A stretch of 64,000 bases of DNA from Ectopseudomonas chengduensis (GTDB taxonomy: Bacteria; Pseudomonadota; Gammaproteobacteria; Pseudomonadales; Pseudomonadaceae): contig NZ_FMZQ01000006.1 of assembly GCF_900102635.1 (NCBI RefSeq), forward strand, positions 62,001-126,000. The letters are read 5' to 3'. Numbering within the stretch: the stretch's first letter is position 1; the number at the start of each line of letters is the position of its first letter. Shown in pieces: positions 1-64,000 of this stretch. Below the pieces are notes generated by a model. It had not been told where the DNA came from and did no database searches. It saw nothing but the letters and a program-made list of their open reading frames with translations. The position numbers and the translations under genes were made by a program.

Positions 1-179
1 CGGCAACCGGCGGCGAAGGCAAGGCCGACGAGACGCTGGGCAAGCATGCCGGTATAGCAGCCAGCAAGGCCTGGGCCGATGGCAAGGTGTTCTACCTCGA
101 TCCGGCGACCTGGTATATCGCCACTGGCGGCTACCAGGGGCTGATGAGCACCCTGAAGGATTTCGCCGCCGCGCAATAA
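1..179 (+). CDS. C-terminal fragment of an ABC-transporter periplasmic binding protein
   Basis: Only the last 58 codons lie in the window, in the frame beginning at base 3 and ending at the TAA at 177-179. The tail (VFYLDPATWYIATGG followed by a short amphipathic helix) resembles the C-terminal lobe of TroA/FepB-type periplasmic binding proteins for ferric siderophores. This is family resemblance from a short piece; the substrate cannot be read from it. The next gene, cysM, is unrelated, so this is probably the last gene of an upstream transport operon. Confidence 0.5.
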   Translation, partial: ATGGEGKADETLGKHAGIAASKAWADGKVFYLDPATWYIATGGYQGLMSTLKDFAAAQ

Positions 180-190
180 AGAAATGGCAT

Positions 191-211
191 GGCCCGGATG
201 CTGTCCGGGCC
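191..211. terminator. GC-rich hairpin after the binding-protein gene
   Basis: An 8-bp perfect stem GGCCCGGA/TCCGGGCC with a 5-base loop begins 11 bases after the stop codon. No T-run follows, so it may only stabilise the 3' end of the transcript rather than terminate it. Confidence 0.3.
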
Positions 212-341
212 ACCATCAGACGATCCCGGACAGCATTCGGGTCGAGGCTCGATCACGCCCTGCAACCGATCATGGCGTGATGAAGCGACGGGTTCGGCGT
301 ATCATGATGCCCCTTCGCGTCAGTCTGGATTCGAGCGACCC

Positions 342-1247
342 ATGACCCTGCAATTCCCCACCATTGCCGACTGCATCGGCAATACCCCCCTGGTACGCCT
401 GCAACGCCTGGGCGGCGAAACCAGCAATACCCTGCTGGTCAAGCTGGAAGGCAACAACCCGGCCGGCTCGGTCAAGGACCGCCCGGCGTTGTCGATGATC
501 AATCGCGCCGAGCTGCGTGGCGATATCCAGCCTGGCGACACCCTGATCGAAGCCACCAGCGGCAATACTGGCATCGCCCTGGCAATGGCGGCGGCGATCA
601 AGGGCTACAAGATGATCCTGATCATGCCGGACAACTCCACCGCCGAGCGCAAGTGGGCAATGACCGCTTACGGTGCCGAGCTGATCCTGGTCAGCAAGGA
701 GGAGGGCATGGAGGGCGCGCGTGACCTGGCCGAGCGGCTGCAGGCCGAAGGGCGCGGCAAGGTGCTCGACCAGTTCGCCAACGGCGATAATCCCGAGGCG
801 CACTACAGCGGTACCGGCCCGGAAATCTGGCGCCAGACCGGCGGAACCATCACTCACTTCATCAGCTCCATGGGCACCACCGGCACCATCATGGGCACCT
901 CGCGTTACCTCAAGGAGCAGAACCCGGCGATCCAGATCGTTGGTCTGCAGCCGCAGGAAGGCTCGGCCATTCCCGGCATCCGCCGCTGGCCCGAGGAATA
1001 TCTGCCGAAGATCTATCAGGCCGAACGTGTCGATCAGGTGATGGACATGGGCCAGACCGAGGCCGAGCACGTCATGCGCCGTCTGGCGCGGGAAGAGGGC
1101 ATCTTCTGCGGTGTGTCTTCCGGCGGTTCTGTGGCCGGCATGCTGCGCTTGTCGCAGCAAGTGGAAAACGCGGTGCTGGTGGCGATCATCTGCGATCGCG
1201 GCGACCGTTACCTGTCCACCGGCGTTTACGAAGAACCGGCGCGCTGA
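342..1247 (+). CDS. cysM: Cysteine synthase B (O-acetylserine sulfhydrylase, CysM)
   Basis: This PLP enzyme makes cysteine from O-acetylserine and sulfide; CysM-type enzymes can also use thiosulfate. The 301-residue length is normal for CysM. Visible features are the N-terminal IGNTPLVRL motif, the PLP lysine Lys45 in GSVKDRPA, the substrate loop SGNTGIALA and the phosphate-binding GTTGTIMG loop. The frame stays open upstream to 189, but the start at 342 is chosen because [17 protein letters not shown] is the usual family N-terminus; the upstream extension is not conserved-looking. The gene overlaps rlmD by one base (TGATG), implying translational coupling. Confidence 0.95.
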
Positions 1248-2605
1248 TGGCCAGACGCAGCTCCAACCTGCGCTTTCAGCCCAGCGGCGGCAGTCGTGCG
1301 GCGCAGGTTCCGGTCGGCAAGAAGCAGAAGCTTGCCATCGAACGCCTGGCCGGTGACGGTCGTGGCATCGCCTTCGAAGGCGGGCGCACCTGGTTCGTCA
1401 GTGGCGCCCTGGCCGGCGAGCAGGTCGAAGCGCGGGTGCTCAGCGCCCGCAGCCAGACCGTCGAGGCGCGCGCCGAGCGCATCATCACCGCCAGCAGTGA
1501 GCGCCGTGAGGCGCCCTGCATGCACGCCGACCGCTGTGGCGGTTGCAACCTGCAGCACATGCCCCATGCCGATCAGTTGGCCCTGAAACAGCGCACGCTG
1601 GCCGAGCAGCTGTCACGTCTGGGCGGTGTGCAGCCGGATGAGTGGGCCGCGCCGCTGGCCGGTCCTGAATTCGGCTACCGCCGCCGCGCGCGTATCGCCG
1701 TGCGCTGGGACGCCAAGGCGCGTCAGCTGCAGGTCGGCTTTCGCGCAGAGGCCAGCCAGGACATCGTCGCCATCGATGAATGCCTGGTGCTGGTACAGCC
1801 CTTGCAACCCATTTTCAGCGCGTTACCGGCGTTGCTGCGCAGTCTGGAAAAACCGCAGGCTGTCGGGCACGTGGAGCTGTTCAGCGGTACTGCCGAAGCG
1901 CTGCTGCTGCGGCACACGGCAGTGCTGGCGGAGGCTGATCTGAGCCGCTTGCGCGCATTCTGCAGCGAGCATCGCGCGCAGCTGTGGCTGCAGGGCGAAG
2001 GACAACCGCAGCCTGACGAGCAGAGCGCCGAGCTGGGTTTTGAGTTGCAACGCTGGCAACTGCAGCTGGCTTATCGGCCGGGCGATTTCGTGCAGGTCAA
2101 TGGTCTGGTCAACGAGGCGATGGTCGCTCAGGCGCTAGACTGGTTGGCAGTGCAGCCTGGCGAGCGGGTGCTGGATCTGTTCTGCGGCCTGGGCAATTTC
2201 GCCCTGCCGCTGGCGCAGCAGGCCGCTGAAGTGGTGGCGGTGGAGGGTGTCGAGGCGATGGTGCAGCGGGCCGCTGGCAACGCGCAGAACAATGGCTTGG
2301 ACAATGCGCACTTTTTCCGTGCCGATCTGTCCAACCCGCTGGCCTCCGAGGCCTGGGCGCGTGGCGGTTTTACCGCGGTGCTGCTCGACCCGCCACGCGA
2401 TGGCGCGTTGCAGGCGGTGCGTGGGATGAGTGAGTTGGGCGCGCGGCGCCTGGTCTACGTCTCCTGCAACCCGACTACCCTGGCGCGCGATGCGGCCGAG
2501 CTGGTGCAGCAGGGCTATCGCCTGCGCCGCGCCGGGATTCTCGACATGTTCGCGCAGACGGCGCATGTCGAGGCGATGGCTCTATTCGAGAAACCCGAGA
2601 TTTAG
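1247..2605 (+). CDS. rlmD: 23S rRNA (uracil-1939-C5)-methyltransferase RlmD
   Basis: This SAM-dependent enzyme makes m5U1939 in 23S rRNA. Of its 452 residues, about the first 80 form a TRAM RNA-binding domain. Cysteines 91, 97 and 100 plus Cys179 are placed to bind the [4Fe-4S] cluster of the RumA/RlmD family. The SAM motif [10 protein letters not shown] starts near residue 309, LLDPPRDGA follows, and the catalytic cysteine is Cys407 in [11 protein letters not shown]. The start codon overlaps the cysM stop. The cysM-rlmD-relA-mazG order is familiar from pseudomonads. The paralogues TrmA and RlmC lack this TRAM plus four-cysteine layout. Confidence 0.95.
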
Positions 2606-2739
2606 GTCTTGGGCCAAAGCGGTACGTTCGGTACCGCAGGGATGTGCAGGATGCGCATTCTTTCAGTTAATCCGACCGGCTCAGAGAAGGCCGGCGACTG
2701 CTCGGTGCGACCTATGCGCGCCGTAGGGAAGGTAAGACG

Positions 2740-4983
2740 ATGGTTCAGGTGAGAGCGCATCAGCCAGTCAACGATGACGGCAGCATCAATCTCGAGGCCT
2801 GGTTGGAGCATGTCACGCGCGTCGATCCGGCGCTGGATCGTCAGGCGTTGCAAGAAGCCTGCGAATTCGCCCGTGATCTGGAGCAGCAGGCCAACACCAC
2901 ACCGCATCACTGGAGTGAGGACGCATCGACATTCCGCGCCGGTCTCGATATCGCGGAAATCCTCGCTGATCTCAAGCTCGATCAGGATTCGCTGGTCGCG
3001 GCGATCATTTATCGCGGCGTGCGTGAAGGCAAGATCACCCTGGCCGCGGTGCATCAGCGCTTCGGTCCTGTGGTGGCCAAGCTGATCGAAGGCGTGCTGC
3101 GCATGGCGGCGATCAGTGCCAGTATCAATCCGCGTGAATCGGTGGTGCTCGGCTCGCAGACGCAGGTCGAGAATCTGCGCAAGATGCTGGTGGCCATGGT
3201 CGATGACGTGCGCGTGGCGCTGATCAAACTGGCCGAGCGTACCTGCGCCATTCGCGCGGTCAAGGAAGCCGACGAAGAGAAGCGTCAGCGCGTGGCGCGC
3301 GAGGTGTTCGACATCTACGCACCGCTGGCTCACCGCCTGGGCATCGGCCATATCAAGTGGGAGCTGGAAGATCTGTCCTTCCGCTACCTGGAGCCGGAGC
3401 AGTACAAGCAGATCGCCAAGCTGCTGCACGAGCGCCGTCTCGACCGCGAGCAGTACATCAACGACGCCATGGCGAATTTGCGTCAGGAGCTGGAGGCCAC
3501 CGGCATCAAGGCCGACATCAGTGGTCGGGCGAAACACATCTATTCGATCTGGCGCAAGATGCAGCGCAAGGGCCTGCAGTTCAGCCAGATCTATGACGTA
3601 CGCGCGGTGCGCGTGCTGGTGCCGGAGGTGCGCGACTGCTACACCACCCTGGGCATCGTGCACACCCTGTGGCGACACATTCCCAAGGAATTCGACGACT
3701 ACATCGCCAACCCCAAGGAAAACGGCTACCGCTCGCTGCACACCGCCGTGCTCGGGCCGGAGGGCAAGGTGCTGGAGGTGCAGATCCGCACCCATGCCAT
3801 GCACGAAGAAGCCGAGCTGGGGGTTTGCGCGCATTGGCGCTACAAGGGCACCGACGTCAAATCCGGCTCCAACCACTACGAAGAGAAGATCTCCTGGCTG
3901 CGCCAGGTCATCGAGTGGCACGAGGAACTGGGCGATATCGGCGGTCTGGCCGAACAGCTGCGCGTCGATATCGAGCCGGATCGGGTTTACGTGTTCACCC
4001 CCGACGGCCACGCCATCGATCTGCCCAAGGGCGCCACGCCGCTGGACTTCGCCTACCGCGTGCACACCGAGATCGGCCACAACTGCCGGGGCGCCAAGAT
4101 CAACGGCCGCATCGTGCCGCTGACCTACAGTCTGCAAACCGGTGAGCAGGTGGAAATCATCACCAGCAAGCAGGGTACGCCCAGCCGCGACTGGCTCAAC
4201 CCCAACCTGGGTTATGTCACCACCAGCCGCGCACGGGCGAAGATCGTCCACTGGTTCAAGCTGCAGGATCGCGACCAGAACGTCGCCGCCGGCAAGCAGT
4301 TGCTCGAGCGCGAGCTGGCGCGCCTGGCCCTGGTCGGTGCGGACTTCGACAAGCTGGCCGAGAAGGCCAACCTGAAAACCGCCGAGGATCTGTTCGCTGC
4401 CTTGGGCGCCGGCGACGTGCGCCTGGCCCATGCGGCCAACCTGGCTCAGCAACTGCTCGAGCCGGAACGCAGCAACGAGCAACTGGAGCTGATCCCGCGC
4501 AAGGCGCAGGGCTTCAAGCCGGGCAAGCGTGGCGATATCCAGATCCAGGGGGTCGGCAACCTGCTGACGCAGATGGCCGGCTGTTGCCAGCCGCTGCCGG
4601 GCGATCCGATCGTCGGTTACATCACCCTCGGTCGTGGCGTCACCATTCACCGTCAGGACTGTCCTACGGCGTTGCAGCAGACTGCGCGCGAGCCGGAGCG
4701 GATGATTCAGGTGAACTGGGGACCGGTGCCGGTGCAGACCTATCCGGTGGAAATCGTCATCAAGGCCTACGACCGTTCCGGTCTGCTGCGTGACGTGACC
4801 CAGGTGCTGCTCAACGAGAAGCTCAACGTGCTGGCAGTCAACACTCGCTCGAACAAGGAGGACAACACCGCCTCCATGTCGATCACCGTGGAGATTCCCG
4901 GGCTCGATGCACTTGGCCGTCTGCTGGCGCGTATCGGTCAGTTGCCCAATATCATCGAGGCGCGTCGCCACCGCGTGTCCTAG
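2740..4983 (+). CDS. relA: (p)ppGpp synthetase RelA
   Basis: RelA is the ribosome-associated stringent-response enzyme that transfers pyrophosphate from ATP to GDP or GTP on amino-acid starvation. The 747-residue length matches RelA. The N-terminal hydrolase-like domain is degenerate: where SpoT carries the metal-binding HD pair, this protein has YR in IIYRGVREG, so it should be synthetase-only. The synthetase domain spans about residues 260-370 (IYDVRAVRV, NGYRSLHT, QIRTHAMHEEAE). TGS is near 415-477 and a C-terminal ACT/RRM domain near 667-747. A GGAAGG ribosome site precedes the ATG. The stop codon TAG belongs to the CTAG target duplication of the type B repeat at 4984-5168. Confidence 0.96.
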   Translation: MVQVRAHQPVNDDGSINLEAWLEHVTRVDPALDRQALQEACEFARDLEQQANTTPHHWSEDASTFRAGLDIAEILADLKLDQDSLVAAIIYRGVREGKITLAAVHQRFGPVVAKLIEGVLRMAAISASINPRESVVLGSQTQVENLRKMLVAMVDDVRVALIKLAERTCAIRAVKEADEEKRQRVAREVFDIYAPLAHRLGIGHIKWELEDLSFRYLEPEQYKQIAKLLHERRLDREQYINDAMANLRQELEATGIKADISGRAKHIYSIWRKMQRKGLQFSQIYDVRAVRVLVPEVRDCYTTLGIVHTLWRHIPKEFDDYIANPKENGYRSLHTAVLGPEGKVLEVQIRTHAMHEEAELGVCAHWRYKGTDVKSGSNHYEEKISWLRQVIEWHEELGDIGGLAEQLRVDIEPDRVYVFTPDGHAIDLPKGATPLDFAYRVHTEIGHNCRGAKINGRIVPLTYSLQTGEQVEIITSKQGTPSRDWLNPNLGYVTTSRARAKIVHWFKLQDRDQNVAAGKQLLERELARLALVGADFDKLAEKANLKTAEDLFAALGAGDVRLAHAANLAQQLLEPERSNEQLELIPRKAQGFKPGKRGDIQIQGVGNLLTQMAGCCQPLPGDPIVGYITLGRGVTIHRQDCPTALQQTAREPERMIQVNWGPVPVQTYPVEIVIKAYDRSGLLRDVTQVLLNEKLNVLAVNTRSNKEDNTASMSITVEIPGLDALGRLLARIGQLPNIIEARRHRVS

Positions 4984-5168
4984 GCTTCGTACGGAAAGTG
5001 CCTACGCTCGGTGATGCTGCGTTGAAATCGCTCTGGTACGCCAGCCCGGTCAGAATGCTCATTTACAACACGTAAACTCGAATGCGAGCCCAGTCCGTTC
5101 TTCGAGCGATTTCGCGGGGCCGCCATCGGTATTGCCTGACCTTCGCTCGACGACTTTTCGTACAAACC
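4984..5168 (+). mobile_element. Type B MITE-like element, copy B1 (relA-mazG gap)
   Basis: A 185-bp element flanked by the direct repeat CTAG at 4980-4983 and 5169-5172. Its ends are imperfect inverted repeats of about 20 bp around GTACGNAAAGT. It contains the core ATGCTCATTTACAACACGTA shared with all six copies in the window. It is about 85 per cent like copy B2 by eye. The left CTAG contains the relA stop codon, and the right end lies 15 bases before the mazG ATG. It has no coding capacity. Confidence 0.85.
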
Positions 5169-5183
5169 CTAGCGAGAGCTTTC

Positions 5184-6014
5184 ATGTATCAACTCGACGA
5201 CCTGCTGCACCTGATGGCGCGTCTGCGTGACCCGCAACACGGCTGCCCGTGGGATCTGAAGCAAAGCTACGCGACCATCGTGCCCTACACCCTGGAGGAG
5301 GCTTACGAGGTCGCCGACGCCATCGAGCGTGGCGACTTCGAGCATCTGCCGGGTGAGCTCGGTGATCTGCTGTTTCAGGTGGTCTATTACAGCCAGCTGG
5401 CGCAGGAGGAGGGGCGTTTCGACTTTGCCCGGGTGGTCGATGGCATCACCAGCAAGCTGATTCGTCGCCACCCGCACGTGTTTCCCGATGGTGACCTGTA
5501 CGGTGCGCCGGATGCGGCGAAGCTGGAGGAGGCTGCGGTCAAGCAACGCTGGGAAGAACTCAAGGCGCAGGAGCGCGCGGAGAAGGCTGCTGCCCCCGAG
5601 CAGCTTTCTTTGCTCGATGACGTGCCGGCTGCGCTGCCGGCACTCTCGCGTGCGGCCAAGCTGCAGAAGCGTGCGGCGCAGGTCGGTTTCGACTGGCCCG
5701 AGGCACTGCCGGTGGTGGACAAGGTGCGCGAAGAGCTGGATGAAGTGCTCGAAGCCATGAGCGAGAACGACGCCGAGGCGGTTGCCGAGGAGATCGGCGA
5801 CCTGCTGTTCGTCGTCACCAACCTGGCGCGCCACTTGAAGGTCGACCCGGAAGCGGCATTGCGCGCGGCCAACGGCAAGTTCGAGCAGCGCTTTCGCTTT
5901 ATCGAACAAAGCGTGCGTGAAGCCGGACGCAGCATGGACGGTTGCTCGCTGGAGGAACTGGATGCCCTGTGGGGCGAGGCCAAGAAGCTGGAGAGGCAGG
6001 CGCCTGGCTGTTGA
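5184..6014 (+). CDS. mazG: Nucleoside triphosphate pyrophosphohydrolase MazG
   Basis: MazG hydrolyses NTPs to NMP and PPi, and in Escherichia coli it sits next to relA. The 276-residue protein has two MazG repeats. The N-terminal one carries HGCPWDLKQ and the metal-binding Glu38/Glu39 in LEEAYEV, followed by GELGDLLFQ. The C-terminal one has VREELDEVLEAM, then EEIGDLLFVVTNLARH. A longer in-frame start exists at 5082, but those codons lie inside the B1 repeat. MYQLDDLLHLMARLRDP is the normal family N-terminus, so 5184 is used. The element therefore replaces most of the natural relA-mazG spacer. Confidence 0.95.
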   Translation: MYQLDDLLHLMARLRDPQHGCPWDLKQSYATIVPYTLEEAYEVADAIERGDFEHLPGELGDLLFQVVYYSQLAQEEGRFDFARVVDGITSKLIRRHPHVFPDGDLYGAPDAAKLEEAAVKQRWEELKAQERAEKAAAPEQLSLLDDVPAALPALSRAAKLQKRAAQVGFDWPEALPVVDKVREELDEVLEAMSENDAEAVAEEIGDLLFVVTNLARHLKVDPEAALRAANGKFEQRFRFIEQSVREAGRSMDGCSLEELDALWGEAKKLERQAPGC

Positions 6015-6070
6015 ACCCTATAGGCACGGCGGCGTTCCGATTTATCCGCGCAGCCTTTGCTGTCCGCCTT

Positions 6071-6106
6071 TCGCGACTGAAGCGGTTCGCCGCCCGGTCG
6101 CTCCTA
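6071..6106 (-). repeat. Single REP-like palindrome
   Basis: Reverse-orientation relative of the REP units at 44442-44510: a GAAGCGG-type stem followed by CGCTCCTA. It lies in the mazG to DUF2058 gap. One unit only, diverged from the others. Confidence 0.5.
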
Positions 6107-6209
6107 AAGGCTGGAGCCGCCGCTGCTTAGCCCTTATGCTGGGCGCCTTGGACTGGCAGCGTGAATCTGTGTCGCTGCCGCAACTGAATCATGTTCGGGA
6201 TCTTTAGTC

Positions 6210-6749
6210 ATGGGTCTTTCCCTGCGCGACCAGCTGCTCAAAGCCGGCCTGGTCAATGAAAAACAGGCCAAGCAGGCTGGCAAGCAACAGCAAAAGCAGA
6301 AGCGTCTGGTGCAAAAAGGCCAGGCCGAACTGGATGACAGCACACGTCAGGCCGCACTGCAGGCGCAAGCCGAAAAGGCCGCACGTGATCAGGAGCTGAA
6401 TCGTCAGCAGCAGGAAAAAGCCGAGCAGAAAGCCCGCGCGGCGCAGGTCAAGCAACTGATCGAGCGTTCACGCCTGCCCAAGCTCGACGGCGAGGACTAC
6501 TACAACTTCGTCGACGACAAGAAGGTCAAGCGCCTGCCGGTCAACACCATGGTGCGCAACAAGCTGTCCAACGGCTGGCTGGCCATCGTCCGTCATGGTG
6601 GTGGTTACGAGATCATTCCGCGCGAGGCTGCGCTGAAGATTCAGGAACGTGATGCCTCGCGCATCGTCCTGCTCAACACCCACGTCGAAGAGCCGGATGC
6701 CGATGATCCCTACGCGGCCTATCAGATTCCCGATGATCTGATGTGGTAA
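6210..6749 (+). CDS. DUF2058 family protein (YaiL-like)
   Basis: A 179-residue soluble protein of unknown function, recognised as DUF2058/YaiL. Residues 1-95 are a highly charged Gln/Lys/Glu-rich helix, probably a coiled coil, beginning SLRDQLLKAGLV. Residues 100-170 form a compact domain with YYNFVDD, VNTMVRNKLSNGWLAI and a Tyr/Asp-rich end finishing PDDLMW. There is no signal peptide or membrane segment. It appears to be a single-gene unit; its neighbours do not suggest a role. Confidence 0.85.
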   Translation: MGLSLRDQLLKAGLVNEKQAKQAGKQQQKQKRLVQKGQAELDDSTRQAALQAQAEKAARDQELNRQQQEKAEQKARAAQVKQLIERSRLPKLDGEDYYNFVDDKKVKRLPVNTMVRNKLSNGWLAIVRHGGGYEIIPREAALKIQERDASRIVLLNTHVEEPDADDPYAAYQIPDDLMW

Positions 6750-6785
6750 CGCCGCGTTACTGCATGCTCGCGTAGGGCGTCGCGT

Positions 6786-7058
6786 TCAGCAGCGATTGCC
6801 GCTCAACAGCACCCGACCAAAGCTGGCGCCTGCATCCTGTGGGGTGATCGCCAGCAGGCGATCCATGCGCAGGCGCTGCTCGCCATCGGTGGTGCGTACC
6901 AGCAGAAACTCTTCCTTGCTCGCCGTGGTTTCCGTGGTCAGGGCCTGGCCCCGCAGGTGAGAGCCGTCGATCAGTTCGATATCCAGCTGATAGCGGTGCA
7001 TGCAGGCGATCTCCAGGTAGTCGTAGAGGTCGCAGGCCAAGGGTTGGTAGTCGTCCAT
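6786..7058 (-). CDS. Rof (YaeO)-like Rho-binding antiterminator
   Basis: A 90-residue acidic protein. The N-terminal YQPLACDLYDYLEIAC closely follows the Rof pattern, in which the protein binds Rho and inhibits termination. It then has an Sm-like small beta-barrel pattern (YQLDIELIDGSHLRG, EEFLLVRTTDGEQRLRMDRL). The ATG is preceded by GGAGGAT-like Shine-Dalgarno sequence on the minus strand. The family call rests on pattern resemblance; Rho inhibition is inferred. Confidence 0.6.
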   Translation of the reverse strand: MDDYQPLACDLYDYLEIACMHRYQLDIELIDGSHLRGQALTTETTASKEEFLLVRTTDGEQRLRMDRLLAITPQDAGASFGRVLLSGNRC

Positions 7059-7123
7059 CGAGTTATCCTCCGAGATCGCTGGAGCCTAGTCGAGAAATGG
7101 CTCCGACTGTTTTCCAGGCAGAT

Positions 7124-7163
7124 AAAAAACGCCGCAACCCGGTACAGGCGTTGCGGCGTTTTC
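7124..7163 (-). terminator. Rho-independent terminator of the porin gene
   Basis: The perfect stem AAAACGCCGCAAC/GTTGCGGCGTTTT with an 11-base loop is followed on the minus strand by a run of T. It lies 16 bases after the porin stop codon. Confidence 0.85.
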
Positions 7164-7178
7164 GTGTTACTGGAGTGT

Positions 7179-8426
7179 TTACATCAGGGGGATGGTGTAG
7201 CTGACGATCAGGCGGTTTTCGTCCAGATCACCGATGCTCGCATTGGAGCGCACCATCGCGTTACGCCAGCGCACGCCGAGGTTCTTCAGTGGGCCTTGCT
7301 GGATGATGTAGCTGATATCCACGTCGCGTTCCCATTCCTTGCCGCTTGCGCCACCCACGCCGTCGAAGCCGTCGCCGGTCACGTAGCGGACGAACGCCGT
7401 CAGGCCCGGAATGCCATAGCTGGCGAAGTTGACGTCATAACGTGCCTGCCAGGATTTCTCGTCCTTGCGGGTGAAGTCGAGAATCTGGATGTAGTTGACG
7501 ATGTAGGGATCGGTCTCGGTCAGGAAGGGGAAGGCGTTGTCGCCGCCGACCTTCTGATAACCCACGCGGAAGGTGTGTGCACCAATGCCGGCCCAGAGGT
7601 TGACCGAGGTCAGGTCGTTATCCAGCTTGCCGCCGAGTTTGCGGCCGTTGTCCTGGGAGTCGAAGTAGGCCAGGTTGGCGCCCAGCTTCCAGTCGCCGAT
7701 CGGCTGCACGTGGATCAGGTTGTACAGCTTCTGGTCATAGATATCTTCCAGTTCGCCGTACCACACGCCAACGGTGGTGTTGCCGCCATTGAACTTGTAG
7801 TCGCCGCCGGCGAAGTTGTAGCGGTCGCTTTCGCCGCCGACGTTGGTGGCGGTGATATCCACCCTGTCGGTGGATGCGCGTTGGTTGACTTCACGCAGTT
7901 GGCCGCCATTGAGCGTCAGGCCGTCGATTTCCTGCGAGGTGATCATGCCGCCGGTGAACACCTGTGGCAGCAGGCGCGAGTCGCCGGAGGTGACGATGGG
8001 CAGCTTGGGCATCAGCCCGCCGACCTTGCCGACGGTCTTGGAAATGCGTGCCTTGACCGCGCCGCTGAGCTCGGAATATTCGTCCGGCCCCTCGTTGCCG
8101 AAAGCGTTGGGCAGCAGGCCGGTGCCGGCGCGTTCGTCAGACGAGTCGAGGTTCAGGCCCAGGCCCGCATAGGCGTCCAGGCCAAAACCAACGGTGCCCT
8201 CGGTGAAGCCGGACTCGGCCTTGAGGATGAAGCCCTGCGCCCATTCCTCGCGTTTGGACTGCTGGGCAGCCGTCGTGTCGCGCAGGTCGCGATTCATATA
8301 GAAATTGCGGAGTTCCAGCGTCGCTTTGCTGTCGCCGATGAAGTCAGCCTGTGCCAGGCTCGGCAGGGTCAGGCTGGCGCCCAGCGTGGCGAGGGCCACG
8401 GCGCGGGCGAGGGGAGTCTTACTCAT
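7179..8426 (-). CDS. OprD-family outer-membrane porin
   Basis: A 415-residue outer-membrane channel. Residues 1-27 are a Sec signal peptide ending in AQA, and the mature protein begins DFIGDSKATLELRNFYMNRD, the typical OprD/OpdX start. The C-terminus VSYTIPLM is the beta-signal of an 18-strand barrel. Family members take up amino acids, peptides, aromatic acids or sugars; this sequence does not tell which. GAGGAG precedes the ATG and a strong terminator follows, so it is monocistronic. OprE/OprQ-like members are the nearest by eye. Confidence 0.9.
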   Translation of the reverse strand: MSKTPLARAVALATLGASLTLPSLAQADFIGDSKATLELRNFYMNRDLRDTTAAQQSKREEWAQGFILKAESGFTEGTVGFGLDAYAGLGLNLDSSDERAGTGLLPNAFGNEGPDEYSELSGAVKARISKTVGKVGGLMPKLPIVTSGDSRLLPQVFTGGMITSQEIDGLTLNGGQLREVNQRASTDRVDITATNVGGESDRYNFAGGDYKFNGGNTTVGVWYGELEDIYDQKLYNLIHVQPIGDWKLGANLAYFDSQDNGRKLGGKLDNDLTSVNLWAGIGAHTFRVGYQKVGGDNAFPFLTETDPYIVNYIQILDFTRKDEKSWQARYDVNFASYGIPGLTAFVRYVTGDGFDGVGGASGKEWERDVDISYIIQQGPLKNLGVRWRNAMVRSNASIGDLDENRLIVSYTIPLM

Positions 8427-8686
8427 TATTGTTGTCTCCTCGTTGTTATTAGCAGGTCGGCCACGATGTGACCGGCCAGTTACGGCGCGATGAAATAAAG
8501 CATCTCGATAGCGAGTCGACTGTAAGACTTTAGTCTCGCGGGGCTTTGAGCGTGGCTGGAGCGTAGGTGAGGGCGGCCTCTAGATCGCGGTTATCAGGGA
8601 TTTTCTGGGTTTGGCCATCGAGCGGGAAAATCTCGTTCGAGCGCAAGCGAGCTGAGAAAAATCGACAACCGTTGGTCGATAAAGGT
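8427..8686. other. Intergenic region between divergent porin and DUF5610 genes
   Basis: About 260 bases holding the porin 5' region (ribosome site GAGGAG near 8435-8440) and no open frame of note. A small palindrome CTCGATAGCGAG lies near 8503-8514 and could be an operator or chance. I see no repeat or RNA gene here. Confidence 0.4.
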
Positions 8687-8713
8687 TAAAGCTTGCCTTT
8701 CAATGGCCGTTAA
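8687..8713 (+). promoter_or_regulatory. Sigma-28 (FliA)-type promoter of the DUF5610 gene
   Basis: TAAAGCTT, 11 bases, then GCCGTTAA. The flagellar sigma factor consensus is TAAAGTTT-N11-GCCGATAA, so the spacing is exact and only one base differs in each half. Transcription would start near 8720, about 25 bases before the ATG at 8746. Confidence 0.7.
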
Positions 8714-8745
8714 GTTCGGCAGATAACCTGTTTGGGTACCCCGTC

Positions 8746-9885
8746 ATGAATCCTCTGAGCTCACTGAATTCCGCCGCTTCCCGCACTGCGCAAGCCAGCC
8801 AGGCTTTGGCGGCGCGCAGTAATGCCGCCGATGCCCAGGCCACCTTGGCCAATCGCCTCGCCGAGAAGCTCGGTGTGCCGTCGGGCTCGCTGTCTGGGTC
8901 GCGTGATGAATACACCCCGGAGAAAGTGGCGGGGCGGATTCTGGGCTTCATCGAGCAGCGTCTGCAGAGCGAGGCCGCTGCTGGCGCTGATCCGGCCAAA
9001 TTGGACAAGCTGCTGTCCCAGGCGCGCGATGGTGTCGAGAAGGGCTTTGCCGAGGCGCGCAAGATCCTTGATGGCATGGGCGTGCTCAAGGGGCAGGTGG
9101 CCAGCGATATAGACGATACCTACAAGCGTATTCAGGATGGCTTCGGCGATCTCGACAAACGCTTCGGCAGCGCTGCCCCGGGCGCCTCGGACAAGGTTGC
9201 GGTTGCCGGTTACAGCGAGCGTTTCAGTGCGCTGGCGGAGACCTTCGACCTGTCCGTCACGACCCGCGATGGCGATCGCCTGCGCATTTCCGTGGCACAG
9301 GCTTCGGCCAGCTGGTCGCAGAGCAGTTTCGCCGCTTCCAGCGACGGTAAGTCCACCACTGTGGTGGGTACTAGTCAGTCTGGCAGCATGCGCATCGGTG
9401 GCTGGCAGGTGGATGTCGAGGGTGAGCTGGACGACGACGAGATCAAGGCGTTGGAGAAGCTTTTCAGTCAGGTGCAGGATCTCTCCGACAAGTTCTACGC
9501 TGGTGATCTGGCAGGTGCCTTCGACCGTGCCATGGCGCTGGATATGGACGGTGAGCAACTGGCCTCGATGTCGCTGCGCCTGACGCAGACCAGCGTGCGT
9601 CAGGCCACCGATGCCTATGGCGCCGTGGCTGGGCAGGGCGCCAGTGCGGTCAATGCCGGGCTGCAGGAATATGCCCAGGGCCTGCTCGATGCGCTGCGCA
9701 GTGCCGGCGACCTGGCGCAGGACGCCGGCGGCATGCTCAAGGAGTTGCTCAAGGGCGGCTTCTCGCTCGATGAGCGCTTCGACCTGCCGCGCCTGGAAAA
9801 GGCCGACAGCCTCAACCGCAGTCTGCTCGACGGTTTGCAGTCGCTGCTCGCTGGCCAAGCGGGCAAGGGCGTTGACGCGAGCTGA
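8746..9885 (+). CDS. DUF5610 domain protein, probably flagellar-regulon
   Basis: A 379-residue protein without signal peptide. The N-terminal 40 residues are Ala/Ser-rich and low complexity. Residues 55-125 (YTPEKVAGRILGFIEQRL through FAEARKILDGMGVL) match the DUF5610 pattern. The middle has a beta-rich stretch (RLRISVAQASASW, SMRIGGWQVDVEGELDDDE) and the C-terminus is helical. The sigma-28 promoter directly upstream places it with late flagellar or chemotaxis genes, although no flagellar gene is in the window. Function unknown. The glutaredoxin-like gene follows after 49 bases. Confidence 0.75.
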   Translation: MNPLSSLNSAASRTAQASQALAARSNAADAQATLANRLAEKLGVPSGSLSGSRDEYTPEKVAGRILGFIEQRLQSEAAAGADPAKLDKLLSQARDGVEKGFAEARKILDGMGVLKGQVASDIDDTYKRIQDGFGDLDKRFGSAAPGASDKVAVAGYSERFSALAETFDLSVTTRDGDRLRISVAQASASWSQSSFAASSDGKSTTVVGTSQSGSMRIGGWQVDVEGELDDDEIKALEKLFSQVQDLSDKFYAGDLAGAFDRAMALDMDGEQLASMSLRLTQTSVRQATDAYGAVAGQGASAVNAGLQEYAQGLLDALRSAGDLAQDAGGMLKELLKGGFSLDERFDLPRLEKADSLNRSLLDGLQSLLAGQAGKGVDAS

Positions 9886-9934
9886 TCGACAGCCGGTGCT
9901 AAACTGCGCACCTTGCTGATAGTGAGGTGCGCTC

Positions 9935-10171
9935 ATGACGCCTGAATGCCAACTTTTCGGAACCCTGGGCTGCCATCTTTGCGAGGTGGCCGAGGCGCTG
10001 CTCATGCCATTCGTCGAGAATGGTCTGCTGGTCGAGTTGATCGACATCGCCGAGCACGAAGGGATGGTCGAGCAGTACGGTTTGCGCATTCCGGTGCTGC
10101 GCCGCTGCGACAGTGGAAGCGAGCTGAACTGGCCATTCGATGCCGAGCAGGTGGTGGCTTTTCTGAGCTGA
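9935..10171 (+). CDS. Glutaredoxin-like (DUF836) protein
   Basis: A 78-residue thioredoxin-fold protein with the CxxC active site in GCHLCEVAEALL (Cys13, Cys16) and the cis-proline loop LRIPVL. This short form belongs to the glutaredoxin-like DUF836 group, which probably carries out thiol-disulfide exchange, but its partner is unknown. It ends just before a strong bidirectional terminator and may be co-transcribed with the DUF5610 gene. Confidence 0.8.
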   Translation: MTPECQLFGTLGCHLCEVAEALLMPFVENGLLVELIDIAEHEGMVEQYGLRIPVLRRCDSGSELNWPFDAEQVVAFLS

Positions 10172-10198
10172 AAGGCGCTACCGACAAGTCGAAGGCAA

Positions 10199-10228
10199 TA
10201 AAAAACCCGCCGATTAAGGCGGGTTTTT
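10199..10228. terminator. Bidirectional terminator between glutaredoxin-like gene and tRNA-Pro
   Basis: The stem AAAAACCCGCC/GGCGGGTTTTT with a 6-base loop has A and T runs on both sides, so it can serve the plus-strand gene and the minus-strand tRNA. Confidence 0.85.
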
Positions 10229-10232
10229 GATT

Positions 10233-10309
10233 TGGTCGGAGAGACAGGATTCGAACCTGCGACCTTCTCGTCCCGAACGAGACGCGCTACCAAGCTGCGC
10301 TACACTCCG
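10233..10309 (-). tRNA. tRNA-Pro, anticodon CGG
   Basis: A 77-nt cloverleaf with encoded CCA. Read on the minus strand, it has acceptor CGGAGTG, D-loop AGCTTGGTAG, anticodon stem TCTCG/CGAGA enclosing loop TTCGGGA (anticodon CGG), and T-arm GGTTCGAATCC. It is very like E. coli proK. Confidence 0.97.
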
Positions 10310-10319
10310 AATGAGCCGT

Positions 10320-10347
10320 ATTCTACCGAAAAACTTTTACTGCACAA
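10320..10347 (-). promoter_or_regulatory. Sigma-70 promoter of tRNA-Pro
   Basis: On the minus strand, TTGTGC (10347-10342), a 16-bp spacer and TAGAAT (10325-10320) lie 11 bases upstream of the mature tRNA end. Confidence 0.6.
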
Positions 10348-10438
10348 GGGGTTAGCCTGAAAAAATCAGCAGGCCGATATCCCTTTCTGCAGCCGGGGCG
10401 AGCCCCGTTGTCCTTCAGCGGTGCCTCGGGCTCTCGCC

Positions 10439-10660
10439 TCAGAGTTCCTTGACGGTCTGCACCTGATCCTTGTTGATCGTGGCGCGCTTGCCGTCGAGTT
10501 GCTCGAATTCGTAGAAGCCGGATTCTTCATCGAACTGGGGTTTGTCTACCGTCTGTATTTCACGCCCGTCATTCAGGGTGATCACCGACGGCGTGGAACA
10601 GCCGGCCAGCACAGTGAAGCCGATTGCCATCAGCAGGGCGGGGATTATCCGTTTGGTCAT
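10439..10660 (-). CDS. YgdI/YgdR-type lipoprotein (DUF903)
   Basis: A 73-residue small lipoprotein. The N-terminal hydrophobic segment ends in lipobox LAGC (Cys21). The mature part is a DUF903 beta-rich SH3-like domain with VITLNDGREIQTVDKPQFDEE and GFYEFEQLDGK. It is expected at the inner face of the outer membrane. Function unknown. Confidence 0.88.
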   Translation of the reverse strand: MTKRIIPALLMAIGFTVLAGCSTPSVITLNDGREIQTVDKPQFDEESGFYEFEQLDGKRATINKDQVQTVKEL

Positions 10661-10746
10661 GGTGTGTCTCCTTGGGTGCTAAAGAGGTGCTATACCCTCG
10701 CTCAGACGTGAAACTGTCGTATGAGTTCCGCGCAGGGCTTCTCGCT

Positions 10747-11337
10747 TCAGCAAGGCGATATGCCGTTCGCGAGCGTTTCCGGTGTGTTCAGGTTGGCCAG
10801 GCGGGCATCTTCCAGCGTGCAGTCGACGGCGATGGGGGCTAGGTTGTCGAACCAGCGTTGCGGGCTGCGTTCACCGGATTGCCAGGCGTGTTCCAGATCG
10901 TCTCTGAGCCCCGTGGGCAACAGGCAGAACAGTGGCTGCCAGTAGTTGCCCTGGCGGATCACCACCGGCCGGCTCCCCGCGTGGGCAAGCAGTGACTCGA
11001 TCAGTGCACGGTCCACCAGGGGGGCGTCACAGGGCAGCACCAGCATGTGCTCGTGGCGTGCCGCGGCCATGCCTGCGCGGATACCCGCCAGTGGCCCCTG
11101 AAAGTCCTGATCATGATCTGCGACCAGTTGGTCGGCGTAGCGTGCATAGTGCTCCGTGTTGCGGTTGCAGGAGATGATCAGGTCGTCGCTCAACGGTCTG
11201 GTCAGATCATGCAACCACGCGATCAGTGGCCGACCCTGCCACTCCAGCAGGCCTTTGTCGCGGCCGCCCATGCGCAGGCCGCGGCCACCGGAAAGCAGTA
11301 GCACCGAGCAGGTGGGGCTGGCGTTGGATGCGGGCAT
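10747..11337 (-). CDS. mobA: Molybdenum cofactor guanylyltransferase MobA
   Basis: MobA attaches GMP to molybdopterin to form the Mo-bis-MGD precursor. The 196-residue protein has the GTP-binding loop [31 protein letters not shown], and the metal-binding LPCDAPLVD. An upstream in-frame ATG at 11382 is less likely; the start at 11337 has GGAGA nine bases before it and gives the usual MobA N-terminus. It is divergent from moaB-moeA with 68 bp between the start codons, so Mo-cofactor genes flank a shared control region. Confidence 0.93.
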
Positions 11338-11364
11338 GTGTGCAGTCTCCGAAGGCAGGCTGTG

Positions 11365-11373
11365 TGATATAAC
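11365..11373 (+). promoter_or_regulatory. Extended -10 promoter candidate for moaB
   Basis: TGATATAAC contains TGN followed by TATAAC, an extended -10 element, about 33 bases before the moaB ATG. No good -35 is visible. Confidence 0.4.
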
Positions 11374-11405
11374 AGCGCCCATTCTCTCCCAATTGGATGC
11401 CTGCC

Positions 11406-11945
11406 ATGAACCATAAGGCCGACGCGGTTTTCGTGCCGCTGAACATTGCCGTGCTGACCGTCAGCGACACGCGCACGCTGGAGACCGACACCTCGGGTCA
11501 ATTGCTGGTCGACCGTCTGACCGCCGCCGGGCACCAACTGGCCGCTCGCGTTCTGCTCAAGGATGACCTCTACAAGATCCGCGCCCAGGTGGCGACCTGG
11601 ATTGCCGAGGATCAGGTACAGGTCGTGGTGATCACCGGCGGTACCGGTTTCACTGGGCGTGACAGCACGCCGGAAGCGGTCACCTGCCTGCTGGACAAGC
11701 AGGTCGACGGTTTTGGCGAGCTGTTCCGGCAGATCTCCGTGGCCGATATCGGCACTTCCACCATCCAGTCGCGTGCGCTGGCCGGTCTGGCCAACGGCAC
11801 CCTGGTGTGCTGTCTGCCGGGTTCGACCAATGCCTGTCGTACCGCCTGGGACGGCATCCTCGGCGAACAACTGGATGCACGGCATCGTCCCTGCAACTTC
11901 GTGCCGCATCTGAAACAGGTGGGCGCCTGCGAGACACGCGGATGA
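11406..11945 (+). CDS. moaB: Molybdenum cofactor biosynthesis protein B
   Basis: A MogA/MoaB-family molybdopterin adenylyltransferase-type protein of 179 residues. It has the family motifs [28 protein letters not shown] and the substrate loop [16 protein letters not shown]. The start at 11406 (MNHKAD) is preferred to an ATG nine bases upstream by resemblance to pseudomonad MoaB. The ribosome site is weak. The stop overlaps the moeA ATG by four bases (ATGA), so the two are coupled. Confidence 0.9.
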
Positions 11946-13156
11946 GTGGTTGCGACCACCCCGGTCTGCTGCCCATGGAGGCGGCGCTGGAGCGCCTGCT
12001 GGCTCTGGCGGATGCGGCGCCAATCGAGCAGGTCGAGCAGGTCGTGCTGGCCGAGGCTGATGGTCGTGTGCTGGCCGAGCCGCTGATCGCGGCGCTGGAT
12101 CTGCCGCCCTGGGCCAACAGCGCCATGGACGGTTATGCCCTGCGCCTGGCCGATTGCAATGGCCAGGCGTTGCCGATTAGCCAGCGCATTCAGGCGGGTA
12201 CCGCGCCCACACCGCTGGAGTCCGGAACCTGCGCGCGCATCTTCACTGGTGCGCCGCTACCGGAAGGTGCCGACACTGTCGAGATGCAGGAAAACGTTGA
12301 GCTGGATGAGGCGGGGCGGGTGCATTTCCGCGAGCCGCTGAAAGTCGGGCAGAACGTACGGGCTCAAGGTCAGGAAACCCGCAGCGGCGAATGCGTGCTG
12401 CCGGCCGGTACCCGCCTGGGGCCAATCGAGCTGGGGCTGGCAGCCTCTCTTGGCGCTGCTCGGCTGTCGGTGCGGCGGCGCCTGCGCGTTGCCGTGCTGT
12501 CCACCGGCGATGAGCTGGTCGAGCCGGGGCAGGCACTTGGGCCGGGGCAGATCTACAACAGCAATCGCCGTCTGCTGATCGCCTGGTTGCAGCGGCTGGG
12601 CTGCAGCGTGGTGGATGCGGGCATATTGCCTGATGACCTGCAGCGTACCCGCGAAGCGCTGCGCGCCCTGGGCGAGGTCGATCTGATCCTCTCTACGGGT
12701 GGCGTTTCGGTGGGGGAGGCGGATTTTCTCGGCATAGCCCTGCGCGAGGCGGGCGAACTGGCGCTGTGGAAATTGGCGATCAAGCCAGGTAAACCGCTGA
12801 CCTTCGGCCATTACCAGGGCGTTCCGGTAATAGGTTTGCCGGGCAACCCGGCCTCGACACTGGTCACCTTCGGACTGCTGGCGCGTCCTTACATGTTGCG
12901 TCGTCTTGGTGTGCAGCGGGTCGAACCACTGAGCTTCGCGGTACCGGCAGGTTTTACCTGGGGTAAGCCCGGCATGCGCCGTGAGTACCTGCGCGCGCGT
13001 CTGGAGCATGGGCGCGTGGTGCCCTATGCCAACCAGAGTTCCGGCGTTTTGCGCAGCGCCGCCTGGGCCGAAGGGTTGGCCGAGGTGATGGAGGGCAGCA
13101 CGCTGGCCGAAGGGGATATGCTGCGTTTCATTCCTTTGAGCGAGATTCTCGGCTAG
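11942..13156 (+). CDS. moeA: Molybdopterin molybdenumtransferase MoeA
   Basis: MoeA inserts molybdate into adenylylated molybdopterin. The 404-residue protein shows [34 protein letters not shown], the MoCF-domain [14 protein letters not shown] and GLPGNPAS, all classical MoeA motifs in order. The longer in-frame start at 11807 lies within moaB and is rejected. The TAG stop is part of the CTAG flank of repeat copy A1. Confidence 0.95.
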
Positions 13157-13296
13157 CAGGCTGTTGAAAAACTACCTGCGTTGCCATTGCTGCGTTAAAA
13201 ACAGGCTCAAAATGCTCATTTACAACTCGTAAACTGCGCTTTTTCGCCTGTTTTTGCCTTGCACTGGCTGCCTCGGCTACGTTTTTCAACGGCCTG
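13157..13296 (+). mobile_element. Type A MITE-like element, copy A1 (after moeA)
   Basis: A 140-bp element. The ends CAGGCTGTTGAAAAAC and (inverted) CAGGCCGTTGAAAAAC match at 15 of 16 positions. CTAG lies on both sides (13153-13156 and 13297-13300). The core TGCTCATTTACAACTCGTAA is central, and the inner arms GAAAAAC/GTTTTTC give a nearly continuous hairpin. The moeA stop codon is the TAG of the left flank. No coding capacity. Confidence 0.9.
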
Positions 13297-13449
13297 CTAG
13301 CGCCTGAAACGCCCGGCTGCAGGCATGGTCGGGCGCTTTAGATGGCGCGGCGAAACTACTGGGTCACATTTCTAACGATAGAATTTGCAAATGGGCCTTG
13401 TAGAAGGCATAGTCGCCGACTTGTAAATTCAACCGACACGGTCGTGCCC

Positions 13450-14070
13450 ATGCTAAAACGCTTCGCACCCCTCGTGCCTCTTGCACTCACAGTCTTGCTC
13501 GCTGCCTGCGCCGGCCACTCGCCGCAACCGCAGACAGACGACGCTACGGCCGAGCCAGTTGCTCGCCCGCTCTCTCAGCAGGTTGAGCCTGCCGACGATG
13601 AAATCACCGCGCTGATCGACGACAAACCCTATGAAATGCCGCAGCTGGCAGACAGCCTGCTCGATCTCGGGCGTTCGCTGATCGGCACGCGCTATCGCTA
13701 CGGTGGCACCTCGGTGCAATCCGGTTTCGATTGCAGCGGTTTTGTCGGCTACTTGTTCCGCGAGGAAGTCGGCCTGGAACTACCACGTTCCACGCGTGAG
13801 CTGATCAACCTCGATGCGCCGAAGGTGGCGCGCGCCGATCTGGAGCCGGGTGATCTGATCCTGTTCAATGATCGTGGTCGTGGTCGCGTCAGTCATGCCG
13901 GCATCTATCTGGGTGATGACCAGTTCATCCACTCCAGCAGCAGCCGCAGCGGTGGTGTGCGTATCGACAGCCTCGACGACAGCTACTGGAACCGTAGTTA
14001 TCTGCAGGCCAAGCGCGTCCTCGCGCTGGCTCCGGTGGAAGAGCAGGTCGCCGCCAAGCGCAACAACTGA
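13450..14070 (+). CDS. NlpC/P60 lipoprotein endopeptidase (MepS-like)
   Basis: A 206-residue lipoprotein: the signal peptide ends in lipobox LLAAC, then a Pro/Gln/Glu-rich linker leads to an NlpC/P60 domain. The catalytic cysteine is in SGFDCSGFVGYLF, the catalytic histidine in RVSHAGIYLG, and the third polar residue probably in FIHSS. Family members cut D,L or L,D peptide bonds in murein stems. The open frame extends to 13342, but only 13450 gives a proper lipoprotein signal. A paralogous gene follows after 85 bases. Confidence 0.9.
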   Translation: MLKRFAPLVPLALTVLLAACAGHSPQPQTDDATAEPVARPLSQQVEPADDEITALIDDKPYEMPQLADSLLDLGRSLIGTRYRYGGTSVQSGFDCSGFVGYLFREEVGLELPRSTRELINLDAPKVARADLEPGDLILFNDRGRGRVSHAGIYLGDDQFIHSSSSRSGGVRIDSLDDSYWNRSYLQAKRVLALAPVEEQVAAKRNN

Positions 14071-14155
14071 TGTATCACGGCGTAACCCCAGGGTTGCGCC
14101 GTTCGTCTTGTCTCGGGCAGAGTAGAGCGCATTCAGGCTCAGGATCGCCTCGCTT

Positions 14156-14680
14156 ATGCCCGTCACGACCCGTGTTGCCCTCATCGCTCTCGTTCTGCTG
14201 CTGAGTGCCTGCAGCAGTCGCGCTCCCTCTCCCCAGCCCAGTTACACCCCTCCAGTCTCTTCGTCGTCTTATCAGGGCGGCGCTGAAGACGTGCTGTTCC
14301 GTGCCCTCGGTCTGGTCGGTACGCCGTATCGCTATGGTGGCAATACCCCGGAAGGTGGTTTCGACTGCAGTGGCCTGATCGGCTACGTTTATCGTGATGC
14401 TGCCGGTATCAGTCTGCCGCGTTCGACGCGTGAGCTGAGTGCCATGCGCACCCCTGATGTCCGCCGCGACGCCTTGAAAAGTGGTGACTTGGTGTTCTTT
14501 GCCACCAATGGTGGTCGCGCCGTCAGTCATGCCGGGATCTATGTCGGTGACGGCCGCTTCGTTCATGCCCCCTCCACCGGCGGTACCGTGCGCCTGGACA
14601 GCCTCACCAGCGGTTACTGGCAGGGCGTCTATCTCGATGCCAAGCGGGTCATCACCCCAGAGCTCGCGCGTAATCCCTGA
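14156..14680 (+). CDS. NlpC/P60 lipoprotein endopeptidase, second copy
   Basis: A 174-residue paralogue of the preceding gene. It has signal peptide with lipobox LLSAC, a Ser/Pro linker, and an NlpC/P60 domain with GGFDCSGLIGYVY (nucleophile), AVSHAGIYVG (histidine) and RFVHAPSTGG. The two proteins share TPYRYGG/TRYRYGG and LPRSTREL, indicating a tandem duplication. Expected role: remodelling of peptidoglycan at the outer-membrane periplasmic face. Confidence 0.9.
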   Translation: MPVTTRVALIALVLLLSACSSRAPSPQPSYTPPVSSSSYQGGAEDVLFRALGLVGTPYRYGGNTPEGGFDCSGLIGYVYRDAAGISLPRSTRELSAMRTPDVRRDALKSGDLVFFATNGGRAVSHAGIYVGDGRFVHAPSTGGTVRLDSLTSGYWQGVYLDAKRVITPELARNP

Positions 14681-14690
14681 ATTACTGTCC

Positions 14691-15011
14691 ATGGTCGATC
14701 CCATTCGCCTGCCGCCTCAGCCTGAGGTCTGCGAACTGTGCGCGCGCCCCGTCGCATTGACCCGTCATCACCTGATTCCCAAGGCGCTGCACGACAAGGC
14801 TTATGTGCAGAAGCGCTACCCCCGTCATGAACGTATCACCGCCACGCTGTGGGTCTGCCGCGCCTGCCATAACCAGATTCATCGGCTTTTCAGTGAAAAG
14901 GAGCTGGCGCTGACCTACAACAGCCGCGAGGCACTGCTGAGCGACGAGCGTTTGCGAACGTTCGTCGACTGGTTGGCGAGCAAGCCGCCCGGGTTCATGC
15001 CCAGGCACTGA
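14691..15011 (+). CDS. Small HNH-type zinc-cluster protein
   Basis: A 106-residue protein with two CxxC pairs: CELC near the N-terminus and CRACHNQIH further on, with RHHLIPK between. This arrangement is that of HNH nucleases with a structural zinc. Whether it is catalytic is unknown. It starts ten bases after the second NlpC/P60 gene; the long upstream frame overlaps that gene and is not used. Confidence 0.75.
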   Translation: MVDPIRLPPQPEVCELCARPVALTRHHLIPKALHDKAYVQKRYPRHERITATLWVCRACHNQIHRLFSEKELALTYNSREALLSDERLRTFVDWLASKPPGFMPRH

Positions 15012-15017
15012 GTGGCG

Positions 15018-15047
15018 TTGACGGGCAGGGCTGCCAGCCTCTACCCT
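15018..15047 (+). promoter_or_regulatory. Sigma-70 promoter candidate for the cob operon
   Basis: TTGACG, 18 bases, then TACCCT. Initiation would fall near 15054, immediately upstream of the first conserved riboswitch segment. Confidence 0.45.
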
Positions 15048-15057
15048 GCGCGCCTTG

Positions 15058-15384
15058 CTTCAGGTGCCCCGCGTTGCCGTGAATGGCGGCCAAGGGGTGA
15101 AACAGGGAAGCCGGTTCCAATGCCGGCGCTGCCCCCGCAACGGTAGGTGAGTCAAACGCTGCTTAAGCAGACCGTGTGAAAACGTAGCGAGCGAAGGTCA
15201 GGCAAGGCAAAAACAGGCGAAAAAGCGGAGTTTACGAGCTGTAAATGAGCATTTTGAGACTGTTTTTAACGCCGCATGGCCGAGCGCAGTAGTTTTCACG
15301 CAGTCTGCAAAGCCACTGTGCTATGCACGGGAAGGCGCGGCGCAGAACCCATGGTTCGCTCACAAGCCCGGAGACCGGCCTGTC
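15058..15384 (+). promoter_or_regulatory. Cobalamin riboswitch interrupted by a 140-bp repeat
   Basis: Conserved elements appear in the right order: the 5' strand TTCAGGTGCCCC; GGGAAGCCGG...CCGGCGCTGCCCCCGCAACGGTA (15105-15145); then, after the insertion, GCCACTGTGC, GGGAAGGC, and the B12 box AGCCCGGAGACCGGCCT at 15365-15381. Without the repeat the aptamer would be about 187 nt, a normal size. The insert lies in a peripheral, length-variable arm between the CGCAAC core and GCCACTG. The element is itself a hairpin, so the aptamer could still fold. It precedes a complete cobalamin operon, the expected target of repression by adenosylcobalamin. Confidence 0.9.
15168..15307 (-). mobile_element. 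Type A MITE-like element, copy A2 (inside riboswitch)
   Basis: Exactly 140 bp, like A1 and A3, in reverse orientation. Ends are CAGACCGTGTGAAAAC and (inverted) CAGACTGCGTGAAAAC. The core TTTACGAGCTGTAAATGAGC is present. The flanks TAAG and CAAA are only partly alike, and the tips have drifted from the other copies, suggesting an older insertion. Confidence 0.85.
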
Positions 15385-15588
15385 GCAGTTTCACGGCATC
15401 GCGGAGGGCGCTGTCCGGCCAACGCTCCGGTTCTACCGGGTGCGTTCGTGTTGTTTCGTCTTCCGCTCGCCTGACCAGCCATTGGTGCCTGGATGAGTGC
15501 GTGCGGATCATCGCGATCTTCTTCCTCATTGCCGTTCGTACTGTTCGAGGAACAGGCGGCGCGGGTGCCTGACGTGCAGGAGCACAGC
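15385..15588 (+). other. Leader between B12 box and cobO
   Basis: About 200 bases of 5' untranslated region. It should contain the riboswitch expression platform. I cannot point to a convincing intrinsic terminator with a T-run, so control may be at translation of cobO or by Rho. The ribosome site CAGGAG is at 15577-15582. Confidence 0.4.
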
Positions 15589-16200
15589 ATGAGTGAGACC
15601 GCCGAACGCGACGCCCGCCACAAGGCGCGCATGCAACGCAAGAAAGCCCTGATCGACGAAAAGATCGCCCAGGCCCAGGACGAATACGGCCTGCTACTGG
15701 TGCACAGCGGCAATGGCAAGGGCAAGAGCAGCAGCGCCTTCGGCATGGTCGCGCGCGCCCTTGGCCATGGCATCAAGGTCGGCGTGGTGCAGTTCATCAA
15801 GGGGGCGGCCAGCACCGGTGAAGAAACCTTCTTCCGCCGTTTCCCCGAGGAAGTCAGCTATCACGTGATGGGCGAAGGCTTCACCTGGGAAACCCAGGAT
15901 CGCCAGCGCGATATCGCCAAGGCGCAGCAAGCCTGGGCCGTGGCCCGGCATCTGCTCAGCGATGAGTCGGTCGGCCTGGTGGTGCTGGATGAGTTGAACA
16001 TCGCCCTCAAGCATGGCTACCTCGAACTGGACACGGTGCTGGCTGATATCGAAGCGCGCCCGCTGTTGCAGCACGTGGTGGTGACCGGCCGTGGCGCGTT
16101 GCCAGGCATGCTCGAGGCGGCTGACACCGTCACCGAAATGAGCCTGGTCAAGCATGCGTTCAAGTCTGGAGTAAAAGCACAGAAGGGCATCGAATTCTGA
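15589..16200 (+). CDS. cobO: Cob(I)yrinic acid a,c-diamide adenosyltransferase CobO
   Basis: It adenosylates the corrinoid cobalt using ATP (CobA/BtuR family). The 203-residue protein has an unusual P-loop GNGKGKSSSAFG at about residues 41-52, VVQFIKG, the Mg-site VVLDELNIALK, and the C-terminal TGRGALPGMLEAADTVTEM. The start is set by the CAGGAG site seven bases upstream. The annotated frame to 15493 would run through the leader. It is the first gene of the cob operon and overlaps cobB by one base. Confidence 0.95.
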   Translation: MSETAERDARHKARMQRKKALIDEKIAQAQDEYGLLLVHSGNGKGKSSSAFGMVARALGHGIKVGVVQFIKGAASTGEETFFRRFPEEVSYHVMGEGFTWETQDRQRDIAKAQQAWAVARHLLSDESVGLVVLDELNIALKHGYLELDTVLADIEARPLLQHVVVTGRGALPGMLEAADTVTEMSLVKHAFKSGVKAQKGIEF

Positions 16201-17492
16201 TGGGCGCACGTCACTGTCCGGCGCTGCTGATCGCTGCGCCGGCGTCCGGCCAGGGCAAGACCACTGTCACTGCCGCGCTGGCGCGCCTGCATACACGTCA
16301 GGGGCGGCGGGTGCGGGTGTTCAAGTGCGGCCCGGACTTCCTCGACCCGATGATCCATGCCCGCGCCAGTGGCGCGCCGGTGTACCAGCTCGATCTGGCC
16401 ATGGTCGGCGAAGCAGAGAGCCTTCGCCTGCTATGGCAGGCCGCCGGCGAGGCGGACCTGATCCTGATCGAAGGGGTGATGGGCCTGTTCGACGGCAAGC
16501 CGTCGGCGGCCGACCTGGCGCGCCACTTTGGCGTGCCGGTGCTGGGTGTGATCGACGGTGCGGCCATGGCGCAGACCTTCGGCGCCCTGGCCCACGGGCT
16601 TGCCACTTTCCAGCCGGACTTGCCCTTTGCCGGGGTGCTCGGTAACCGAGTTGCCAGCACGCGCCACGGCGATATCCTGCGTGATGCGCTGCCAGCGAGC
16701 ATTCGCTGGTTTGGCGCCTTGCCGCGCAGTGCCGCAGTGGAGCTGCCCAGCCGCCATCTGGGGCTGGTGCAGGCGGGCGAGTTGGCCGATCTGGACGCAC
16801 GTCTGGACGCCGCGGCCGATGCCCTGGCGGCCAGTGCCAACGTCGATCTGCCGCCTGCGGTGAGCTTCGCCGCGCCGCAGTTCGATGAACTGGCGCCTCT
16901 GTTGGCTGGCGTACGCATCGGCATTGCGCGCGATGCGGCGTTCGCCTTTCTCTATCAGGCCAACCTCGACCTGTTGCAGGCGCTCGGCGCTGAGCTGCAT
17001 TACTTCTCACCTTTGGCCGATCACGAGCTGCCGCAGGTGGACAGCCTTTATCTGCCGGGCGGGTATCCGGAGCTGTACCTGGCCGAGCTGGAAGGCAATC
17101 AGGCCATGGCCGCGGCGATCCGCGCCCATCACCAGGCCGGCAAGCCGCTGCTCGCCGAATGTGGCGGCATGCTCTATTTGCTCGATGAGCTGCGCGACAA
17201 ACAAGGCGCCAGCGGGCGCATGCTCGGCCTGCTGGCGGGCAGCGCCGCCTTGCAGCCACGGCTGACCGCCCTGGCGTTGCAGCAGGTGACGCTGCCCGAA
17301 GGCGAGCTACGTGGCCACAGTTACCATCACTCGCGGCTGGAAAGTCCCTTGCAGCCTCTGGCACTCGGTCGCTGCCCGAACGGCAAGCCGGTGGCTGAGG
17401 CGGTTTATCGCCTGGGGCGACTCACCGCCAGCTATATCCACTTCTACCTGCCGTCCAACCCGGAGGCGGCCGCCGCGCTGTTACGCCCATGA
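16200..17492 (+). CDS. cobB: Cobyrinic acid a,c-diamide synthase CobB
   Basis: A glutamine-dependent amidotransferase that amidates the a and c side chains. The 430-residue protein has an N-terminal dethiobiotin-synthetase-like ATPase (APASGQGKTTVTAAL, FKCGPDFLDP, LIEGVMGLFDG). Its C-terminal class I glutaminase domain has the nucleophile in LLAECGGMLYL and the histidine region in SYHHSRLE and SYIHFYLPSNP. It is ATGA-coupled to bluB. Confidence 0.95.
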   Translation: MGARHCPALLIAAPASGQGKTTVTAALARLHTRQGRRVRVFKCGPDFLDPMIHARASGAPVYQLDLAMVGEAESLRLLWQAAGEADLILIEGVMGLFDGKPSAADLARHFGVPVLGVIDGAAMAQTFGALAHGLATFQPDLPFAGVLGNRVASTRHGDILRDALPASIRWFGALPRSAAVELPSRHLGLVQAGELADLDARLDAAADALAASANVDLPPAVSFAAPQFDELAPLLAGVRIGIARDAAFAFLYQANLDLLQALGAELHYFSPLADHELPQVDSLYLPGGYPELYLAELEGNQAMAAAIRAHHQAGKPLLAECGGMLYLLDELRDKQGASGRMLGLLAGSAALQPRLTALALQQVTLPEGELRGHSYHHSRLESPLQPLALGRCPNGKPVAEAVYRLGRLTASYIHFYLPSNPEAAAALLRP

Positions 17493-18142
17493 GCGAGCAT
17501 GCCTTCAGCCATGAGGAGCGTGCGGCGGTGTATCGCGCCATCGCCGAGCGCCGCGATATGCGTCATTTCAGCGGCGGCGAGGTGCCAGCGGAGATCCTGG
17601 CGCGGCTGCTCGAAGCGGCGCACCACGCGCCGAGCGTTGGCCTGATGCAGCCTTGGCGCTTTGTGCGCGTCAGTGACCCGCAACTGCGTGAGTCCATTCA
17701 TGAGCTGGTAGAGGCCGAGCGGGTGCGCACTGCCGAGGCCCTCGGCGAGCGCAGTGACGAGTTCATGCGGCTGAAGGTCGAAGGTATTCGCGACTGCGCC
17801 GAGCTACTGGCGGTGGCGCTGATGGAGGGACGCGACGCACATGTCTTTGGACGACGCACCCTGCCGGAAATGGATATGGCCTCGGTGGCCTGCGCCATTC
17901 AGAATCTGTGGCTGGCTGCGCGTGCCGAAGGGCTCGGGCTCGGTTGGGTATCGTTGTTCGACCCCGAGGCGCTGGCTGCGTTGTTGGGCATGCCGGCGGG
18001 TAGCAAGCCGGTAGCGCTGCTGTGCCTGGGGCCGGTTCAGGCCTTTTACGAAAAGCCGATGCTGGTGGAGGAGGGTTGGGCCACGCCCCGACCGTTATCG
18101 GAATTGTTGTTCGAGAATCGATGGGGATCCTCTGGTGAGTGA
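17489..18142 (+). CDS. bluB: 5,6-dimethylbenzimidazole synthase BluB
   Basis: It converts reduced FMN to the lower ligand DMB using oxygen. The 217-residue protein has a nitroreductase fold with RRDMRHFSGGEVP, HHAPSVGLMQPWRF and GLGWVSLFDP, the usual BluB landmarks. BluB needs oxygen, in keeping with an aerobic cobalamin route. It sits between cobB and cobD in the coupled operon. Confidence 0.95.
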   Translation: MSEHAFSHEERAAVYRAIAERRDMRHFSGGEVPAEILARLLEAAHHAPSVGLMQPWRFVRVSDPQLRESIHELVEAERVRTAEALGERSDEFMRLKVEGIRDCAELLAVALMEGRDAHVFGRRTLPEMDMASVACAIQNLWLAARAEGLGLGWVSLFDPEALAALLGMPAGSKPVALLCLGPVQAFYEKPMLVEEGWATPRPLSELLFENRWGSSGE

Positions 18143-18145
18143 ACG

Positions 18146-19054
18146 ATGAGCCTGGCGCTGATTACCTGTGCCGGCGTGGCGTTGGATGCCGTGCTGGGCG
18201 AGCCCAGGCGCGCGCATCCGCTGGTGGCCTTCGGCCGCCTGGCGGGGCGCCTGGAGCAGCGCTTCAACCCGGCCGGTGGCGGCTGGCGCAGCCATGGCGT
18301 AACGGCCTGGTGCCTGGCGGTGCTGCCGTTGACCCTGCTTACCTGGCTGTTGGTGCACCTGACCTCGCTTGGCTGGGCGGTGGAGATCTTCGCCCTGTAC
18401 TTCGCCCTCGGCCTGCGCAGCCTGTACGAGCACGCGCAGCCGGTGGCCCGCGCGCTGCGTCTGGGTGACCTGGCCCTGGCGCGCGAGCGCGTCGGCTGGA
18501 TGGTCAGCCGCAATACCGCCGAGCTGGACGCAACCGGGGTGGCCCGTGCCGGCACCGAATCGGTGCTGGAGAACGGCTCCGACGCCGTGTTCGCCGCCTT
18601 GTTCTGGTTCATCGTCGCTGGCGCGCCGGGCGTCGTCCTGTACCGCCTGAGCAACACGCTCGATGCCATGTGGGGCTATCGCAACGAACGCTTCGAGCGT
18701 TTTGGCTGGGCCGCGGCGAAGATCGATGACGTGCTCAATTACATCCCGGCGCGCCTGGTGGCGCTGACCTATGCGCTGCTTGGGCGTACTGCCCTGGCCC
18801 TGCGCTGCTGGCGCCGGCAGGCGCCCTTGTGGGACAGTCCCAATGCTGGCCCAGTGATGGCTGCTGGTGCCGGAAGCCTGGCCGTTAGTCTGGGCGGTGC
18901 GGCCGAGTATCACGGCGAGGTGCATGAACGCCCACAACTGGGCGAAGGTCCACCGCCGCGGGCGCGGGATATCGAACGGGCGATGAACAGGGTTATCGCC
19001 GGGGTTGGCTTGTGGCTGTTATGCCTGATCGTCTGGGAGGTGCTGGGTGCTTGA
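18146..19054 (+). CDS. cobD: Adenosylcobinamide-phosphate synthase (CbiB/CobD)
   Basis: An inner-membrane enzyme joining adenosylcobyric acid to aminopropanol phosphate. The 302-residue protein has hydrophobic segments near residues 45-75 and 150-170 and at the C-terminus. The family motifs are [41 protein letters not shown] and [33 protein letters not shown]. It follows bluB after 3 bases and overlaps the GTG start of cobC. Confidence 0.95.
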
Positions 19055-20057
19055 ACATGGAGGTCGTCTGCGCGCAGCGGCGCAGCGCTATGGCATCCCG
19101 CTGGAGGACTGGCTGGATCTGTCCACCGGGGTCGCACCCTACGGTTGGGACCTACCGGCGGTACCGGGCTCTGCCTGGGCGCGCCTGCCTGAAGCGGACG
19201 ACGGCCTGGAGCAGGCGGCGCGCGATTATTACGGCGCCGTCAGCCTGCTGCCGGTAGCCGGCTCGCAGGCGGCGATCCAGGCCCTGCCACGTCTGCGCGC
19301 GAACAGCAGCGTGGGTATCCTCGCACCGACCTATGCCGAGCACGCCGCCGCCTGGCGACGCGAGGGGCATCGGGTGATCAAGCTGAGCGAGGGCTCGGTG
19401 CATCGCGCGCTGCCGCAAGTGGATGTACTGCTGGTGGTCAACCCCAACAATCCGACCGGCCGCCTGATCGAGCCGGCGCGCCTGCTCGACTGGCACGATG
19501 AACTGGCCGAGCGCGGCGGCTGGCTGGTGGTCGACGAAGCCTTCATCGATTGCACGCCGGAGCACAGCCTGGCCGCCTACAGCGACATGCCGGGGCTGAT
19601 CGTGCTGCGCTCGTTCGGCAAGTTCTTCGGTCTGGCCGGTTTGCGTCTGGGCTTCGTCCTGGCCGCCCAGACGCTGCTGGATGAGCTGGAAACGCTGCTC
19701 GGGCCCTGGGCCGTCAGTGGCCCGGCGCGCAGCGTGGCGCGCAGCCTGCTGGTCGATGGCGAGGGGCAGCGCCGCCAGCGTGAGCGCCTGCTGGCTGACG
19801 GCGAGCGCCTCAAGGCGCTGCTGCGTGACTGTGGCTTGCCGTCGACCGGTGGCTCGTCGCTGTTCCAGTTCTGCTGCACCCGTCGCGCCGTGCCCTGCGT
19901 CGAGCTGCTGGCGCGGCGGGGCATCCTGGTGCGCCTGTTCGCCGAGCTGGACAGCCTGCGCTTCGGCCTGCCGGCGGACGAGGCAGGCTGGCTGCGGCTG
20001 GAGCAGGGTCTGTTGGAATGCGCGCCGATATTGGCCAGTCTCGAGGAAACGCCCTGA
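19047..20057 (+). CDS. cobC: L-threonine-O-3-phosphate decarboxylase (CobC)
   Basis: A PLP enzyme of the histidinol-phosphate aminotransferase fold that supplies aminopropanol phosphate for the nucleotide loop. The 336-residue protein starts with GTG overlapping cobD by 8 bases. It shows [36 protein letters not shown] and the PLP lysine in [15 protein letters not shown]. Pseudomonad usage calls it cobC; the Salmonella equivalent is CobD. Confidence 0.93.
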
Positions 20058-21505
20058 TGGCCACCCTGATGGTGCAGGGCACCACTTCCGATGCCGGCAA
20101 GAGCACACTGGTGACGGCGCTGTGTCGCTGGGTACGGCGCCAGGGCGTGTCCGTGGCGCCTTTCAAGCCGCAGAACATGGCGCTCAATTCCGCCGTGACC
20201 TCTGACGGCGGTGAGATCGGCCGGGCGCAGGCGGTACAGGCGCAAGCGGCCGGCCTGGCGCCGCATACCGACATGAACCCGGTGCTGCTCAAGCCCAACA
20301 GCGACATGGGCGCCCAGGTGATCATTCACGGCCGTGCCATCGGCAACATGCAGGCGCTGACCTATCACGGCTACAAGCCGGTGGCCATGGCGGCTGTGCT
20401 GGAGTCACACGCCCGCTTGCTCGCGCGTCATCAACTGGTGCTGGTCGAGGGCGCAGGCTCGCCGGCCGAGATCAACCTGCGCGCCGGCGACATCGCCAAC
20501 ATGGGCTTTGCCGAGGCGGTGGATTGCCCGGTAATTCTGATTGCCGACATCGACAAGGGCGGCGTGTTCGCCCATCTGGTCGGTACCCTGGAGCTGCTCA
20601 GCCCGAGCGAACAGGCGCGCATCCGCGGTTTCGTGATCAATCGCTTTCGCGGTGATATCGCGTTGCTCAAGCCGGGGCTGGACTGGTTGCAGCAGCGCAC
20701 CGGCAAGCCCGTGCTCGGCGTACTGCCGTATCTGATGGATTTCCACCTGGAAGCCGAGGACGCCGTCGATACCCGTCAGCAGGCCAAGGACGCGCAGGCG
20801 CTGCGCGTGGTGGTGCCGGTGTTGCCGCGTATCAGCAACCACACCGATTTCGACCCGCTAAGGCTGCACCCGCAGGTGCAATTGACCTTCGTCGGGCCGG
20901 GCCAGGCGATACCGCCGAGCGACCTGATCATCCTGCCTGGCTCCAAGAGTGTGCGCGCCGATCTCGCACGGCTGCGCGAGCAGGGCTGGGACGCCGCCAT
21001 CGCCCGCCACCTGCGCTACGGCGGCAAGGTTCTGGGCATTTGTGGTGGCCTGCAGATGCTCGGCCGGCAGATTCACGACCCGCACGGCCTGGAAAGCGCT
21101 GCCGGCAGCAGCGAGGGCCTCGGCCTGCTGGATTTCGAGACGCTGCTTGAGCCAGAGAAGCAGCTGCGCAACGTCCGCGGCCGGCTGTGCCTGGAACAGG
21201 CTGATGTCAGCGGCTACGAGATTCATGCCGGCGTCAGTCGTGGTCCGGGCCTCAACGGCGCCGTGCACCTTGACGACGGTCGCAGCGATGGCGGTCTCAG
21301 CGCCGATGGTCAGGTGCTCGGCACCTACCTGCACGGCCTGTTCGAGCAACCCTCGGCGCTTGCCGCACTGTTGCGCTGGGCCGGGCTGCAGGAGGTGCAG
21401 ACGGTGGACTACCAGGCGTTGCGCGAGCGCGATATCGAACGCCTGGCGGACCAGGTGGAACTGCATCTGGATACCGAAAAACTCAGAGCGCTTTGCGGCC
21501 TGTAG
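20057..21505 (+). CDS. cobQ: Cobyric acid synthase CobQ
   Basis: It amidates side chains b, d, e and g of adenosylcobyrinic acid diamide. The 482-residue protein has [15 protein letters not shown] at the N-terminus, [22 protein letters not shown] and DIDKGGVFA. Its C-terminal glutaminase domain has the nucleophile in [10 protein letters not shown] and GYEIHAG. The start overlaps the cobC stop by one base; the longer frame from 20018 lies inside cobC. The TAG stop is the first part of the REPIN that follows. Confidence 0.95.
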
Positions 21506-21570
21506 GAGCGAGCTCTGCTCGCGAGGTTTTTATGTACCGCACGGTTCGCGAGCAGAGCTCGCTTCCGCAG
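21502..21570. repeat. REPIN (two inverted REP units) in the cob operon
   Basis: GTAGGAGCGAGCTCTGCTCGCGA is answered 20 bases later by its near-inverse TTCGCGAGCAGAGCTCGCTTCC. Each unit is itself palindromic. This is the only substantial gap in the operon and could form a cruciform or a stable mRNA hairpin. Confidence 0.85.
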
Positions 21571-21594
21571 GGCTGAATGAATGTGGATGGAAGC

Positions 21595-22116
21595 ATGCTT
21601 GAATTGATCCTCGGCGGTGCCCGTTCCGGCAAGAGCCGGCTGGCGGAGAAGCTGGCCGACGAGTCCGGGTTGGAAGTTGTTTACATCGCCACCAGCCAGC
21701 CGCTCGATGGCGAGATGAATGCGCGCGTCGCTCAGCATCGCGCGCGTCGCCCGGCGCACTGGGCACTGGTCGAGGAGCCGCTGGCGCTGGCCCATGTGCT
21801 GCGCGAACAGGCCGCGCCCGGCCGTTGCCTGCTGGTGGACTGCCTGACCCTGTGGCTGACCAACCTGCTGATGCAGGACGATCCGGCTCGGCTGGCAGCC
21901 GAACGCGATGCGCTGCTCGGCTGCGTGGATGGGCTGCCCGGGCGAACCCTGCTGGTCAGTAACGAAACCGGGCTGGGTGTGGTGCCGCTGGGCGAGCTCA
22001 CCCGCCGTTATGTCGATGAGGCCGGCTGGCTGCACCAGGCGCTGGCCGAGCGCAGTCAGCGCGTGCTGTTCACCGTCGCCGGTTTGCCCATGGTGTTGAA
22101 GGGGGAGGCGTTATGA
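21595..22116 (+). CDS. cobP: Adenosylcobinamide kinase/guanylyltransferase (CobU/CobP)
   Basis: It phosphorylates adenosylcobinamide and then transfers GMP to it. The 173-residue protein has the P-loop [12 protein letters not shown], the guanylylated-histidine region [21 protein letters not shown] and [12 protein letters not shown]. An in-frame ATG exists 18 bases upstream, but 21595 has GGATGGAAG just before it and gives the usual short N-terminus. It is ATGA-coupled to cobT. Confidence 0.94.
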
Positions 22117-23168
22117 GTCTGCAATGGTGGCAAGGGCCTTGTCAGCCGCTTGATCATGTTGCGCGGGTCAAGGCCGAGACGCGTCAGCAGCAATTGACCA
22201 AGCCGGCGGGTTCGCTGGGGCGGCTGGAGAGTCTCGCGATCCATCTGGCCGCATTGCAGGGGCGCGAGCGGCCGAGCCTGGACAAACTGTCGATCGCCAT
22301 CTTTGCCGGTGATCATGGCGTGGTGGCCGAAGGGATTTCCGCCTACCCGCAGGCGGTGACGGGGCAGATGCTGGCCAACTTCGTCACTGGCGGTGCGGCG
22401 ATCAGTGTGCTTGCGCGTCAGTTGGATGCGGTGCTCGAGGTGATCGACCTGGGTACTGCTGAACCCTTGCCGCCGCTGCCTGGCGTGCGCCATCTGCAGG
22501 TCGGTGCTGGTACGCAGAATTTCGCCCGTGATCCGGCCATGACCTTGGCCCAGGCGATGATTTGCCTGGAGGCCGGCCGCGACAGCATCCAACGCGCGCG
22601 TGCTAGCGGTTGCGACCTGTTCGTCGGTGGCGAGATGGGCATCGGCAACACCACCGCGGCGGCAGCGCTGGCCTGCTGGCTGCTGAGTTGCCCGGCGAGC
22701 GAGCTGGCAGGTCCCGGCACCGGGCTGGATGGCGCGGGTGTGGCGCACAAGGCGCGGGTGATCGATGCCGCGTTGGCCCTGCACCGGGCGCAGATCGACG
22801 GGCCATTGCAGGCGCTGATCCACCTGGGCGGGTTCGAGATCGCCGCGCTCACCGGCGCCTACCTGGCCGCCGCGCAGCGGGGTATCGCGGTATTGGTCGA
22901 TGGCTTTATCTGCAGCGTTGCGGCATTGCTCGCCGTGCGCCTGAACCCTGGCTGCCGCGACTGGCTGCTGTTCGCCCATCACGGTGCCGAGCCCGGTCAT
23001 GTGCGCGTGCTGCAGGCGCTGGCGGCCGAGCCGCTATTGGAGCTGGGTTTGCGTCTGGGTGAGGGCAGCGGCGCCGCGTTGGCGGTACCGCTGCTGCGCC
23101 TGGCCTGTGCCTTGCACGGACAGATGGCGACCTTCGCCGAAGCGGCTGTCGCCGAAAGGCCGAGCTGA
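22113..23168 (+). CDS. cobT: Nicotinate-nucleotide:DMB phosphoribosyltransferase CobT
   Basis: It makes alpha-ribazole phosphate from DMB (the BluB product) and nicotinate mononucleotide. The 351-residue protein shows [56 protein letters not shown] and [14 protein letters not shown], which contains the catalytic-base glutamate. It overlaps its neighbours on both sides. Confidence 0.95.
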
Positions 23169-23740
23169 TGCTGCATCTGGAATTGCTGCGTCACGGTGAA
23201 ACCGAGCTGGGCGGTGGGCTGCGTGGCAGCCTGGATGATGCGCTGACCGAGCAGGGTTGGGCGCAACTGCGCGCAGCGGTGCAGGACGCCGGCCCCTGGG
23301 ATCGCCTGATCAGCTCGCCACTGCAGCGTTGCGCGCGGTTTGCCGAGGAAGTCGCGCTGGCCAATGCCTTGCCGCTGCACTACGAGGCGGATCTGCAAGA
23401 GCTGCATTTCGGTGATTGGGAAGGGCGCACTGCTGCACAGCTGATGGACAGCGATGCTGAGGCGCTGGGTCGCTTCTGGGCCGATCCCTATGCGTTCACA
23501 CCGCCTAATGGCGAGCCGTTGCTGCAGTTCGAAGCGCGTGTGCTGGCTGCCTTGCGGCGCTTGCAGCAGCGCCATGCGGGAGAGCGGCTGCTGCTGATCA
23601 CCCACGGCGGCGTGATGCGCCTGCTGCTGGCGCGCGCGCGTGGCCTGCCACGCCAGGATCTGCTGCAGGTCAACGTCGGCTATGCCCAGCGTTTTCGTCT
23701 GCGCCTGGATGCCGATGAGCAACTGGCGGAGTTGCCATGA
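23168..23740 (+). CDS. Alpha-ribazole phosphatase (histidine phosphatase family)
   Basis: A 190-residue phosphoglycerate-mutase-type phosphatase with the catalytic RHG motif in ELLRHGETELGG, the second site DRLISSPLQRCARF, and the C-terminal histidine in LLLITHGGVMRLLLA. Its place between cobT and cobS indicates the dephosphorylation step of alpha-ribazole phosphate or adenosylcobalamin phosphate. The Salmonella name cobC clashes with the decarboxylase upstream, so no symbol is given. Confidence 0.88.
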   Translation: MLHLELLRHGETELGGGLRGSLDDALTEQGWAQLRAAVQDAGPWDRLISSPLQRCARFAEEVALANALPLHYEADLQELHFGDWEGRTAAQLMDSDAEALGRFWADPYAFTPPNGEPLLQFEARVLAALRRLQQRHAGERLLLITHGGVMRLLLARARGLPRQDLLQVNVGYAQRFRLRLDADEQLAELP

Positions 23741-24468
23741 TCGCGTTGCTGATCGCCCTGCAGTTCCTCACTCGTCTACCGGTCAGTCTGCCGGGCATGC
23801 CCCCCCCCGAGCAGGTGGGGCGCTCGCTGCTTTGGTACCCGCTAGTGGGGCTGCTGCTCGGCCTGCTGCTGTGGGGCGCTCATCTGCTGTTGGGGCAGAC
23901 ACCGGCGTTATTGCAGGCGGCGATCATTCTGGCGTTGTGGGTGGGGTTGAGCGGCGGTCTGCATCTGGACGGCCTGGCCGATACCGCTGATGCCTGGGTC
24001 GGCGGTTTCGGTGATCGCGAGCGCACTCTGACGATCATGAAGGACCCGCGCAGCGGCCCCATTGCGGTGGTGGTGCTGGTGCTGCTGTTACTGCTCAAGT
24101 TCGCTGGGTTGTTCACGCTCCTGCAGGCCGGGCAGGGCATCTACCTGTTGCTGCTGCCCTGGCTGGGGCGCAGCCTGTTGCCGTTGCTGCTGGCAACCAC
24201 GCCCTACGTGCGGGCCGGTGGGCTGGGTCAGGCCCTGGTCGATCATCTGCCGCGTGGGCAACTGCATTGGGTGCTGGGCGTGCATCTACTGGGCATGCTG
24301 CTGTTCGGCTGGGCGGGGCTGCTGGCGTTGGCCACGGCATTGCTGCTGTTCGTCTGGCTGCGTCGCGCGTTGCTGTTACGCCTGGGCGGCACCACCGGAG
24401 ATACCGCCGGTGCCCTGGTCGAGCTGGCCGAGTGCGCCGTGCTCCTGACGCTGGCCCTGAGTCTCTGA
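23737..24468 (+). CDS. cobS: Adenosylcobinamide-GDP ribazoletransferase (CobS/CobV)
   Basis: An integral membrane enzyme for the last step, joining adenosylcobinamide-GDP and alpha-ribazole. The 243-residue protein has six or seven hydrophobic segments, and the conserved acidic loop GGLHLDGLADTADAWVGGFGDRERTL is followed by MKDPRSGPIAV. A run of nine C at 23800-23808 encodes part of the Pro-rich loop near residue 22. Last gene of the operon. Confidence 0.94.
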   Translation: MIALLIALQFLTRLPVSLPGMPPPEQVGRSLLWYPLVGLLLGLLLWGAHLLLGQTPALLQAAIILALWVGLSGGLHLDGLADTADAWVGGFGDRERTLTIMKDPRSGPIAVVVLVLLLLLKFAGLFTLLQAGQGIYLLLLPWLGRSLLPLLLATTPYVRAGGLGQALVDHLPRGQLHWVLGVHLLGMLLFGWAGLLALATALLLFVWLRRALLLRLGGTTGDTAGALVELAECAVLLTLALSL

Positions 24469-24524
24469 TCTCAACTGTTATGGCGAGGCGGTGGGCAACT
24501 GTATGAGTGCCAATCGCCGATGCG

Positions 24525-24534
24525 GGTATATACC
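24525..24534. promoter_or_regulatory. Palindrome GGTATATACC before the MarR gene
   Basis: A perfect 10-bp palindrome lies only seven bases before the ATG at 24542. It could be an autoregulatory operator or overlap a promoter; no footprint-type evidence exists in the sequence. Confidence 0.3.
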
Positions 24535-24541
24535 TGTATCC

Positions 24542-24946
24542 ATGTTGCCGACCTCTTGTCTCTGTACCCAACTGCGCCGCGCCAGCCGCGGTGTCACCCG
24601 CCGTTACGACGATGCCCTCGCGGCCGTCGGGCTCGGTGCTGCGCAGTTTTCCCTGTTGCGTCATGTGCAGCGGCTCGGTCAACCGAGCATTTCCCTGCTC
24701 GCCGACGCCATGGGGCTCGATCGCAGCACGCTCGGGCGCAACCTGCGGGTGCTGGAGGATCAGGGGCTGGTGCAACTGGGAGAAGGGCGCGATTTGCGCG
24801 CTCGCGAGGTACGGCTCACAGAAGCCGGCCTGCAACGCATCGAACAGGCGCTGCCGCTGTGGGAACAGGTGCAGCGTGAACTCAATGCCCGGTTAGGCGC
24901 AGATCGCCGTGCCGAGCTGATGAGGCTGCTCGAAGAACTGGCCTGA
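24542..24946 (+). CDS. MarR-family transcriptional regulator
   Basis: A 134-residue winged-helix regulator. SLLADAMGLDRSTLGRNLRVLEDQGLVQ is the recognition-helix region, followed by the wing (RDLRAREVRLTEAG) and dimerisation helices at both ends. The N-terminal CLCTQLRRASRG cysteine pair is typical of a pseudomonad subgroup and could be redox- or metal-responsive; that is inference. The start at 24542 is favoured over upstream ATGs. The adjacent MFS transporter, 52 bases downstream, is the probable target. Confidence 0.85.
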   Translation: MLPTSCLCTQLRRASRGVTRRYDDALAAVGLGAAQFSLLRHVQRLGQPSISLLADAMGLDRSTLGRNLRVLEDQGLVQLGEGRDLRAREVRLTEAGLQRIEQALPLWEQVQRELNARLGADRRAELMRLLEELA

Positions 24947-24998
24947 TGGCCGCATCACTGCCTACACGGTCGCAGGCGACCGTCCGCTGGAGATACTG

Positions 24999-26204
24999 AT
25001 GACAACTGCATGGCGTTCAACCACCTGGCTGCTGCTCGGCGCATCGCTGATCCTGGCGCTGTCGCTTGGCACGCGCCATGGCTTCGGCCTGTTCCTGCCG
25101 CCGATGAGTGCGGAATTTGGCTGGGGCCGTGAGGTATTCGCCTTCGCCATCGCCCTGCAGAACCTGATCTGGGGTCTGGCCCAGCCGATCACCGGTGCGC
25201 TGGCCGACCGTTTCGGCGCGCGCAAGGCCATCGTCATCGGCGGCGTGCTCTACGTGCTGGGTCTGGTGTGCATGGGGATGGCCGACTCGCCGCTGTCGTT
25301 GTCGCTGAGCGCTGGCCTGTTGATCGGCATCGGTCTGTCCGGCACGTCGTTCTCGGTGATTCTCGGCGTGGTCGGTCGCGCCGTGCCGGTGGAAAAACGC
25401 AGCATGGCCATGGGCATTGCTGCGGCGGCCGGCTCCTTCGGTCAATTCGCCATGCTGCCGGGCACGCTCGGCCTGATCAGCTGGCTCGGCTGGTCGGCAG
25501 CACTGCTGGCCCTGGGGCTGCTGGTGGCGTTGATGATTCCGCTGGCGGCGATGATCAAGGAGACGCCGCCACCAGTGACCAATGGTCCGCAGCAGACGCT
25601 GGTCGAAGCGCTGCGCGAGGCCACCAGCCACTCCGGTTTCTGGCTGCTGGCGCTGGGTTTCTTCGTCTGTGGCTTTCAGGTGGTATTCGTCGCCGTGCAC
25701 CTGCCGGCCTATCTGGTTGATCACCACCTGCCGGCGTTGACCGGTACCACGGTGCTGGCGCTGGTCGGCCTGTTCAATATATTTGGCACCTACATCGCCG
25801 GCTGGCTCGGTGGACGCATGTCCAAGCCGCGCCTGCTCAGTGCGCTGTATCTGCTGCGCGGTGTGGTGATCACGCTGTTTTTGGTGGCACCGCTGACGCA
25901 GTGGAGTGCCTACCTGTTCGGTATCGCCATGGGCCTGCTGTGGCTGTCGACCGTGCCGCTGACCAACGGTACCGTGGCGACCCTGTTCGGCGTGCGCAAC
26001 CTGTCGATGCTCGGCGGTATCGTCTTCCTGTTCCACCAGCTCGGTTCCTTCCTCGGTGGCTGGCTGGGCGGCTACCTCTACGACACCACTGGCAGCTACG
26101 ACCTGGTCTGGCAGATCTCCATCGGCCTGAGTGTGATGGCTGCCGCGCTGAACTGGCCGGTGCGTGAGGTGCCGGTGGCGCGGCTGCAAGGTGCGCCGGC
26201 GTGA
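24999..26204 (+). CDS. MFS transporter
   Basis: A 401-residue major facilitator protein with about 12 hydrophobic helices and the loop 2-3 signature GALADRFGARKAIVIGG. The half-repeat counterpart is AGWLGGRMSKPRLL. It resembles the MCT/OFA group of monocarboxylate-type carriers; the substrate is unknown. Its GTGA overlap with the next small ORF and the closeness of the MarR gene suggest a small regulated transport unit. Confidence 0.88.
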   Translation: MTTAWRSTTWLLLGASLILALSLGTRHGFGLFLPPMSAEFGWGREVFAFAIALQNLIWGLAQPITGALADRFGARKAIVIGGVLYVLGLVCMGMADSPLSLSLSAGLLIGIGLSGTSFSVILGVVGRAVPVEKRSMAMGIAAAAGSFGQFAMLPGTLGLISWLGWSAALLALGLLVALMIPLAAMIKETPPPVTNGPQQTLVEALREATSHSGFWLLALGFFVCGFQVVFVAVHLPAYLVDHHLPALTGTTVLALVGLFNIFGTYIAGWLGGRMSKPRLLSALYLLRGVVITLFLVAPLTQWSAYLFGIAMGLLWLSTVPLTNGTVATLFGVRNLSMLGGIVFLFHQLGSFLGGWLGGYLYDTTGSYDLVWQISIGLSVMAAALNWPVREVPVARLQGAPA

Positions 26205-26326
26205 GCCACAGGGTACTGCTGTTCGCCGGCCTGACGCTGGGCTTTGGTCTACTGTTGGCGCTGGCCTGGTGGGGCTGGCGCCAGGGTGGGTTGGCTTTGC
26301 TGCAGTTGGGCATCGGTATCTGCTAG
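26201..26326 (+). CDS. 41-residue single-span membrane protein
   Basis: A short frame starting GTG in a 4-base GTGA overlap with the MFS gene, with AAGGTG seven bases upstream. The product is one hydrophobic helix (residues 5-24, LLFAGLTLGFGLLLALAWW) with GWRQGGLALLQLGIGIC at the end. The overlap, ribosome site and clean helix argue for a real gene, perhaps an accessory subunit. Its TAG stop is in the CTAG flank of repeat B2. Confidence 0.65.
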   Translation: MSHRVLLFAGLTLGFGLLLALAWWGWRQGGLALLQLGIGIC

Positions 26327-26510
26327 GTTCTGCACGATAAGTGCCTGCGCTCGTTGATGCTGCGTTAAAAACGGGCTGGAACGCCAGCCCGGTCGAATGC
26401 TCATTTACAACTCGTAAACTCGAATGCGAGCCCAGTCCGTTCCTCACCCGTTTTTGTGGGGCCGCCATCGGTATCGCCTGACCTTCGCTCGACGACTTTT
26501 CGTACAGACC
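26327..26510 (+). mobile_element. Type B MITE-like element, copy B2
   Basis: A 184-bp element closely related to B1. Its left end is GTTCTGCACGATAAGTGCC, and its right end (inverted) is GGTCTGTACGAAAAGTCG. The flanks CTAG (26323-26326) and CGAG (26511-26514) differ by one base. The shared core TGCTCATTTACAACTCGTAA is present. Confidence 0.82.
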
Positions 26511-26576
26511 CGAGTTGCTTGCGTCTGGGCCTGCGAGTAGCGTGGTGGAATCGCGTCATTGCCCGAGGTCACTGCC

Positions 26577-27128
26577 ATGTCTATTCGTCGTCTTGCCTGT
26601 TCACTTTTGCTCTCCAGCCTGGCGTTGCCGGTGCTTGCCGCAGAGTGTCCGGCCATGCTCCAGGGCGAACTGCCCAAGCTGCGCGCCAAAGGTGAAAACA
26701 TCGAGCTCTGTCAGTACGCGGGCAAGCCGCTGGTGGTGGTCAATACCGCCAGCTTTTGCGGCTTCACCCCGCAATTCAAAGGGCTTGAAGCGCTTTACCA
26801 GCGGTACAAGGATCAGGAACTGGAGGTATTGGGCGTGCCGTCCGACGACTTCCGCCAGGAATCCGCCGATAGCAAGGAAACGGCCACCGTCTGCTACGTC
26901 AACTACGGCGTGACCTTCGCCATGACCGAACCGCAGCCGGTTTCGGGTGCCAATGCCATCCCGTTGTTCAAGGGCCTGGCCGAGCAGAGCCGGCAGCCGC
27001 GCTGGAACTTCTTCAAGTACGTGGTCGACCGTCAGGGCAAGGTGGTGGCGAGTTTCTCCAGCCTGACCAAGCCTGACGATCCCGAGCTGATTGCCGCCGT
27101 AGAGAAGGCGATCGCCTCGCAACCCTGA
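26577..27128 (+). CDS. Exported glutathione-peroxidase-family protein
   Basis: A 183-residue thiol peroxidase with a Sec signal peptide (to about residue 21, ending LAA). It has the peroxidatic cysteine in [19 protein letters not shown], a Cys in place of selenocysteine, and the tryptophan motif [14 protein letters not shown]. Bacterial GPx proteins are usually cytosolic and thioredoxin-dependent; the periplasmic location here means the reductant is unclear. GAGG stands before the chosen ATG; an upstream ATG at 26559 would break the signal peptide. Confidence 0.88.
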
Positions 27129-27254
27129 TTCCGTCCCGCTTCACGGCCCTTCACCCATCTGGGCGATGGGCCTTGTCCGTCTGCCTGCCTAGACTGGCCA
27201 GGCGCCGGACGCAGTTCACCCGGCGTGCCCTACAAGAACAATAAGGAGGCACCC

Positions 27255-28181
27255 ATGCGTCGCGTCTATACCGCTGCCCTGGCAACACTCGCTCTGCTTG
27301 GCGCCGTCGAGGCCCAGGCCAACTACACCAAGACCAAGTATCCGATCGTGCTGGTACACGGCGTGACCGGGTTCAATACCATCGGCGGGCTGGTCAATTA
27401 CTTCCATACCATTCCCTGGAACCTAGAGCGCGATGGCGCCCTGGTGCACGTCGCCAGTGTCGCTGCCTTCAATGACAGCGAGCAGCGCGGCGCCGAGCTG
27501 GCCCGGCAGATCGTGCCCTGGGCCGCAGGCGGAGGCGGCAAGGTCAACCTGATCGGCCACAGTCAGGGCTCGCCGACCTCGCGCGTTGCGGCTTCGTTGC
27601 GGCCGGATCTGGTGGCCTCGGTGACCTCGATCAACGGCGTCAACAAGGGCTCCAAGGTCGCCGATGTGGTGCGCGGCGTGCTGCCACCGGGTAGCGGTAT
27701 CGAAGGCGGCGCCAATGCCATCGCCAACGCCCTCGGTGCGGTGATCAATCTGCTGTCTGGCTCAAGCAACCCGCAAAACGGTATCAACGCGCTAGGCACC
27801 CTGACCACCGCGGGCACCAGTGCGCTGAACAGTCGCCACCCGTGGGGCGTCAACACCAGCAGCTACTGCGCCAAGTCCACCGAAGTGCACAACGTGCGCG
27901 GTCACAGCATCCGCTACTACTCCTGGACCGGTAATGCCGCCTATACCAACGTGCTCGATGCGGCTGATCCATTCCTGGCCTTCACCGGCCTGGTGTTTGG
28001 CAGCGAGAAGAACGACGGTCTGGTGGGCGTATGTTCCACTTATCTGGGGCAGGTGATCGACGACAGCTACAACATGAACCACGTCGATGCGATCAACCAC
28101 CTGTTCGGCATTCGTGGCTGGACCGAGCCGGTGTCGCTGTATCGCCAGCACGCCAACCGCCTGAAGAACAAGGGCGTCTGA
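27255..28181 (+). CDS. Triacylglycerol lipase, family I
   Basis: A 308-residue secreted lipase with a signal peptide ending VEAQA. It has the oxyanion region VLVHGVTG, the nucleophile Ser103 in GHSQG, the likely catalytic Asp in DPFLAFTGL, and His276 in MNHVDAINH. Two cysteines (SYCAKS and GVCSTY) can form the single disulfide typical of Pseudomonas LipA. The NDGLVG loop is the conserved calcium-site region. AAGGAGG precedes the ATG. Such lipases need the membrane foldase encoded next and leave the cell by the type II route. Confidence 0.94.
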   Translation: MRRVYTAALATLALLGAVEAQANYTKTKYPIVLVHGVTGFNTIGGLVNYFHTIPWNLERDGALVHVASVAAFNDSEQRGAELARQIVPWAAGGGGKVNLIGHSQGSPTSRVAASLRPDLVASVTSINGVNKGSKVADVVRGVLPPGSGIEGGANAIANALGAVINLLSGSSNPQNGINALGTLTTAGTSALNSRHPWGVNTSSYCAKSTEVHNVRGHSIRYYSWTGNAAYTNVLDAADPFLAFTGLVFGSEKNDGLVGVCSTYLGQVIDDSYNMNHVDAINHLFGIRGWTEPVSLYRQHANRLKNKGV

Positions 28182-28223
28182 TCCCGGTGAACGCGGCGGG
28201 GCAACTCGCCGCAGTGAGGTCGC

Positions 28224-29282
28224 ATGTCCAAATTCTTCAGTCTTTCCCTGGTTGCCGTGGTGGTCGCTGGTGGCCTTACCCTGCACTGGCGCTGGCCGGC
28301 AGCAGTGCCTGAAGCTCAGCCTGCTGCCACTGTCGCCGTGCCGTCACGGCAGTCGTCGATCGAGCAGGCTTCGACTTCCCCCGCCAAGGCGCCCGCCGAG
28401 GCGCAACCGCCAATAGCCGCGACCTTGCCCAGCCTGGCTGGTACCGAGGTGGATGGCCAGCTGCGTACCGACGCGGCCGGCAATCTGCTGCTGGATCAGG
28501 CGGTTCGCGATTACTTCGATTACTTCCTCAGCGCGGTCGATCATTCCGGGCTCGATGCGGTGATCGAGGCGTTGCTGGCCGATGCCGGCCGGCGCCTGCC
28601 GGAGCCCGCACTCGGGCAGATGATCAGCCTGCTCGGTGATTACCTTGACTACAAGCGCGCCAGCATGGCGCTGATGCAGCAACCACTGGATGCAAGGCAG
28701 CAGGTCGAGCCGCAGGCGCAGCTACAGGCTCTGCAGTCGGCTTTCGCGCGCCTGGACGAGCTGCGCCGCGCACATTTCTCTGCAGCTGCGCAGGAAGCGC
28801 TGTTCGGCGCCGAACAGGCCTATGCCCGTTACACCCTCGATAGCCTGGCAGTGCAGCAGCGTGATGACCTCGGCGAGGCGCAGCGCACGCAACTGCTCGA
28901 ACAGTTGCGTGAGCGTCTGCCCGATGCGCTGCGCGAAAGTGAGCAGCGCCAGCAACTGGCCCAGGAGCAACTGCAGCGCAGCGAGCAACTCTGGCGTGAT
29001 GGTGCGGACGAGCAACAGGTGCGCGAGTTCCTGGCGATGACCTATGATCCGGACACCGTGCAGCGCCTGCTGGATGAGCAGCGTCGCGAGCGCGACTGGC
29101 AGCAGCACTACCAGGCCTATCGCAATGAGTTGGCCAGCCTGCAAGGTCGGGGGCTGAGCGAGGCGGATGGCGAGCAACTGCAGCGCCAGCTGCGCGAGCG
29201 GCTGTTCAGCAGTGAAGACCGACACCGTGTGGAAACCTATGACGCCATTGCCGCGAAGCAGCCGGAGCCGCTCGACCCCTGA
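28224..29282 (+). CDS. lifO: Lipase-specific foldase (LifO)
   Basis: A 352-residue membrane-anchored periplasmic steric chaperone for the lipase. It has an N-terminal anchor helix (residues 4-22), an Ala/Pro-rich linker, and the foldase signature RDYFDYFLSAV in the first mini-domain. A long helical, Gln/Glu/Arg-rich extension and a second helical domain ending LFSSEDRHRVETYDAI complete it. It lies 42 bases after the lipase; the pair forms one functional unit. Confidence 0.93.
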   Translation: MSKFFSLSLVAVVVAGGLTLHWRWPAAVPEAQPAATVAVPSRQSSIEQASTSPAKAPAEAQPPIAATLPSLAGTEVDGQLRTDAAGNLLLDQAVRDYFDYFLSAVDHSGLDAVIEALLADAGRRLPEPALGQMISLLGDYLDYKRASMALMQQPLDARQQVEPQAQLQALQSAFARLDELRRAHFSAAAQEALFGAEQAYARYTLDSLAVQQRDDLGEAQRTQLLEQLRERLPDALRESEQRQQLAQEQLQRSEQLWRDGADEQQVREFLAMTYDPDTVQRLLDEQRRERDWQQHYQAYRNELASLQGRGLSEADGEQLQRQLRERLFSSEDRHRVETYDAIAAKQPEPLDP

Positions 29283-29285
29283 CGG

Positions 29286-31043
29286 ATGTCGCCCATGAGC
29301 GAGCGCCTGCTGTTGGCCCAGCAGCGCCGAGGCTATCGCTTGCTGCGTTTCGTCGCCGAGCTGGAGGCGGGTTTTGCCGAGCATCGGGTGCAGCGTATTC
29401 GTCGGCGTCTGCCCCTGATCGCCCCCACGGCCGCCTTGTTCCAGCTGATCTATGCGCTGCTGGATTTTCTGCTTATGCCGCTGACGGTCAGTCTCTCGGT
29501 GCTACCGCTGCGCCTGCTCGCGCTGGCGGTGTTGGCGCTGTCCTTTTTCTACTGTCGTCGGATCGAGGCACCGTCTGCCAGGGTGCCATTGGTCTATGCC
29601 GGAGCCTACTGGGTCAACGGTGTCAGCGTCGCGTTGATCGTGCACCTGTGCTGGCAGCAGGGCGTAGCGATGCCCTACGACGGCCTGTTCCTCGTCCTGT
29701 TGTTCGGCTACGCCCTGCTTGGGCTATCGTTCCGCGCGATCAGTCTGTGCAGCTGGAGCTTCTGCCTGTTGTTCATCGGTGTAGGTGTGCTGTTCGGCGA
29801 AACCGGCGGTGAGCTGGCCTACCAGGGCCTGTTTCTGTTCTGTGCCAACCTGATCGGCAGCGTCGGTGCTTATATGCAGGAGCACGGTCAGCGCGGTGCC
29901 TGGCTGAACCTGCGCCTGCTCGACCTGGCGCGCCAGCGCGCCGAAGCCGATGACGCGCGCAAGTTGCGTCTGCTGGCGGCTGCCAGTCACGACCTGCGCC
30001 AGCCGCTCAACGCCATGGGGTTGTACGCCGAACACCTGGTGGAACAGGGCGGTGACCAGCAAACCCGGCGCATCAGCGCGCGTCTGGCCGCTTCGGTAGA
30101 GCAGCTGGGGCGTCTGCTGCAATCGTTGCTCGACTACACCCGCCTGACCTTGCCCGGTGGCGTGCAGGCCAGGCCACATGTGTTCGCCCTGCGCCCATTG
30201 CTTGAGCGGCTGATTGCCGAAGTGGCTCCAGAGGCGCAGCAACAAGGGCTGCAACTTGAGCTGCACTGTGACGACTACGGGGTGTACAGCGATCCGCTGT
30301 TGCTGGAGCGACTGCTGCGCAATCTGCTCAACAATGCGCTGCTGCACGCACAGGCGCAGCACCTGAAGCTGAGTGCGCGGCGTGACGGCGACGAGATCGT
30401 GTTGGAGGTGGCGGACGATGGCCGTGGTCTCAGCGAGGCGGAACAGGCGCTGGTGTTCGAGGAGTTCCGTCAGTTGGACAATCCTGGGCGCAATGCCGAG
30501 CGCGGTCTCGGTCTCGGCCTGGCCATCGTGCGGCAGCTGGCTGAGGTGCTGGAGCATCCCCTGCGGCTGCATTCCCGACCTGACGCCGGTGCGCGTTTCG
30601 TCCTGCGCCTGCCGTTGGCCGAGGTACCGGCGCCGGCGCCACGCGTTGATGCTGCGCTGGCATTGCGCGGGCGCATCCTGTTGCTCGAAGACGACGCCAC
30701 TGGGCGCGAAGCCCTGGCCGGCTTGTTGCGTCGCTGGGGTTGCGAGGTGCAGGCCTGCGCCGATCTGGCCGGTGCGCTGCAGGCTCTGCGCCAGGAGGCG
30801 CCGCAGTTGCTGATCAGCGACTATCGGTTAGCCGAGCGGGGCGACGGGCTGCAGGCCATCGAGCGACTGCGTGAGGCGGCAGGGCAGATGTTGCCGGCGT
30901 TGCTGATCACTGCTGATCTGAGCCCGGAACTGCATGAACGCTGCCTGCCGGCGCACGTCATTCCCCTGGGCAAGCCCCTGTTGCCGGCGCGTTTGCGCCA
31001 GGTGCTGGCCACTCAGTTGCAGGCACGCCAGGCACTCACCTGA
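29286..31043 (+). CDS. Hybrid sensor histidine kinase
   Basis: A 585-residue inner-membrane protein. Six or so hydrophobic segments (residues 40-205) form the sensor. The HisKA domain has His235 in SHDLRQPLNAM. The HATPase domain carries NNALLHA, ADDGRGLSE and GLGLGLAIV. The C-terminal receiver has EDD and phospho-acceptor Asp512 in ISDYRL. An internal start at 29295 is also possible. It begins three bases after lifO, so it may be transcribed with the lipase genes. It is convergent with and adjacent to the NarL-type regulator, its probable partner. Confidence 0.9.
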   Translation: MSPMSERLLLAQQRRGYRLLRFVAELEAGFAEHRVQRIRRRLPLIAPTAALFQLIYALLDFLLMPLTVSLSVLPLRLLALAVLALSFFYCRRIEAPSARVPLVYAGAYWVNGVSVALIVHLCWQQGVAMPYDGLFLVLLFGYALLGLSFRAISLCSWSFCLLFIGVGVLFGETGGELAYQGLFLFCANLIGSVGAYMQEHGQRGAWLNLRLLDLARQRAEADDARKLRLLAAASHDLRQPLNAMGLYAEHLVEQGGDQQTRRISARLAASVEQLGRLLQSLLDYTRLTLPGGVQARPHVFALRPLLERLIAEVAPEAQQQGLQLELHCDDYGVYSDPLLLERLLRNLLNNALLHAQAQHLKLSARRDGDEIVLEVADDGRGLSEAEQALVFEEFRQLDNPGRNAERGLGLGLAIVRQLAEVLEHPLRLHSRPDAGARFVLRLPLAEVPAPAPRVDAALALRGRILLLEDDATGREALAGLLRRWGCEVQACADLAGALQALRQEAPQLLISDYRLAERGDGLQAIERLREAAGQMLPALLITADLSPELHERCLPAHVIPLGKPLLPARLRQVLATQLQARQALT

Positions 31044-31655
31044 TCACAGCCAGCCGCGCTGACGGGCGGCGCTGACGCAGGCGGTGCGGGTATGCACGGC
31101 GAAGGTTTCGAACAGCGCCTTGAGGTGCGTTTTCACCGTGTCTTCGGCCAGACCCAGCTCGCGGCTGATGGCTTTGTTCGGCAGGCCTTCTGCCAATAAT
31201 TGGAGAATTTCCAACTGCCTGGGTGTCAGCGGTGATGAGCTGCTTGGCGCCGGCAGGGTTTCGCCCAGCAAGACGCGGGTCACCGCCTGGCGCAGGGCGT
31301 TACCATCGGAGCTCTTGGGGATGAAACCGAGTGCGCCGGCGGCCAGCGCCGCCTGAGCCTCTAGCGCGGAATCACTGGCGCTGAGAATCGCCACCGGCGT
31401 GCTCTCGCCGCGCGCCAGCCAGCGCTGCAACAGTTCGATGCCGGGCTCGTCAGGCAGGCGCAGGTCGAGCAGGATCAGGTCGTAGTCATGCTGACGCAAG
31501 CACTGCTCCGCTTCTGCAGCGCTGTGCGCGGTGTGGATCTGCAGGTTCTGGCTCAGTGGCGACAAGGCCAGGGAGAGGCCGTCGAGAAAGATGCGGTGGT
31601 CGTCGACCAGCAGCAGGCGAAGATTGTCGGGCAGGGTGGTGCAGAGGGCAGTCAT
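31044..31655 (-). CDS. NarL/LuxR-family response regulator
   Basis: A 203-residue two-component regulator. The receiver spans residues 10-125 with the acidic pair VDDH, phospho-Asp in LILLDLRLPDEPG and Lys in IPKSS. The C-terminal GerE helix-turn-helix is LTPRQLEILQLLAEGLPNKAI followed by EDTVKTHLKALF. Its stop codon abuts that of the hybrid kinase with no base between, tail to tail. It most likely acts with that kinase; targets are unknown, with lipase and fadL being nearest. Confidence 0.9.
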   Translation of the reverse strand: MTALCTTLPDNLRLLLVDDHRIFLDGLSLALSPLSQNLQIHTAHSAAEAEQCLRQHDYDLILLDLRLPDEPGIELLQRWLARGESTPVAILSASDSALEAQAALAAGALGFIPKSSDGNALRQAVTRVLLGETLPAPSSSSPLTPRQLEILQLLAEGLPNKAISRELGLAEDTVKTHLKALFETFAVHTRTACVSAARQRGWL

Positions 31656-31718
31656 GATGTTCTCACGCGGCTTTTATTGTTGTTCTGCCGCGTAAGTTTA
31701 GCCAAAGCCGCGCCTCGA

Positions 31719-32993
31719 TTAGAAGCGATAGCTGAGTGAAGCCCCCAGGCCATGAGCGCTGTTCTTGTAGCGCGCACTGTAGGTGCCACGGGTAGCGCTG
31801 ACGTGGTTCACGTCCACCGACTCTTCCTGCAGGTAGGAGTAGGCCACGTCGATGGTCATGTCCTGATTGGGGCTCCAGCCGGCGCCGACGCTCAAGATGG
31901 TGCGGTCACCGGAGGGCACGCGCGGCGAGCGGTCGACGTTGTTGGTCGGCGATTGGTCGATGGCGATACCGGTGCGCAGCGTCCACTGCGGGCTGACCTT
32001 GTACGACAGACCGACCGCATGGGCCCAGGTGTCGTGCCAGTTCTGCTCTTCGACGATGGTGGAAAGGTTGGCCGGCAGCGTCGCGGAATCGTTCTCCACG
32101 CGGATTTCCTTGAAGCGGCTCCAGCGCGTCCAGGTGCTGCCGACATACAGCGTCAGCGCATCGCTCAGGTCGTGAGTGATGGACATGTCCACCGACTCGG
32201 GCGTGGTCAGGTCCAGATTGGCGTCGTACTTGCCGGCGATGCCGGCCAGCGCGCCGCTACCGGAAACACGAGTATCGCCTTCCAGTTCGTACTTCACGCG
32301 CGAATGGTAGGTCACGCCTGCGCGGGTGTTCGGGGTGAACTCGTAGAGCACACCGACGTTGAAGCCGACAGCGGTGTCGTCACCCTTGACCTTCACCTTG
32401 CCGTCATTGCTACCGGGGCTCAGCGGGTTGAGCACGGAGGAAGTGAGTTCGCCTTCGATGTGGTTGAAGGTCGGGCCGAAACCCACCGACAGCTTGTCAT
32501 TGAAGCGATAGCTCAAGGTCGGCTGCACGGTGATCACCCGCACGTAGCTCTTGTCGGCGTAGTAGCGGCCCTGGAAGCTGCTCTCGTAATCGGTCATCAG
32601 GCCAAAGGGCACGTATACGCCCAGACCGAAGGCGACCTTGTCGTCCAGCGGTTTGACGTAATAACCCATGGGTACGCCAGTGGTCGGCACCATATCACCG
32701 TCGTTGCTACCCGACAGCGCCAGGGGGCCTGCGTTGGCGCTGGCGTGGCTGATATCGCTCTTGGCGTGAATCGCCGCCGCCCCTACATACACTTCGTCGC
32801 GCTTGAGGCGCGCCATGCCGGCCGGGTTGCCGAACACGGTGCTGGCGTCATCGGCGGATGATGAGCGGCCGGCGAAGGAGGTACCCATGCCGGAAATGCT
32901 TTGTTCGTTGAGGGCGAAGCCGCTGGCGAAACCATGGCTCGAGGTGGCGGTGATGGCGACGGCAAGACCGGTCTTGAGAAGACGTTTGCTCAC
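31719..32993 (-). CDS. FadL/OmpP1-family long-chain fatty acid porin
   Basis: A 424-residue outer-membrane transporter for hydrophobic compounds. It has a signal peptide to about residue 22, then SGFALNEQSISGMGTSFAG, the conserved N-terminal hatch segment, and DDASTVFGNPAGMARL. The C-terminus LGASLSYRF ends in the aromatic beta-signal. It starts with GTG at 32993 supported by AGGAG seven bases upstream; the longer ATG start at 33092 would bury the signal peptide. Closeness to the lipase suggests uptake of released fatty acids, an inference. Confidence 0.92.
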   Translation of the reverse strand: MSKRLLKTGLAVAITATSSHGFASGFALNEQSISGMGTSFAGRSSSADDASTVFGNPAGMARLKRDEVYVGAAAIHAKSDISHASANAGPLALSGSNDGDMVPTTGVPMGYYVKPLDDKVAFGLGVYVPFGLMTDYESSFQGRYYADKSYVRVITVQPTLSYRFNDKLSVGFGPTFNHIEGELTSSVLNPLSPGSNDGKVKVKGDDTAVGFNVGVLYEFTPNTRAGVTYHSRVKYELEGDTRVSGSGALAGIAGKYDANLDLTTPESVDMSITHDLSDALTLYVGSTWTRWSRFKEIRVENDSATLPANLSTIVEEQNWHDTWAHAVGLSYKVSPQWTLRTGIAIDQSPTNNVDRSPRVPSGDRTILSVGAGWSPNQDMTIDVAYSYLQEESVDVNHVSATRGTYSARYKNSAHGLGASLSYRF

Positions 32994-33142
32994 GGGGAAG
33001 CTCCTGTGGTGAGGCGGGGGGCGCACGCTACAGTTTTTCCTGACCCCTGCCAAGACGCTGAAGTTCCCTAAATAGAGCGCATTGTCGGACAATTGGTTTG
33101 AAAATGTACGGATTTTCTGAATTAGACTTTCTGACTATTCGG

Positions 33143-33622
33143 TCAGGCCACCTGGCTGACGGGCTCGATGCAGCGTTGCCAGGCATCGAGAAAGTCATGT
33201 TGACGAGCCTGGGGCTGAAAAACCTTGCACCAGATTCGGCCCAAGGCCGGCAGATCATCGGCGGCTGGCATCTCGAGTTTCTCGCTTTCGACCAGCAGCC
33301 AGGCAATGGCCGTGGCGTAACGCAGATTGACCGTCAGCTCCACGTGTGGAGCTTCAAGAAAGGCGTGCTGGCTGGCGAGGCCACGTACACGGCTGGCAAG
33401 CTCCGGGTCGAAGGCCAGATGCTGGTCCCAGAGTATCTGGTGGCGCTGTTCACTGATGCGATACAGGCCGTGACCTTGCGGGGTGTCCAGCGCACTGCCC
33501 AGTGCTGACTGACAGGCCGCAGCTCCCAGCAGCAGCGCTTCGGCCGTGGCGCTATGGCGTTCGAGATAGAGAAGGGTAGGGCGGATCACATGCTGGCTGA
33601 GATCGCAGGCGGCAATTCCCAT
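33143..33622 (-). CDS. Conserved pseudomonad hypothetical protein
   Basis: A 159-residue protein I cannot assign. It begins DLSQHVIRPTLLYLERHS, then LLLGAAACQSALG, and is helical throughout with no signal peptide, metal motif or membrane span. GAGGAT precedes the ATG. It is transcribed towards fadL with a 149-base gap. Confidence 0.6.
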   Translation of the reverse strand: MGIAACDLSQHVIRPTLLYLERHSATAEALLLGAAACQSALGSALDTPQGHGLYRISEQRHQILWDQHLAFDPELASRVRGLASQHAFLEAPHVELTVNLRYATAIAWLLVESEKLEMPAADDLPALGRIWCKVFQPQARQHDFLDAWQRCIEPVSQVA

Positions 33623-33641
33623 GGCATCCTCGCGGAGGGTG

Positions 33642-33700
33642 CCGGTGGGGCCGGGCGCGTGGCAGCTTTTCTAGTGGCTCTTCGATAAAGGCCCCACCGG
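33642..33700. repeat. Inverted repeat upstream of the hypothetical gene
   Basis: CCGGTGGGGCC and GGCCCCACCGG form a perfect 11-bp inverted pair 37 bases apart. It begins 20 bases upstream of the start codon at 33622, in an otherwise AT-rich intergenic stretch. Confidence 0.4.
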
Positions 33701-33821
33701 GAGCGGGGTTAGCCGCTCATTCTCAAGTCTAGTGCGATATTTAAGCTGTAAAGGTCTGTTTTTAAATTGATTTCGGATCTGAGTTATTGGGCATATTTCG
33801 ATTGGTGCTTAAAACCTTCGA

Positions 33822-34676
33822 TCAATCGCCCGTGACTATCGGGCGTGTCGGATCGGTGATCCATTCGCTCCAGGACCCCGCATAGAGTGGTGCCAGTGGG
33901 TAACCAGCGAGGCTCATGGCGAACAGGTTGTGGCAGGCAGTGACGCCGGAGCCGCAATAGGCCACCAGGTTTTCCAAGGTACGTTCTCCGCGCAGCTTGT
34001 CGAAGCGCTCGCGCAAGGCGGTCGGCGCAAGGAAGCGGCCATCGTTACCCAGGTTGTCGGTGAACACGGCACATTGCGCGCCGGGAATGTGTCCGGCGAC
34101 CGGGTCGAGCGGCTCGACCTCGCCTCGAAAGCGCGGTAGTGCCCGCGCATCGAGCAGGGTCAGGTCCGGGTTGCCCAAACGCTGGGCCAGTTGATCGGCC
34201 GTCAGCAGCAGGCTGTTGTCCGGTTGCGCGGAAAAATCACCGGGAACGTTGCTCGGTGCCGCTGTGGTCAGTTCCTGGCCGGCTTCACGCCAGGCTTTCA
34301 GGCCGCCATCGAGCAGGTACAGGCCATCACGTTTGCCCAGCCACAGCAGCAACCACCAGGCGTGCGCGGCGAAGGCGCCGGGGCCATCGTCATACAGCAC
34401 TACCTGGCTGTCCGCCCGCAGGCCGCAGCTGCGCAGGCGCTCGACCAGTGCGCTCGGGTCGGGGAGTGGGTGACGGCCGGTGACGCCCTTGACCACCGGA
34501 GCGGACAGATCCTGTTCGAGGTCGAGGAAGTGGGCGCCCGGAATATGCCCATCAAGGTAGCTGCGGCGGCCGTAGGCCGGGTCTTCGAGGGCGAAGCGGC
34601 AGTCCAGGATCAGCAGGTTTTGCTGTCCCAGACGTTGTTGAAGGTGTTCCGTGCTGATCAGTTGAGCGAGTGGCAT
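33822..34676 (-). CDS. sseA: Tandem-rhodanese sulfurtransferase (SseA-like)
   Basis: A 284-residue protein with two rhodanese domains. The N-terminal one (LLILDCRFALEDPAYGR, GHIPGAHFLDL) is inactive. The C-terminal one carries the active cysteine in YCGSGVTA, the CG(S/T)GVT loop of 3-mercaptopyruvate sulfurtransferases; thiosulfate sulfurtransferases have CRKGVT instead. It transfers sulfur to cyanide or thiols. Monocistronic. Confidence 0.88.
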   Translation of the reverse strand: MPLAQLISTEHLQQRLGQQNLLILDCRFALEDPAYGRRSYLDGHIPGAHFLDLEQDLSAPVVKGVTGRHPLPDPSALVERLRSCGLRADSQVVLYDDGPGAFAAHAWWLLLWLGKRDGLYLLDGGLKAWREAGQELTTAAPSNVPGDFSAQPDNSLLLTADQLAQRLGNPDLTLLDARALPRFRGEVEPLDPVAGHIPGAQCAVFTDNLGNDGRFLAPTALRERFDKLRGERTLENLVAYCGSGVTACHNLFAMSLAGYPLAPLYAGSWSEWITDPTRPIVTGD

Positions 34677-36334
<1,658 letters not shown>

Positions 36335-36354
36335 GCTCATCGCAGTAGACTCGG

Positions 36355-36386
36355 GGCCCCGCGTGAGAACGCGGGGCCTCGTCGTT
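36355..36386 (+). terminator. gdhA terminator
   Basis: The stem GGCCCCGCGT/ACGCGGGGCC with GAGA tetraloop, then TCGTCGTTT. The T-tract is weak, but the stem is perfect and follows the gdhA stop by 20 bases. Confidence 0.65.
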
Positions 36387-36463
36387 TCTGGCGGGGCTGT
36401 GCTGCTCGGCCGATTCAGGCATGCTGCCTGCCCTCACGCTCGCTACACAGGTCTTGGTTCTGC

Positions 36464-37144
36464 ATGAAACGTTTTGTCTTGCTCGACACCGCTCCGATCC
36501 CGGGTACGAATGGTGCGCTGAACCTGTTTGAGTACGGGGAAGACTTCGTCATCAAGATCGCCGGTGGTGATGGCGGGCAGCTGATGAATACACGCATGCA
36601 CGGCTCGGAAGATGCCCTGGCCGCGATTCCCTGCAAGCAGATCGCCAGTCGTCCACAGGTGCGGGTGCTGATCGGAGGTCTGGGCATGGGCTTTACCCTG
36701 GCCTCGGCGCTACAACACCTGGGCGCGGATGCCGAGGTGGCGGTGGCCGAGCTGGTGCCTGGTGTGGTCGAGTGGAACCGTGGCCCGCTCGGGGCGAAGT
36801 CCGGTTATCCGTTGAATGACCCGCGTGCAGTGATCATTCAGGAGGACGTCGCCAAGGTGCTGCAGGCCGCCGAGCAGTGCTACGACGCGATCATGCTGGA
36901 CGTCGACAACGGCCCCGAAGGGTTGACCCAGAAGGGTAATGACTGGCTGTACAGCATGGATGGCCTGCGTCAGTGCGCCAAGGCGCTGAGGCCCAAGGGC
37001 ATGCTGGCGGTGTGGTCGTCCAGCGCCGACCGGGCATTTTCGGAGAAGGTGCGCAAGGCGGGCTTCAAGGGCGAGGCGGTGCAGGTGTATGCCCATGGCA
37101 ACAGGGGCACGCGACATACCATCTGGATTGCCCAGAAGGTCTGA
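36464..37144 (+). CDS. Spermidine-synthase-like SAM-fold protein
   Basis: A 226-residue Rossmann-fold protein resembling spermidine synthases: VLIGGLGMGFTLASAL is the nucleotide motif I, VAVAELVPGVVEWNRG is motif II, and YDAIMLDVDNGPEG is the catalytic acidic region. The N-terminal tetramerisation barrel of true SpeE is short. It may be a methyltransferase or aminopropyltransferase; the substrate is unknown. Confidence 0.75.
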   Translation: MKRFVLLDTAPIPGTNGALNLFEYGEDFVIKIAGGDGGQLMNTRMHGSEDALAAIPCKQIASRPQVRVLIGGLGMGFTLASALQHLGADAEVAVAELVPGVVEWNRGPLGAKSGYPLNDPRAVIIQEDVAKVLQAAEQCYDAIMLDVDNGPEGLTQKGNDWLYSMDGLRQCAKALRPKGMLAVWSSSADRAFSEKVRKAGFKGEAVQVYAHGNRGTRHTIWIAQKV

Positions 37145-37161
37145 GCCTGCAGTCTTTCGAT

Positions 37162-37225
37162 TTGGTGGGCTGAAGCCCACCCTACCGTAGGGTGGGCCGG
37201 GCGGCGATCCGCTTCAGCCCACCAA
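37162..37225. repeat. Paired palindromic REP-like repeat
   Basis: TTGGTGGGCTGAAGCCCACC is answered by GCTTCAGCCCACCAA, with CCTACC/GTAGGGTGGG between. It lies in the convergent gap between the spermidine-synthase-like gene and the SMP-30-like gene. Confidence 0.75.
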
Positions 37226-37309
37226 CTTGGCGCACCACCGCGAATGACCGCCTCGCCTTTTTACCGTTATTCGCAGGTGGAATCTCATCGAAAGATCGTG
37301 GGCAGACTC

Positions 37310-38374
37310 TCAGTGAATCTGCAGTTTGCCGATGCGATCGTTATCCAGGCTGCCGAAGTACAGGTAGTCGCCCACCGGCTTCACCGAGGTGACCATGCGC
37401 AGGTGCGTACCGCTGGTGTCATGCAGGCTACGGACGATCTCGCCGTTCTCGTTGAGGGCGATGGCGAAGCCGTACGGGATCGCTTTCGGCCACAGCGCGC
37501 GCGGCAGTTTGGCCAGTTGCGCCTTGAGCCAGGGGTGGCGATGGAGGAAGTCGGCGTCGGCCTTGCGTGGGGTCGGCAGTGCTACCCAGAAGGTGCCGTT
37601 GCGGTCGCCCTGCAGGTTATCCGGCAGGCCCGGCAGGTTGTCGATGAAGATGTCGTGCTGGCCGGCCTTGTCGCCCTTGAGCCAGTAACGGGTGATGCGG
37701 TAGCGATAGGTCTCGTTGACCAGCACGAAGTCCTCGTTCGCCGACAGCGCCACGCCGTTGGCGAAGTACAGGTCTTTCAGCAATACGCGGGTTTCGCCAC
37801 TGGCCGGGTCATAGCTGAGCAGGCGGCCGTGAGGACGGGCCTCGAGCAGGTCGAGCAGGTAGTCCGGCTGTTCGAAGCGCGATGAGGCGTCGCTGAAGTA
37901 GATGGTGCCGTCGCTGGCGATGTCCAGGTCGTCGGTGAAGGCGAAACGCAGGCCTTCAGCCTCGGTGGTCAGCACCTTGATCGCGCCCTGCGGGTCGATG
38001 CTCAACAGGCCCTTGTAGGCATCGGCGACGATCAGGTTGCCACTGGCGTCGAAGTTCATGCCCAGTGGGCGGCCGCCGGTGTCAGCGAAGGTTTCCAGGC
38101 TGTCGTCTGCCAGCACGCGAACGATGCGGCCGTCATGCAGGCCGGCGTATACCCGGCCTTGGCTGTCGACGGCAGTGTCTTCCGGACCATGCACCTGGCC
38201 GCGCGCCAATAGCTCGGCTTTCATCAGGGTGTCGTTGGGCTCCAGTGCGCCCGTCATCGCCGGGGCGGGCGCTGCGTCCCAGGGCAGTGGATCGATCGGG
38301 CTGGGGGTCAGGGCCAGGTAACTGGCCGCTGCGGCCAGCAGCATGACGATCAGGGCAAGCAGTTTCTTCAGCAT
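37310..38374 (-). CDS. SMP-30/strictosidine-synthase-like beta-propeller protein
   Basis: A 354-residue protein with one N-terminal membrane helix (residues 4-22), then a six-bladed propeller of the gluconolactonase/strictosidine synthase superfamily. Features are GPEDTAVDSQGRVYAGLHDGRI, RPLGMNFDASGNLIVADAYKGL, FTDDLDIASDGTIYFSDASSRF and FANGVALSANEDFVLVNET. Members are calcium-dependent lactonases or arylesterases; the substrate here is unknown. It is divergent from rnd with 128 bases between. Confidence 0.85.
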   Translation of the reverse strand: MLKKLLALIVMLLAAAASYLALTPSPIDPLPWDAAPAPAMTGALEPNDTLMKAELLARGQVHGPEDTAVDSQGRVYAGLHDGRIVRVLADDSLETFADTGGRPLGMNFDASGNLIVADAYKGLLSIDPQGAIKVLTTEAEGLRFAFTDDLDIASDGTIYFSDASSRFEQPDYLLDLLEARPHGRLLSYDPASGETRVLLKDLYFANGVALSANEDFVLVNETYRYRITRYWLKGDKAGQHDIFIDNLPGLPDNLQGDRNGTFWVALPTPRKADADFLHRHPWLKAQLAKLPRALWPKAIPYGFAIALNENGEIVRSLHDTSGTHLRMVTSVKPVGDYLYFGSLDNDRIGKLQIH

Positions 38375-38502
38375 TGTTGTTCTTCCGTGTCGGAGGTGGT
38401 GCGCGCCACAGATTACACAGTTCCGGTGATCGGCGGCAGGCTGTCGCCCCGTGCGCTGGCCTGGGCATATATACTGCGCGGCATTCTAGACGGGAGAGCC
38501 GC

Positions 38503-39636
38503 GTGGCTAACGACATTCACTGGATTCTCGACGACGCCAGCCTGGCCGAGCATTGCGCTGCCTGGCAGGCGCTGCCCTTCGTCGCGTTGGACACCGAGTT
38601 CATGCGCGTCGACACCTTCTATCCCATCGCCGGGTTGCTGCAGGTCAGCGGTGGCGACGGCGCCTACCTGATCGACCCGCTGCGCATCAGCGACTGGCGG
38701 CCGTTCGCCGCGCTGCTCGAAGCGCCGGGTGTGGTCAAGGTGCTGCATTCGTGCAGTGAGGACCTGGAGGTCTTTCTACGCCTGACCGGCAGCCTGCCGG
38801 CGCCGCTGTTCGACACGCAATTAGCGGCTGGTTACCTCAATCTCGGTTTCTCCATGGGCTACTCGCGCCTGGTGCAGGCGCTGCTCGATATCGAGCTGCC
38901 CAAGGGCGAAACCCGCTCCGATTGGCTGCAGCGGCCACTGTCCGAACTGCAGGTGCGTTACGCCGCCGAGGACGTCTCGCATCTCGTCGAGGTGTATCGC
39001 GCCCTGATGGCCCGCCTGGCGCCGCAGAAGGTCGAGTGGATTCTGGAGGACGGTGCCGAGCTGGTCGCCAATCTTGGTCGTGAAGTCGTTCCGGAAGATG
39101 CCTGGCGCGATGCCAAGCTGGCCTGGAAACTCTCGCGCCAGCAGCAGGCCGTGTTGCGCGCGCTGTGCGCCTGGCGCGAGCGCGAGGCGCGCGCGCGCAA
39201 CCAGCCACGCAATCGCATCCTGCGCGAGCATTCGTTGTGGCCGCTGGCCCGTACCCAGCCAGATAACCTGGTGGCGCTGGCGCGCATCGAGGACATGCAC
39301 CCGAAAACCGTGCGTCAGGACGGGGAGACGCTGCTGCAGCTGATTCGCGAGGCTGCGGCGCTGCCGCCCGAACAATGGCCCGAAGCTTTGCCCGAACCGC
39401 TGCCAATCGAAGCCTCTGCGCTGTTGAAGAAGCTGCGCGCCGTCGGCCAGCGTGAGGGCGAGCGCCTGGATATCGTGCCCGAGCTGATGCTGCGTAAGAA
39501 AACCCTGGAAGCCTTGCTGAAAAGCGGCTATCCCAATGGTCCTTATCAATTGCCCGACTCCCTGCGCGGCTGGCGCCGGGAGTTGATGGGGCAGGCGCTG
39601 CTTGACTGCCTGGCCGCTGAAGGAGAGTCCGCGTGA
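38503..39636 (+). CDS. rnd: Ribonuclease D
   Basis: A 3'-5' exoribonuclease for tRNA 3' maturation. The 377-residue protein has the DEDD exonuclease domain: [14 protein letters not shown] (Exo I, D and E), [11 protein letters not shown] (Exo II), [18 protein letters not shown] (Exo III with Tyr and Asp). An HRDC domain ([23 protein letters not shown]) and a second helical domain follow. It starts at GTG, supported by GGGAGAG and by the conserved N-terminus; the frame further upstream runs into the control region. GTGA overlap with ycgL. Confidence 0.93.
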
Positions 39637-39926
39637 AACGCATCTGTTCCATCTACAAGAGTCCGCGCAAGAACGAGATGTACCTCTACGTACTCAAGGC
39701 CGATGCCCTGAAGCGTGTGCCCGAAGGGCTGCTCGCCGTGTTCGGCCCGCCTGCGCATGCCTTCGACCTGGTGCTCAGCCCGGAGCGGAAGTTGTCTCGG
39801 GAAGACATCGCCACCGTGCTGGAGAATCTCGACAAGCAGGGCTATCACCTGCAGATGCCGCCCCCCGAGGAGGAATACATTCAGCATCTGCCCGATGAAC
39901 TGCTGCGCCGTAACGATCCGGTGTAA
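39633..39926 (+). CDS. ycgL: YcgL-domain protein
   Basis: A 97-residue YcgL family protein (alpha/beta fold, function unclear) with [20 protein letters not shown] and the C-terminal [22 protein letters not shown] start overlapping the rnd stop (GTGA) with AAGGAGAG before it, so it is translated with rnd. The TAA stop forms part of the GTAA target duplication of repeat A3. Confidence 0.9.
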
Positions 39927-40066
39927 CAGGCCCTTGAAAAACGTAGGCGAGGCAGGCAAGACAAGGCAAAAAAAGCCGAAAAAGCGCAGTTTACATGCTG
40001 TAAATGAGCATTTTGAGGCTTTTTTTAACGCAGTATTGCCAACGCAGGTAGTTTTTCAACGGCCTG
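39927..40066 (-). mobile_element. Type A MITE-like element, copy A3 (after ycgL)
   Basis: Exactly 140 bp. Ends are CAGGCCCTTGAAAAAC and (inverted) CAGGCCGTTGAAAAAC. It is flanked by the non-palindromic direct repeat GTAA at 39923-39926 and 40067-40070, the clearest proof of a 4-bp target duplication. Reverse orientation, with core TTTACATGCTGTAAATGAGC. Confidence 0.92.
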
Positions 40067-40073
40067 GTAAGTC

Positions 40074-41006
40074 ATGCGCCTGCTGATCGCCGAAGAGGAT
40101 CATGCGTTCTACGCCGAGCGTATTCGCAGCGCCTGCCCCGAGTTGCAATTGGTCGCCGGCGTACAGCTCGAACAACTGCGTGTGGTCGCCGGCGACTGCG
40201 ACCTCTGGCTGGGACAGCCCGACCTGCTCGCGCTCTTGTTGCGCGACGGTGTGCGCCCGCAGTGGCTGCAATCGACCTGGGCCGGCATCACGCCGCTGCT
40301 GGCGGAGGGATTACCGCGCGATTACCGTCTGACCCGCGCTGTCGGCATCTTCGGTCAGGTGATGGCTGAATACGTGCTCGGTCATCTGCTGGCCCATGAA
40401 CGGCGTCTGTTCGCCCGCCTGGCGGCGCAGGTCGAGCAGCGTTGGGATCACCGCCTGCCACGCAGCCTGCGCGGACGCCGCGTGTTGGTGGTAGGTTGCG
40501 GTGATATCGGTCAGGCCGTCGCCGAGTTTCTCCAGCCTTTCGGCGTGGAATTGCGCGGCGTCGCCAGTCAGGCGCGTGAGCAGGCGCCGTTTCTCGAGGT
40601 CGCGGCGATGGATGAGCTGCCTCATCTGGTCACCTGGGCCGATTACGTGGTCAACCTGCTGCCGGACACGCCGGCCACGCGCGATCTGTACGATGCCCGG
40701 CTGCTCGCCCATTTCCGCCCAGAAGCGGTGCTGATCAATGCCGGGCGCGGTGTCGCCGTGGTCGATGCCGATCTGGTCGCCGCGCTTGAGCGCAACCAGT
40801 TGGCCGGCGCGGTGATCGACGTCTGTCGCGAAGAGCCGCTGCCGTCCGGTCATGCGTTCTGGAATGCACCGCGCCTGCTGCTCACCGGCCACAGTTCGGC
40901 GCCTACCGACCCGGCGCTGATGAGTGAGCTTTTCATCGACAACCTGGTGCGCTGGCAAACGGGAGAGCCGTTACGGGGTGAAGTGGATTTCGCCCGCGGT
41001 TATTGA
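40074..41006 (+). CDS. D-isomer-specific 2-hydroxyacid dehydrogenase
   Basis: A 310-residue NAD(P)-dependent dehydrogenase of the GhrA/phosphoglycerate dehydrogenase type. It has VLVVGCGDIGQAVAEFL (dinucleotide fold), the arginine in LINAGRGVAVVDADLVAAL, the glutamate in VIDVCREEPLP, and the acid-base histidine in LLTGHSSAP. The substrate is probably glyoxylate or hydroxypyruvate, but not certain. The ATG is three bases after the right flank of repeat A3, so little native leader remains and no good Shine-Dalgarno is seen. Confidence 0.88.
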   Translation: MRLLIAEEDHAFYAERIRSACPELQLVAGVQLEQLRVVAGDCDLWLGQPDLLALLLRDGVRPQWLQSTWAGITPLLAEGLPRDYRLTRAVGIFGQVMAEYVLGHLLAHERRLFARLAAQVEQRWDHRLPRSLRGRRVLVVGCGDIGQAVAEFLQPFGVELRGVASQAREQAPFLEVAAMDELPHLVTWADYVVNLLPDTPATRDLYDARLLAHFRPEAVLINAGRGVAVVDADLVAALERNQLAGAVIDVCREEPLPSGHAFWNAPRLLLTGHSSAPTDPALMSELFIDNLVRWQTGEPLRGEVDFARGY

Positions 41007-41013
41007 GGCACTT

Positions 41014-41067
41014 GGCGGGTTACACCCGCCCTACGGGTGCAGATCTGTAGGGCGGGTGCAGCCCGCC
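41014..41067. repeat. Paired palindromic REP-like repeat
   Basis: GGCGGGTTACACCCGCC and GGCGGGTGCAGCCCGCC with CTACGG/GTAGGG between. A second repeat class of this kind, 8 bases after the dehydrogenase stop. Confidence 0.75.
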
Positions 41068-41189
41068 AGCGGCGATGACCGGCTCGTATAATCAATCCCT
41101 GATGGCGCCATTCGGCATGCGCCGCTTGGCCAGGGCTGGGGCTCAAGCTAGACTGCCGCGCTTTTTTCTCCTGAGTCCATACCGCTGCC

Positions 41190-41639
41190 ATGGCCGCCGA
41201 CCTCGAACCCTTTTGGAAACGCAAGACCCTCGCCCAGCTCGATCAGGGGGAGTGGGAGTCGCTGTGCGACGGCTGTGGCCTGTGCTGCTTGCAGAAGCTC
41301 GAGGATGAGGATGATGGCGCCGTCTACTACACGCGCATCGCCTGCAAGTTGCTGGACTTGCAGACGTGCCGCTGCAGCGATTATCCCAACCGGGTCAAAC
41401 ATGTGCCTGACTGCATTCAGCTCACCCCGGCGCAGGCCGATCAGTTCCAGTGGCTGCCGCCGACCTGTGCTTATCGCCTGGTCAGCGAAGGCAAGGACCT
41501 GCCACATTGGCACCATCTGGTCTCAGGCGACCCGGACGCCGTGCACGCCGAGCGCATTTCCCAATCAGGACGCATGCTCAGTGAGAACAGCGTGGCCGAA
41601 GACGACTGGGAAGATCATCTGATTTTCCGCGCGGGTTGA
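41190..41639 (+). CDS. YcgN family cysteine-cluster protein
   Basis: A 149-residue UPF0260/YcgN protein with [32 protein letters not shown] and HVPDC, a CxxCxxCC cluster that probably binds zinc or iron-sulfur. In E. coli ycgL and ycgN are neighbours, as they nearly are here, on either side of the dehydrogenase. Function unknown. Confidence 0.9.
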
Positions 41640-41740
41640 TTGCCGCGCGGCTTCGTGGCAAATCTGTCCCCCGTTAATGGAATTTGCCCTGTGGCGCAGC
41701 TGTCATAAGCTGCCACGTCCCGCATCAGGAGTTTTGCTCG

Positions 41741-42967
41741 ATGTCCCTTCGCTTGCCGTTGTACGCGTCTCTGCTGCTTCTGAGTCTGCCGGCCTTCGCT
41801 GCCACGCAGAAGGTCGATCTGGATTACCGGGTGCGCTTTCTGCCCGAGAGCAATCAGGCTGAAGTCAGCATCACGCTGGAGAAGGGCGAGTACGTGCGCA
41901 GCCTCGACTTCAATCTTGGCGAAGACGGGCGTTTCAGCGATTTCCAGGCCGATGGCCAGTGGTCGCAGGAGGTTGCCGGGCGCGGCAAGTGGCAGCCAGG
42001 CGAGGGCAAGAGCGTACTGAGCTACCGTGTGCTGATCGACAGCGAACGCAAGCCGGGGCGCTACGACGCCAGGATGACTGACGACTGGGCATTGTTCAGG
42101 GGTGACGACCTGATTCCGGCGGCCAAGCTCGACCAGCAGAACAAGACCGAGCTGGTGGCGCGCCTGCAGTTCGAGCTGCCCAAGGGCTGGAAGAGCGTGG
42201 AAACCGGCTGGCCGCGCATCGGCAAGAACCGCTTTCGTATCGACAACCCGCAGCGCAAGTTCGACCGCCCGACCGGCTGGATGCTGGCCGGCAAGCTGGG
42301 TACCCGGCGCACCCGCCTGGGTGATACCGAAATCGCCATCTCCGCGCCGGTCGGCGAGGGCATGCGGCGCATGGATATCATGACCTTCCTCACCTTCGTC
42401 TGGCCGCATATGCAGCAGGTGTTTCCGCGCGACCCGGACAAGCTGCTGATCGTCGGCGCTGGCGATCCGATGTGGCGCGGCGGCCTGTCGGCGGCCAACT
42501 CCTACTTCATGCACGCTGACCGGCCCCTGGTCAGCGAGAACGGCACCAGCTCTCTGGTGCACGAACTGGTGCACGTATTCGGCCGCATCTATGGCCGCGA
42601 GCGCAGTGACTGGATCGCCGAAGGTCTGTCCGAGTACTACGCCATCGAATTGATGCGCCGCGCCGGGGGTATCAGCGAAGACCGTTATCAGAAGATCCGC
42701 GAGCAGCTGATTCGCTGGAGCAAGCCGGTCAACAGTCTGCGCACCGACAATGCCAGCGGCGCTGTCACCGCGCGTGCGGTGCTGCTGCTGCAGGAGTTGG
42801 ACCGGGAAATCCGCCAGAAGACCAAGGACAAGGGCAACCTGTCGCTGGATGACGTGACCCGTGGTCTGATGCGTCTGGACAAGGTCAGCACCAAGGACTT
42901 CATCGACATCACCGAGAACGTCATCGGAGGTCCGTCGAAGACGCTGGATACGCGGTTGCTGCGTTGA
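41741..42967 (+). CDS. Exported M61-like zinc metalloprotease
   Basis: A 408-residue protein with a signal peptide (residues 1-20, ending FAA), a beta-rich N-terminal domain, and a gluzincin catalytic domain. It has the zinc motif HELVH (His274, His278) and the downstream glutamate in WIAEGLSEYYAIEL. This is the layout of M61/M1-type peptidases; no PDZ domain is evident. AGGAG supports the start at 41741; the frame begins earlier but without a signal peptide. Confidence 0.82.
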   Translation: MSLRLPLYASLLLLSLPAFAATQKVDLDYRVRFLPESNQAEVSITLEKGEYVRSLDFNLGEDGRFSDFQADGQWSQEVAGRGKWQPGEGKSVLSYRVLIDSERKPGRYDARMTDDWALFRGDDLIPAAKLDQQNKTELVARLQFELPKGWKSVETGWPRIGKNRFRIDNPQRKFDRPTGWMLAGKLGTRRTRLGDTEIAISAPVGEGMRRMDIMTFLTFVWPHMQQVFPRDPDKLLIVGAGDPMWRGGLSAANSYFMHADRPLVSENGTSSLVHELVHVFGRIYGRERSDWIAEGLSEYYAIELMRRAGGISEDRYQKIREQLIRWSKPVNSLRTDNASGAVTARAVLLLQELDREIRQKTKDKGNLSLDDVTRGLMRLDKVSTKDFIDITENVIGGPSKTLDTRLLR

Positions 42968-43002
42968 GTGTTACCGCTTCGCTCCCTGTCTGCTGGTTCT
43001 AG

Positions 43003-43473
43003 TCAGAACAAGGGGCCGGAGCGGGTATTGTTACCTTTGGCCAGGCGGTCGTAGAGCACCACGTTGACCGTCGCGGCCAGGTTCATGCAGCCTTGAGTAG
43101 GGATGTACACCACTTCAGCGCCACACCAGTCGAGAATCTCCTGCTGCAGTGAGCCGTCCTCTGGGCCGAAGATGTACAGCGCCCGGTCGGGATGGGTATA
43201 GGCGGGCAGGGCGCGTGCATCATCGACCAGTTCCACCGCCACCGGGGTGCAACCCAGCGGCAGGATCTTGCGCAAATCGTCGATGTTGATCAGCGGGATA
43301 TCCTGATGAACCTTCTTGGTGTCGGTGATGAAATCCTTGGCACGGTCGTAGCGGGTGCCGGTGTAGAACACCGAGCTGACGTCATAGCAGCCCGCCGCAC
43401 GCATGATGGAGCCGACGTTTTCCGGTGATTTCGGGTTGAACAGGCCGATGCAGGCGTATCGTTTGTTGGCCAC
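43003..43473 (-). CDS. TrmH (SPOUT)-family RNA methyltransferase
   Basis: A 156-residue methyltransferase with the knotted SAM fold: NPKSPENVGSIMRAAGC (motif 1), LYIFGPEDGSL (motif 2), VVYIPTQGCMNLAATVNVVLYDRL (motif 3). The target is a tRNA or rRNA ribose, but not identifiable. A TATAAT -10 lies at 43501-43496; see the finding on copy A4 for its -35. Confidence 0.88.
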   Translation of the reverse strand: MANKRYACIGLFNPKSPENVGSIMRAAGCYDVSSVFYTGTRYDRAKDFITDTKKVHQDIPLINIDDLRKILPLGCTPVAVELVDDARALPAYTHPDRALYIFGPEDGSLQQEILDWCGAEVVYIPTQGCMNLAATVNVVLYDRLAKGNNTRSGPLF

Positions 43474-43495
43474 GGTGGCACTCGCAAAAGCGCCT

Positions 43496-43501
43496 ATTAT
43501 A
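43496..43501 (-). promoter_or_regulatory. -10 element of the TrmH-family gene
   Basis: A perfect TATAAT on the minus strand, 22 bases before the start codon. The -35 position at 17-bp spacing (43519-43524) reads CTAGGG, which is the flank of repeat A4. Confidence 0.5.
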
Positions 43502-43524
43502 CGGTGCTAACCACCGGCCCCTAG

Positions 43525-43694
43525 CAGGCTGTTGAAAAACTACCTACGTTGGCAATACTGCGTCAAAAACGGCCTCGCGTGCGAGCCCAGTCAAAATGCT
43601 CATTTACAACTCGTAAAGTCGATCGCGACTCCGAGCGTTTTTCGGCCGTGTTTTCCTTGTCTTGCCTGCCTCGCCTACGTTCTTCAACGGCCTG
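43525..43694 (+). mobile_element. Type A MITE-like element, copy A4
   Basis: A 170-bp element flanked by CTAG at 43521-43524 and 43695-43698. Ends are CAGGCTGTTGAAAAAC and (inverted) CAGGCCGTTGAAGAAC. It is 30 bp longer than A1-A3; the extra bases flank the core, on the left GCGTGCGAGCCCAGTC, a motif otherwise seen in type B. It therefore looks intermediate between the two types. Confidence 0.87.
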
Positions 43695-44036
43695 CTAGTC
43701 CTTTTTCAACAGGCTGGCCAGATCGCCAAAGGCCTTATAGGTCGATTTGGCAGCCTGAGGGCTGGCGGTGGAGCCTTCGGCGAAATACTGCTGGTCGGTG
43801 TAGCGCGAGTGTTCGTTGTCATGACAGAACAGGCACAGCAGCTCCCAGTTGGAACCATCGGCCGGGTTGTTGTGGTGGTTGTGATCGCGGTGATGCACGG
43901 TCAGTTCGCTCAGGCGCTTGCCAGAGAACTCGCGGGCGCAGCGGCCGCAGACATGTGGGTACATTTTCAGCGCTTTCTGCCGGTAGCCTTCTTCGGCCTG
44001 GGCGGACAGGTAGTAGCGGTTGTTATTGGTGCTCAT
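43695..44036 (-). CDS. yajD: HNH nuclease family protein YajD
   Basis: A 113-residue YajD-type HNH protein. It has YPHVCGRCAREF and LLCLFCHDNEHSRY (zinc cysteines) and LTVHHRDHNHHNNPADGSNWELL, the catalytic HNH core. Its biological role is unknown. The TAG stop is supplied by the CTAG flank of repeat A4. Confidence 0.9.
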   Translation of the reverse strand: MSTNNNRYYLSAQAEEGYRQKALKMYPHVCGRCAREFSGKRLSELTVHHRDHNHHNNPADGSNWELLCLFCHDNEHSRYTDQQYFAEGSTASPQAAKSTYKAFGDLASLLKKD

Positions 44037-44120
44037 GACAGAACCTGTTATCGGGAGGTGAACGCTTGACTGGATATGTTGCCAGAATAGAACGAAAGCC
44101 AGCTGTACAGGAGATATGTC

Positions 44121-44435
44121 ATGCGCTTGCCTATGTTCGCCGTGATGATTCTGGCCTCCAGCCTTGCCGGCTTGGCCTGGGCTCAGGAACCGATGCGCAT
44201 GCCGTCCGCGCCTGGGGCAGGTGCGCCGGGCACTGCGACGCCACAGCCTTACGGCCAGCCTTCCACGCCCACTACGATCAAGCGCCAGGGATCGGCGCCC
44301 CTCTTACCGCCGCCCCAGGGACAAACACCCCCAGGGACTGCGCCGAAATCCACTGGCGATCAATCGATTCCGCAGCTCGATGAGCAACTGCGCCGCAATA
44401 GCCAGGGGCTGGACGGGCAGCGCAAGGCGGAGTGA
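44121..44435 (+). CDS. Proline-rich exported hypothetical protein
   Basis: A 104-residue protein with a Sec signal peptide (ending GLAWAQ) and a mature region rich in Pro, Gly, Thr and Gln, lacking a recognisable fold. It ends in a charged helix (IPQLDEQLRRNSQGLDGQRKAE). A strong AGGAG site stands nine bases before the ATG. Probably a periplasmic disordered protein; no function assigned. Confidence 0.65.
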   Translation: MRLPMFAVMILASSLAGLAWAQEPMRMPSAPGAGAPGTATPQPYGQPSTPTTIKRQGSAPLLPPPQGQTPPGTAPKSTGDQSIPQLDEQLRRNSQGLDGQRKAE

Positions 44436-44441
44436 TCGGCA

Positions 44442-44510
44442 TAGGAGCGGCTTCAGCCGCGATGCTTGGGGAATCGTGGCTGAAGCGGAATGCCGCCCAA
44501 TCGCTCCTAC
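44442..44510. repeat. REPIN (two inverted REP units) at the ptrB 3' end
   Basis: TAGGAGCGGCTTCAGCCGCGA is answered by TCGTGGCTGAAGCGG...CGCTCCTAC. The minus-strand ptrB stop codon TAG (44509-44507) is in the terminal GTAGGAGC of the second unit. Confidence 0.85.
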
Positions 44511-46549
44511 GGCTGTGCTATCCCGAGTACACGGAACAGAAAGGCGTACTCCAGCGCCACATCCTTGATGCCTTGGTAACGCCCACTCATGCCGCCATGG
44601 CCAGCGCCTAGGTCGGTCTTGAGCAATAGCAGGTTGGCGTCGGTCTTGTCGCGGCGCAGCTTGGCCACCCACTTGGCCGCTTCCCAGTATTGCACGCGAC
44701 TGTCGTTGTAGCCTGCGACGGCGAGGATGGGCGGGTAGGCCTGGGTGCGTACGTTCTCGTAGGGCGCGTAGGCCTTGATGCGTGCGTATACCTCGGGCTG
44801 ATTCGGGTCGCCCCATTCGTCGTATTCGGTGACGGTCAGCGGCAGGTCCGGGTTGAGCATGGTGTTGAGCACGTCGACGAAAGGCACTTCGGCAATGGCG
44901 GCGGCGAACAGCTCGGGACGCTGGTTGAGCACGGCGCCGATCAGCAGGCCTCCGGCGCTACCACCACTGATCGCCAGTTGCGCGCTGGTGGTCAGACCTT
45001 CGGCGATCAGGCGCTGGGCGCTGGCGATGAAGTCGTCGAAGCTGTTCTGTTTGTGCTCGAGCTTGCCGGCACGGTACCAGGCTTCGCCCATCTCGCCGCC
45101 ACCGCGTATGTGCGCGATGGCGAAGACGAAACCGCGCTCCAGCAGGCTCAGGCGGGCGTGGGAGAACCAGGGGTCGAGGCTCGCGCCATAGGCGCCGTAA
45201 CCATAGAGATAGAGCGGTGCAGGCTTCCCTGCGGCGAATACCTCGCGGCGCGCCACCAGGCTGATCGGTATCTGCGTGCCGTCGGCCGCGGTGGCCCAGA
45301 GACGCCGACTTTCGTAGGCGTCGGCATCGAACGGGCCTTCCACCGGTGTCTGCTTGAGGACCTGCTGAGCGCCCGTGGCCAGTTCCAGTTGGCGCACTTG
45401 CGCGGGGCGGTTCAGCGCTTCGTAGCGCAGGCGGATCACCGGGCTGTGAAACTCCAGGCTGTCCTGCACGTAGAGGCTGTAGGCCGCATCCGGCAGTTGC
45501 ACGCGATAGGGCGCCTGGCCCTGCGGCTGCACCTCCAGAATCGGCAGGCCGCCCTCACGCAGGGCAAGGGTGAGCGCGCGCTGGTTCAGCGTGGCGCCTT
45601 CGAGCATCACCTGCGGGTCGTGGGCGCGAATCTGTTGCCAGTGCGGGCGCTGCGGCTGCGACTCACTGGCGCGGTAGAGCGCGAAGTTGATGCCGCTCTG
45701 ATTGCTGCGGATCAGCCAGCACCACTGGCCGTCCAGCATACCGTGATCGACATCGTATTCGTGGCCTTCCTCGCGCGGTGCCAGGCAGCTGAAATCGCCT
45801 TGCGGCTGTTGCGCGTCGAGCACCCAGACCTCGCTGGTGGTCTTGCTGCCCAGTTGCAGGATCAACTGGCGCTCGGAGCTGGAGCGGTAGCAGTGCAGGA
45901 AGAAGCGGCCATCTGCTTCCTCGAATACGGCTTGCGCAGCGACGTCGCCGAGGCGGTGACGGTAGAGCTTGTAGGGGCGGTGGGTGTCGTCCAGTTCGGT
46001 GAAGAACAGCGTCTGGCTGTCGCCCGCCCAAGTCATGCTGCCGTCGCAGTCGTCGAAGGGCAGTTCGCTGATCTGGCCGCTGTCCAGTTCCTTGACGAAC
46101 AGGCGATAGATTTCGTCGCCGCTGCTGTCGAGGCTGTAGGCCAGGCGCTGCTGGTCAGGGCTGATGCTGAACGCACCGACGGAAAGAAAGCCGCCGCCGG
46201 CCAGTTCGTTGGGGTCGAGCAGCAAGGCTTCACTGGCCGTGTCGACATCCAGCGAACCATCGGCAGGGCGACGGCAACGATAGTGCCGCGGATATTCGTC
46301 TCCGGCAGTGGTGCGCTGGTAGTAGAGGTAGTCGCCCCAGGGCGTCGGCAGCGACAGGTCGGTCTCGCGAATGCGCCCCTTGATCTCTTCGAACAGCTGC
46401 TCGCGCAGGGCCTGCTGCGGTTCCAGCACGGCGTCCAAATAGGCGTTTTCTGCCTGCAGGTGCGCCAGCACCTCGTCACTGTCGCGGTTTTCCAGCCAGT
46501 GATAAGGGTCGTTGCCGGCTTCCTGGCGGGCGATGGGGGCAGAGGACAT
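44507..46549 (-). CDS. ptrB: Oligopeptidase B (prolyl oligopeptidase family S9)
   Basis: A 680-residue cytosolic serine peptidase that cleaves short peptides after Arg or Lys. It has an N-terminal beta-propeller (YHWLENRDSDEVLAHLQAEN, WGDYLYYQRT) and a C-terminal alpha/beta-hydrolase domain. The nucleophile is in ISGGSAGGLL, AHIRGGGEMG and YNDSRVQYWE (Asp region) follow the family pattern, and the histidine is in LGAGHGGMSGR. Length and motifs fit oligopeptidase B rather than prolyl oligopeptidase. Confidence 0.92.
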   Translation of the reverse strand: MSSAPIARQEAGNDPYHWLENRDSDEVLAHLQAENAYLDAVLEPQQALREQLFEEIKGRIRETDLSLPTPWGDYLYYQRTTAGDEYPRHYRCRRPADGSLDVDTASEALLLDPNELAGGGFLSVGAFSISPDQQRLAYSLDSSGDEIYRLFVKELDSGQISELPFDDCDGSMTWAGDSQTLFFTELDDTHRPYKLYRHRLGDVAAQAVFEEADGRFFLHCYRSSSERQLILQLGSKTTSEVWVLDAQQPQGDFSCLAPREEGHEYDVDHGMLDGQWCWLIRSNQSGINFALYRASESQPQRPHWQQIRAHDPQVMLEGATLNQRALTLALREGGLPILEVQPQGQAPYRVQLPDAAYSLYVQDSLEFHSPVIRLRYEALNRPAQVRQLELATGAQQVLKQTPVEGPFDADAYESRRLWATAADGTQIPISLVARREVFAAGKPAPLYLYGYGAYGASLDPWFSHARLSLLERGFVFAIAHIRGGGEMGEAWYRAGKLEHKQNSFDDFIASAQRLIAEGLTTSAQLAISGGSAGGLLIGAVLNQRPELFAAAIAEVPFVDVLNTMLNPDLPLTVTEYDEWGDPNQPEVYARIKAYAPYENVRTQAYPPILAVAGYNDSRVQYWEAAKWVAKLRRDKTDANLLLLKTDLGAGHGGMSGRYQGIKDVALEYAFLFRVLGIAQP

Positions 46550-46657
46550 GGCGTGGCTCCAGAGAACGAGAGGGCGACGGCAGGGGCGCCGCGCTGGGCA
46601 AAAGCCGCTATCATAAGCGCCCCTTTGCCAGACCTGCCACGCCGGCGCCTGCTTATG

Positions 46658-47128
46658 ATGAATGAAAACGACTACCTCCTGGCCTGGGCGGCCTACGGGA
46701 TTGCCGCCCTGGGTTGCCTGTTGGTATGGATGCGCCTGACCAGCTGGATGTGGCGCTACGTGCGCGAGCCGCTGCGGGTGCTGATGGCCGTGCTGCTGTT
46801 CAGCCCGACCATCGTCGACCCGGCGCGTGAACTGTTCGCGCCCGCCCTCGCGGTGACCGCCATGGATATATTGCTCAAGGTTGGCAACAACGCCTGGCGC
46901 GCGGTCGCTGATCTGGCGCTCTATAGCCTGATCGCGCTTGCCGTGTATCTATTGTTCGTCGCTGTTCGCTGGCCCATCGAGCGTTGGTGGAAAGGGCGTC
47001 AGAGCGAGCATGTAACCGAGCCCGACGAAGACCCGCGCACCTTGCGCGAGCGCATGGAAGAGGACGACGACCTGCCAATTCGTGACTACGGGCGCGATCG
47101 CTCGGGGCGTATGGAACCGCGTATTTGA
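46658..47128 (+). CDS. Conserved membrane protein of unknown function
   Basis: A 156-residue protein with a helix at residues 6-26 (LAWAAYGIAALGCLLVWMRL) and further hydrophobic stretches at about 38-60 and 85-110. The C-terminal tail is strongly acidic and ends DYGRDRSGRMEPRI. A second ATG directly before (46655) is equally possible. The long frame upstream of it is the antisense shadow of ptrB. Two to three spans; no recognised domain. Confidence 0.7.
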   Translation: MNENDYLLAWAAYGIAALGCLLVWMRLTSWMWRYVREPLRVLMAVLLFSPTIVDPARELFAPALAVTAMDILLKVGNNAWRAVADLALYSLIALAVYLLFVAVRWPIERWWKGRQSEHVTEPDEDPRTLRERMEEDDDLPIRDYGRDRSGRMEPRI

Positions 47129-47191
47129 TCTAACCCCTTGCGCCTGCCGGCCCAGGCGTTCAGCATGATGGCCTTGTGCAAGGGAGGCCTG

Positions 47192-47638
47192 ATGGATTGC
47201 GTGTTCTGTGCCATTGCCGAGCGACGTCTACCCGCTCATCGTCTGTATGAAGACGAAGATTTCATCGTGCTGCTGGACATCTTTCCGATGCGTCCGGCCC
47301 ATGTGCTGATCGTCAGCCGTGTGCATGCGCCATTTCTACGTGATCTGCCGCCACCGGTGCGTGAACGTCTGTTGACGCTGGCCGAGCGTATCGCCGCTGC
47401 GCTGCGCGATGCCGGCTTTGGTAAGAACGGCATCAACCTGCTGATCAATGACGGCCCGGATTCCAATCAGCACGTGCCCCATCTCCATTTACACCTGATT
47501 CCGCGTCGGCCGGGTGACCTGCCGGCGCTGCTCTGGCGATTGCTGGTGCGTTTTCTGCCAATGGGCCGCAAGCGAATCGAAGCGCGTCTGCAAGATGAAG
47601 CCGAGCGTCTGCGCCTGATCCTCGGCAAGGAGAATTGA
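47192..47638 (+). CDS. HIT-family hydrolase
   Basis: A 148-residue nucleotide-binding hydrolase with MDCVFCAIAERRLPAHRLYED at the N-terminus (zinc-type CxxC) and the histidine triad in HVPHLHLHLIPR. AGGGAGG precedes the ATG. It probably hydrolyses dinucleotides or AMP-linked compounds. It carries a C-terminal basic helical extension beyond the core HIT fold. It lies four bases before the amidotransferase gene. Confidence 0.9.
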   Translation: MDCVFCAIAERRLPAHRLYEDEDFIVLLDIFPMRPAHVLIVSRVHAPFLRDLPPPVRERLLTLAERIAAALRDAGFGKNGINLLINDGPDSNQHVPHLHLHLIPRRPGDLPALLWRLLVRFLPMGRKRIEARLQDEAERLRLILGKEN

Positions 47639-47642
47639 TTCG

Positions 47643-48416
47643 ATGTGCGAATTGCTCGGCATGAGCGCCAATGTACCCACCGATATCGTGTTCAGCTTTA
47701 CCGGGCTGATGCAACGTGGCGGCCGCACCGGGCCGCACCGTGATGGTTGGGGTATCGGCTTCTACGAAGGGCGCGGCTTGCGTCTGTTCCAGGACCCGCG
47801 GGCGAGCAGCGAATCCGAGGTGGCGCAGCTGGTGCAGCGCTACCCGATCAAGAGCGAAGTGGTGATCGGCCATATCCGCCAGGCCAACGTCGGCAAGGTC
47901 TGCCTGGTCAACACTCATCCCTTCAGCCGTGAGTTGTGGGGGCGTAACTGGTGTTTCGCCCATAACGGCCAGTTGGCGGGCCTGGAAGGCTCCACTACCT
48001 TCTACCGACCGGTCGGCGAGACCGACAGCGAGGCGGCGTTCTGCGATCTGCTCAACCGCGTGCGTCGCGCCTTTCCCGAGCCGGTATCGGTGGAAATGCT
48101 CCTGCCGGTGCTGGTGGCGTCCTGTGCCAGTTACCGCAAGCTCGGCGTGTTCAATTGTCTGCTCAGCGATGGCGACTGGCTGTTCAGCTTCTGCTCGACC
48201 AAGCTCGCGCATATCACCCGCCGCGCGCCGTTTGGCCCTGCGCAGCTCAAGGACGCTGACCTGAAGGTGGATTTCCAGTCAGAGACCACGCCCAACGACG
48301 TGGTGACCGTCATCGCCACTGAACCTCTGACCGACAACGAACAATGGTCGCTGTACCAGCCGGGCGAATGGCGCCTGTGGCGCCGCGGCGAATGCATCAC
48401 TCACGGCAAGGCCTGA
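47643..48416 (+). CDS. Class II glutamine amidotransferase (YafJ-like)
   Basis: A 257-residue Ntn-type glutaminase. Cys2 (MCELLGMS) becomes the N-terminal nucleophile after Met removal. It has GPHRDGWGIGFYEG, GHIRQANVG, THPFSRELWGRNWCFAHNGQL and the GETDSEAAF motif. It is a free-standing glutaminase domain; the acceptor partner is unknown. It is closely linked to the HIT gene and the next gene. Confidence 0.9.
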   Translation: MCELLGMSANVPTDIVFSFTGLMQRGGRTGPHRDGWGIGFYEGRGLRLFQDPRASSESEVAQLVQRYPIKSEVVIGHIRQANVGKVCLVNTHPFSRELWGRNWCFAHNGQLAGLEGSTTFYRPVGETDSEAAFCDLLNRVRRAFPEPVSVEMLLPVLVASCASYRKLGVFNCLLSDGDWLFSFCSTKLAHITRRAPFGPAQLKDADLKVDFQSETTPNDVVTVIATEPLTDNEQWSLYQPGEWRLWRRGECITHGKA

Positions 48417-48420
48417 TCTC

Positions 48421-48945
48421 ATGCTTAGAAGCTACCTGCGCCTGACGCTGTTCGCTTTCGGCCTGTTGCTCGGCGTGCAGGTGCCGGGTTTCGTCGATGA
48501 CTACGCCAAGCGGGTCGAAGCTCATCGCCTGGAGTCGCAGCAGAGTCTCAAAGGTTTTCAGGAAACGGCGCGCAATTTCTTCAAGGGCGATATGGACGCG
48601 CTGGTTGCGCACTACCGCGTCAGCGATGACCCGGTGATGCGCAGCGATGCCAAGAGCGTCGGGCACCTGGTGCAGCGCTCCGCCTTGCTCGAACGCGAAT
48701 GGCAGGCCATGCAGGGCCCCTGGTACGCCCAGGCCTGGCACCTGGCGACTGGCGCGGATCACGAGCTGTTCGAGGAAACCCTGCAGGCTTACCGTTATCA
48801 GGTGCTGTTTACCCCGGATGCGATTCTCTGGGGTGTGATCAGCGCACTGCTGCTGGCCTGGCTGGCGGAGGTGCTGGTGGTGCTGTGCGGCTGGATGTTC
48901 GGCGCAGGGCAGACCAGGCGCGCTCAGCAGCGCCACTGGCGCTGA
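48421..48945 (+). CDS. DUF2937 membrane protein
   Basis: A 174-residue protein with an N-terminal anchor (LRLTLFAFGLLLGVQVPGF), a periplasmic helical part, and a C-terminal span (ILWGVISALLLAWLAEVLVVLCGWMF). It fits DUF2937. It starts four bases after the amidotransferase stop, completing a three-gene unit. Function unknown. Confidence 0.85.
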   Translation: MLRSYLRLTLFAFGLLLGVQVPGFVDDYAKRVEAHRLESQQSLKGFQETARNFFKGDMDALVAHYRVSDDPVMRSDAKSVGHLVQRSALLEREWQAMQGPWYAQAWHLATGADHELFEETLQAYRYQVLFTPDAILWGVISALLLAWLAEVLVVLCGWMFGAGQTRRAQQRHWR

Positions 48946-48979
48946 ATACCTGCCCAGGGGACTCGGGCAAAACGCCGGC

Positions 48980-50323
48980 TCAGTAGCCGAGTGCCAACTC
49001 CGGACCCAGGTAGTCATTGACCTGGAGAATATCGTCCTCGCCGAGAAGGCCGACCGCAGCGGCCAGTTGCAGGCGTGCGAGCAGATAGCGAAGTTTGGCT
49101 TCGAGCAGATCTCGGCGGGCGATGAACACCTGTTCCTCGGCATTGAGGATATCAACATTGGTACTGGAGCCCGCGAGAAACCCCTTGCGCGCTGAATCCT
49201 GTGCCCGCTCGCTGGAAATGACGGCCTGCTGCAGGGCGCGAATGCGCGCCTGGCCGCTCTGCACGCCGCGGAACTCACGGGTTGTGGCGGAGAACACTTC
49301 CTCGCGGCTGGCATTGACTTCTTCCCCGGCCTGTTCACGGCTCGCCGTGGCCTGGCGCACCCGCGCGCTGACACCGCCGCCGGAGTAAAGCGGCATGGTG
49401 AACTCCAGGCCGATGGAACTGTAGCGGTTGGTCTGGTTGATGGTGGAGAGCGAATCGCTCTCGCTGTCGGTATAGCCCAGTACCAGGTCAAGAGTCGGCC
49501 AGTGGGCGCTGCTGGCGCGTTTGACCTCCTCTTCGGCGAGGCCATGATTGAGCTGGCGTGCGCGCAGCGAAGGGTTGTTCAATTGCGCCTTCTGTAGCCA
49601 GTCCTGGAGGTTGTCCGGTTGCAGGGGCGGGGTAGGAAATTCCGCGTGCAGGGTGGCGAGTTGATCCGGGTTGTTGCCGAGCAACTCCTGCAGCAGGCGC
49701 AGGGCGACCACCAGATTGTCTTCGGCTTCGATCACACCGGCCTGCGCCAGGTCACGTCGTGCGGTGGCCTGGTCGACGTCGGTGATGGTGCCGTCGCCCA
49801 GATCGAAGCGGCGTTTGGCAGCCGCTACCTGATGCTCGAAAGCCTTGAGCTTGGCGCGTGAAAGGTCGATGGTCTCGCGCGTCAGCAACACATCGAAGTA
49901 GCGGCTGGCCAGGCGTACGGCAACGCTCTGCGTCTTGGCATCGAACACCGCTTCGCTATAGCTGGCGCGCTGCTTGCCCTGGCGGTACTCGACCATTTTC
50001 TGGCGGTTGTACAGCGGTTGACGCAATTGCAGGCTGAGGTTTTCCGAGTCGTAGTCCAGATCGTTCTCGATGCGCCGGCCAAATGCATTCTGTTGCTCCT
50101 GGGTGCCGTCGACCTGGCTTTTGCTGGCCCTGGCCGTGATCTGCGGCAGTAACCCGGCTCTGCCGATAGCGGGGTTTTCCAGACCAGCGGCACGCTCGTG
50201 GACGGCCGCACGATAGGTCGGGCCCTGCAGTTGCAGCAATTCCCAGGCCTGTAACAGGTCCATGGAGTGGACGGGTAGGCAGGCCAGGCAGCAGAGGCCT
50301 GACAGGATCTGGCGTACGAGCAT
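48980..50323 (-). CDS. TolC-family type I secretion outer-membrane protein
   Basis: A 447-residue outer-membrane channel. The signal peptide is at residues 1-20. Two internally repeated TolC halves contain long helices (ENLSLQLRQPLYNRQKMVEYRQG in the first; SSIGLEFTMPLYSGGGVSARVRQA in the second), and GSSTNVDILNAEEQVFIARRDLLEAKLRYLL is the typical C-terminal hairpin. Last gene of the type I secretion operon; its start is one base from the HlyD-protein stop. Confidence 0.93.
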   Translation of the reverse strand: MLVRQILSGLCCLACLPVHSMDLLQAWELLQLQGPTYRAAVHERAAGLENPAIGRAGLLPQITARASKSQVDGTQEQQNAFGRRIENDLDYDSENLSLQLRQPLYNRQKMVEYRQGKQRASYSEAVFDAKTQSVAVRLASRYFDVLLTRETIDLSRAKLKAFEHQVAAAKRRFDLGDGTITDVDQATARRDLAQAGVIEAEDNLVVALRLLQELLGNNPDQLATLHAEFPTPPLQPDNLQDWLQKAQLNNPSLRARQLNHGLAEEEVKRASSAHWPTLDLVLGYTDSESDSLSTINQTNRYSSIGLEFTMPLYSGGGVSARVRQATASREQAGEEVNASREEVFSATTREFRGVQSGQARIRALQQAVISSERAQDSARKGFLAGSSTNVDILNAEEQVFIARRDLLEAKLRYLLARLQLAAAVGLLGEDDILQVNDYLGPELALGY

Positions 50324-50324
50324 G

Positions 50325-51671
50325 TCATTGCTCCTTGAAGGCCCCGTCGATGCGATCGAGCATGGGCTTCATCAGATAGCTCATCAGGTTGCGTTCACCG
50401 GTCTTGATCGTCACGGTGGCCGGCATGCCGGGGCGAATGCGGTTGCTGCCCAGCTTGTCCATGCCGTCGGCGGTGACCTCGATCTCGGCCAGGTAGTAGG
50501 GCTGCTTGTTGGTTTCGTCGATAAGGCGATCAGCGGAAATCGTCAGTACGCGGCCGGGGATGTTCGGCGTCTGCGCGTGATTGAACGCGGGGAAGGCGAT
50601 GTCCACCGGCAATCCCGGTTGCATCTTGTCGATGGCCTGCACCGGCACCATGGCATCGACCTGCAGCGGCTCATTGGCCGGCACCACGTCCATGATTCGC
50701 GAGCCGGCCTGGATCACCCCGCCTATGGTGGAGGCAGACAGTCCCAGCACCACGCCATCGATGGGCGAGCGGATCACCGTGTTGCTGACTTCGTAGTCCA
50801 GCGCCCGCAGACGGTCGGCGAGAGCGGCGGCCTCTTTCTGCATATCGCTGAGCTGCGATTGCACTTCCTGCTGGTAATTCTGTTCAAGCTGGAGGATGCG
50901 CAGTTTGAGTTCGGCGATCTGGTTGCGCGTACGCCCTGTGTCGGCGATGTTCTGCGCCAGCGACGCGCTCAGTTCGGCGGCGTTGCGTTCCAGTTCGAGC
51001 ATGCGGTTGCGCGTCACATAGCCTTCCGCCGCCAGGCTGCGCACCCCGTCGAGTTCCTGGTTGAGCAGCCTGATCTGCGCGCTGCGCGAGTGCTGTACCT
51101 GGCGCAGGCCCTTGAGCTGTTCCTCGGCGCCGTGGATGTTCTCGCGGAGAATCTCGGCTTCGCCGGTCAACGCCGTGCGGCGGGTAGTGAACAGACGTTG
51201 CTGCAGGGCGACGGAGGCATCCAGGCGTGGGTCGTTGGCGAATCGGCTGAGCAACTCGGGGTCGAACTCGACCTGTGTGGCGCCGTCGCGCTCGGCCTGC
51301 AAGCGACTTTTCACCGTGCTGACCACTATGTATTGCGCGCTGACCATGCCCTGCTCGGCGATGGCGCGGGTGGCGTCCAGTTCGATCAGTGGCTGGTTGC
51401 GTCGTACCAGATCCCCCTCGCGCACCAGGATGGCGCCGACCGAGCCGCCGGTCAGGTGCTGGATGGTCTTGCGGTTGTCGGTGACGTTGACTGTGGCATT
51501 GGCCACCACCCCGGCATCCAGCGGCGCGAGAATGGCCCAGAGAATGAATCCACCGAAGCCTGCGAGCACCAGCGACAAGCCCCAGCGACTCGGTTTGCCG
51601 TCGTCCATGTCAACCGTGCAGGGGCTATCCGTCAGTATCAGCCCCTTGCTTTCGAACTGCAGATCGGACAT
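50325..51671 (-). CDS. HlyD-family type I secretion adaptor
   Basis: A 448-residue periplasmic adaptor (AprE/PrtE type). It has a single inner-membrane anchor near residues 30-50 (WGLSLVLAGFGGFILWAIL), a split lipoyl domain (TGGSVGAILVREGDLVRRNQPLIELD and VIRSPIDGVVLGLS), a long coiled coil between them, and a C-terminal beta-barrel ending GERNLMSYLMKPM. It lies six bases after the ABC gene. Confidence 0.94.
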   Translation of the reverse strand: MSDLQFESKGLILTDSPCTVDMDDGKPSRWGLSLVLAGFGGFILWAILAPLDAGVVANATVNVTDNRKTIQHLTGGSVGAILVREGDLVRRNQPLIELDATRAIAEQGMVSAQYIVVSTVKSRLQAERDGATQVEFDPELLSRFANDPRLDASVALQQRLFTTRRTALTGEAEILRENIHGAEEQLKGLRQVQHSRSAQIRLLNQELDGVRSLAAEGYVTRNRMLELERNAAELSASLAQNIADTGRTRNQIAELKLRILQLEQNYQQEVQSQLSDMQKEAAALADRLRALDYEVSNTVIRSPIDGVVLGLSASTIGGVIQAGSRIMDVVPANEPLQVDAMVPVQAIDKMQPGLPVDIAFPAFNHAQTPNIPGRVLTISADRLIDETNKQPYYLAEIEVTADGMDKLGSNRIRPGMPATVTIKTGERNLMSYLMKPMLDRIDGAFKEQ

Positions 51672-51677
51672 GACATA

Positions 51678-53417
51678 TCACTCCTTGGCCCGTACCGAGG
51701 CCAGAGTCGGCGACCCCTTGCCGGTGGGGATCACGTTGGCCTGGCGCAACGCAGCGAATACCTCATCGCGGCTGCCGAACATCTGCACAGCGCCTTCGCG
51801 CAGTACCAGCACCTTGTCCACCATGTTCAGCACGGCGGGGCGGTGGGAGATCAGCACCAGGGTCTTGCCGCGGTGCTTGAGGTCGAGCAGCGCTTGCAGC
51901 AACGCCGCTTCGCCGACGTCGTCGAGGCTGGCGTTGGGCTCGTCGAGGACGATCAGCGATGGCTCGCCGTAGAGTGCACGGGCCAGGCCGATACGTTGCT
52001 TCTGGCCGCCGGACAACGAGCTTCCGTCGGCGCTCAGGTGGGTGTCGTAGCCTTGCGGCAGGTGCAGGATCATTTCGTGCACGCCGGCCTGCCTGGCGGC
52101 GAGGATCACCGCCTCGCCGTCTATTGCGCCGAAGCGCGCGATGTTTTCGGCGACGCTGCCCTCGAACAACTCGACGTCCTGTGGCAGGTAGCCGAGCCAG
52201 GGACCCAGCTCAGCCTTGTTCCATTGATAGATATCGGCGCCGTCCAGGCGCACCTTGCCGCCTTGCGCCGGCCAGACGCCAACCAGCAGACGTGCCAGGG
52301 TGGATTTGCCTGAGGCTGAGGGGCCGATGATGCCTAGGGCCTCGCCGGGTGCCAGGTTGAAGCTGACACCGCGCAGGATCGGCGTGGGCGAGCCCGGTGC
52401 GCTGGCGAAGGCGTTCTCCACGTGGAGCATGCCCAGCGGCTTGGGTAGCGGCATGGATGGCTTGTGCGTAGGGAAGTCAGCCAGCAGCCCGGATAGCCGA
52501 GCCCAGGCTGCACGGCTGGAGAGCAACTGCTTCCAGGCCGAGATCACCTGCTCCACCGGCGCCATGGCACGGCCGGAGAGGATCGAGCAGGCGATCATCA
52601 TGCCCGGGGTGATCGTGCCCTGGATCGCCAGCAAGGCGCCGGCACCAAGGATCAGTGACTGCAGGGTGACACGCACGAAACGACTGCCTCCGGCGATGTA
52701 GGCCGCGCGGTCGGAGGCCAGGGTCTGCAGCTCGAGAATTTTCAGGTGGTTGCCGAACCAGCGCTGGCGAATCGCCGGCAGCATGCCCATGGCCTCGATC
52801 ACTTCGGCATTGCGCAGGTTGTTGTTGGCGAAACTGCCGGATACCAGCGAGGCCTGATTGGCCTCGGCCAGCGGCTTGCGCGTGCTGACTTCGGTGAGCC
52901 AGGCCAGGCCCACCAGCAGTAACGAGCCGATCAGGGTAATCAGGCCGAGCAGTGGGTGTACCAGGTAAATGACCAGCAGGAAGATCGGGGTCCAGGGGGC
53001 GTCGAAGAAGGCGAACAGGCCGTTACCGGTGAGAAACTGGCGAACTTGCGAGAGATCCTGCAGCGCCTGTGCCGGGTTGCCGCCGGCGCGGCGCAGGTTG
53101 CGCTCGAAGGCGGCGCCGAAGATGCGCTTGTTGAGCATCATGTCGAGGCGGTTGCCGACGCGGATCAGCACGCTTGAGCGCACCACCTCCAACAGCGCCA
53201 TCAGTACATACAGACCGATCACCAGCACCGTGAGCATCAGCAGGGTGGTGACGTTGCTGCTGACCAGGGCACGGTCGTAGACCTGCAGCATATAAACCGC
53301 CGGGGTCAGCATCAGCAGGTTGATCACCCCACTGAAGGCGGCCAGGGCATAGAAGGTTCGGCGCAGACGAAACAACGCCTCGGCCAGCTCGGAACGCGGG
53401 GACTGCGGTACGTCCAT
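51678..53417 (-). CDS. Type I secretion ABC transporter (PrtD/AprD type)
   Basis: A 579-residue half transporter. The membrane domain (six helices, about residues 20-300) is followed by a nucleotide-binding domain with Walker A GPSASGKST, Q-loop GYLPQDVELF, signature LSGGQKQR, Walker B LIVLDEPN and H-loop SHRPA. It lacks the C39-like N-terminal domain, as in PrtD exporters of RTX proteins. GGAGGG precedes the ATG at 53417; a GTG at 53432 is the alternative. Its product drives export of the divergent RTX peroxidase, an inference from position. Confidence 0.94.
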   Translation of the reverse strand: MDVPQSPRSELAEALFRLRRTFYALAAFSGVINLLMLTPAVYMLQVYDRALVSSNVTTLLMLTVLVIGLYVLMALLEVVRSSVLIRVGNRLDMMLNKRIFGAAFERNLRRAGGNPAQALQDLSQVRQFLTGNGLFAFFDAPWTPIFLLVIYLVHPLLGLITLIGSLLLVGLAWLTEVSTRKPLAEANQASLVSGSFANNNLRNAEVIEAMGMLPAIRQRWFGNHLKILELQTLASDRAAYIAGGSRFVRVTLQSLILGAGALLAIQGTITPGMMIACSILSGRAMAPVEQVISAWKQLLSSRAAWARLSGLLADFPTHKPSMPLPKPLGMLHVENAFASAPGSPTPILRGVSFNLAPGEALGIIGPSASGKSTLARLLVGVWPAQGGKVRLDGADIYQWNKAELGPWLGYLPQDVELFEGSVAENIARFGAIDGEAVILAARQAGVHEMILHLPQGYDTHLSADGSSLSGGQKQRIGLARALYGEPSLIVLDEPNASLDDVGEAALLQALLDLKHRGKTLVLISHRPAVLNMVDKVLVLREGAVQMFGSRDEVFAALRQANVIPTGKGSPTLASVRAKE

Positions 53418-53679
53418 GGGACCCTCCGGCACTGCTTGTTCGCTGGGCGTCCTGCGTGGTGTGACGGTATTTCGACGATTGGTGTGCAGGACTGTCTATT
53501 GGAGACATTTTATTGTCTCTTTGGGTGTCGCCTTCTAGGTATAGATGGATTTTTCGTCGATGTGCAAGGGATCTCAGCGTCTTATTTTTTCGATGTTTCG
53601 TTTTGTTTCATCAAAAAAATCTTTATTCAATAAAAGCTTATAGGAAATAAGGATAATTAATTAGGCGACTGACGGTATC

Positions 53680-53708
53680 TTGACAATCCTATCGGCTAGG
53701 ACTTAAGT
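53680..53708 (+). promoter_or_regulatory. Sigma-70 promoter candidate for the RTX peroxidase
   Basis: A perfect TTGACA, a 17-base spacer and TTAAGT. It would give a leader of about 370 nt before the ATG at 54084. Confidence 0.5.
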
Positions 53709-53798
53709 CTAGGCGTGTGATCCAAGCCAATAAGTCGACACGGCTTTCGTTGGCAAGCTCCTGCATGGGGTGATCACCATCGGAATCACGTTTTACCG

Positions 53799-53816
53799 GA
53801 CGCCTGAGGCGTCTTT
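53799..53816 (+). terminator. Short hairpin in the peroxidase leader
   Basis: GACGCC-TGA-GGCGTC followed by TTT, with a 6-bp stem. It could be a weak attenuator in the long leader or simply structure. Confidence 0.25.
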
Positions 53817-54083
53817 GCTAGGGCATTTCGCCGACCTGCAACTGCACGGGTCTCCTACTGCCTGATTTCTGACGCTAGGCTTCGTGCCAGCTTCAGCATA
53901 GGGACATACCAAATACTGATTGCACGCCGATTAGCCCAGCAGGTCGGCGTGGCAGCGTTTGGCCTCTATCCCGGGAACGCTCTGACGATTGCGTGATGCG
54001 CAACGGACAGGGTGGGCTGCTTCTGTGCCAGGGATTCCTCCGATTTCGCGCATTCAGCCGCTGGGTTTCAGAGGTGGAAGGAA

Positions 54084-57000
54084 ATGGCCGATTTCATCAA
54101 ATCCGATCTCAAGTTCATCCTGCAGCAGATTTTCATTGCTGAGGCGCATGCCGCCGGACAGAGCCTGAGCGAATTGCTGCCCAACTCCCAGGTGCCCTGG
54201 GGGCTGCGTACAGTGGATGGCAGCTACAACAATCTGGTGGAGGGCCGTACCTTCTGGGGCGCCGCCGACCAGGAGTTCCTCCTGTTGCTGGACCAACAGT
54301 TCCGCAACGACCAGGACGGCGACACCTTCGATATGAACGGTGCGGCGCCCGGTGGGCTGGTGACCAACACCGACTACGGCGCCGCCGGTAACGTGGCCGA
54401 TGCCGACCCACGGATCATCTCCAACCTGATCGTCGACCAGACCATCAGCAACCCGGCGGCGGTACAGGTTTTCATTGATGCCGGGATGGGCGTGCTTGCC
54501 GACGGCAGCCAGCTGGACCCCGATGGCAACCCCTATCCCGTCGGCACCGTGCTGGATCTCGACGGTGTGGCGATTCCTGCCGGCCAGTCGTTATTTATTC
54601 CCAATACTGCGCCGGACGAAGGGCTTTCGGCCGGCTTCAATACCTGGTTCACCTTCTTCGGGCAGTTTTTCGACCATGGCCTGGACCTGGTCAACAAGGG
54701 CGACAACGGTTTCGTCTTCATTGCGCTGCAGCCGGACGATCCGCTGTACAACCCCGCCACGCCGCAGACCAACTTCATGGTCATCACCCGCGCCAGCGTC
54801 GAGGTGGATGCGGACGGCAACCGGGTGCACGTCAACCAGACCACGCCGTTCGTCGACCAGAACCAGACCTACAGCTCGCACGCTTCGCACCAGGTATTCC
54901 TGCGCGCCTATGTGCTGGTGGACGGCCAACCCATGGCCACCGGCAAGCTGCTGACCAACCGCGATCTGGGCGGCGATGGCATCTTCGGTACCGAGGACGA
55001 CGTGGAACTGGGCGGCATGGCCACCTGGGCCGTGCTCAAGGCTCAGGCTCGCGATGTGCTGGGCATCGAACTGGACGATCAAGACGTCGGCCGGGTGCCG
55101 CTGCTGGCCACCGACCAGTACGGCAACTTCATCCCCGGCGCTAACGGCATGCCGCAACTGGTTACCGCCGGCGGCCTGGTCGAGGCCAGCCTGGATGCAC
55201 CAGTGGACGCCTCCCTGGCGCTGACCACCGGTCATGGCTTCCTAGATGACATTGCCCATTCGGCCAACCCGTTCAACAGCCAGACCGGCGCGCCGCTGGT
55301 AGCCGATGCCGATGGTGTGGCCGGGGTCAATGACGGCCTGGCGGGCACCTACGACGATGAACTGCTCGACGCCCACTTCATGGCCGGCGATGGCCGGGTC
55401 AACGAGAACATCGGCCTGACCGCCGTGCATCATGTGTTCCACGCCGAGCACAACCGCCTGGTCGAACACACCAAGGACGTGGCCCTGCAGGCCGCCGCCG
55501 ACGGTGATATCGCCTTCCTCAATCAGTGGCTGCTGCAGCCGGTCGGCGCGATTCCGGCCGATCTGTCGACCTTGGTATGGAACGGCGAACGGCTGTTCCA
55601 GGCCGCCAAGTTCGGTACCGAGATGCAGTACCAGCACCTGGTGTTCGAGGAGTTCGCCCGTAAGGTACAACCGCTGGTGGACGAGTTCCTCATCCCCAAC
55701 GGTTACGATGCCACCATCAACCCGGCGATCATGGCCGAGTTCGCTCACACCGTGTATCGCTTCGGTCACTCGATGTTGACCGAGACCGTGGATCGCTTCG
55801 ACCCGAGCTTCCAGAACGACAGCAGCATGGGCCTGATCGAGGCCTTCCTCAACCCATTGGCGTTCAATGACAACGGCACGCTGACGCCCGAAGAAGCTGC
55901 TGGCGCCATCGTCCGTGGCCTGACCCGGCAACTGGGCAACGAGATCGACGAGTTCGTCACCGGTGCTCTGCGCAGCAACCTGCTTGGCCTGCCGCTGGAC
56001 CTGGCGGCGATCAATCTCGCCCGCGGTCGCGACACCGGCGTGCCATCGCTGAACGAGGCGCGCGCCGAGTTCTATGCCATGACCGGCGACAGCCAGCTCA
56101 AGCCCTACACCAGCTGGCTGGATTTCGCCCTGCACCTCAAGCACCCGGAATCGCTGATCAACTTCATCGCCGCCTACGGCACCCATGCCAGCATCACCGG
56201 GGTGACTTCGCTGGCGGCCAAGCGCGCGGCGGCCATGGATATCGTGTTCGGCGGTGGGGCGATTTCCGATGACGCGCGCATGGCCTTCCTCAACGGGCCG
56301 GCGGCCAGCACCGGGGTCAACGACATCGATTTCTGGATCGGTGGTCTGGCCGAGCAGATCATGCCCTTCGGCGGTATGCTCGGTTCCAGCTTCAACTTCG
56401 TTTTCGAGACGCAGATGGAGGCGCTGCAGAACGGCGACCGTTTCTACTACCTGGCGCGCCTGGACGGCCTCAACTTCCTCACCGAGATGGAGGACAACTC
56501 CTTCGCCAAACTGGTAATGCGCCATACCGACGCGGTGCACCTGCCGGCGGACATCTTCTCCAGACCGGGGCTGATCCTCGAGGTGAATCAGTCTGCGCAG
56601 TTCAACGACGGGCTCGGTAGCGCCGACCCGGTTGGCGACAATCCGCTGATCCCACTGGTGATCCGCGACAACCCGGAGACACCGGGTGTCGAAACCAACT
56701 ACCTGCGTTACACCGGCGACGAGCATGTGGTGCTCGGCGGCACCGCAGGCGACGACGTGATGATCGGCAGCATCGGCGACGACACCCTGTGGGGCGACGG
56801 CGGCAATGACCGCCTGGAAGGCGGCGACGGCAACGACATGATTGAGGGCGGCGCCGGCCATGACATCATCACCGACAAGGGTGGCGATGATGTGCTCAAG
56901 GGTGGCGACGGCAATGACGTGATCCACGGCGGTAACGGCTTCAACCTGATCCTCGGCGGCCATGGCAACGACTTCATCATCACCGGTGAGGACGTTTCGG

Positions 57001-60000
57001 AGGTCTTTGCCGGCACTGGTAACGACTTCATCCTCGGCGCCAAGGGCAACCTGCAGACCATGGGTAACGAGGGCGACGACTGGATCGAGATCGGCACCCA
57101 GGACGGCGCGCCTGGCGACAACCTGGAACCCTTTGCCAGCGATAGCGTGAACGGCCATGACGTGTTCATCACGGGACCCGGCTTCGACGAGCTGATAGGC
57201 GAGGGCGGCGACGACATCATGGTCGGCTCCGAAGGCGCCGACCACTTCGATGGTGGCTCCGGTTTCGACTGGGCGGTGTACAAGAACGACCCCTTCGGGG
57301 TGAAGGTCGACCTGATCGTCGACGATTTCGTCGAGCCGCCGGTGGCTCCGTCCAATGCCGGTATCCTCGACCGTTTCGCCGAGGTGGAAGGTCTGTCCGG
57401 TTCGGCCCATGCCGATATCCTGCGCGGCGATAACGCCGACGCGGCGCTGATCGCCCAGGCCGGTGCCCGCGGCAGCGTACTGACGGCCGAGGGTATCGCC
57501 CGTATCGCCGGCATGCAGCAGATGCTCACCGAGTTCTTCGGGGCACCGCAGAGCTCCTTCGGCAGCGGCAACATCATCCTCGGCGGCGGCAGTAGTGACG
57601 TGCTGGAGGGACGCGGTGGCGACGACCTGCTCGACGGCGACCGCTGGCTCAACGTACGCATCAGCGTGCGCGCCGGGATGGATGCCGACGGTAATCCTAG
57701 CGGCCCGGAAATCGCGTCCTTCAACAGCATGAAGGACATGATGCACCTGATGCTCGACGGCACCTACAACCCCGGGCAACTGATGATCGTGCGCGAGATT
57801 CTCGACAGCGCCGATAGCTTCGATACTGCGTTGTATGCCGGCCCGCGCGAGAACTACACGGTGACCACGCTTGCCGGCGTGACCATCGTCACCGACAACG
57901 TCGGCGACGAAGGCACCGACCGCCTGCTCAATATCGAGCGCATCCAGTTTGCCGACAGCGCACTGGTGTGGGTCGGCGGCCAGTTCGTCGACGAAGTGGC
58001 CGGTACCCAGCAGGGCGGCAATTTCTCGCCCACGGGCACGCTGCAGATTCTCGATGCTGGCAGTGGTAATCCAGATAGCACCCCGGCGGTCGGTCAGTTG
58101 CTGCGGGTTTCGGCTGCTGGGGTCGTGGATGCGGACAATGCCGGAGGGCTGATCACCGGTCGGCCAGTCAGCTATGTCTGGCAGTACGAGGCAGAGCCCG
58201 GCTCGGGCATCTTCCAGGACATCATCGTCGAGGGCGGCGCCCGGCCGTCCACCCAGGATGGCGTTTCCTATCGCGTCACCCCCGATCTGGATGGTCTGGC
58301 AATCCGTGTGATCGCCACCTACCAGGACGATAACGGTGTGCTGGAGCGAGTGTCTTCCGCTGCCACTCAGCCGGTGGCTGGAGGCTCGATACCCTTGCCG
58401 CCGCCACCGCTGCCGGTGGAAAGCGATGTGGTCAGCCCCGGCAATGGTCTGCGCCTGATCCGCTCCGACCTGCAGTTCATCCTCGACCAGATTCTTATCG
58501 CCGAGCGCCATGCCGCCGGCGAGGACCTGATGGATATCATCCCCAACTCGCGCCTGCCCTGGGGCCTGCGTACGGTGGATGGCTCGTTCAACAACCTGGT
58601 GCCGGGGCAGCAGTACTTCGGCGCGGCGGATCAGCCGTTCCCGACCGCGACGACGCAGAACTTCATCAACGACCCGGATGGCGACAGCATCGATCTTAAC
58701 GGGCCGTTACCGGGCGGTGTGTTCGTCAATGGCAACTATGCCTACGATCCGACCAACCCTGCCTCGCCGCGCGACGTGGTGGACGCCGACCCGCGGACCA
58801 TCTCCAACCTGATCGTCGACCAGACCATCACCAACCTGGCGGCGGTGCAGGCCTATGTCGATGCCGGCCTGGGTACTCTGGACGCCAACGGCGTGCTGCT
58901 GGATCTCAACGGCCAGCCGATCCCGGGCGGGGTGCCGCTGTTCATTCCCAACAGTGCTCCGGACGAGGGGCTGTCGGCGGGCTTCAACTCCTGGTTCACC
59001 CTGTTCGGCCAGTTCTTCGATCACGGCCTGGACCTGGTCAACAAGGGCGGCAACGGCACGGTGTTCATCCCGCTGCAGCCTGATGATCCGCTCTATGTCG
59101 AGGGTGGCTCGGCCAACTTCATGGTACTGACGCGCGCCACCAACCAGGCGGTGCTGGCCGGTACGGACGGTGTGCTTGGCACCTCCGATGACGTGCATGT
59201 GCATGTCAACCAGACCACGCCTTTCGTCGACCAGAACCAGACCTACACCTCGCATGCCTCGCACCAGGTGTTCCTGCGCGAGTACGCCATGACCGACGAG
59301 GGCCCGGTGGCTACCGGGCGCCTGCTCAACGGTGCCGATGGCGGCCTGCCGACCTGGGCCGAAATCAAGGCCCAGGCGCTCGACATGCTGGGCATCGTGC
59401 TGAGCGATGCCGATGTGGTGAACGTGCCGCTGCTGGCCACCGACCAGTACGGCAAGTTCATCCCGGGTGGCAACGGCTATCCGCAGTTCGTCACCGGTGG
59501 TGGTCTGGTTTCCGCCGGGCCGGGTGGGGTGGAGGTGCCCAACGATGTGATTCGCACCAATCACGCCTTCCTCGACGATATTGCGCATAACGCCAACCCC
59601 TTCAACAGCCAGACTGGCGCGCTGAAGACGGCCGATGGCGACGATGCCGTGGGGCTGACCCTCGGCGGCGGGCAGAGCAGCGGCAACACCTACGACGATG
59701 AGCTGCTCGATGCCCACTTCATTACCGGCGACGGTCGCGGCAACGAGAATATCGGTCTGACCGCCATTCACCATGTGTTCCATGCCGAGCACAACCGCGT
59801 GGTGGCGCATACCAAGGACGTGGTGCTGGCCTCCAACGACATCAACTTCATCAACCAGTGGTTGCTGGAGCCGGTGAACAGTCTGCCGGGCAGCCCGGAT
59901 GGCTTGGTGTGGAACGGCGAGCGGCTGTTCCAGGCCGCGCGTTTCGCCACCGAGATGCAGTATCAGCACCTGGTGTTCGAGGAGTTCGCGCGCAAGGTGC

Positions 60001-63000
60001 AGCCGCAGGTGGACGTGTTCTTCAACGCCACCCAGGTCTACGACAGCACCCTCAACCCGGCGATCCTCGCCGAGTTCGCCCACGTGGTATACCGCTTCGG
60101 CCACTCGATGCTGACCGAGACGGTAGATCGCTTCGACCCGAATTTCGTCTCCAGCGAACTGGGGTTGATTGAGGCCTTCCTCAATCCACTGATGTTCAAC
60201 CAGTTGAGAAATCCGGACTTCGATCCACTACAGCCAGTGGGACCGGGCAATCCGGAATACATCACCGTCTCGGCGGAAGAAGCCGCTGGCGCCCTGGCGC
60301 GCGGCATGACCCGGCAGCTCGGCAACGAGATCGACGAGTTCGTCACCGAGGCCCTGCGCAACAACCTGCTTGGCCTACCGCTGGACCTGGCGACGATCAA
60401 CCTGGCCCGTGGTCGCGATACCGGGGTGCCGTCGCTCAACGCGGCGCGTCAGGAGTTCTACAACATGACCGGCGATAGCCAGCTCAAGCCGTACACCAGC
60501 TGGGTCGACTTCGCCATGAACCTCAAGCACCAGACCTCGCTGGTCAACTTCATCGCCGCCTATGGTACGCATGAGGCGTTGCTGGCTCTCGACGTCAATA
60601 CCCTGGCCGAGAAGCGGGCGGTGGCCTTCGCCCTGGTATTCGGCGGCACGGCGTTGATCAACGAGGGAACCGCCGAGGAGCGGTTGTTCGATGCCGATGG
60701 TGCTGGCGTCAACCGTGCCGCCTTCCTCTATGGTCCGGCGGCCACTACCGGGGTCAACGCCATCGACTTCTGGATCGGCGGCCTGGCCGAGAAGATCATG
60801 CCCTTCGGCGGCATGCTCGGCTCCACCTTCAACTTCGTCTTCGAGACGCAGATGGAGGCTTTGCAGGATGCCGACCGTTTCTACTACCTGGAGCGCCTGG
60901 CCGGTCTGAACATGCTCACCGAGATGGAGAACAACTTCTTCTCGCGCATTGTCATGGCCAACACCGATGCCACTCACCTGCCGGGAGATATCTTCTCCAC
61001 CCCGGGCTTTATCCTCGAGGTGGACCAAGCCAGGCAGTACACCGGCCTGGGCGACGATGGCCGCGCCGATCCGGAAGGCGACAACCCGCTGCTGCCAGAC
61101 GTTATGCGCGGGCCAAACTTCCTGCAGTACAACGGCGGCGAGCACGTGGTGCTCGGCGGCACGGACGGCAATGACACCCTGGTGGGCGGCATCGGCGACG
61201 ACACCCTGTGGGGCGACGCCGGTAATGACCGCCTGGAGGGCGGCTTCGGCAACGACTTGCACATGGGCGGAGCCGGCGACGACATCATTACCGACATGGG
61301 CGGTGACGACATCATTCGCGCCGGCGAAGGCAACGACGTGGTGCATGCCGGCAACGGCATCAATCTGGTGATGGCTGGCCACGGCAAGGACTTCGTCATC
61401 TCCGGCGAAGACTCCACCGAGGTGTTCGGCGGCCCGGGCGACGACTTCATCCTCGGCACCCGCGGCAACGAGGCGCAGTTCGGTAACGAAGGCAACGACT
61501 GGCTGGAACTGGGCGGTCCCGACGGCAACGGCGGCGACAACTTCAACGAGTTCGGCCTGGACGACGTGATCGGCCATGACGTGTTCATCGGCGAGTTCGG
61601 CATCATCGACCGCATGGACGGCGAGGGTGGTGACGACATCATGTTCGGCAACGGTGGCGAGGGCGACCGCTACGTCGGTGGCTCCGGCTTCGACTGGGCG
61701 GGCTTCCGCGACGATCCGTTCGGGGTCAACGTCGACTTCCGTCTGCGCGCCTTCGATGAAACGCCGGTGGCACCGTCCGATGTGTCGGTGCTGGCGCGCT
61801 TCGAATTCATGGAAGGGCTGTCGGGCTCGCACCATGCCGATATTCTCAACGGCGACGACCGCGACGCCACGGCCATCGCTCTGTCCGGTGCCTACGGCAG
61901 CGTGCTGAGCGACGACTATATGGACATGGTCGACGGCTTGCGGGCGTTCATCAACCAACTGGCCGATCCACTGACCACCTCCGGCGAGGTCACCTCCTTT
62001 GGTGCGGGCAATATCATCCTCGGCGGCAATGGCAGCGATCTGATTGCCGGTAACGGCGGCGACGACCTGATCGACGGTGACATGTGGCTCAACGTGCGTA
62101 TCAGCGTGCGTGCGAACAACGACGGTACGGGCCCGGAAATCGCCACCTTCAACAGCATGGTGCCGATGATCCCGTTCATGCTCAACGGCACCTACAACCC
62201 GGGGCAACTGGTCATCGTCCGCGAGCTGATGCCCGGTACGGTCGACCCGAACAACCTCGGGAACTCCTTCGATACGGCGGTCTACTCGGGGCTGATGTCC
62301 GAGTATGAAGTGATCGAGTGGGGCGACGGCCTGTGGGGCGTGCGTCATATCGGTCCGGCGCCCGTTGACAACGACGGTGACGGCCAGCTCGATGCGGTCG
62401 GCGCCGATGGCGCGGACATGATCCGCAATATCGAGCGCATCCAGTTCAACGATCAGGCCATGGTGCTGGTCGAAGGACGCAATGCCGAGGTGGAAGGCGT
62501 GCTGCGTATCAGCGACGGCTCGCCCAGTGTCGGCCAGGTGCTCAGCGTCTCGGCCGCGCTGGTGCGCGACGCCGACAACATCGGCGTCGGTAATCCGAAC
62601 GGCGCCATCACCGGGCCGATCAGCTACTACTGGCAGGTGGATCCTGAGGGCGACGGTACCTTCGAAGATATCGTGACGGAAAACATCGGCGGCGAGGCCG
62701 CCCGTGCTACCGGCCCGAACTTCACCGTGACACCCGAGCTCGAGGGCCTGGCCCTGCGCGTCAAGGCGATCTACAAGGACGCTCACGGCGTGCTGGAGAC
62801 CGTGTTCTCGACGCCAACCACGGCCGTTACTCTGGTGGGCGATCCGAACGACCTGCCGGTGGGCACGGTATCGCTCAGCAATCCGCTGCCGCTGAGTGGG
62901 CAACCCCTCTCTGCCATCCTGGACTTCACCGATGCCGATGGCTTGGCGGGTGTCGAATTCCACTATCAGTGGCAGCGCGGTGACGGGGTGAGCTTTACCG

Positions 63001-64000
63001 ATATACCCGGTGCCAACAACGCGACGTTCCTGCCCGGCCAGGCCCTGGCCGGACAGATGCTCCGCGTGCTGGTCAGTTATACCGACAATGGCAATACCCT
63101 CGAACTGGTGACCTCGGTCGCCGTGATGCTCGGCCTGGGTATCGCCGGTACTGCCGGTGACGATCTGCTGATCGGCACGCCCGCCGTGGATATGCTCGAG
63201 GGCATGGCAGGCAACGACACCCTCATCGGTCTGGCCAGCGATGACCTGCTCTATGGCGGCGAAGGCAATGACTTCATCGATGGTGGAGAAGGCGATGACC
63301 TGATGGTCGGTGGCCCGGGCAACGATACCTATGTAGTCGACAGTGTTGGCGATCAGGTCGTTGAGCTGGCCGGCGAGGGCACGGATACCGTGCGGACCAC
63401 GCTCGCCAGTTACAGCCTGGGCGATCAGGTGGAGAACCTGACTTTCATCGGCACGGGCAACTTCACCGGCGCCGGCAATGCGCTCAGTAACCTGATCATC
63501 GGCGGTACCGGGGATGACACGCTGCAGGGCGGCGATGGCAACGATACCCTGCAAGGCGGCACTGGCAATGATCTGCTCGATGGCGGCACAGGTACCGACA
63601 GCATGAGTGGCGGTGCTGGTGACGATATCTACAGGGTGGATAACTTCGCCGATCAGGTCAACGAGGCGGCCAATGCCGGCAACGATACCGTGCTCACCAC
63701 ACTGGCCAGTTACGTGCTGGGCGCCAACGTTGAGAATCTCAGCTTCATCGGCGTCGGGGCGTTCGTCGGAACCGGTAATACCCTGGCCAACGTCATCGTC
63801 GGTGGCGGCAGTAACGACACGCTCAACGGTGGGGCGGGTAACGACACCCTGATTGGTGGCACGGGCGCCGACATCATGATCGGCGGTGCTGGCAACGATA
63901 CCTATGAGGTCGACGAAGTCGGTGATCAGGTCGTGGAAGGTGCGGGCGGCGGTACGGATCTGGTTCGCACCACGCTGACCAGCTACACCCTGGGCGCCAA
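54084..64000 (+). CDS. Giant RTX protein with two heme-peroxidase modules (partial)
   Basis: The frame from 54084 is open to the window end: at least 3,305 codons, C-terminus missing. It has no signal peptide and GGAAGGAA before the ATG. Module 1 is an animal-type heme peroxidase with distal His198 (GQFFDHGLD), Arg438 (GDGRVNENIGL) and proximal His562 (VYRFGHSML). Glycine/aspartate RTX nonapeptides follow (about 56740-57000), then a beta-rich Ig-like piece. Module 2 repeats all of this: His1647, Arg1885, His2007, RTX near 61150-61400, two Ig-like pieces. From 63150 onward more RTX blocks alternate with a non-RTX unit. The protein should use hydrogen peroxide and be secreted by the divergent type I system. 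Pseudomonas putida encodes a comparable RTX peroxidase beside type I secretion genes. Confidence 0.93.
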   Translation, partial: MADFIKSDLKFILQQIFIAEAHAAGQSLSELLPNSQVPWGLRTVDGSYNNLVEGRTFWGAADQEFLLLLDQQFRNDQDGDTFDMNGAAPGGLVTNTDYGAAGNVADADPRIISNLIVDQTISNPAAVQVFIDAGMGVLADGSQLDPDGNPYPVGTVLDLDGVAIPAGQSLFIPNTAPDEGLSAGFNTWFTFFGQFFDHGLDLVNKGDNGFVFIALQPDDPLYNPATPQTNFMVITRASVEVDADGNRVHVNQTTPFVDQNQTYSSHASHQVFLRAYVLVDGQPMATGKLLTNRDLGGDGIFGTEDDVELGGMATWAVLKAQARDVLGIELDDQDVGRVPLLATDQYGNFIPGANGMPQLVTAGGLVEASLDAPVDASLALTTGHGFLDDIAHSANPFNSQTGAPLVADADGVAGVNDGLAGTYDDELLDAHFMAGDGRVNENIGLTAVHHVFHAEHNRLVEHTKDVALQAAADGDIAFLNQWLLQPVGAIPADLSTLVWNGERLFQAAKFGTEMQYQHLVFEEFARKVQPLVDEFLIPNGYDATINPAIMAEFAHTVYRFGHSMLTETVDRFDPSFQNDSSMGLIEAFLNPLAFNDNGTLTPEEAAGAIVRGLTRQLGNEIDEFVTGALRSNLLGLPLDLAAINLARGRDTGVPSLNEARAEFYAMTGDSQLKPYTSWLDFALHLKHPESLINFIAAYGTHASITGVTSLAAKRAAAMDIVFGGGAISDDARMAFLNGPAASTGVNDIDFWIGGLAEQIMPFGGMLGSSFNFVFETQMEALQNGDRFYYLARLDGLNFLTEMEDNSFAKLVMRHTDAVHLPADIFSRPGLILEVNQSAQFNDGLGSADPVGDNPLIPLVIRDNPETPGVETNYLRYTGDEHVVLGGTAGDDVMIGSIGDDTLWGDGGNDRLEGGDGNDMIEGGAGHDIITDKGGDDVLKGGDGNDVIHGGNGFNLILGGHGNDFIITGEDVSEVFAGTGNDFILGAKGNLQTMGNEGDDWIEIGTQDGAPGDNLEPFASDSVNGHDVFITGPGFDELIGEGGDDIMVGSEGADHFDGGSGFDWAVYKNDPFGVKVDLIVDDFVEPPVAPSNAGILDRFAEVEGLSGSAHADILRGDNADAALIAQAGARGSVLTAEGIARIAGMQQMLTEFFGAPQSSFGSGNIILGGGSSDVLEGRGGDDLLDGDRWLNVRISVRAGMDADGNPSGPEIASFNSMKDMMHLMLDGTYNPGQLMIVREILDSADSFDTALYAGPRENYTVTTLAGVTIVTDNVGDEGTDRLLNIERIQFADSALVWVGGQFVDEVAGTQQGGNFSPTGTLQILDAGSGNPDSTPAVGQLLRVSAAGVVDADNAGGLITGRPVSYVWQYEAEPGSGIFQDIIVEGGARPSTQDGVSYRVTPDLDGLAIRVIATYQDDNGVLERVSSAATQPVAGGSIPLPPPPLPVESDVVSPGNGLRLIRSDLQFILDQILIAERHAAGEDLMDIIPNSRLPWGLRTVDGSFNNLVPGQQYFGAADQPFPTATTQNFINDPDGDSIDLNGPLPGGVFVNGNYAYDPTNPASPRDVVDADPRTISNLIVDQTITNLAAVQAYVDAGLGTLDANGVLLDLNGQPIPGGVPLFIPNSAPDEGLSAGFNSWFTLFGQFFDHGLDLVNKGGNGTVFIPLQPDDPLYVEGGSANFMVLTRATNQAVLAGTDGVLGTSDDVHVHVNQTTPFVDQNQTYTSHASHQVFLREYAMTDEGPVATGRLLNGADGGLPTWAEIKAQALDMLGIVLSDADVVNVPLLATDQYGKFIPGGNGYPQFVTGGGLVSAGPGGVEVPNDVIRTNHAFLDDIAHNANPFNSQTGALKTADGDDAVGLTLGGGQSSGNTYDDELLDAHFITGDGRGNENIGLTAIHHVFHAEHNRVVAHTKDVVLASNDINFINQWLLEPVNSLPGSPDGLVWNGERLFQAARFATEMQYQHLVFEEFARKVQPQVDVFFNATQVYDSTLNPAILAEFAHVVYRFGHSMLTETVDRFDPNFVSSELGLIEAFLNPLMFNQLRNPDFDPLQPVGPGNPEYITVSAEEAAGALARGMTRQLGNEIDEFVTEALRNNLLGLPLDLATINLARGRDTGVPSLNAARQEFYNMTGDSQLKPYTSWVDFAMNLKHQTSLVNFIAAYGTHEALLALDVNTLAEKRAVAFALVFGGTALINEGTAEERLFDADGAGVNRAAFLYGPAATTGVNAIDFWIGGLAEKIMPFGGMLGSTFNFVFETQMEALQDADRFYYLERLAGLNMLTEMENNFFSRIVMANTDATHLPGDIFSTPGFILEVDQARQYTGLGDDGRADPEGDNPLLPDVMRGPNFLQYNGGEHVVLGGTDGNDTLVGGIGDDTLWGDAGNDRLEGGFGNDLHMGGAGDDIITDMGGDDIIRAGEGNDVVHAGNGINLVMAGHGKDFVISGEDSTEVFGGPGDDFILGTRGNEAQFGNEGNDWLELGGPDGNGGDNFNEFGLDDVIGHDVFIGEFGIIDRMDGEGGDDIMFGNGGEGDRYVGGSGFDWAGFRDDPFGVNVDFRLRAFDETPVAPSDVSVLARFEFMEGLSGSHHADILNGDDRDATAIALSGAYGSVLSDDYMDMVDGLRAFINQLADPLTTSGEVTSFGAGNIILGGNGSDLIAGNGGDDLIDGDMWLNVRISVRANNDGTGPEIATFNSMVPMIPFMLNGTYNPGQLVIVRELMPGTVDPNNLGNSFDTAVYSGLMSEYEVIEWGDGLWGVRHIGPAPVDNDGDGQLDAVGADGADMIRNIERIQFNDQAMVLVEGRNAEVEGVLRISDGSPSVGQVLSVSAALVRDADNIGVGNPNGAITGPISYYWQVDPEGDGTFEDIVTENIGGEAARATGPNFTVTPELEGLALRVKAIYKDAHGVLETVFSTPTTAVTLVGDPNDLPVGTVSLSNPLPLSGQPLSAILDFTDADGLAGVEFHYQWQRGDGVSFTDIPGANNATFLPGQALAGQMLRVLVSYTDNGNTLELVTSVAVMLGLGIAGTAGDDLLIGTPAVDMLEGMAGNDTLIGLASDDLLYGGEGNDFIDGGEGDDLMVGGPGNDTYVVDSVGDQVVELAGEGTDTVRTTLASYSLGDQVENLTFIGTGNFTGAGNALSNLIIGGTGDDTLQGGDGNDTLQGGTGNDLLDGGTGTDSMSGGAGDDIYRVDNFADQVNEAANAGNDTVLTTLASYVLGANVENLSFIGVGAFVGTGNTLANVIVGGGSNDTLNGGAGNDTLIGGTGADIMIGGAGNDTYEVDEVGDQVVEGAGGGTDLVRTTLTSYTLGA
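56737..57060 (+). repeat. RTX nonapeptide block 1
   Basis: Tandem 27-base units encoding GGxGxDxLx-type calcium-binding turns (GSIGDDTLWGDGGNDRLEGG and onward) directly after the first peroxidase domain. Confidence 0.85.
61153..61500 (+). repeat. RTX nonapeptide block 2
   Basis: The same arrangement after the second peroxidase domain (GGIGDDTLWGDAGNDRLEGG and onward), homologous to block 1 and positioned about 4.4 kb further on. Confidence 0.85.
63150..64000 (+). repeat. C-terminal RTX array with alternating spacer units
   Basis: Calcium-binding nonapeptides alternate with a spacer of about 60 residues beginning NDTYVVDSVGDQVVE and containing TTLASYSLG. Spacers begin at 63321, 63621 and 63894. 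The array continues past the window end. Confidence 0.88.

Follow-up and report, generated by a model that had tools for sequence, protein, structure and literature searches.

The nearest described element is MITEPsy1 of Pseudomonas syringae (PMC3189936). Like the element analyzed in this work, MITEPsy1 is short and non-coding with inverted repeats, and its 4-bp TSD (CTAG/YTAA) is the one found in a sister subfamily of our element. It was tentatively attributed to an IS5-family transposase and is active in vivo. With 100 bp it is shorter than the 140 bp observed here, its terminal repeats differ, and no riboswitch insertion was found in the passages of its account considered here. QMITE, BOX, SPRITE, and Correia elements, too, are RNA-structured bacterial MITEs, repeats that form hairpins and become part of mRNAs (PMC10969869). 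The same 2024 review of MITEs considered MITE-formed riboswitches conceivable and cited T-box-like motifs in BOX elements. In contrast to these repeats, the MITE described here is located inside an existing conserved riboswitch aptamer, for which orthologues with an empty site are available. Text searches of the open-licence literature yielded no published MITE inside a riboswitch aptamer. For cobalamin riboswitches, P2-L2, P4-L4, and the P6 accessory region are subdomains that were swapped experimentally between different RNAs (PMC9600662). Both the length of the P6 accessory region and the number of its stems vary greatly (PMC9600662).

The cobalamin riboswitch and the inserted element

All positions refer to the window, the whole 64,000-nucleotide stretch of DNA analyzed; the features of the riboswitch, the operon, and the 140-bp element family are on the plus strand. 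In cmscan, positions 15045 to 15397 matched a single cobalamin aptamer, RF00174, with 60.3 bits (E 1.8e-12), which passes the gathering score of 31.5 bits, and the alignment contained a 147-nt insertion. The L5 loop GCCCCCGC (15131 to 15138, from sequence reading), the B12 box AGCCCGGAGACCGGCCTG (15365 to 15382), and L13 GCGGAGGGC (15401 to 15409), the kissing partner complementary to L5, were all present. With its full set of core motifs, the L5/L13 complementarity, and its location before cobO, the RNA resembles adenosylcobalamin-type RF00174 riboswitches, from which it differs by a third helix that a mobile element has contributed to the P6 accessory arm. It precedes cobalamin biosynthesis genes starting with cobO (15589 to 16200, NCBIfam NF004637/TIGR00708). 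The operon is complete, as stated in the first-pass annotation, and comprises cobO, cobB, bluB, cobD, cobC, cobQ, cobU/P, cobT, alpha-ribazole phosphatase, and cobS. A fold of positions 15391 to 15475 (z −3.4) gave a hairpin, AACGCTCCGG..CCGGGTGCGTT (15421 to 15446), a possible terminator part of the expression platform that was not among the reports of a terminator scan. L13 is complementary also to GTCTTCCGC at 15458 to 15466. The expression platform thus appears intact, with L13 able to pair with either L5 or the downstream GTCTTCCGC around the GC-rich hairpin, an arrangement from which we infer the exact switching step. Separately, the adjacent NlpC/P60 genes at 13342 to 14070 and 14156 to 14680 have a stretch in common and are likely a tandem duplication.

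The first-pass annotation had placed a 140-nt mobile element at 15168 to 15307 within this riboswitch. These coordinates proved exact in alignments with empty orthologues and other family members, which set the true junctions at 15167/15168 and 15307/15308. The element, with the inverted repeats CAGACCGTGTGAAAAC and GTTTTCACGCAGTCTG, has the properties of a MITE, being short, non-coding, and multicopy (41 BLAST matches, at least 40 copies in the genome). It is nearly self-complementary, as had been noted, and by itself folds at −53.6 kcal/mol (z −4.9); none of 200 shuffled sequences was equally stable. The family is characterized by 16-bp terminal inverted repeats, 4-bp TSDs, and a usual length of 140 bp; its terminal repeat reads either CAGRCYGTGTGAAAAC or CAGGCYGTTGAAAAAC. 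The TSDs were analyzed in 42 distinct family members from the genome of the window and its relatives. Perfect 4-bp direct repeats were found in 20 of the 42, and the mean TSD identity was 3.07 of 4 positions, compared with 1.48 after the pairings of left and right flanks had been shuffled. The TSD of the window copy itself has decayed to TAAG on the left (15164 to 15167) and CAAA on the right (15308 to 15311), and the pair in P. composti is CAAG/CAAA. The nearest empty orthologues have one CAAA or CAAG where filled alleles have two TSD copies. Three other family members in the window served as evolutionary controls: one 1.9 kb upstream (13157 to 13296), one with the TSD GTAA (39927 to 40066), and one of 170 bp with the TSD CTAG (43525 to 43694). 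The TSD type CTAG/YTAA, the single link to IS5, would fit a non-autonomous miniature element that is possibly IS5-derived. Inspection of regions of G000 revealed no autonomous parent IS, in which a TIR pair would enclose a gene of transposase size.

Mobility of the element was evident from empty orthologous sites in six related species (G012, G177, G064, G008, G113, and G202). Five of these six riboswitches were scored by Rfam and reached 93–102 bits over about 210 nt, far above the filled riboswitches with 39–60 bits. Because element-free orthologues exist in these species, the 140 bp are not an ancestral part of the aptamer. The covariance model did not assign the aptamer to one side of the insert either; it spans the insert instead. 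Both of these outcomes agree with the first-pass annotation. The P6 accessory region is naturally so variable in length (PMC9600662) that the extra sequence might have been a native long arm of this riboswitch lineage, with no insertion at all; arms of 156–185 nt without an obvious element occur in Paraburkholderia and Nitrotoga. Against the roughly 40 homologous copies in the genome, the inverted repeats, and the family-wide 4-bp TSDs, such an origin is extremely improbable, and at the window locus it is refuted by empty orthologues that differ by precisely the element and the TSD.

Several other repeats were observed alongside the 140-bp family. A MITE-like element of about 185 bp with the ends GCTTCGTACGGAAAGTGCC and GACTTTTCGTACAAACC occurs twice in the window (4980 to 5172 and 26323 to 26514; about 82–91% alike), has a core motif related to the 140-bp family, and is flanked by a perfect CTAG TSD in the copy at 4980 to 5172. 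The genome copies L002–L030 share one central core, GCGGAGTTTACGAGCTGTAAATGAGCATT, between differing terminal repeats (CAGGCYGTTGAAAAAC, CAGRCYGTGTGAAAAC, CCTCTAAAAACG, GGCTCTGTACGAAAAGTGCC, and GAACCTGTTCACG), as if several transposases had mobilized one interior. Six family members (L063, L064, L065, L101, L025, and L030) contain extra modules of 10–16 nt at similar arm positions, sometimes in both arms, possibly by template switching or conversion inside the palindrome. Between 54391 and 62225, long direct-orientation DNA repeats with 70–86% identity are spaced about 4.4 kb apart, together with short GGCGGCGACGAC-like repeats.

Insertion site and predicted fold

The element splits the aptamer in the manner first described, with the CCGCAAC core on its 5′ side and GCCACTGTGC, GGGAAGGC, and the B12 box on its 3′ side. 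Because the left end of the element mimics GCCACTG, cmscan misplaces the insert into the terminal loop. Comparison with empty orthologues showed that the 5′ side of the arm has five unpaired nucleotides between the helices CGCTGC/GCGGCG and GCC/GGC, and that the site lies among them. We take the interrupted arm to be the P6 accessory region of PMC9600662, in line with the earlier proposal of a peripheral arm of variable length. In the helix below the insert, CGCTGC (15157 to 15162) pairs with GCGGCG (15337 to 15342) with a probability of 0.96 in the presence of the insert, and the helix shows compensatory changes across carriers. The distal arm helices directly above the insert, GCCACTGTGC..GCACGGGAAGGC (15312 to 15336), had a pair probability of 0.98.

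Folding was performed with ViennaRNA, whose model does not include the L5-L13 kissing loop/pseudoknot and which predicted P1 poorly in filled and empty RNAs alike. The filled RNA had an MFE of −147.0 kcal/mol, compared with −88.3 kcal/mol after removal of the element and one TSD copy, which restores the exact empty layout from the window allele. The two predicted folds differ by one self-contained hairpin that the filled RNA has in addition: all aptamer pairs were the same, pairing of the element was 100% internal, and its end repeats had a mean pair probability of 0.94. Of the first-pass view that the element extends an arm and leaves the core unbroken, the second part is borne out by the intact core pairs in the predicted fold; the first is not, since no existing helix is lengthened and the element opens the 5′-side bulge into a three-way junction.

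From these data the following course of events may be proposed. In an ancestor within the P. chengduensis/P. composti group, the unpaired 5′-side bulge of the variable P6 accessory arm would have received the miniature element, and 4 bp (CAAA) would have been duplicated in the process. Since almost the whole length of the element is self-complementary, its transcript would snap into a local hairpin, presumably ahead of the synthesis of the downstream aptamer half. The bulge would thereby become a three-way junction without any change to the binding core, to the kissing interaction of L5 with L13, or to the expression platform, so that cobalamin sensing, and with it control by the ligand, could continue. 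On sequence grounds we consider it probable that the element is a tolerated, self-folding MITE in a variable arm, that the riboswitch still senses cobalamin, and that the element is not required for this. A palindromic MITE belongs to the few kinds of 140-bp insertion that remove themselves from the fold.

Constraint on the switch and on the element

Besides the window, eight genomes were filled at the same site: G063, G078, G271, G370, P. chengduensis, P. composti, Pseudomonas sp. P818, and ZH-FAD. They stem from two collections that may overlap, and the sequences of ZH-FAD and G063 could not be told apart over the part that entered the tree. In G328 the middle of the element is gone, and the two ends are kept and still form a 38-nt hairpin (−16.8 kcal/mol). 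Filled and empty alleles were interleaved in a cobO/cobB tree, where the empty G202 grouped with the filled P. chengduensis (support 0.98). This pattern can be explained either by a single gain and several losses or by movement of alleles through recombination. The flanks of the empty site in G202 are about 97–99% identical to the window; as so near a relative is empty, the element is dispensable and may be mildly costly. Two cobalamin riboswitches of G370 contain a family member each, located in the P6 accessory arm of one and in the P2 region of the other (L139).

The first-pass annotation had left it undecided whether the riboswitch is functional or disabled by the insert. A 140-nt insertion within an aptamer is an obvious lesion, and Rfam scores fall sharply in filled alleles, to 38.8 bits with a wrong alignment in G078; the aptamer could then be a relic, with cob expression constitutive or permanently low. 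This is unlikely considering the pattern of change in the carriers. L5 (GCCCCCGC), L13 (GCGGAGGGC), and the B12 box were invariant in nine carriers and one scar carrier, over a range of 12–28% divergence at 4-fold sites, and the B12 box was also the same in the empty orthologues. All changes in the helix below the insert preserve its pairing, which is achieved through different sequences in the carriers (CGCTGC/GCGGCG, CGTCGC/GCGGCG, ACGCTGC/GCAGCGT, and CACCGC/GCGGTG). The ratio of core divergence to 4-fold-site divergence was 0.15 in carriers and 0.22 in empties, and constraint on the carrier cores is therefore not relaxed. With core, L5, L13, and flanking helices preserved in every carrier, compensatory changes included, the sequences favor the functional alternative.

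A tolerated passenger was also weighed against an element that has been domesticated, its hairpin tuning the switch through ligand selectivity, folding speed, RNase III cleavage, or pausing, and being kept by selection. In six of the eight carriers the element showed only 0–1 differences from the window copy in 140 positions, also between most pairs of species that differ at 12–22% of 4-fold sites, and the ends in G328 remain paired despite the deletion of the middle. In a related riboswitch, swaps of P2-L2 or the P6 accessory region changed corrinoid selectivity (PMC9600662), and by analogy an insert in this arm need not be neutral. The three control copies at unrelated sites in the window, which some of the same relatives share, were about equally conserved, with 0–2 changes (3 in G370), while flanks differed by up to about 10%. 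Low divergence is thus a property of the family; it is uninformative on riboswitch function, and we rejected it as proof of domestication. The element was moreover lost or never kept in G202, and it varies in sequence and length in G370 and P. composti. Taken together, we regard domestication as very unlikely.

Recurrence of repeat insertions in cobalamin riboswitches

When 84,980 species genomes were scanned for a gap of 155–185 nt at the P6 accessory joint, 15 stretches were returned. In Pseudomonas sp. PSB18, whose leader is the same as that of G239, the joint contains a different hairpin repeat with the ends GGGTTAGTACGAAAAGT, and an element of this kind was also found in G102, there in a different riboswitch loop. 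Yet another hairpin repeat, with the ends GAGCCTGTTCATAAT, occupies the joint in P. oryzihabitans and in an uncultured Pseudomonas; the P. oryzihabitans genome has over 25 matches to it. A further distinct element was found in G039, where a second copy (91%) exists elsewhere in the genome. At least three further independent repeat insertions have hence occurred at the same joint, in addition to that of the window clade. Possible additional cases are L094, from a gammaproteobacterial MAG and with a related core, and the hairpins of two MAGs (L091 and L097); the latter two are single-copy in their genomes and were not counted as mobile elements. L092 was rejected as a tandem riboswitch, and the long arms of Nitrotoga and Paraburkholderia, which look native, were not accepted as insertions.

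Repeat insertions were also found in other loops of cobalamin riboswitches, namely P2 (L139 in G370), the P4 loop (L146), and the 3′ variable region (L194 and L195); the strict pattern of the search with the 3′ half covered 169 genomes. The joint is recurrent and not unique, and it was rejected as a specific target site. A rough estimate, with 40–60 copies per genome, an assumed 0.5 Mb or so of intergenic DNA, and aptamers of about 200 nt, showed no excess over random intergenic landing, which argues for tolerance rather than targeting. Since the searches required intact core motifs, insertions that destroy the core were invisible to them, and the restriction to peripheral sites is no result on the core. 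The recurrence of independent insertions at the joint and in other peripheral loops goes beyond the first-pass annotation. It is a speculative, rather doubtful extension that riboswitches have repeatedly gained peripheral helices from self-folding MITEs in the course of evolution, with at least four independent insertions at one P6 accessory bulge and others in the 3′ variable loop and in P2 and P4 of cobalamin riboswitches, some of which might alter ligand selectivity or switching kinetics and then be kept.

One riboswitch is available here in filled, empty, and half-deleted alleles, a natural set for asking how much foreign structure is tolerated and where. These alleles suggest a concrete candidate source of the long-noted length variation in the P6 accessory region. 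As Rfam scores drop by 30–60 bits and the alignment can be wrong, misdrawing or oversight of such riboswitches is to be expected.
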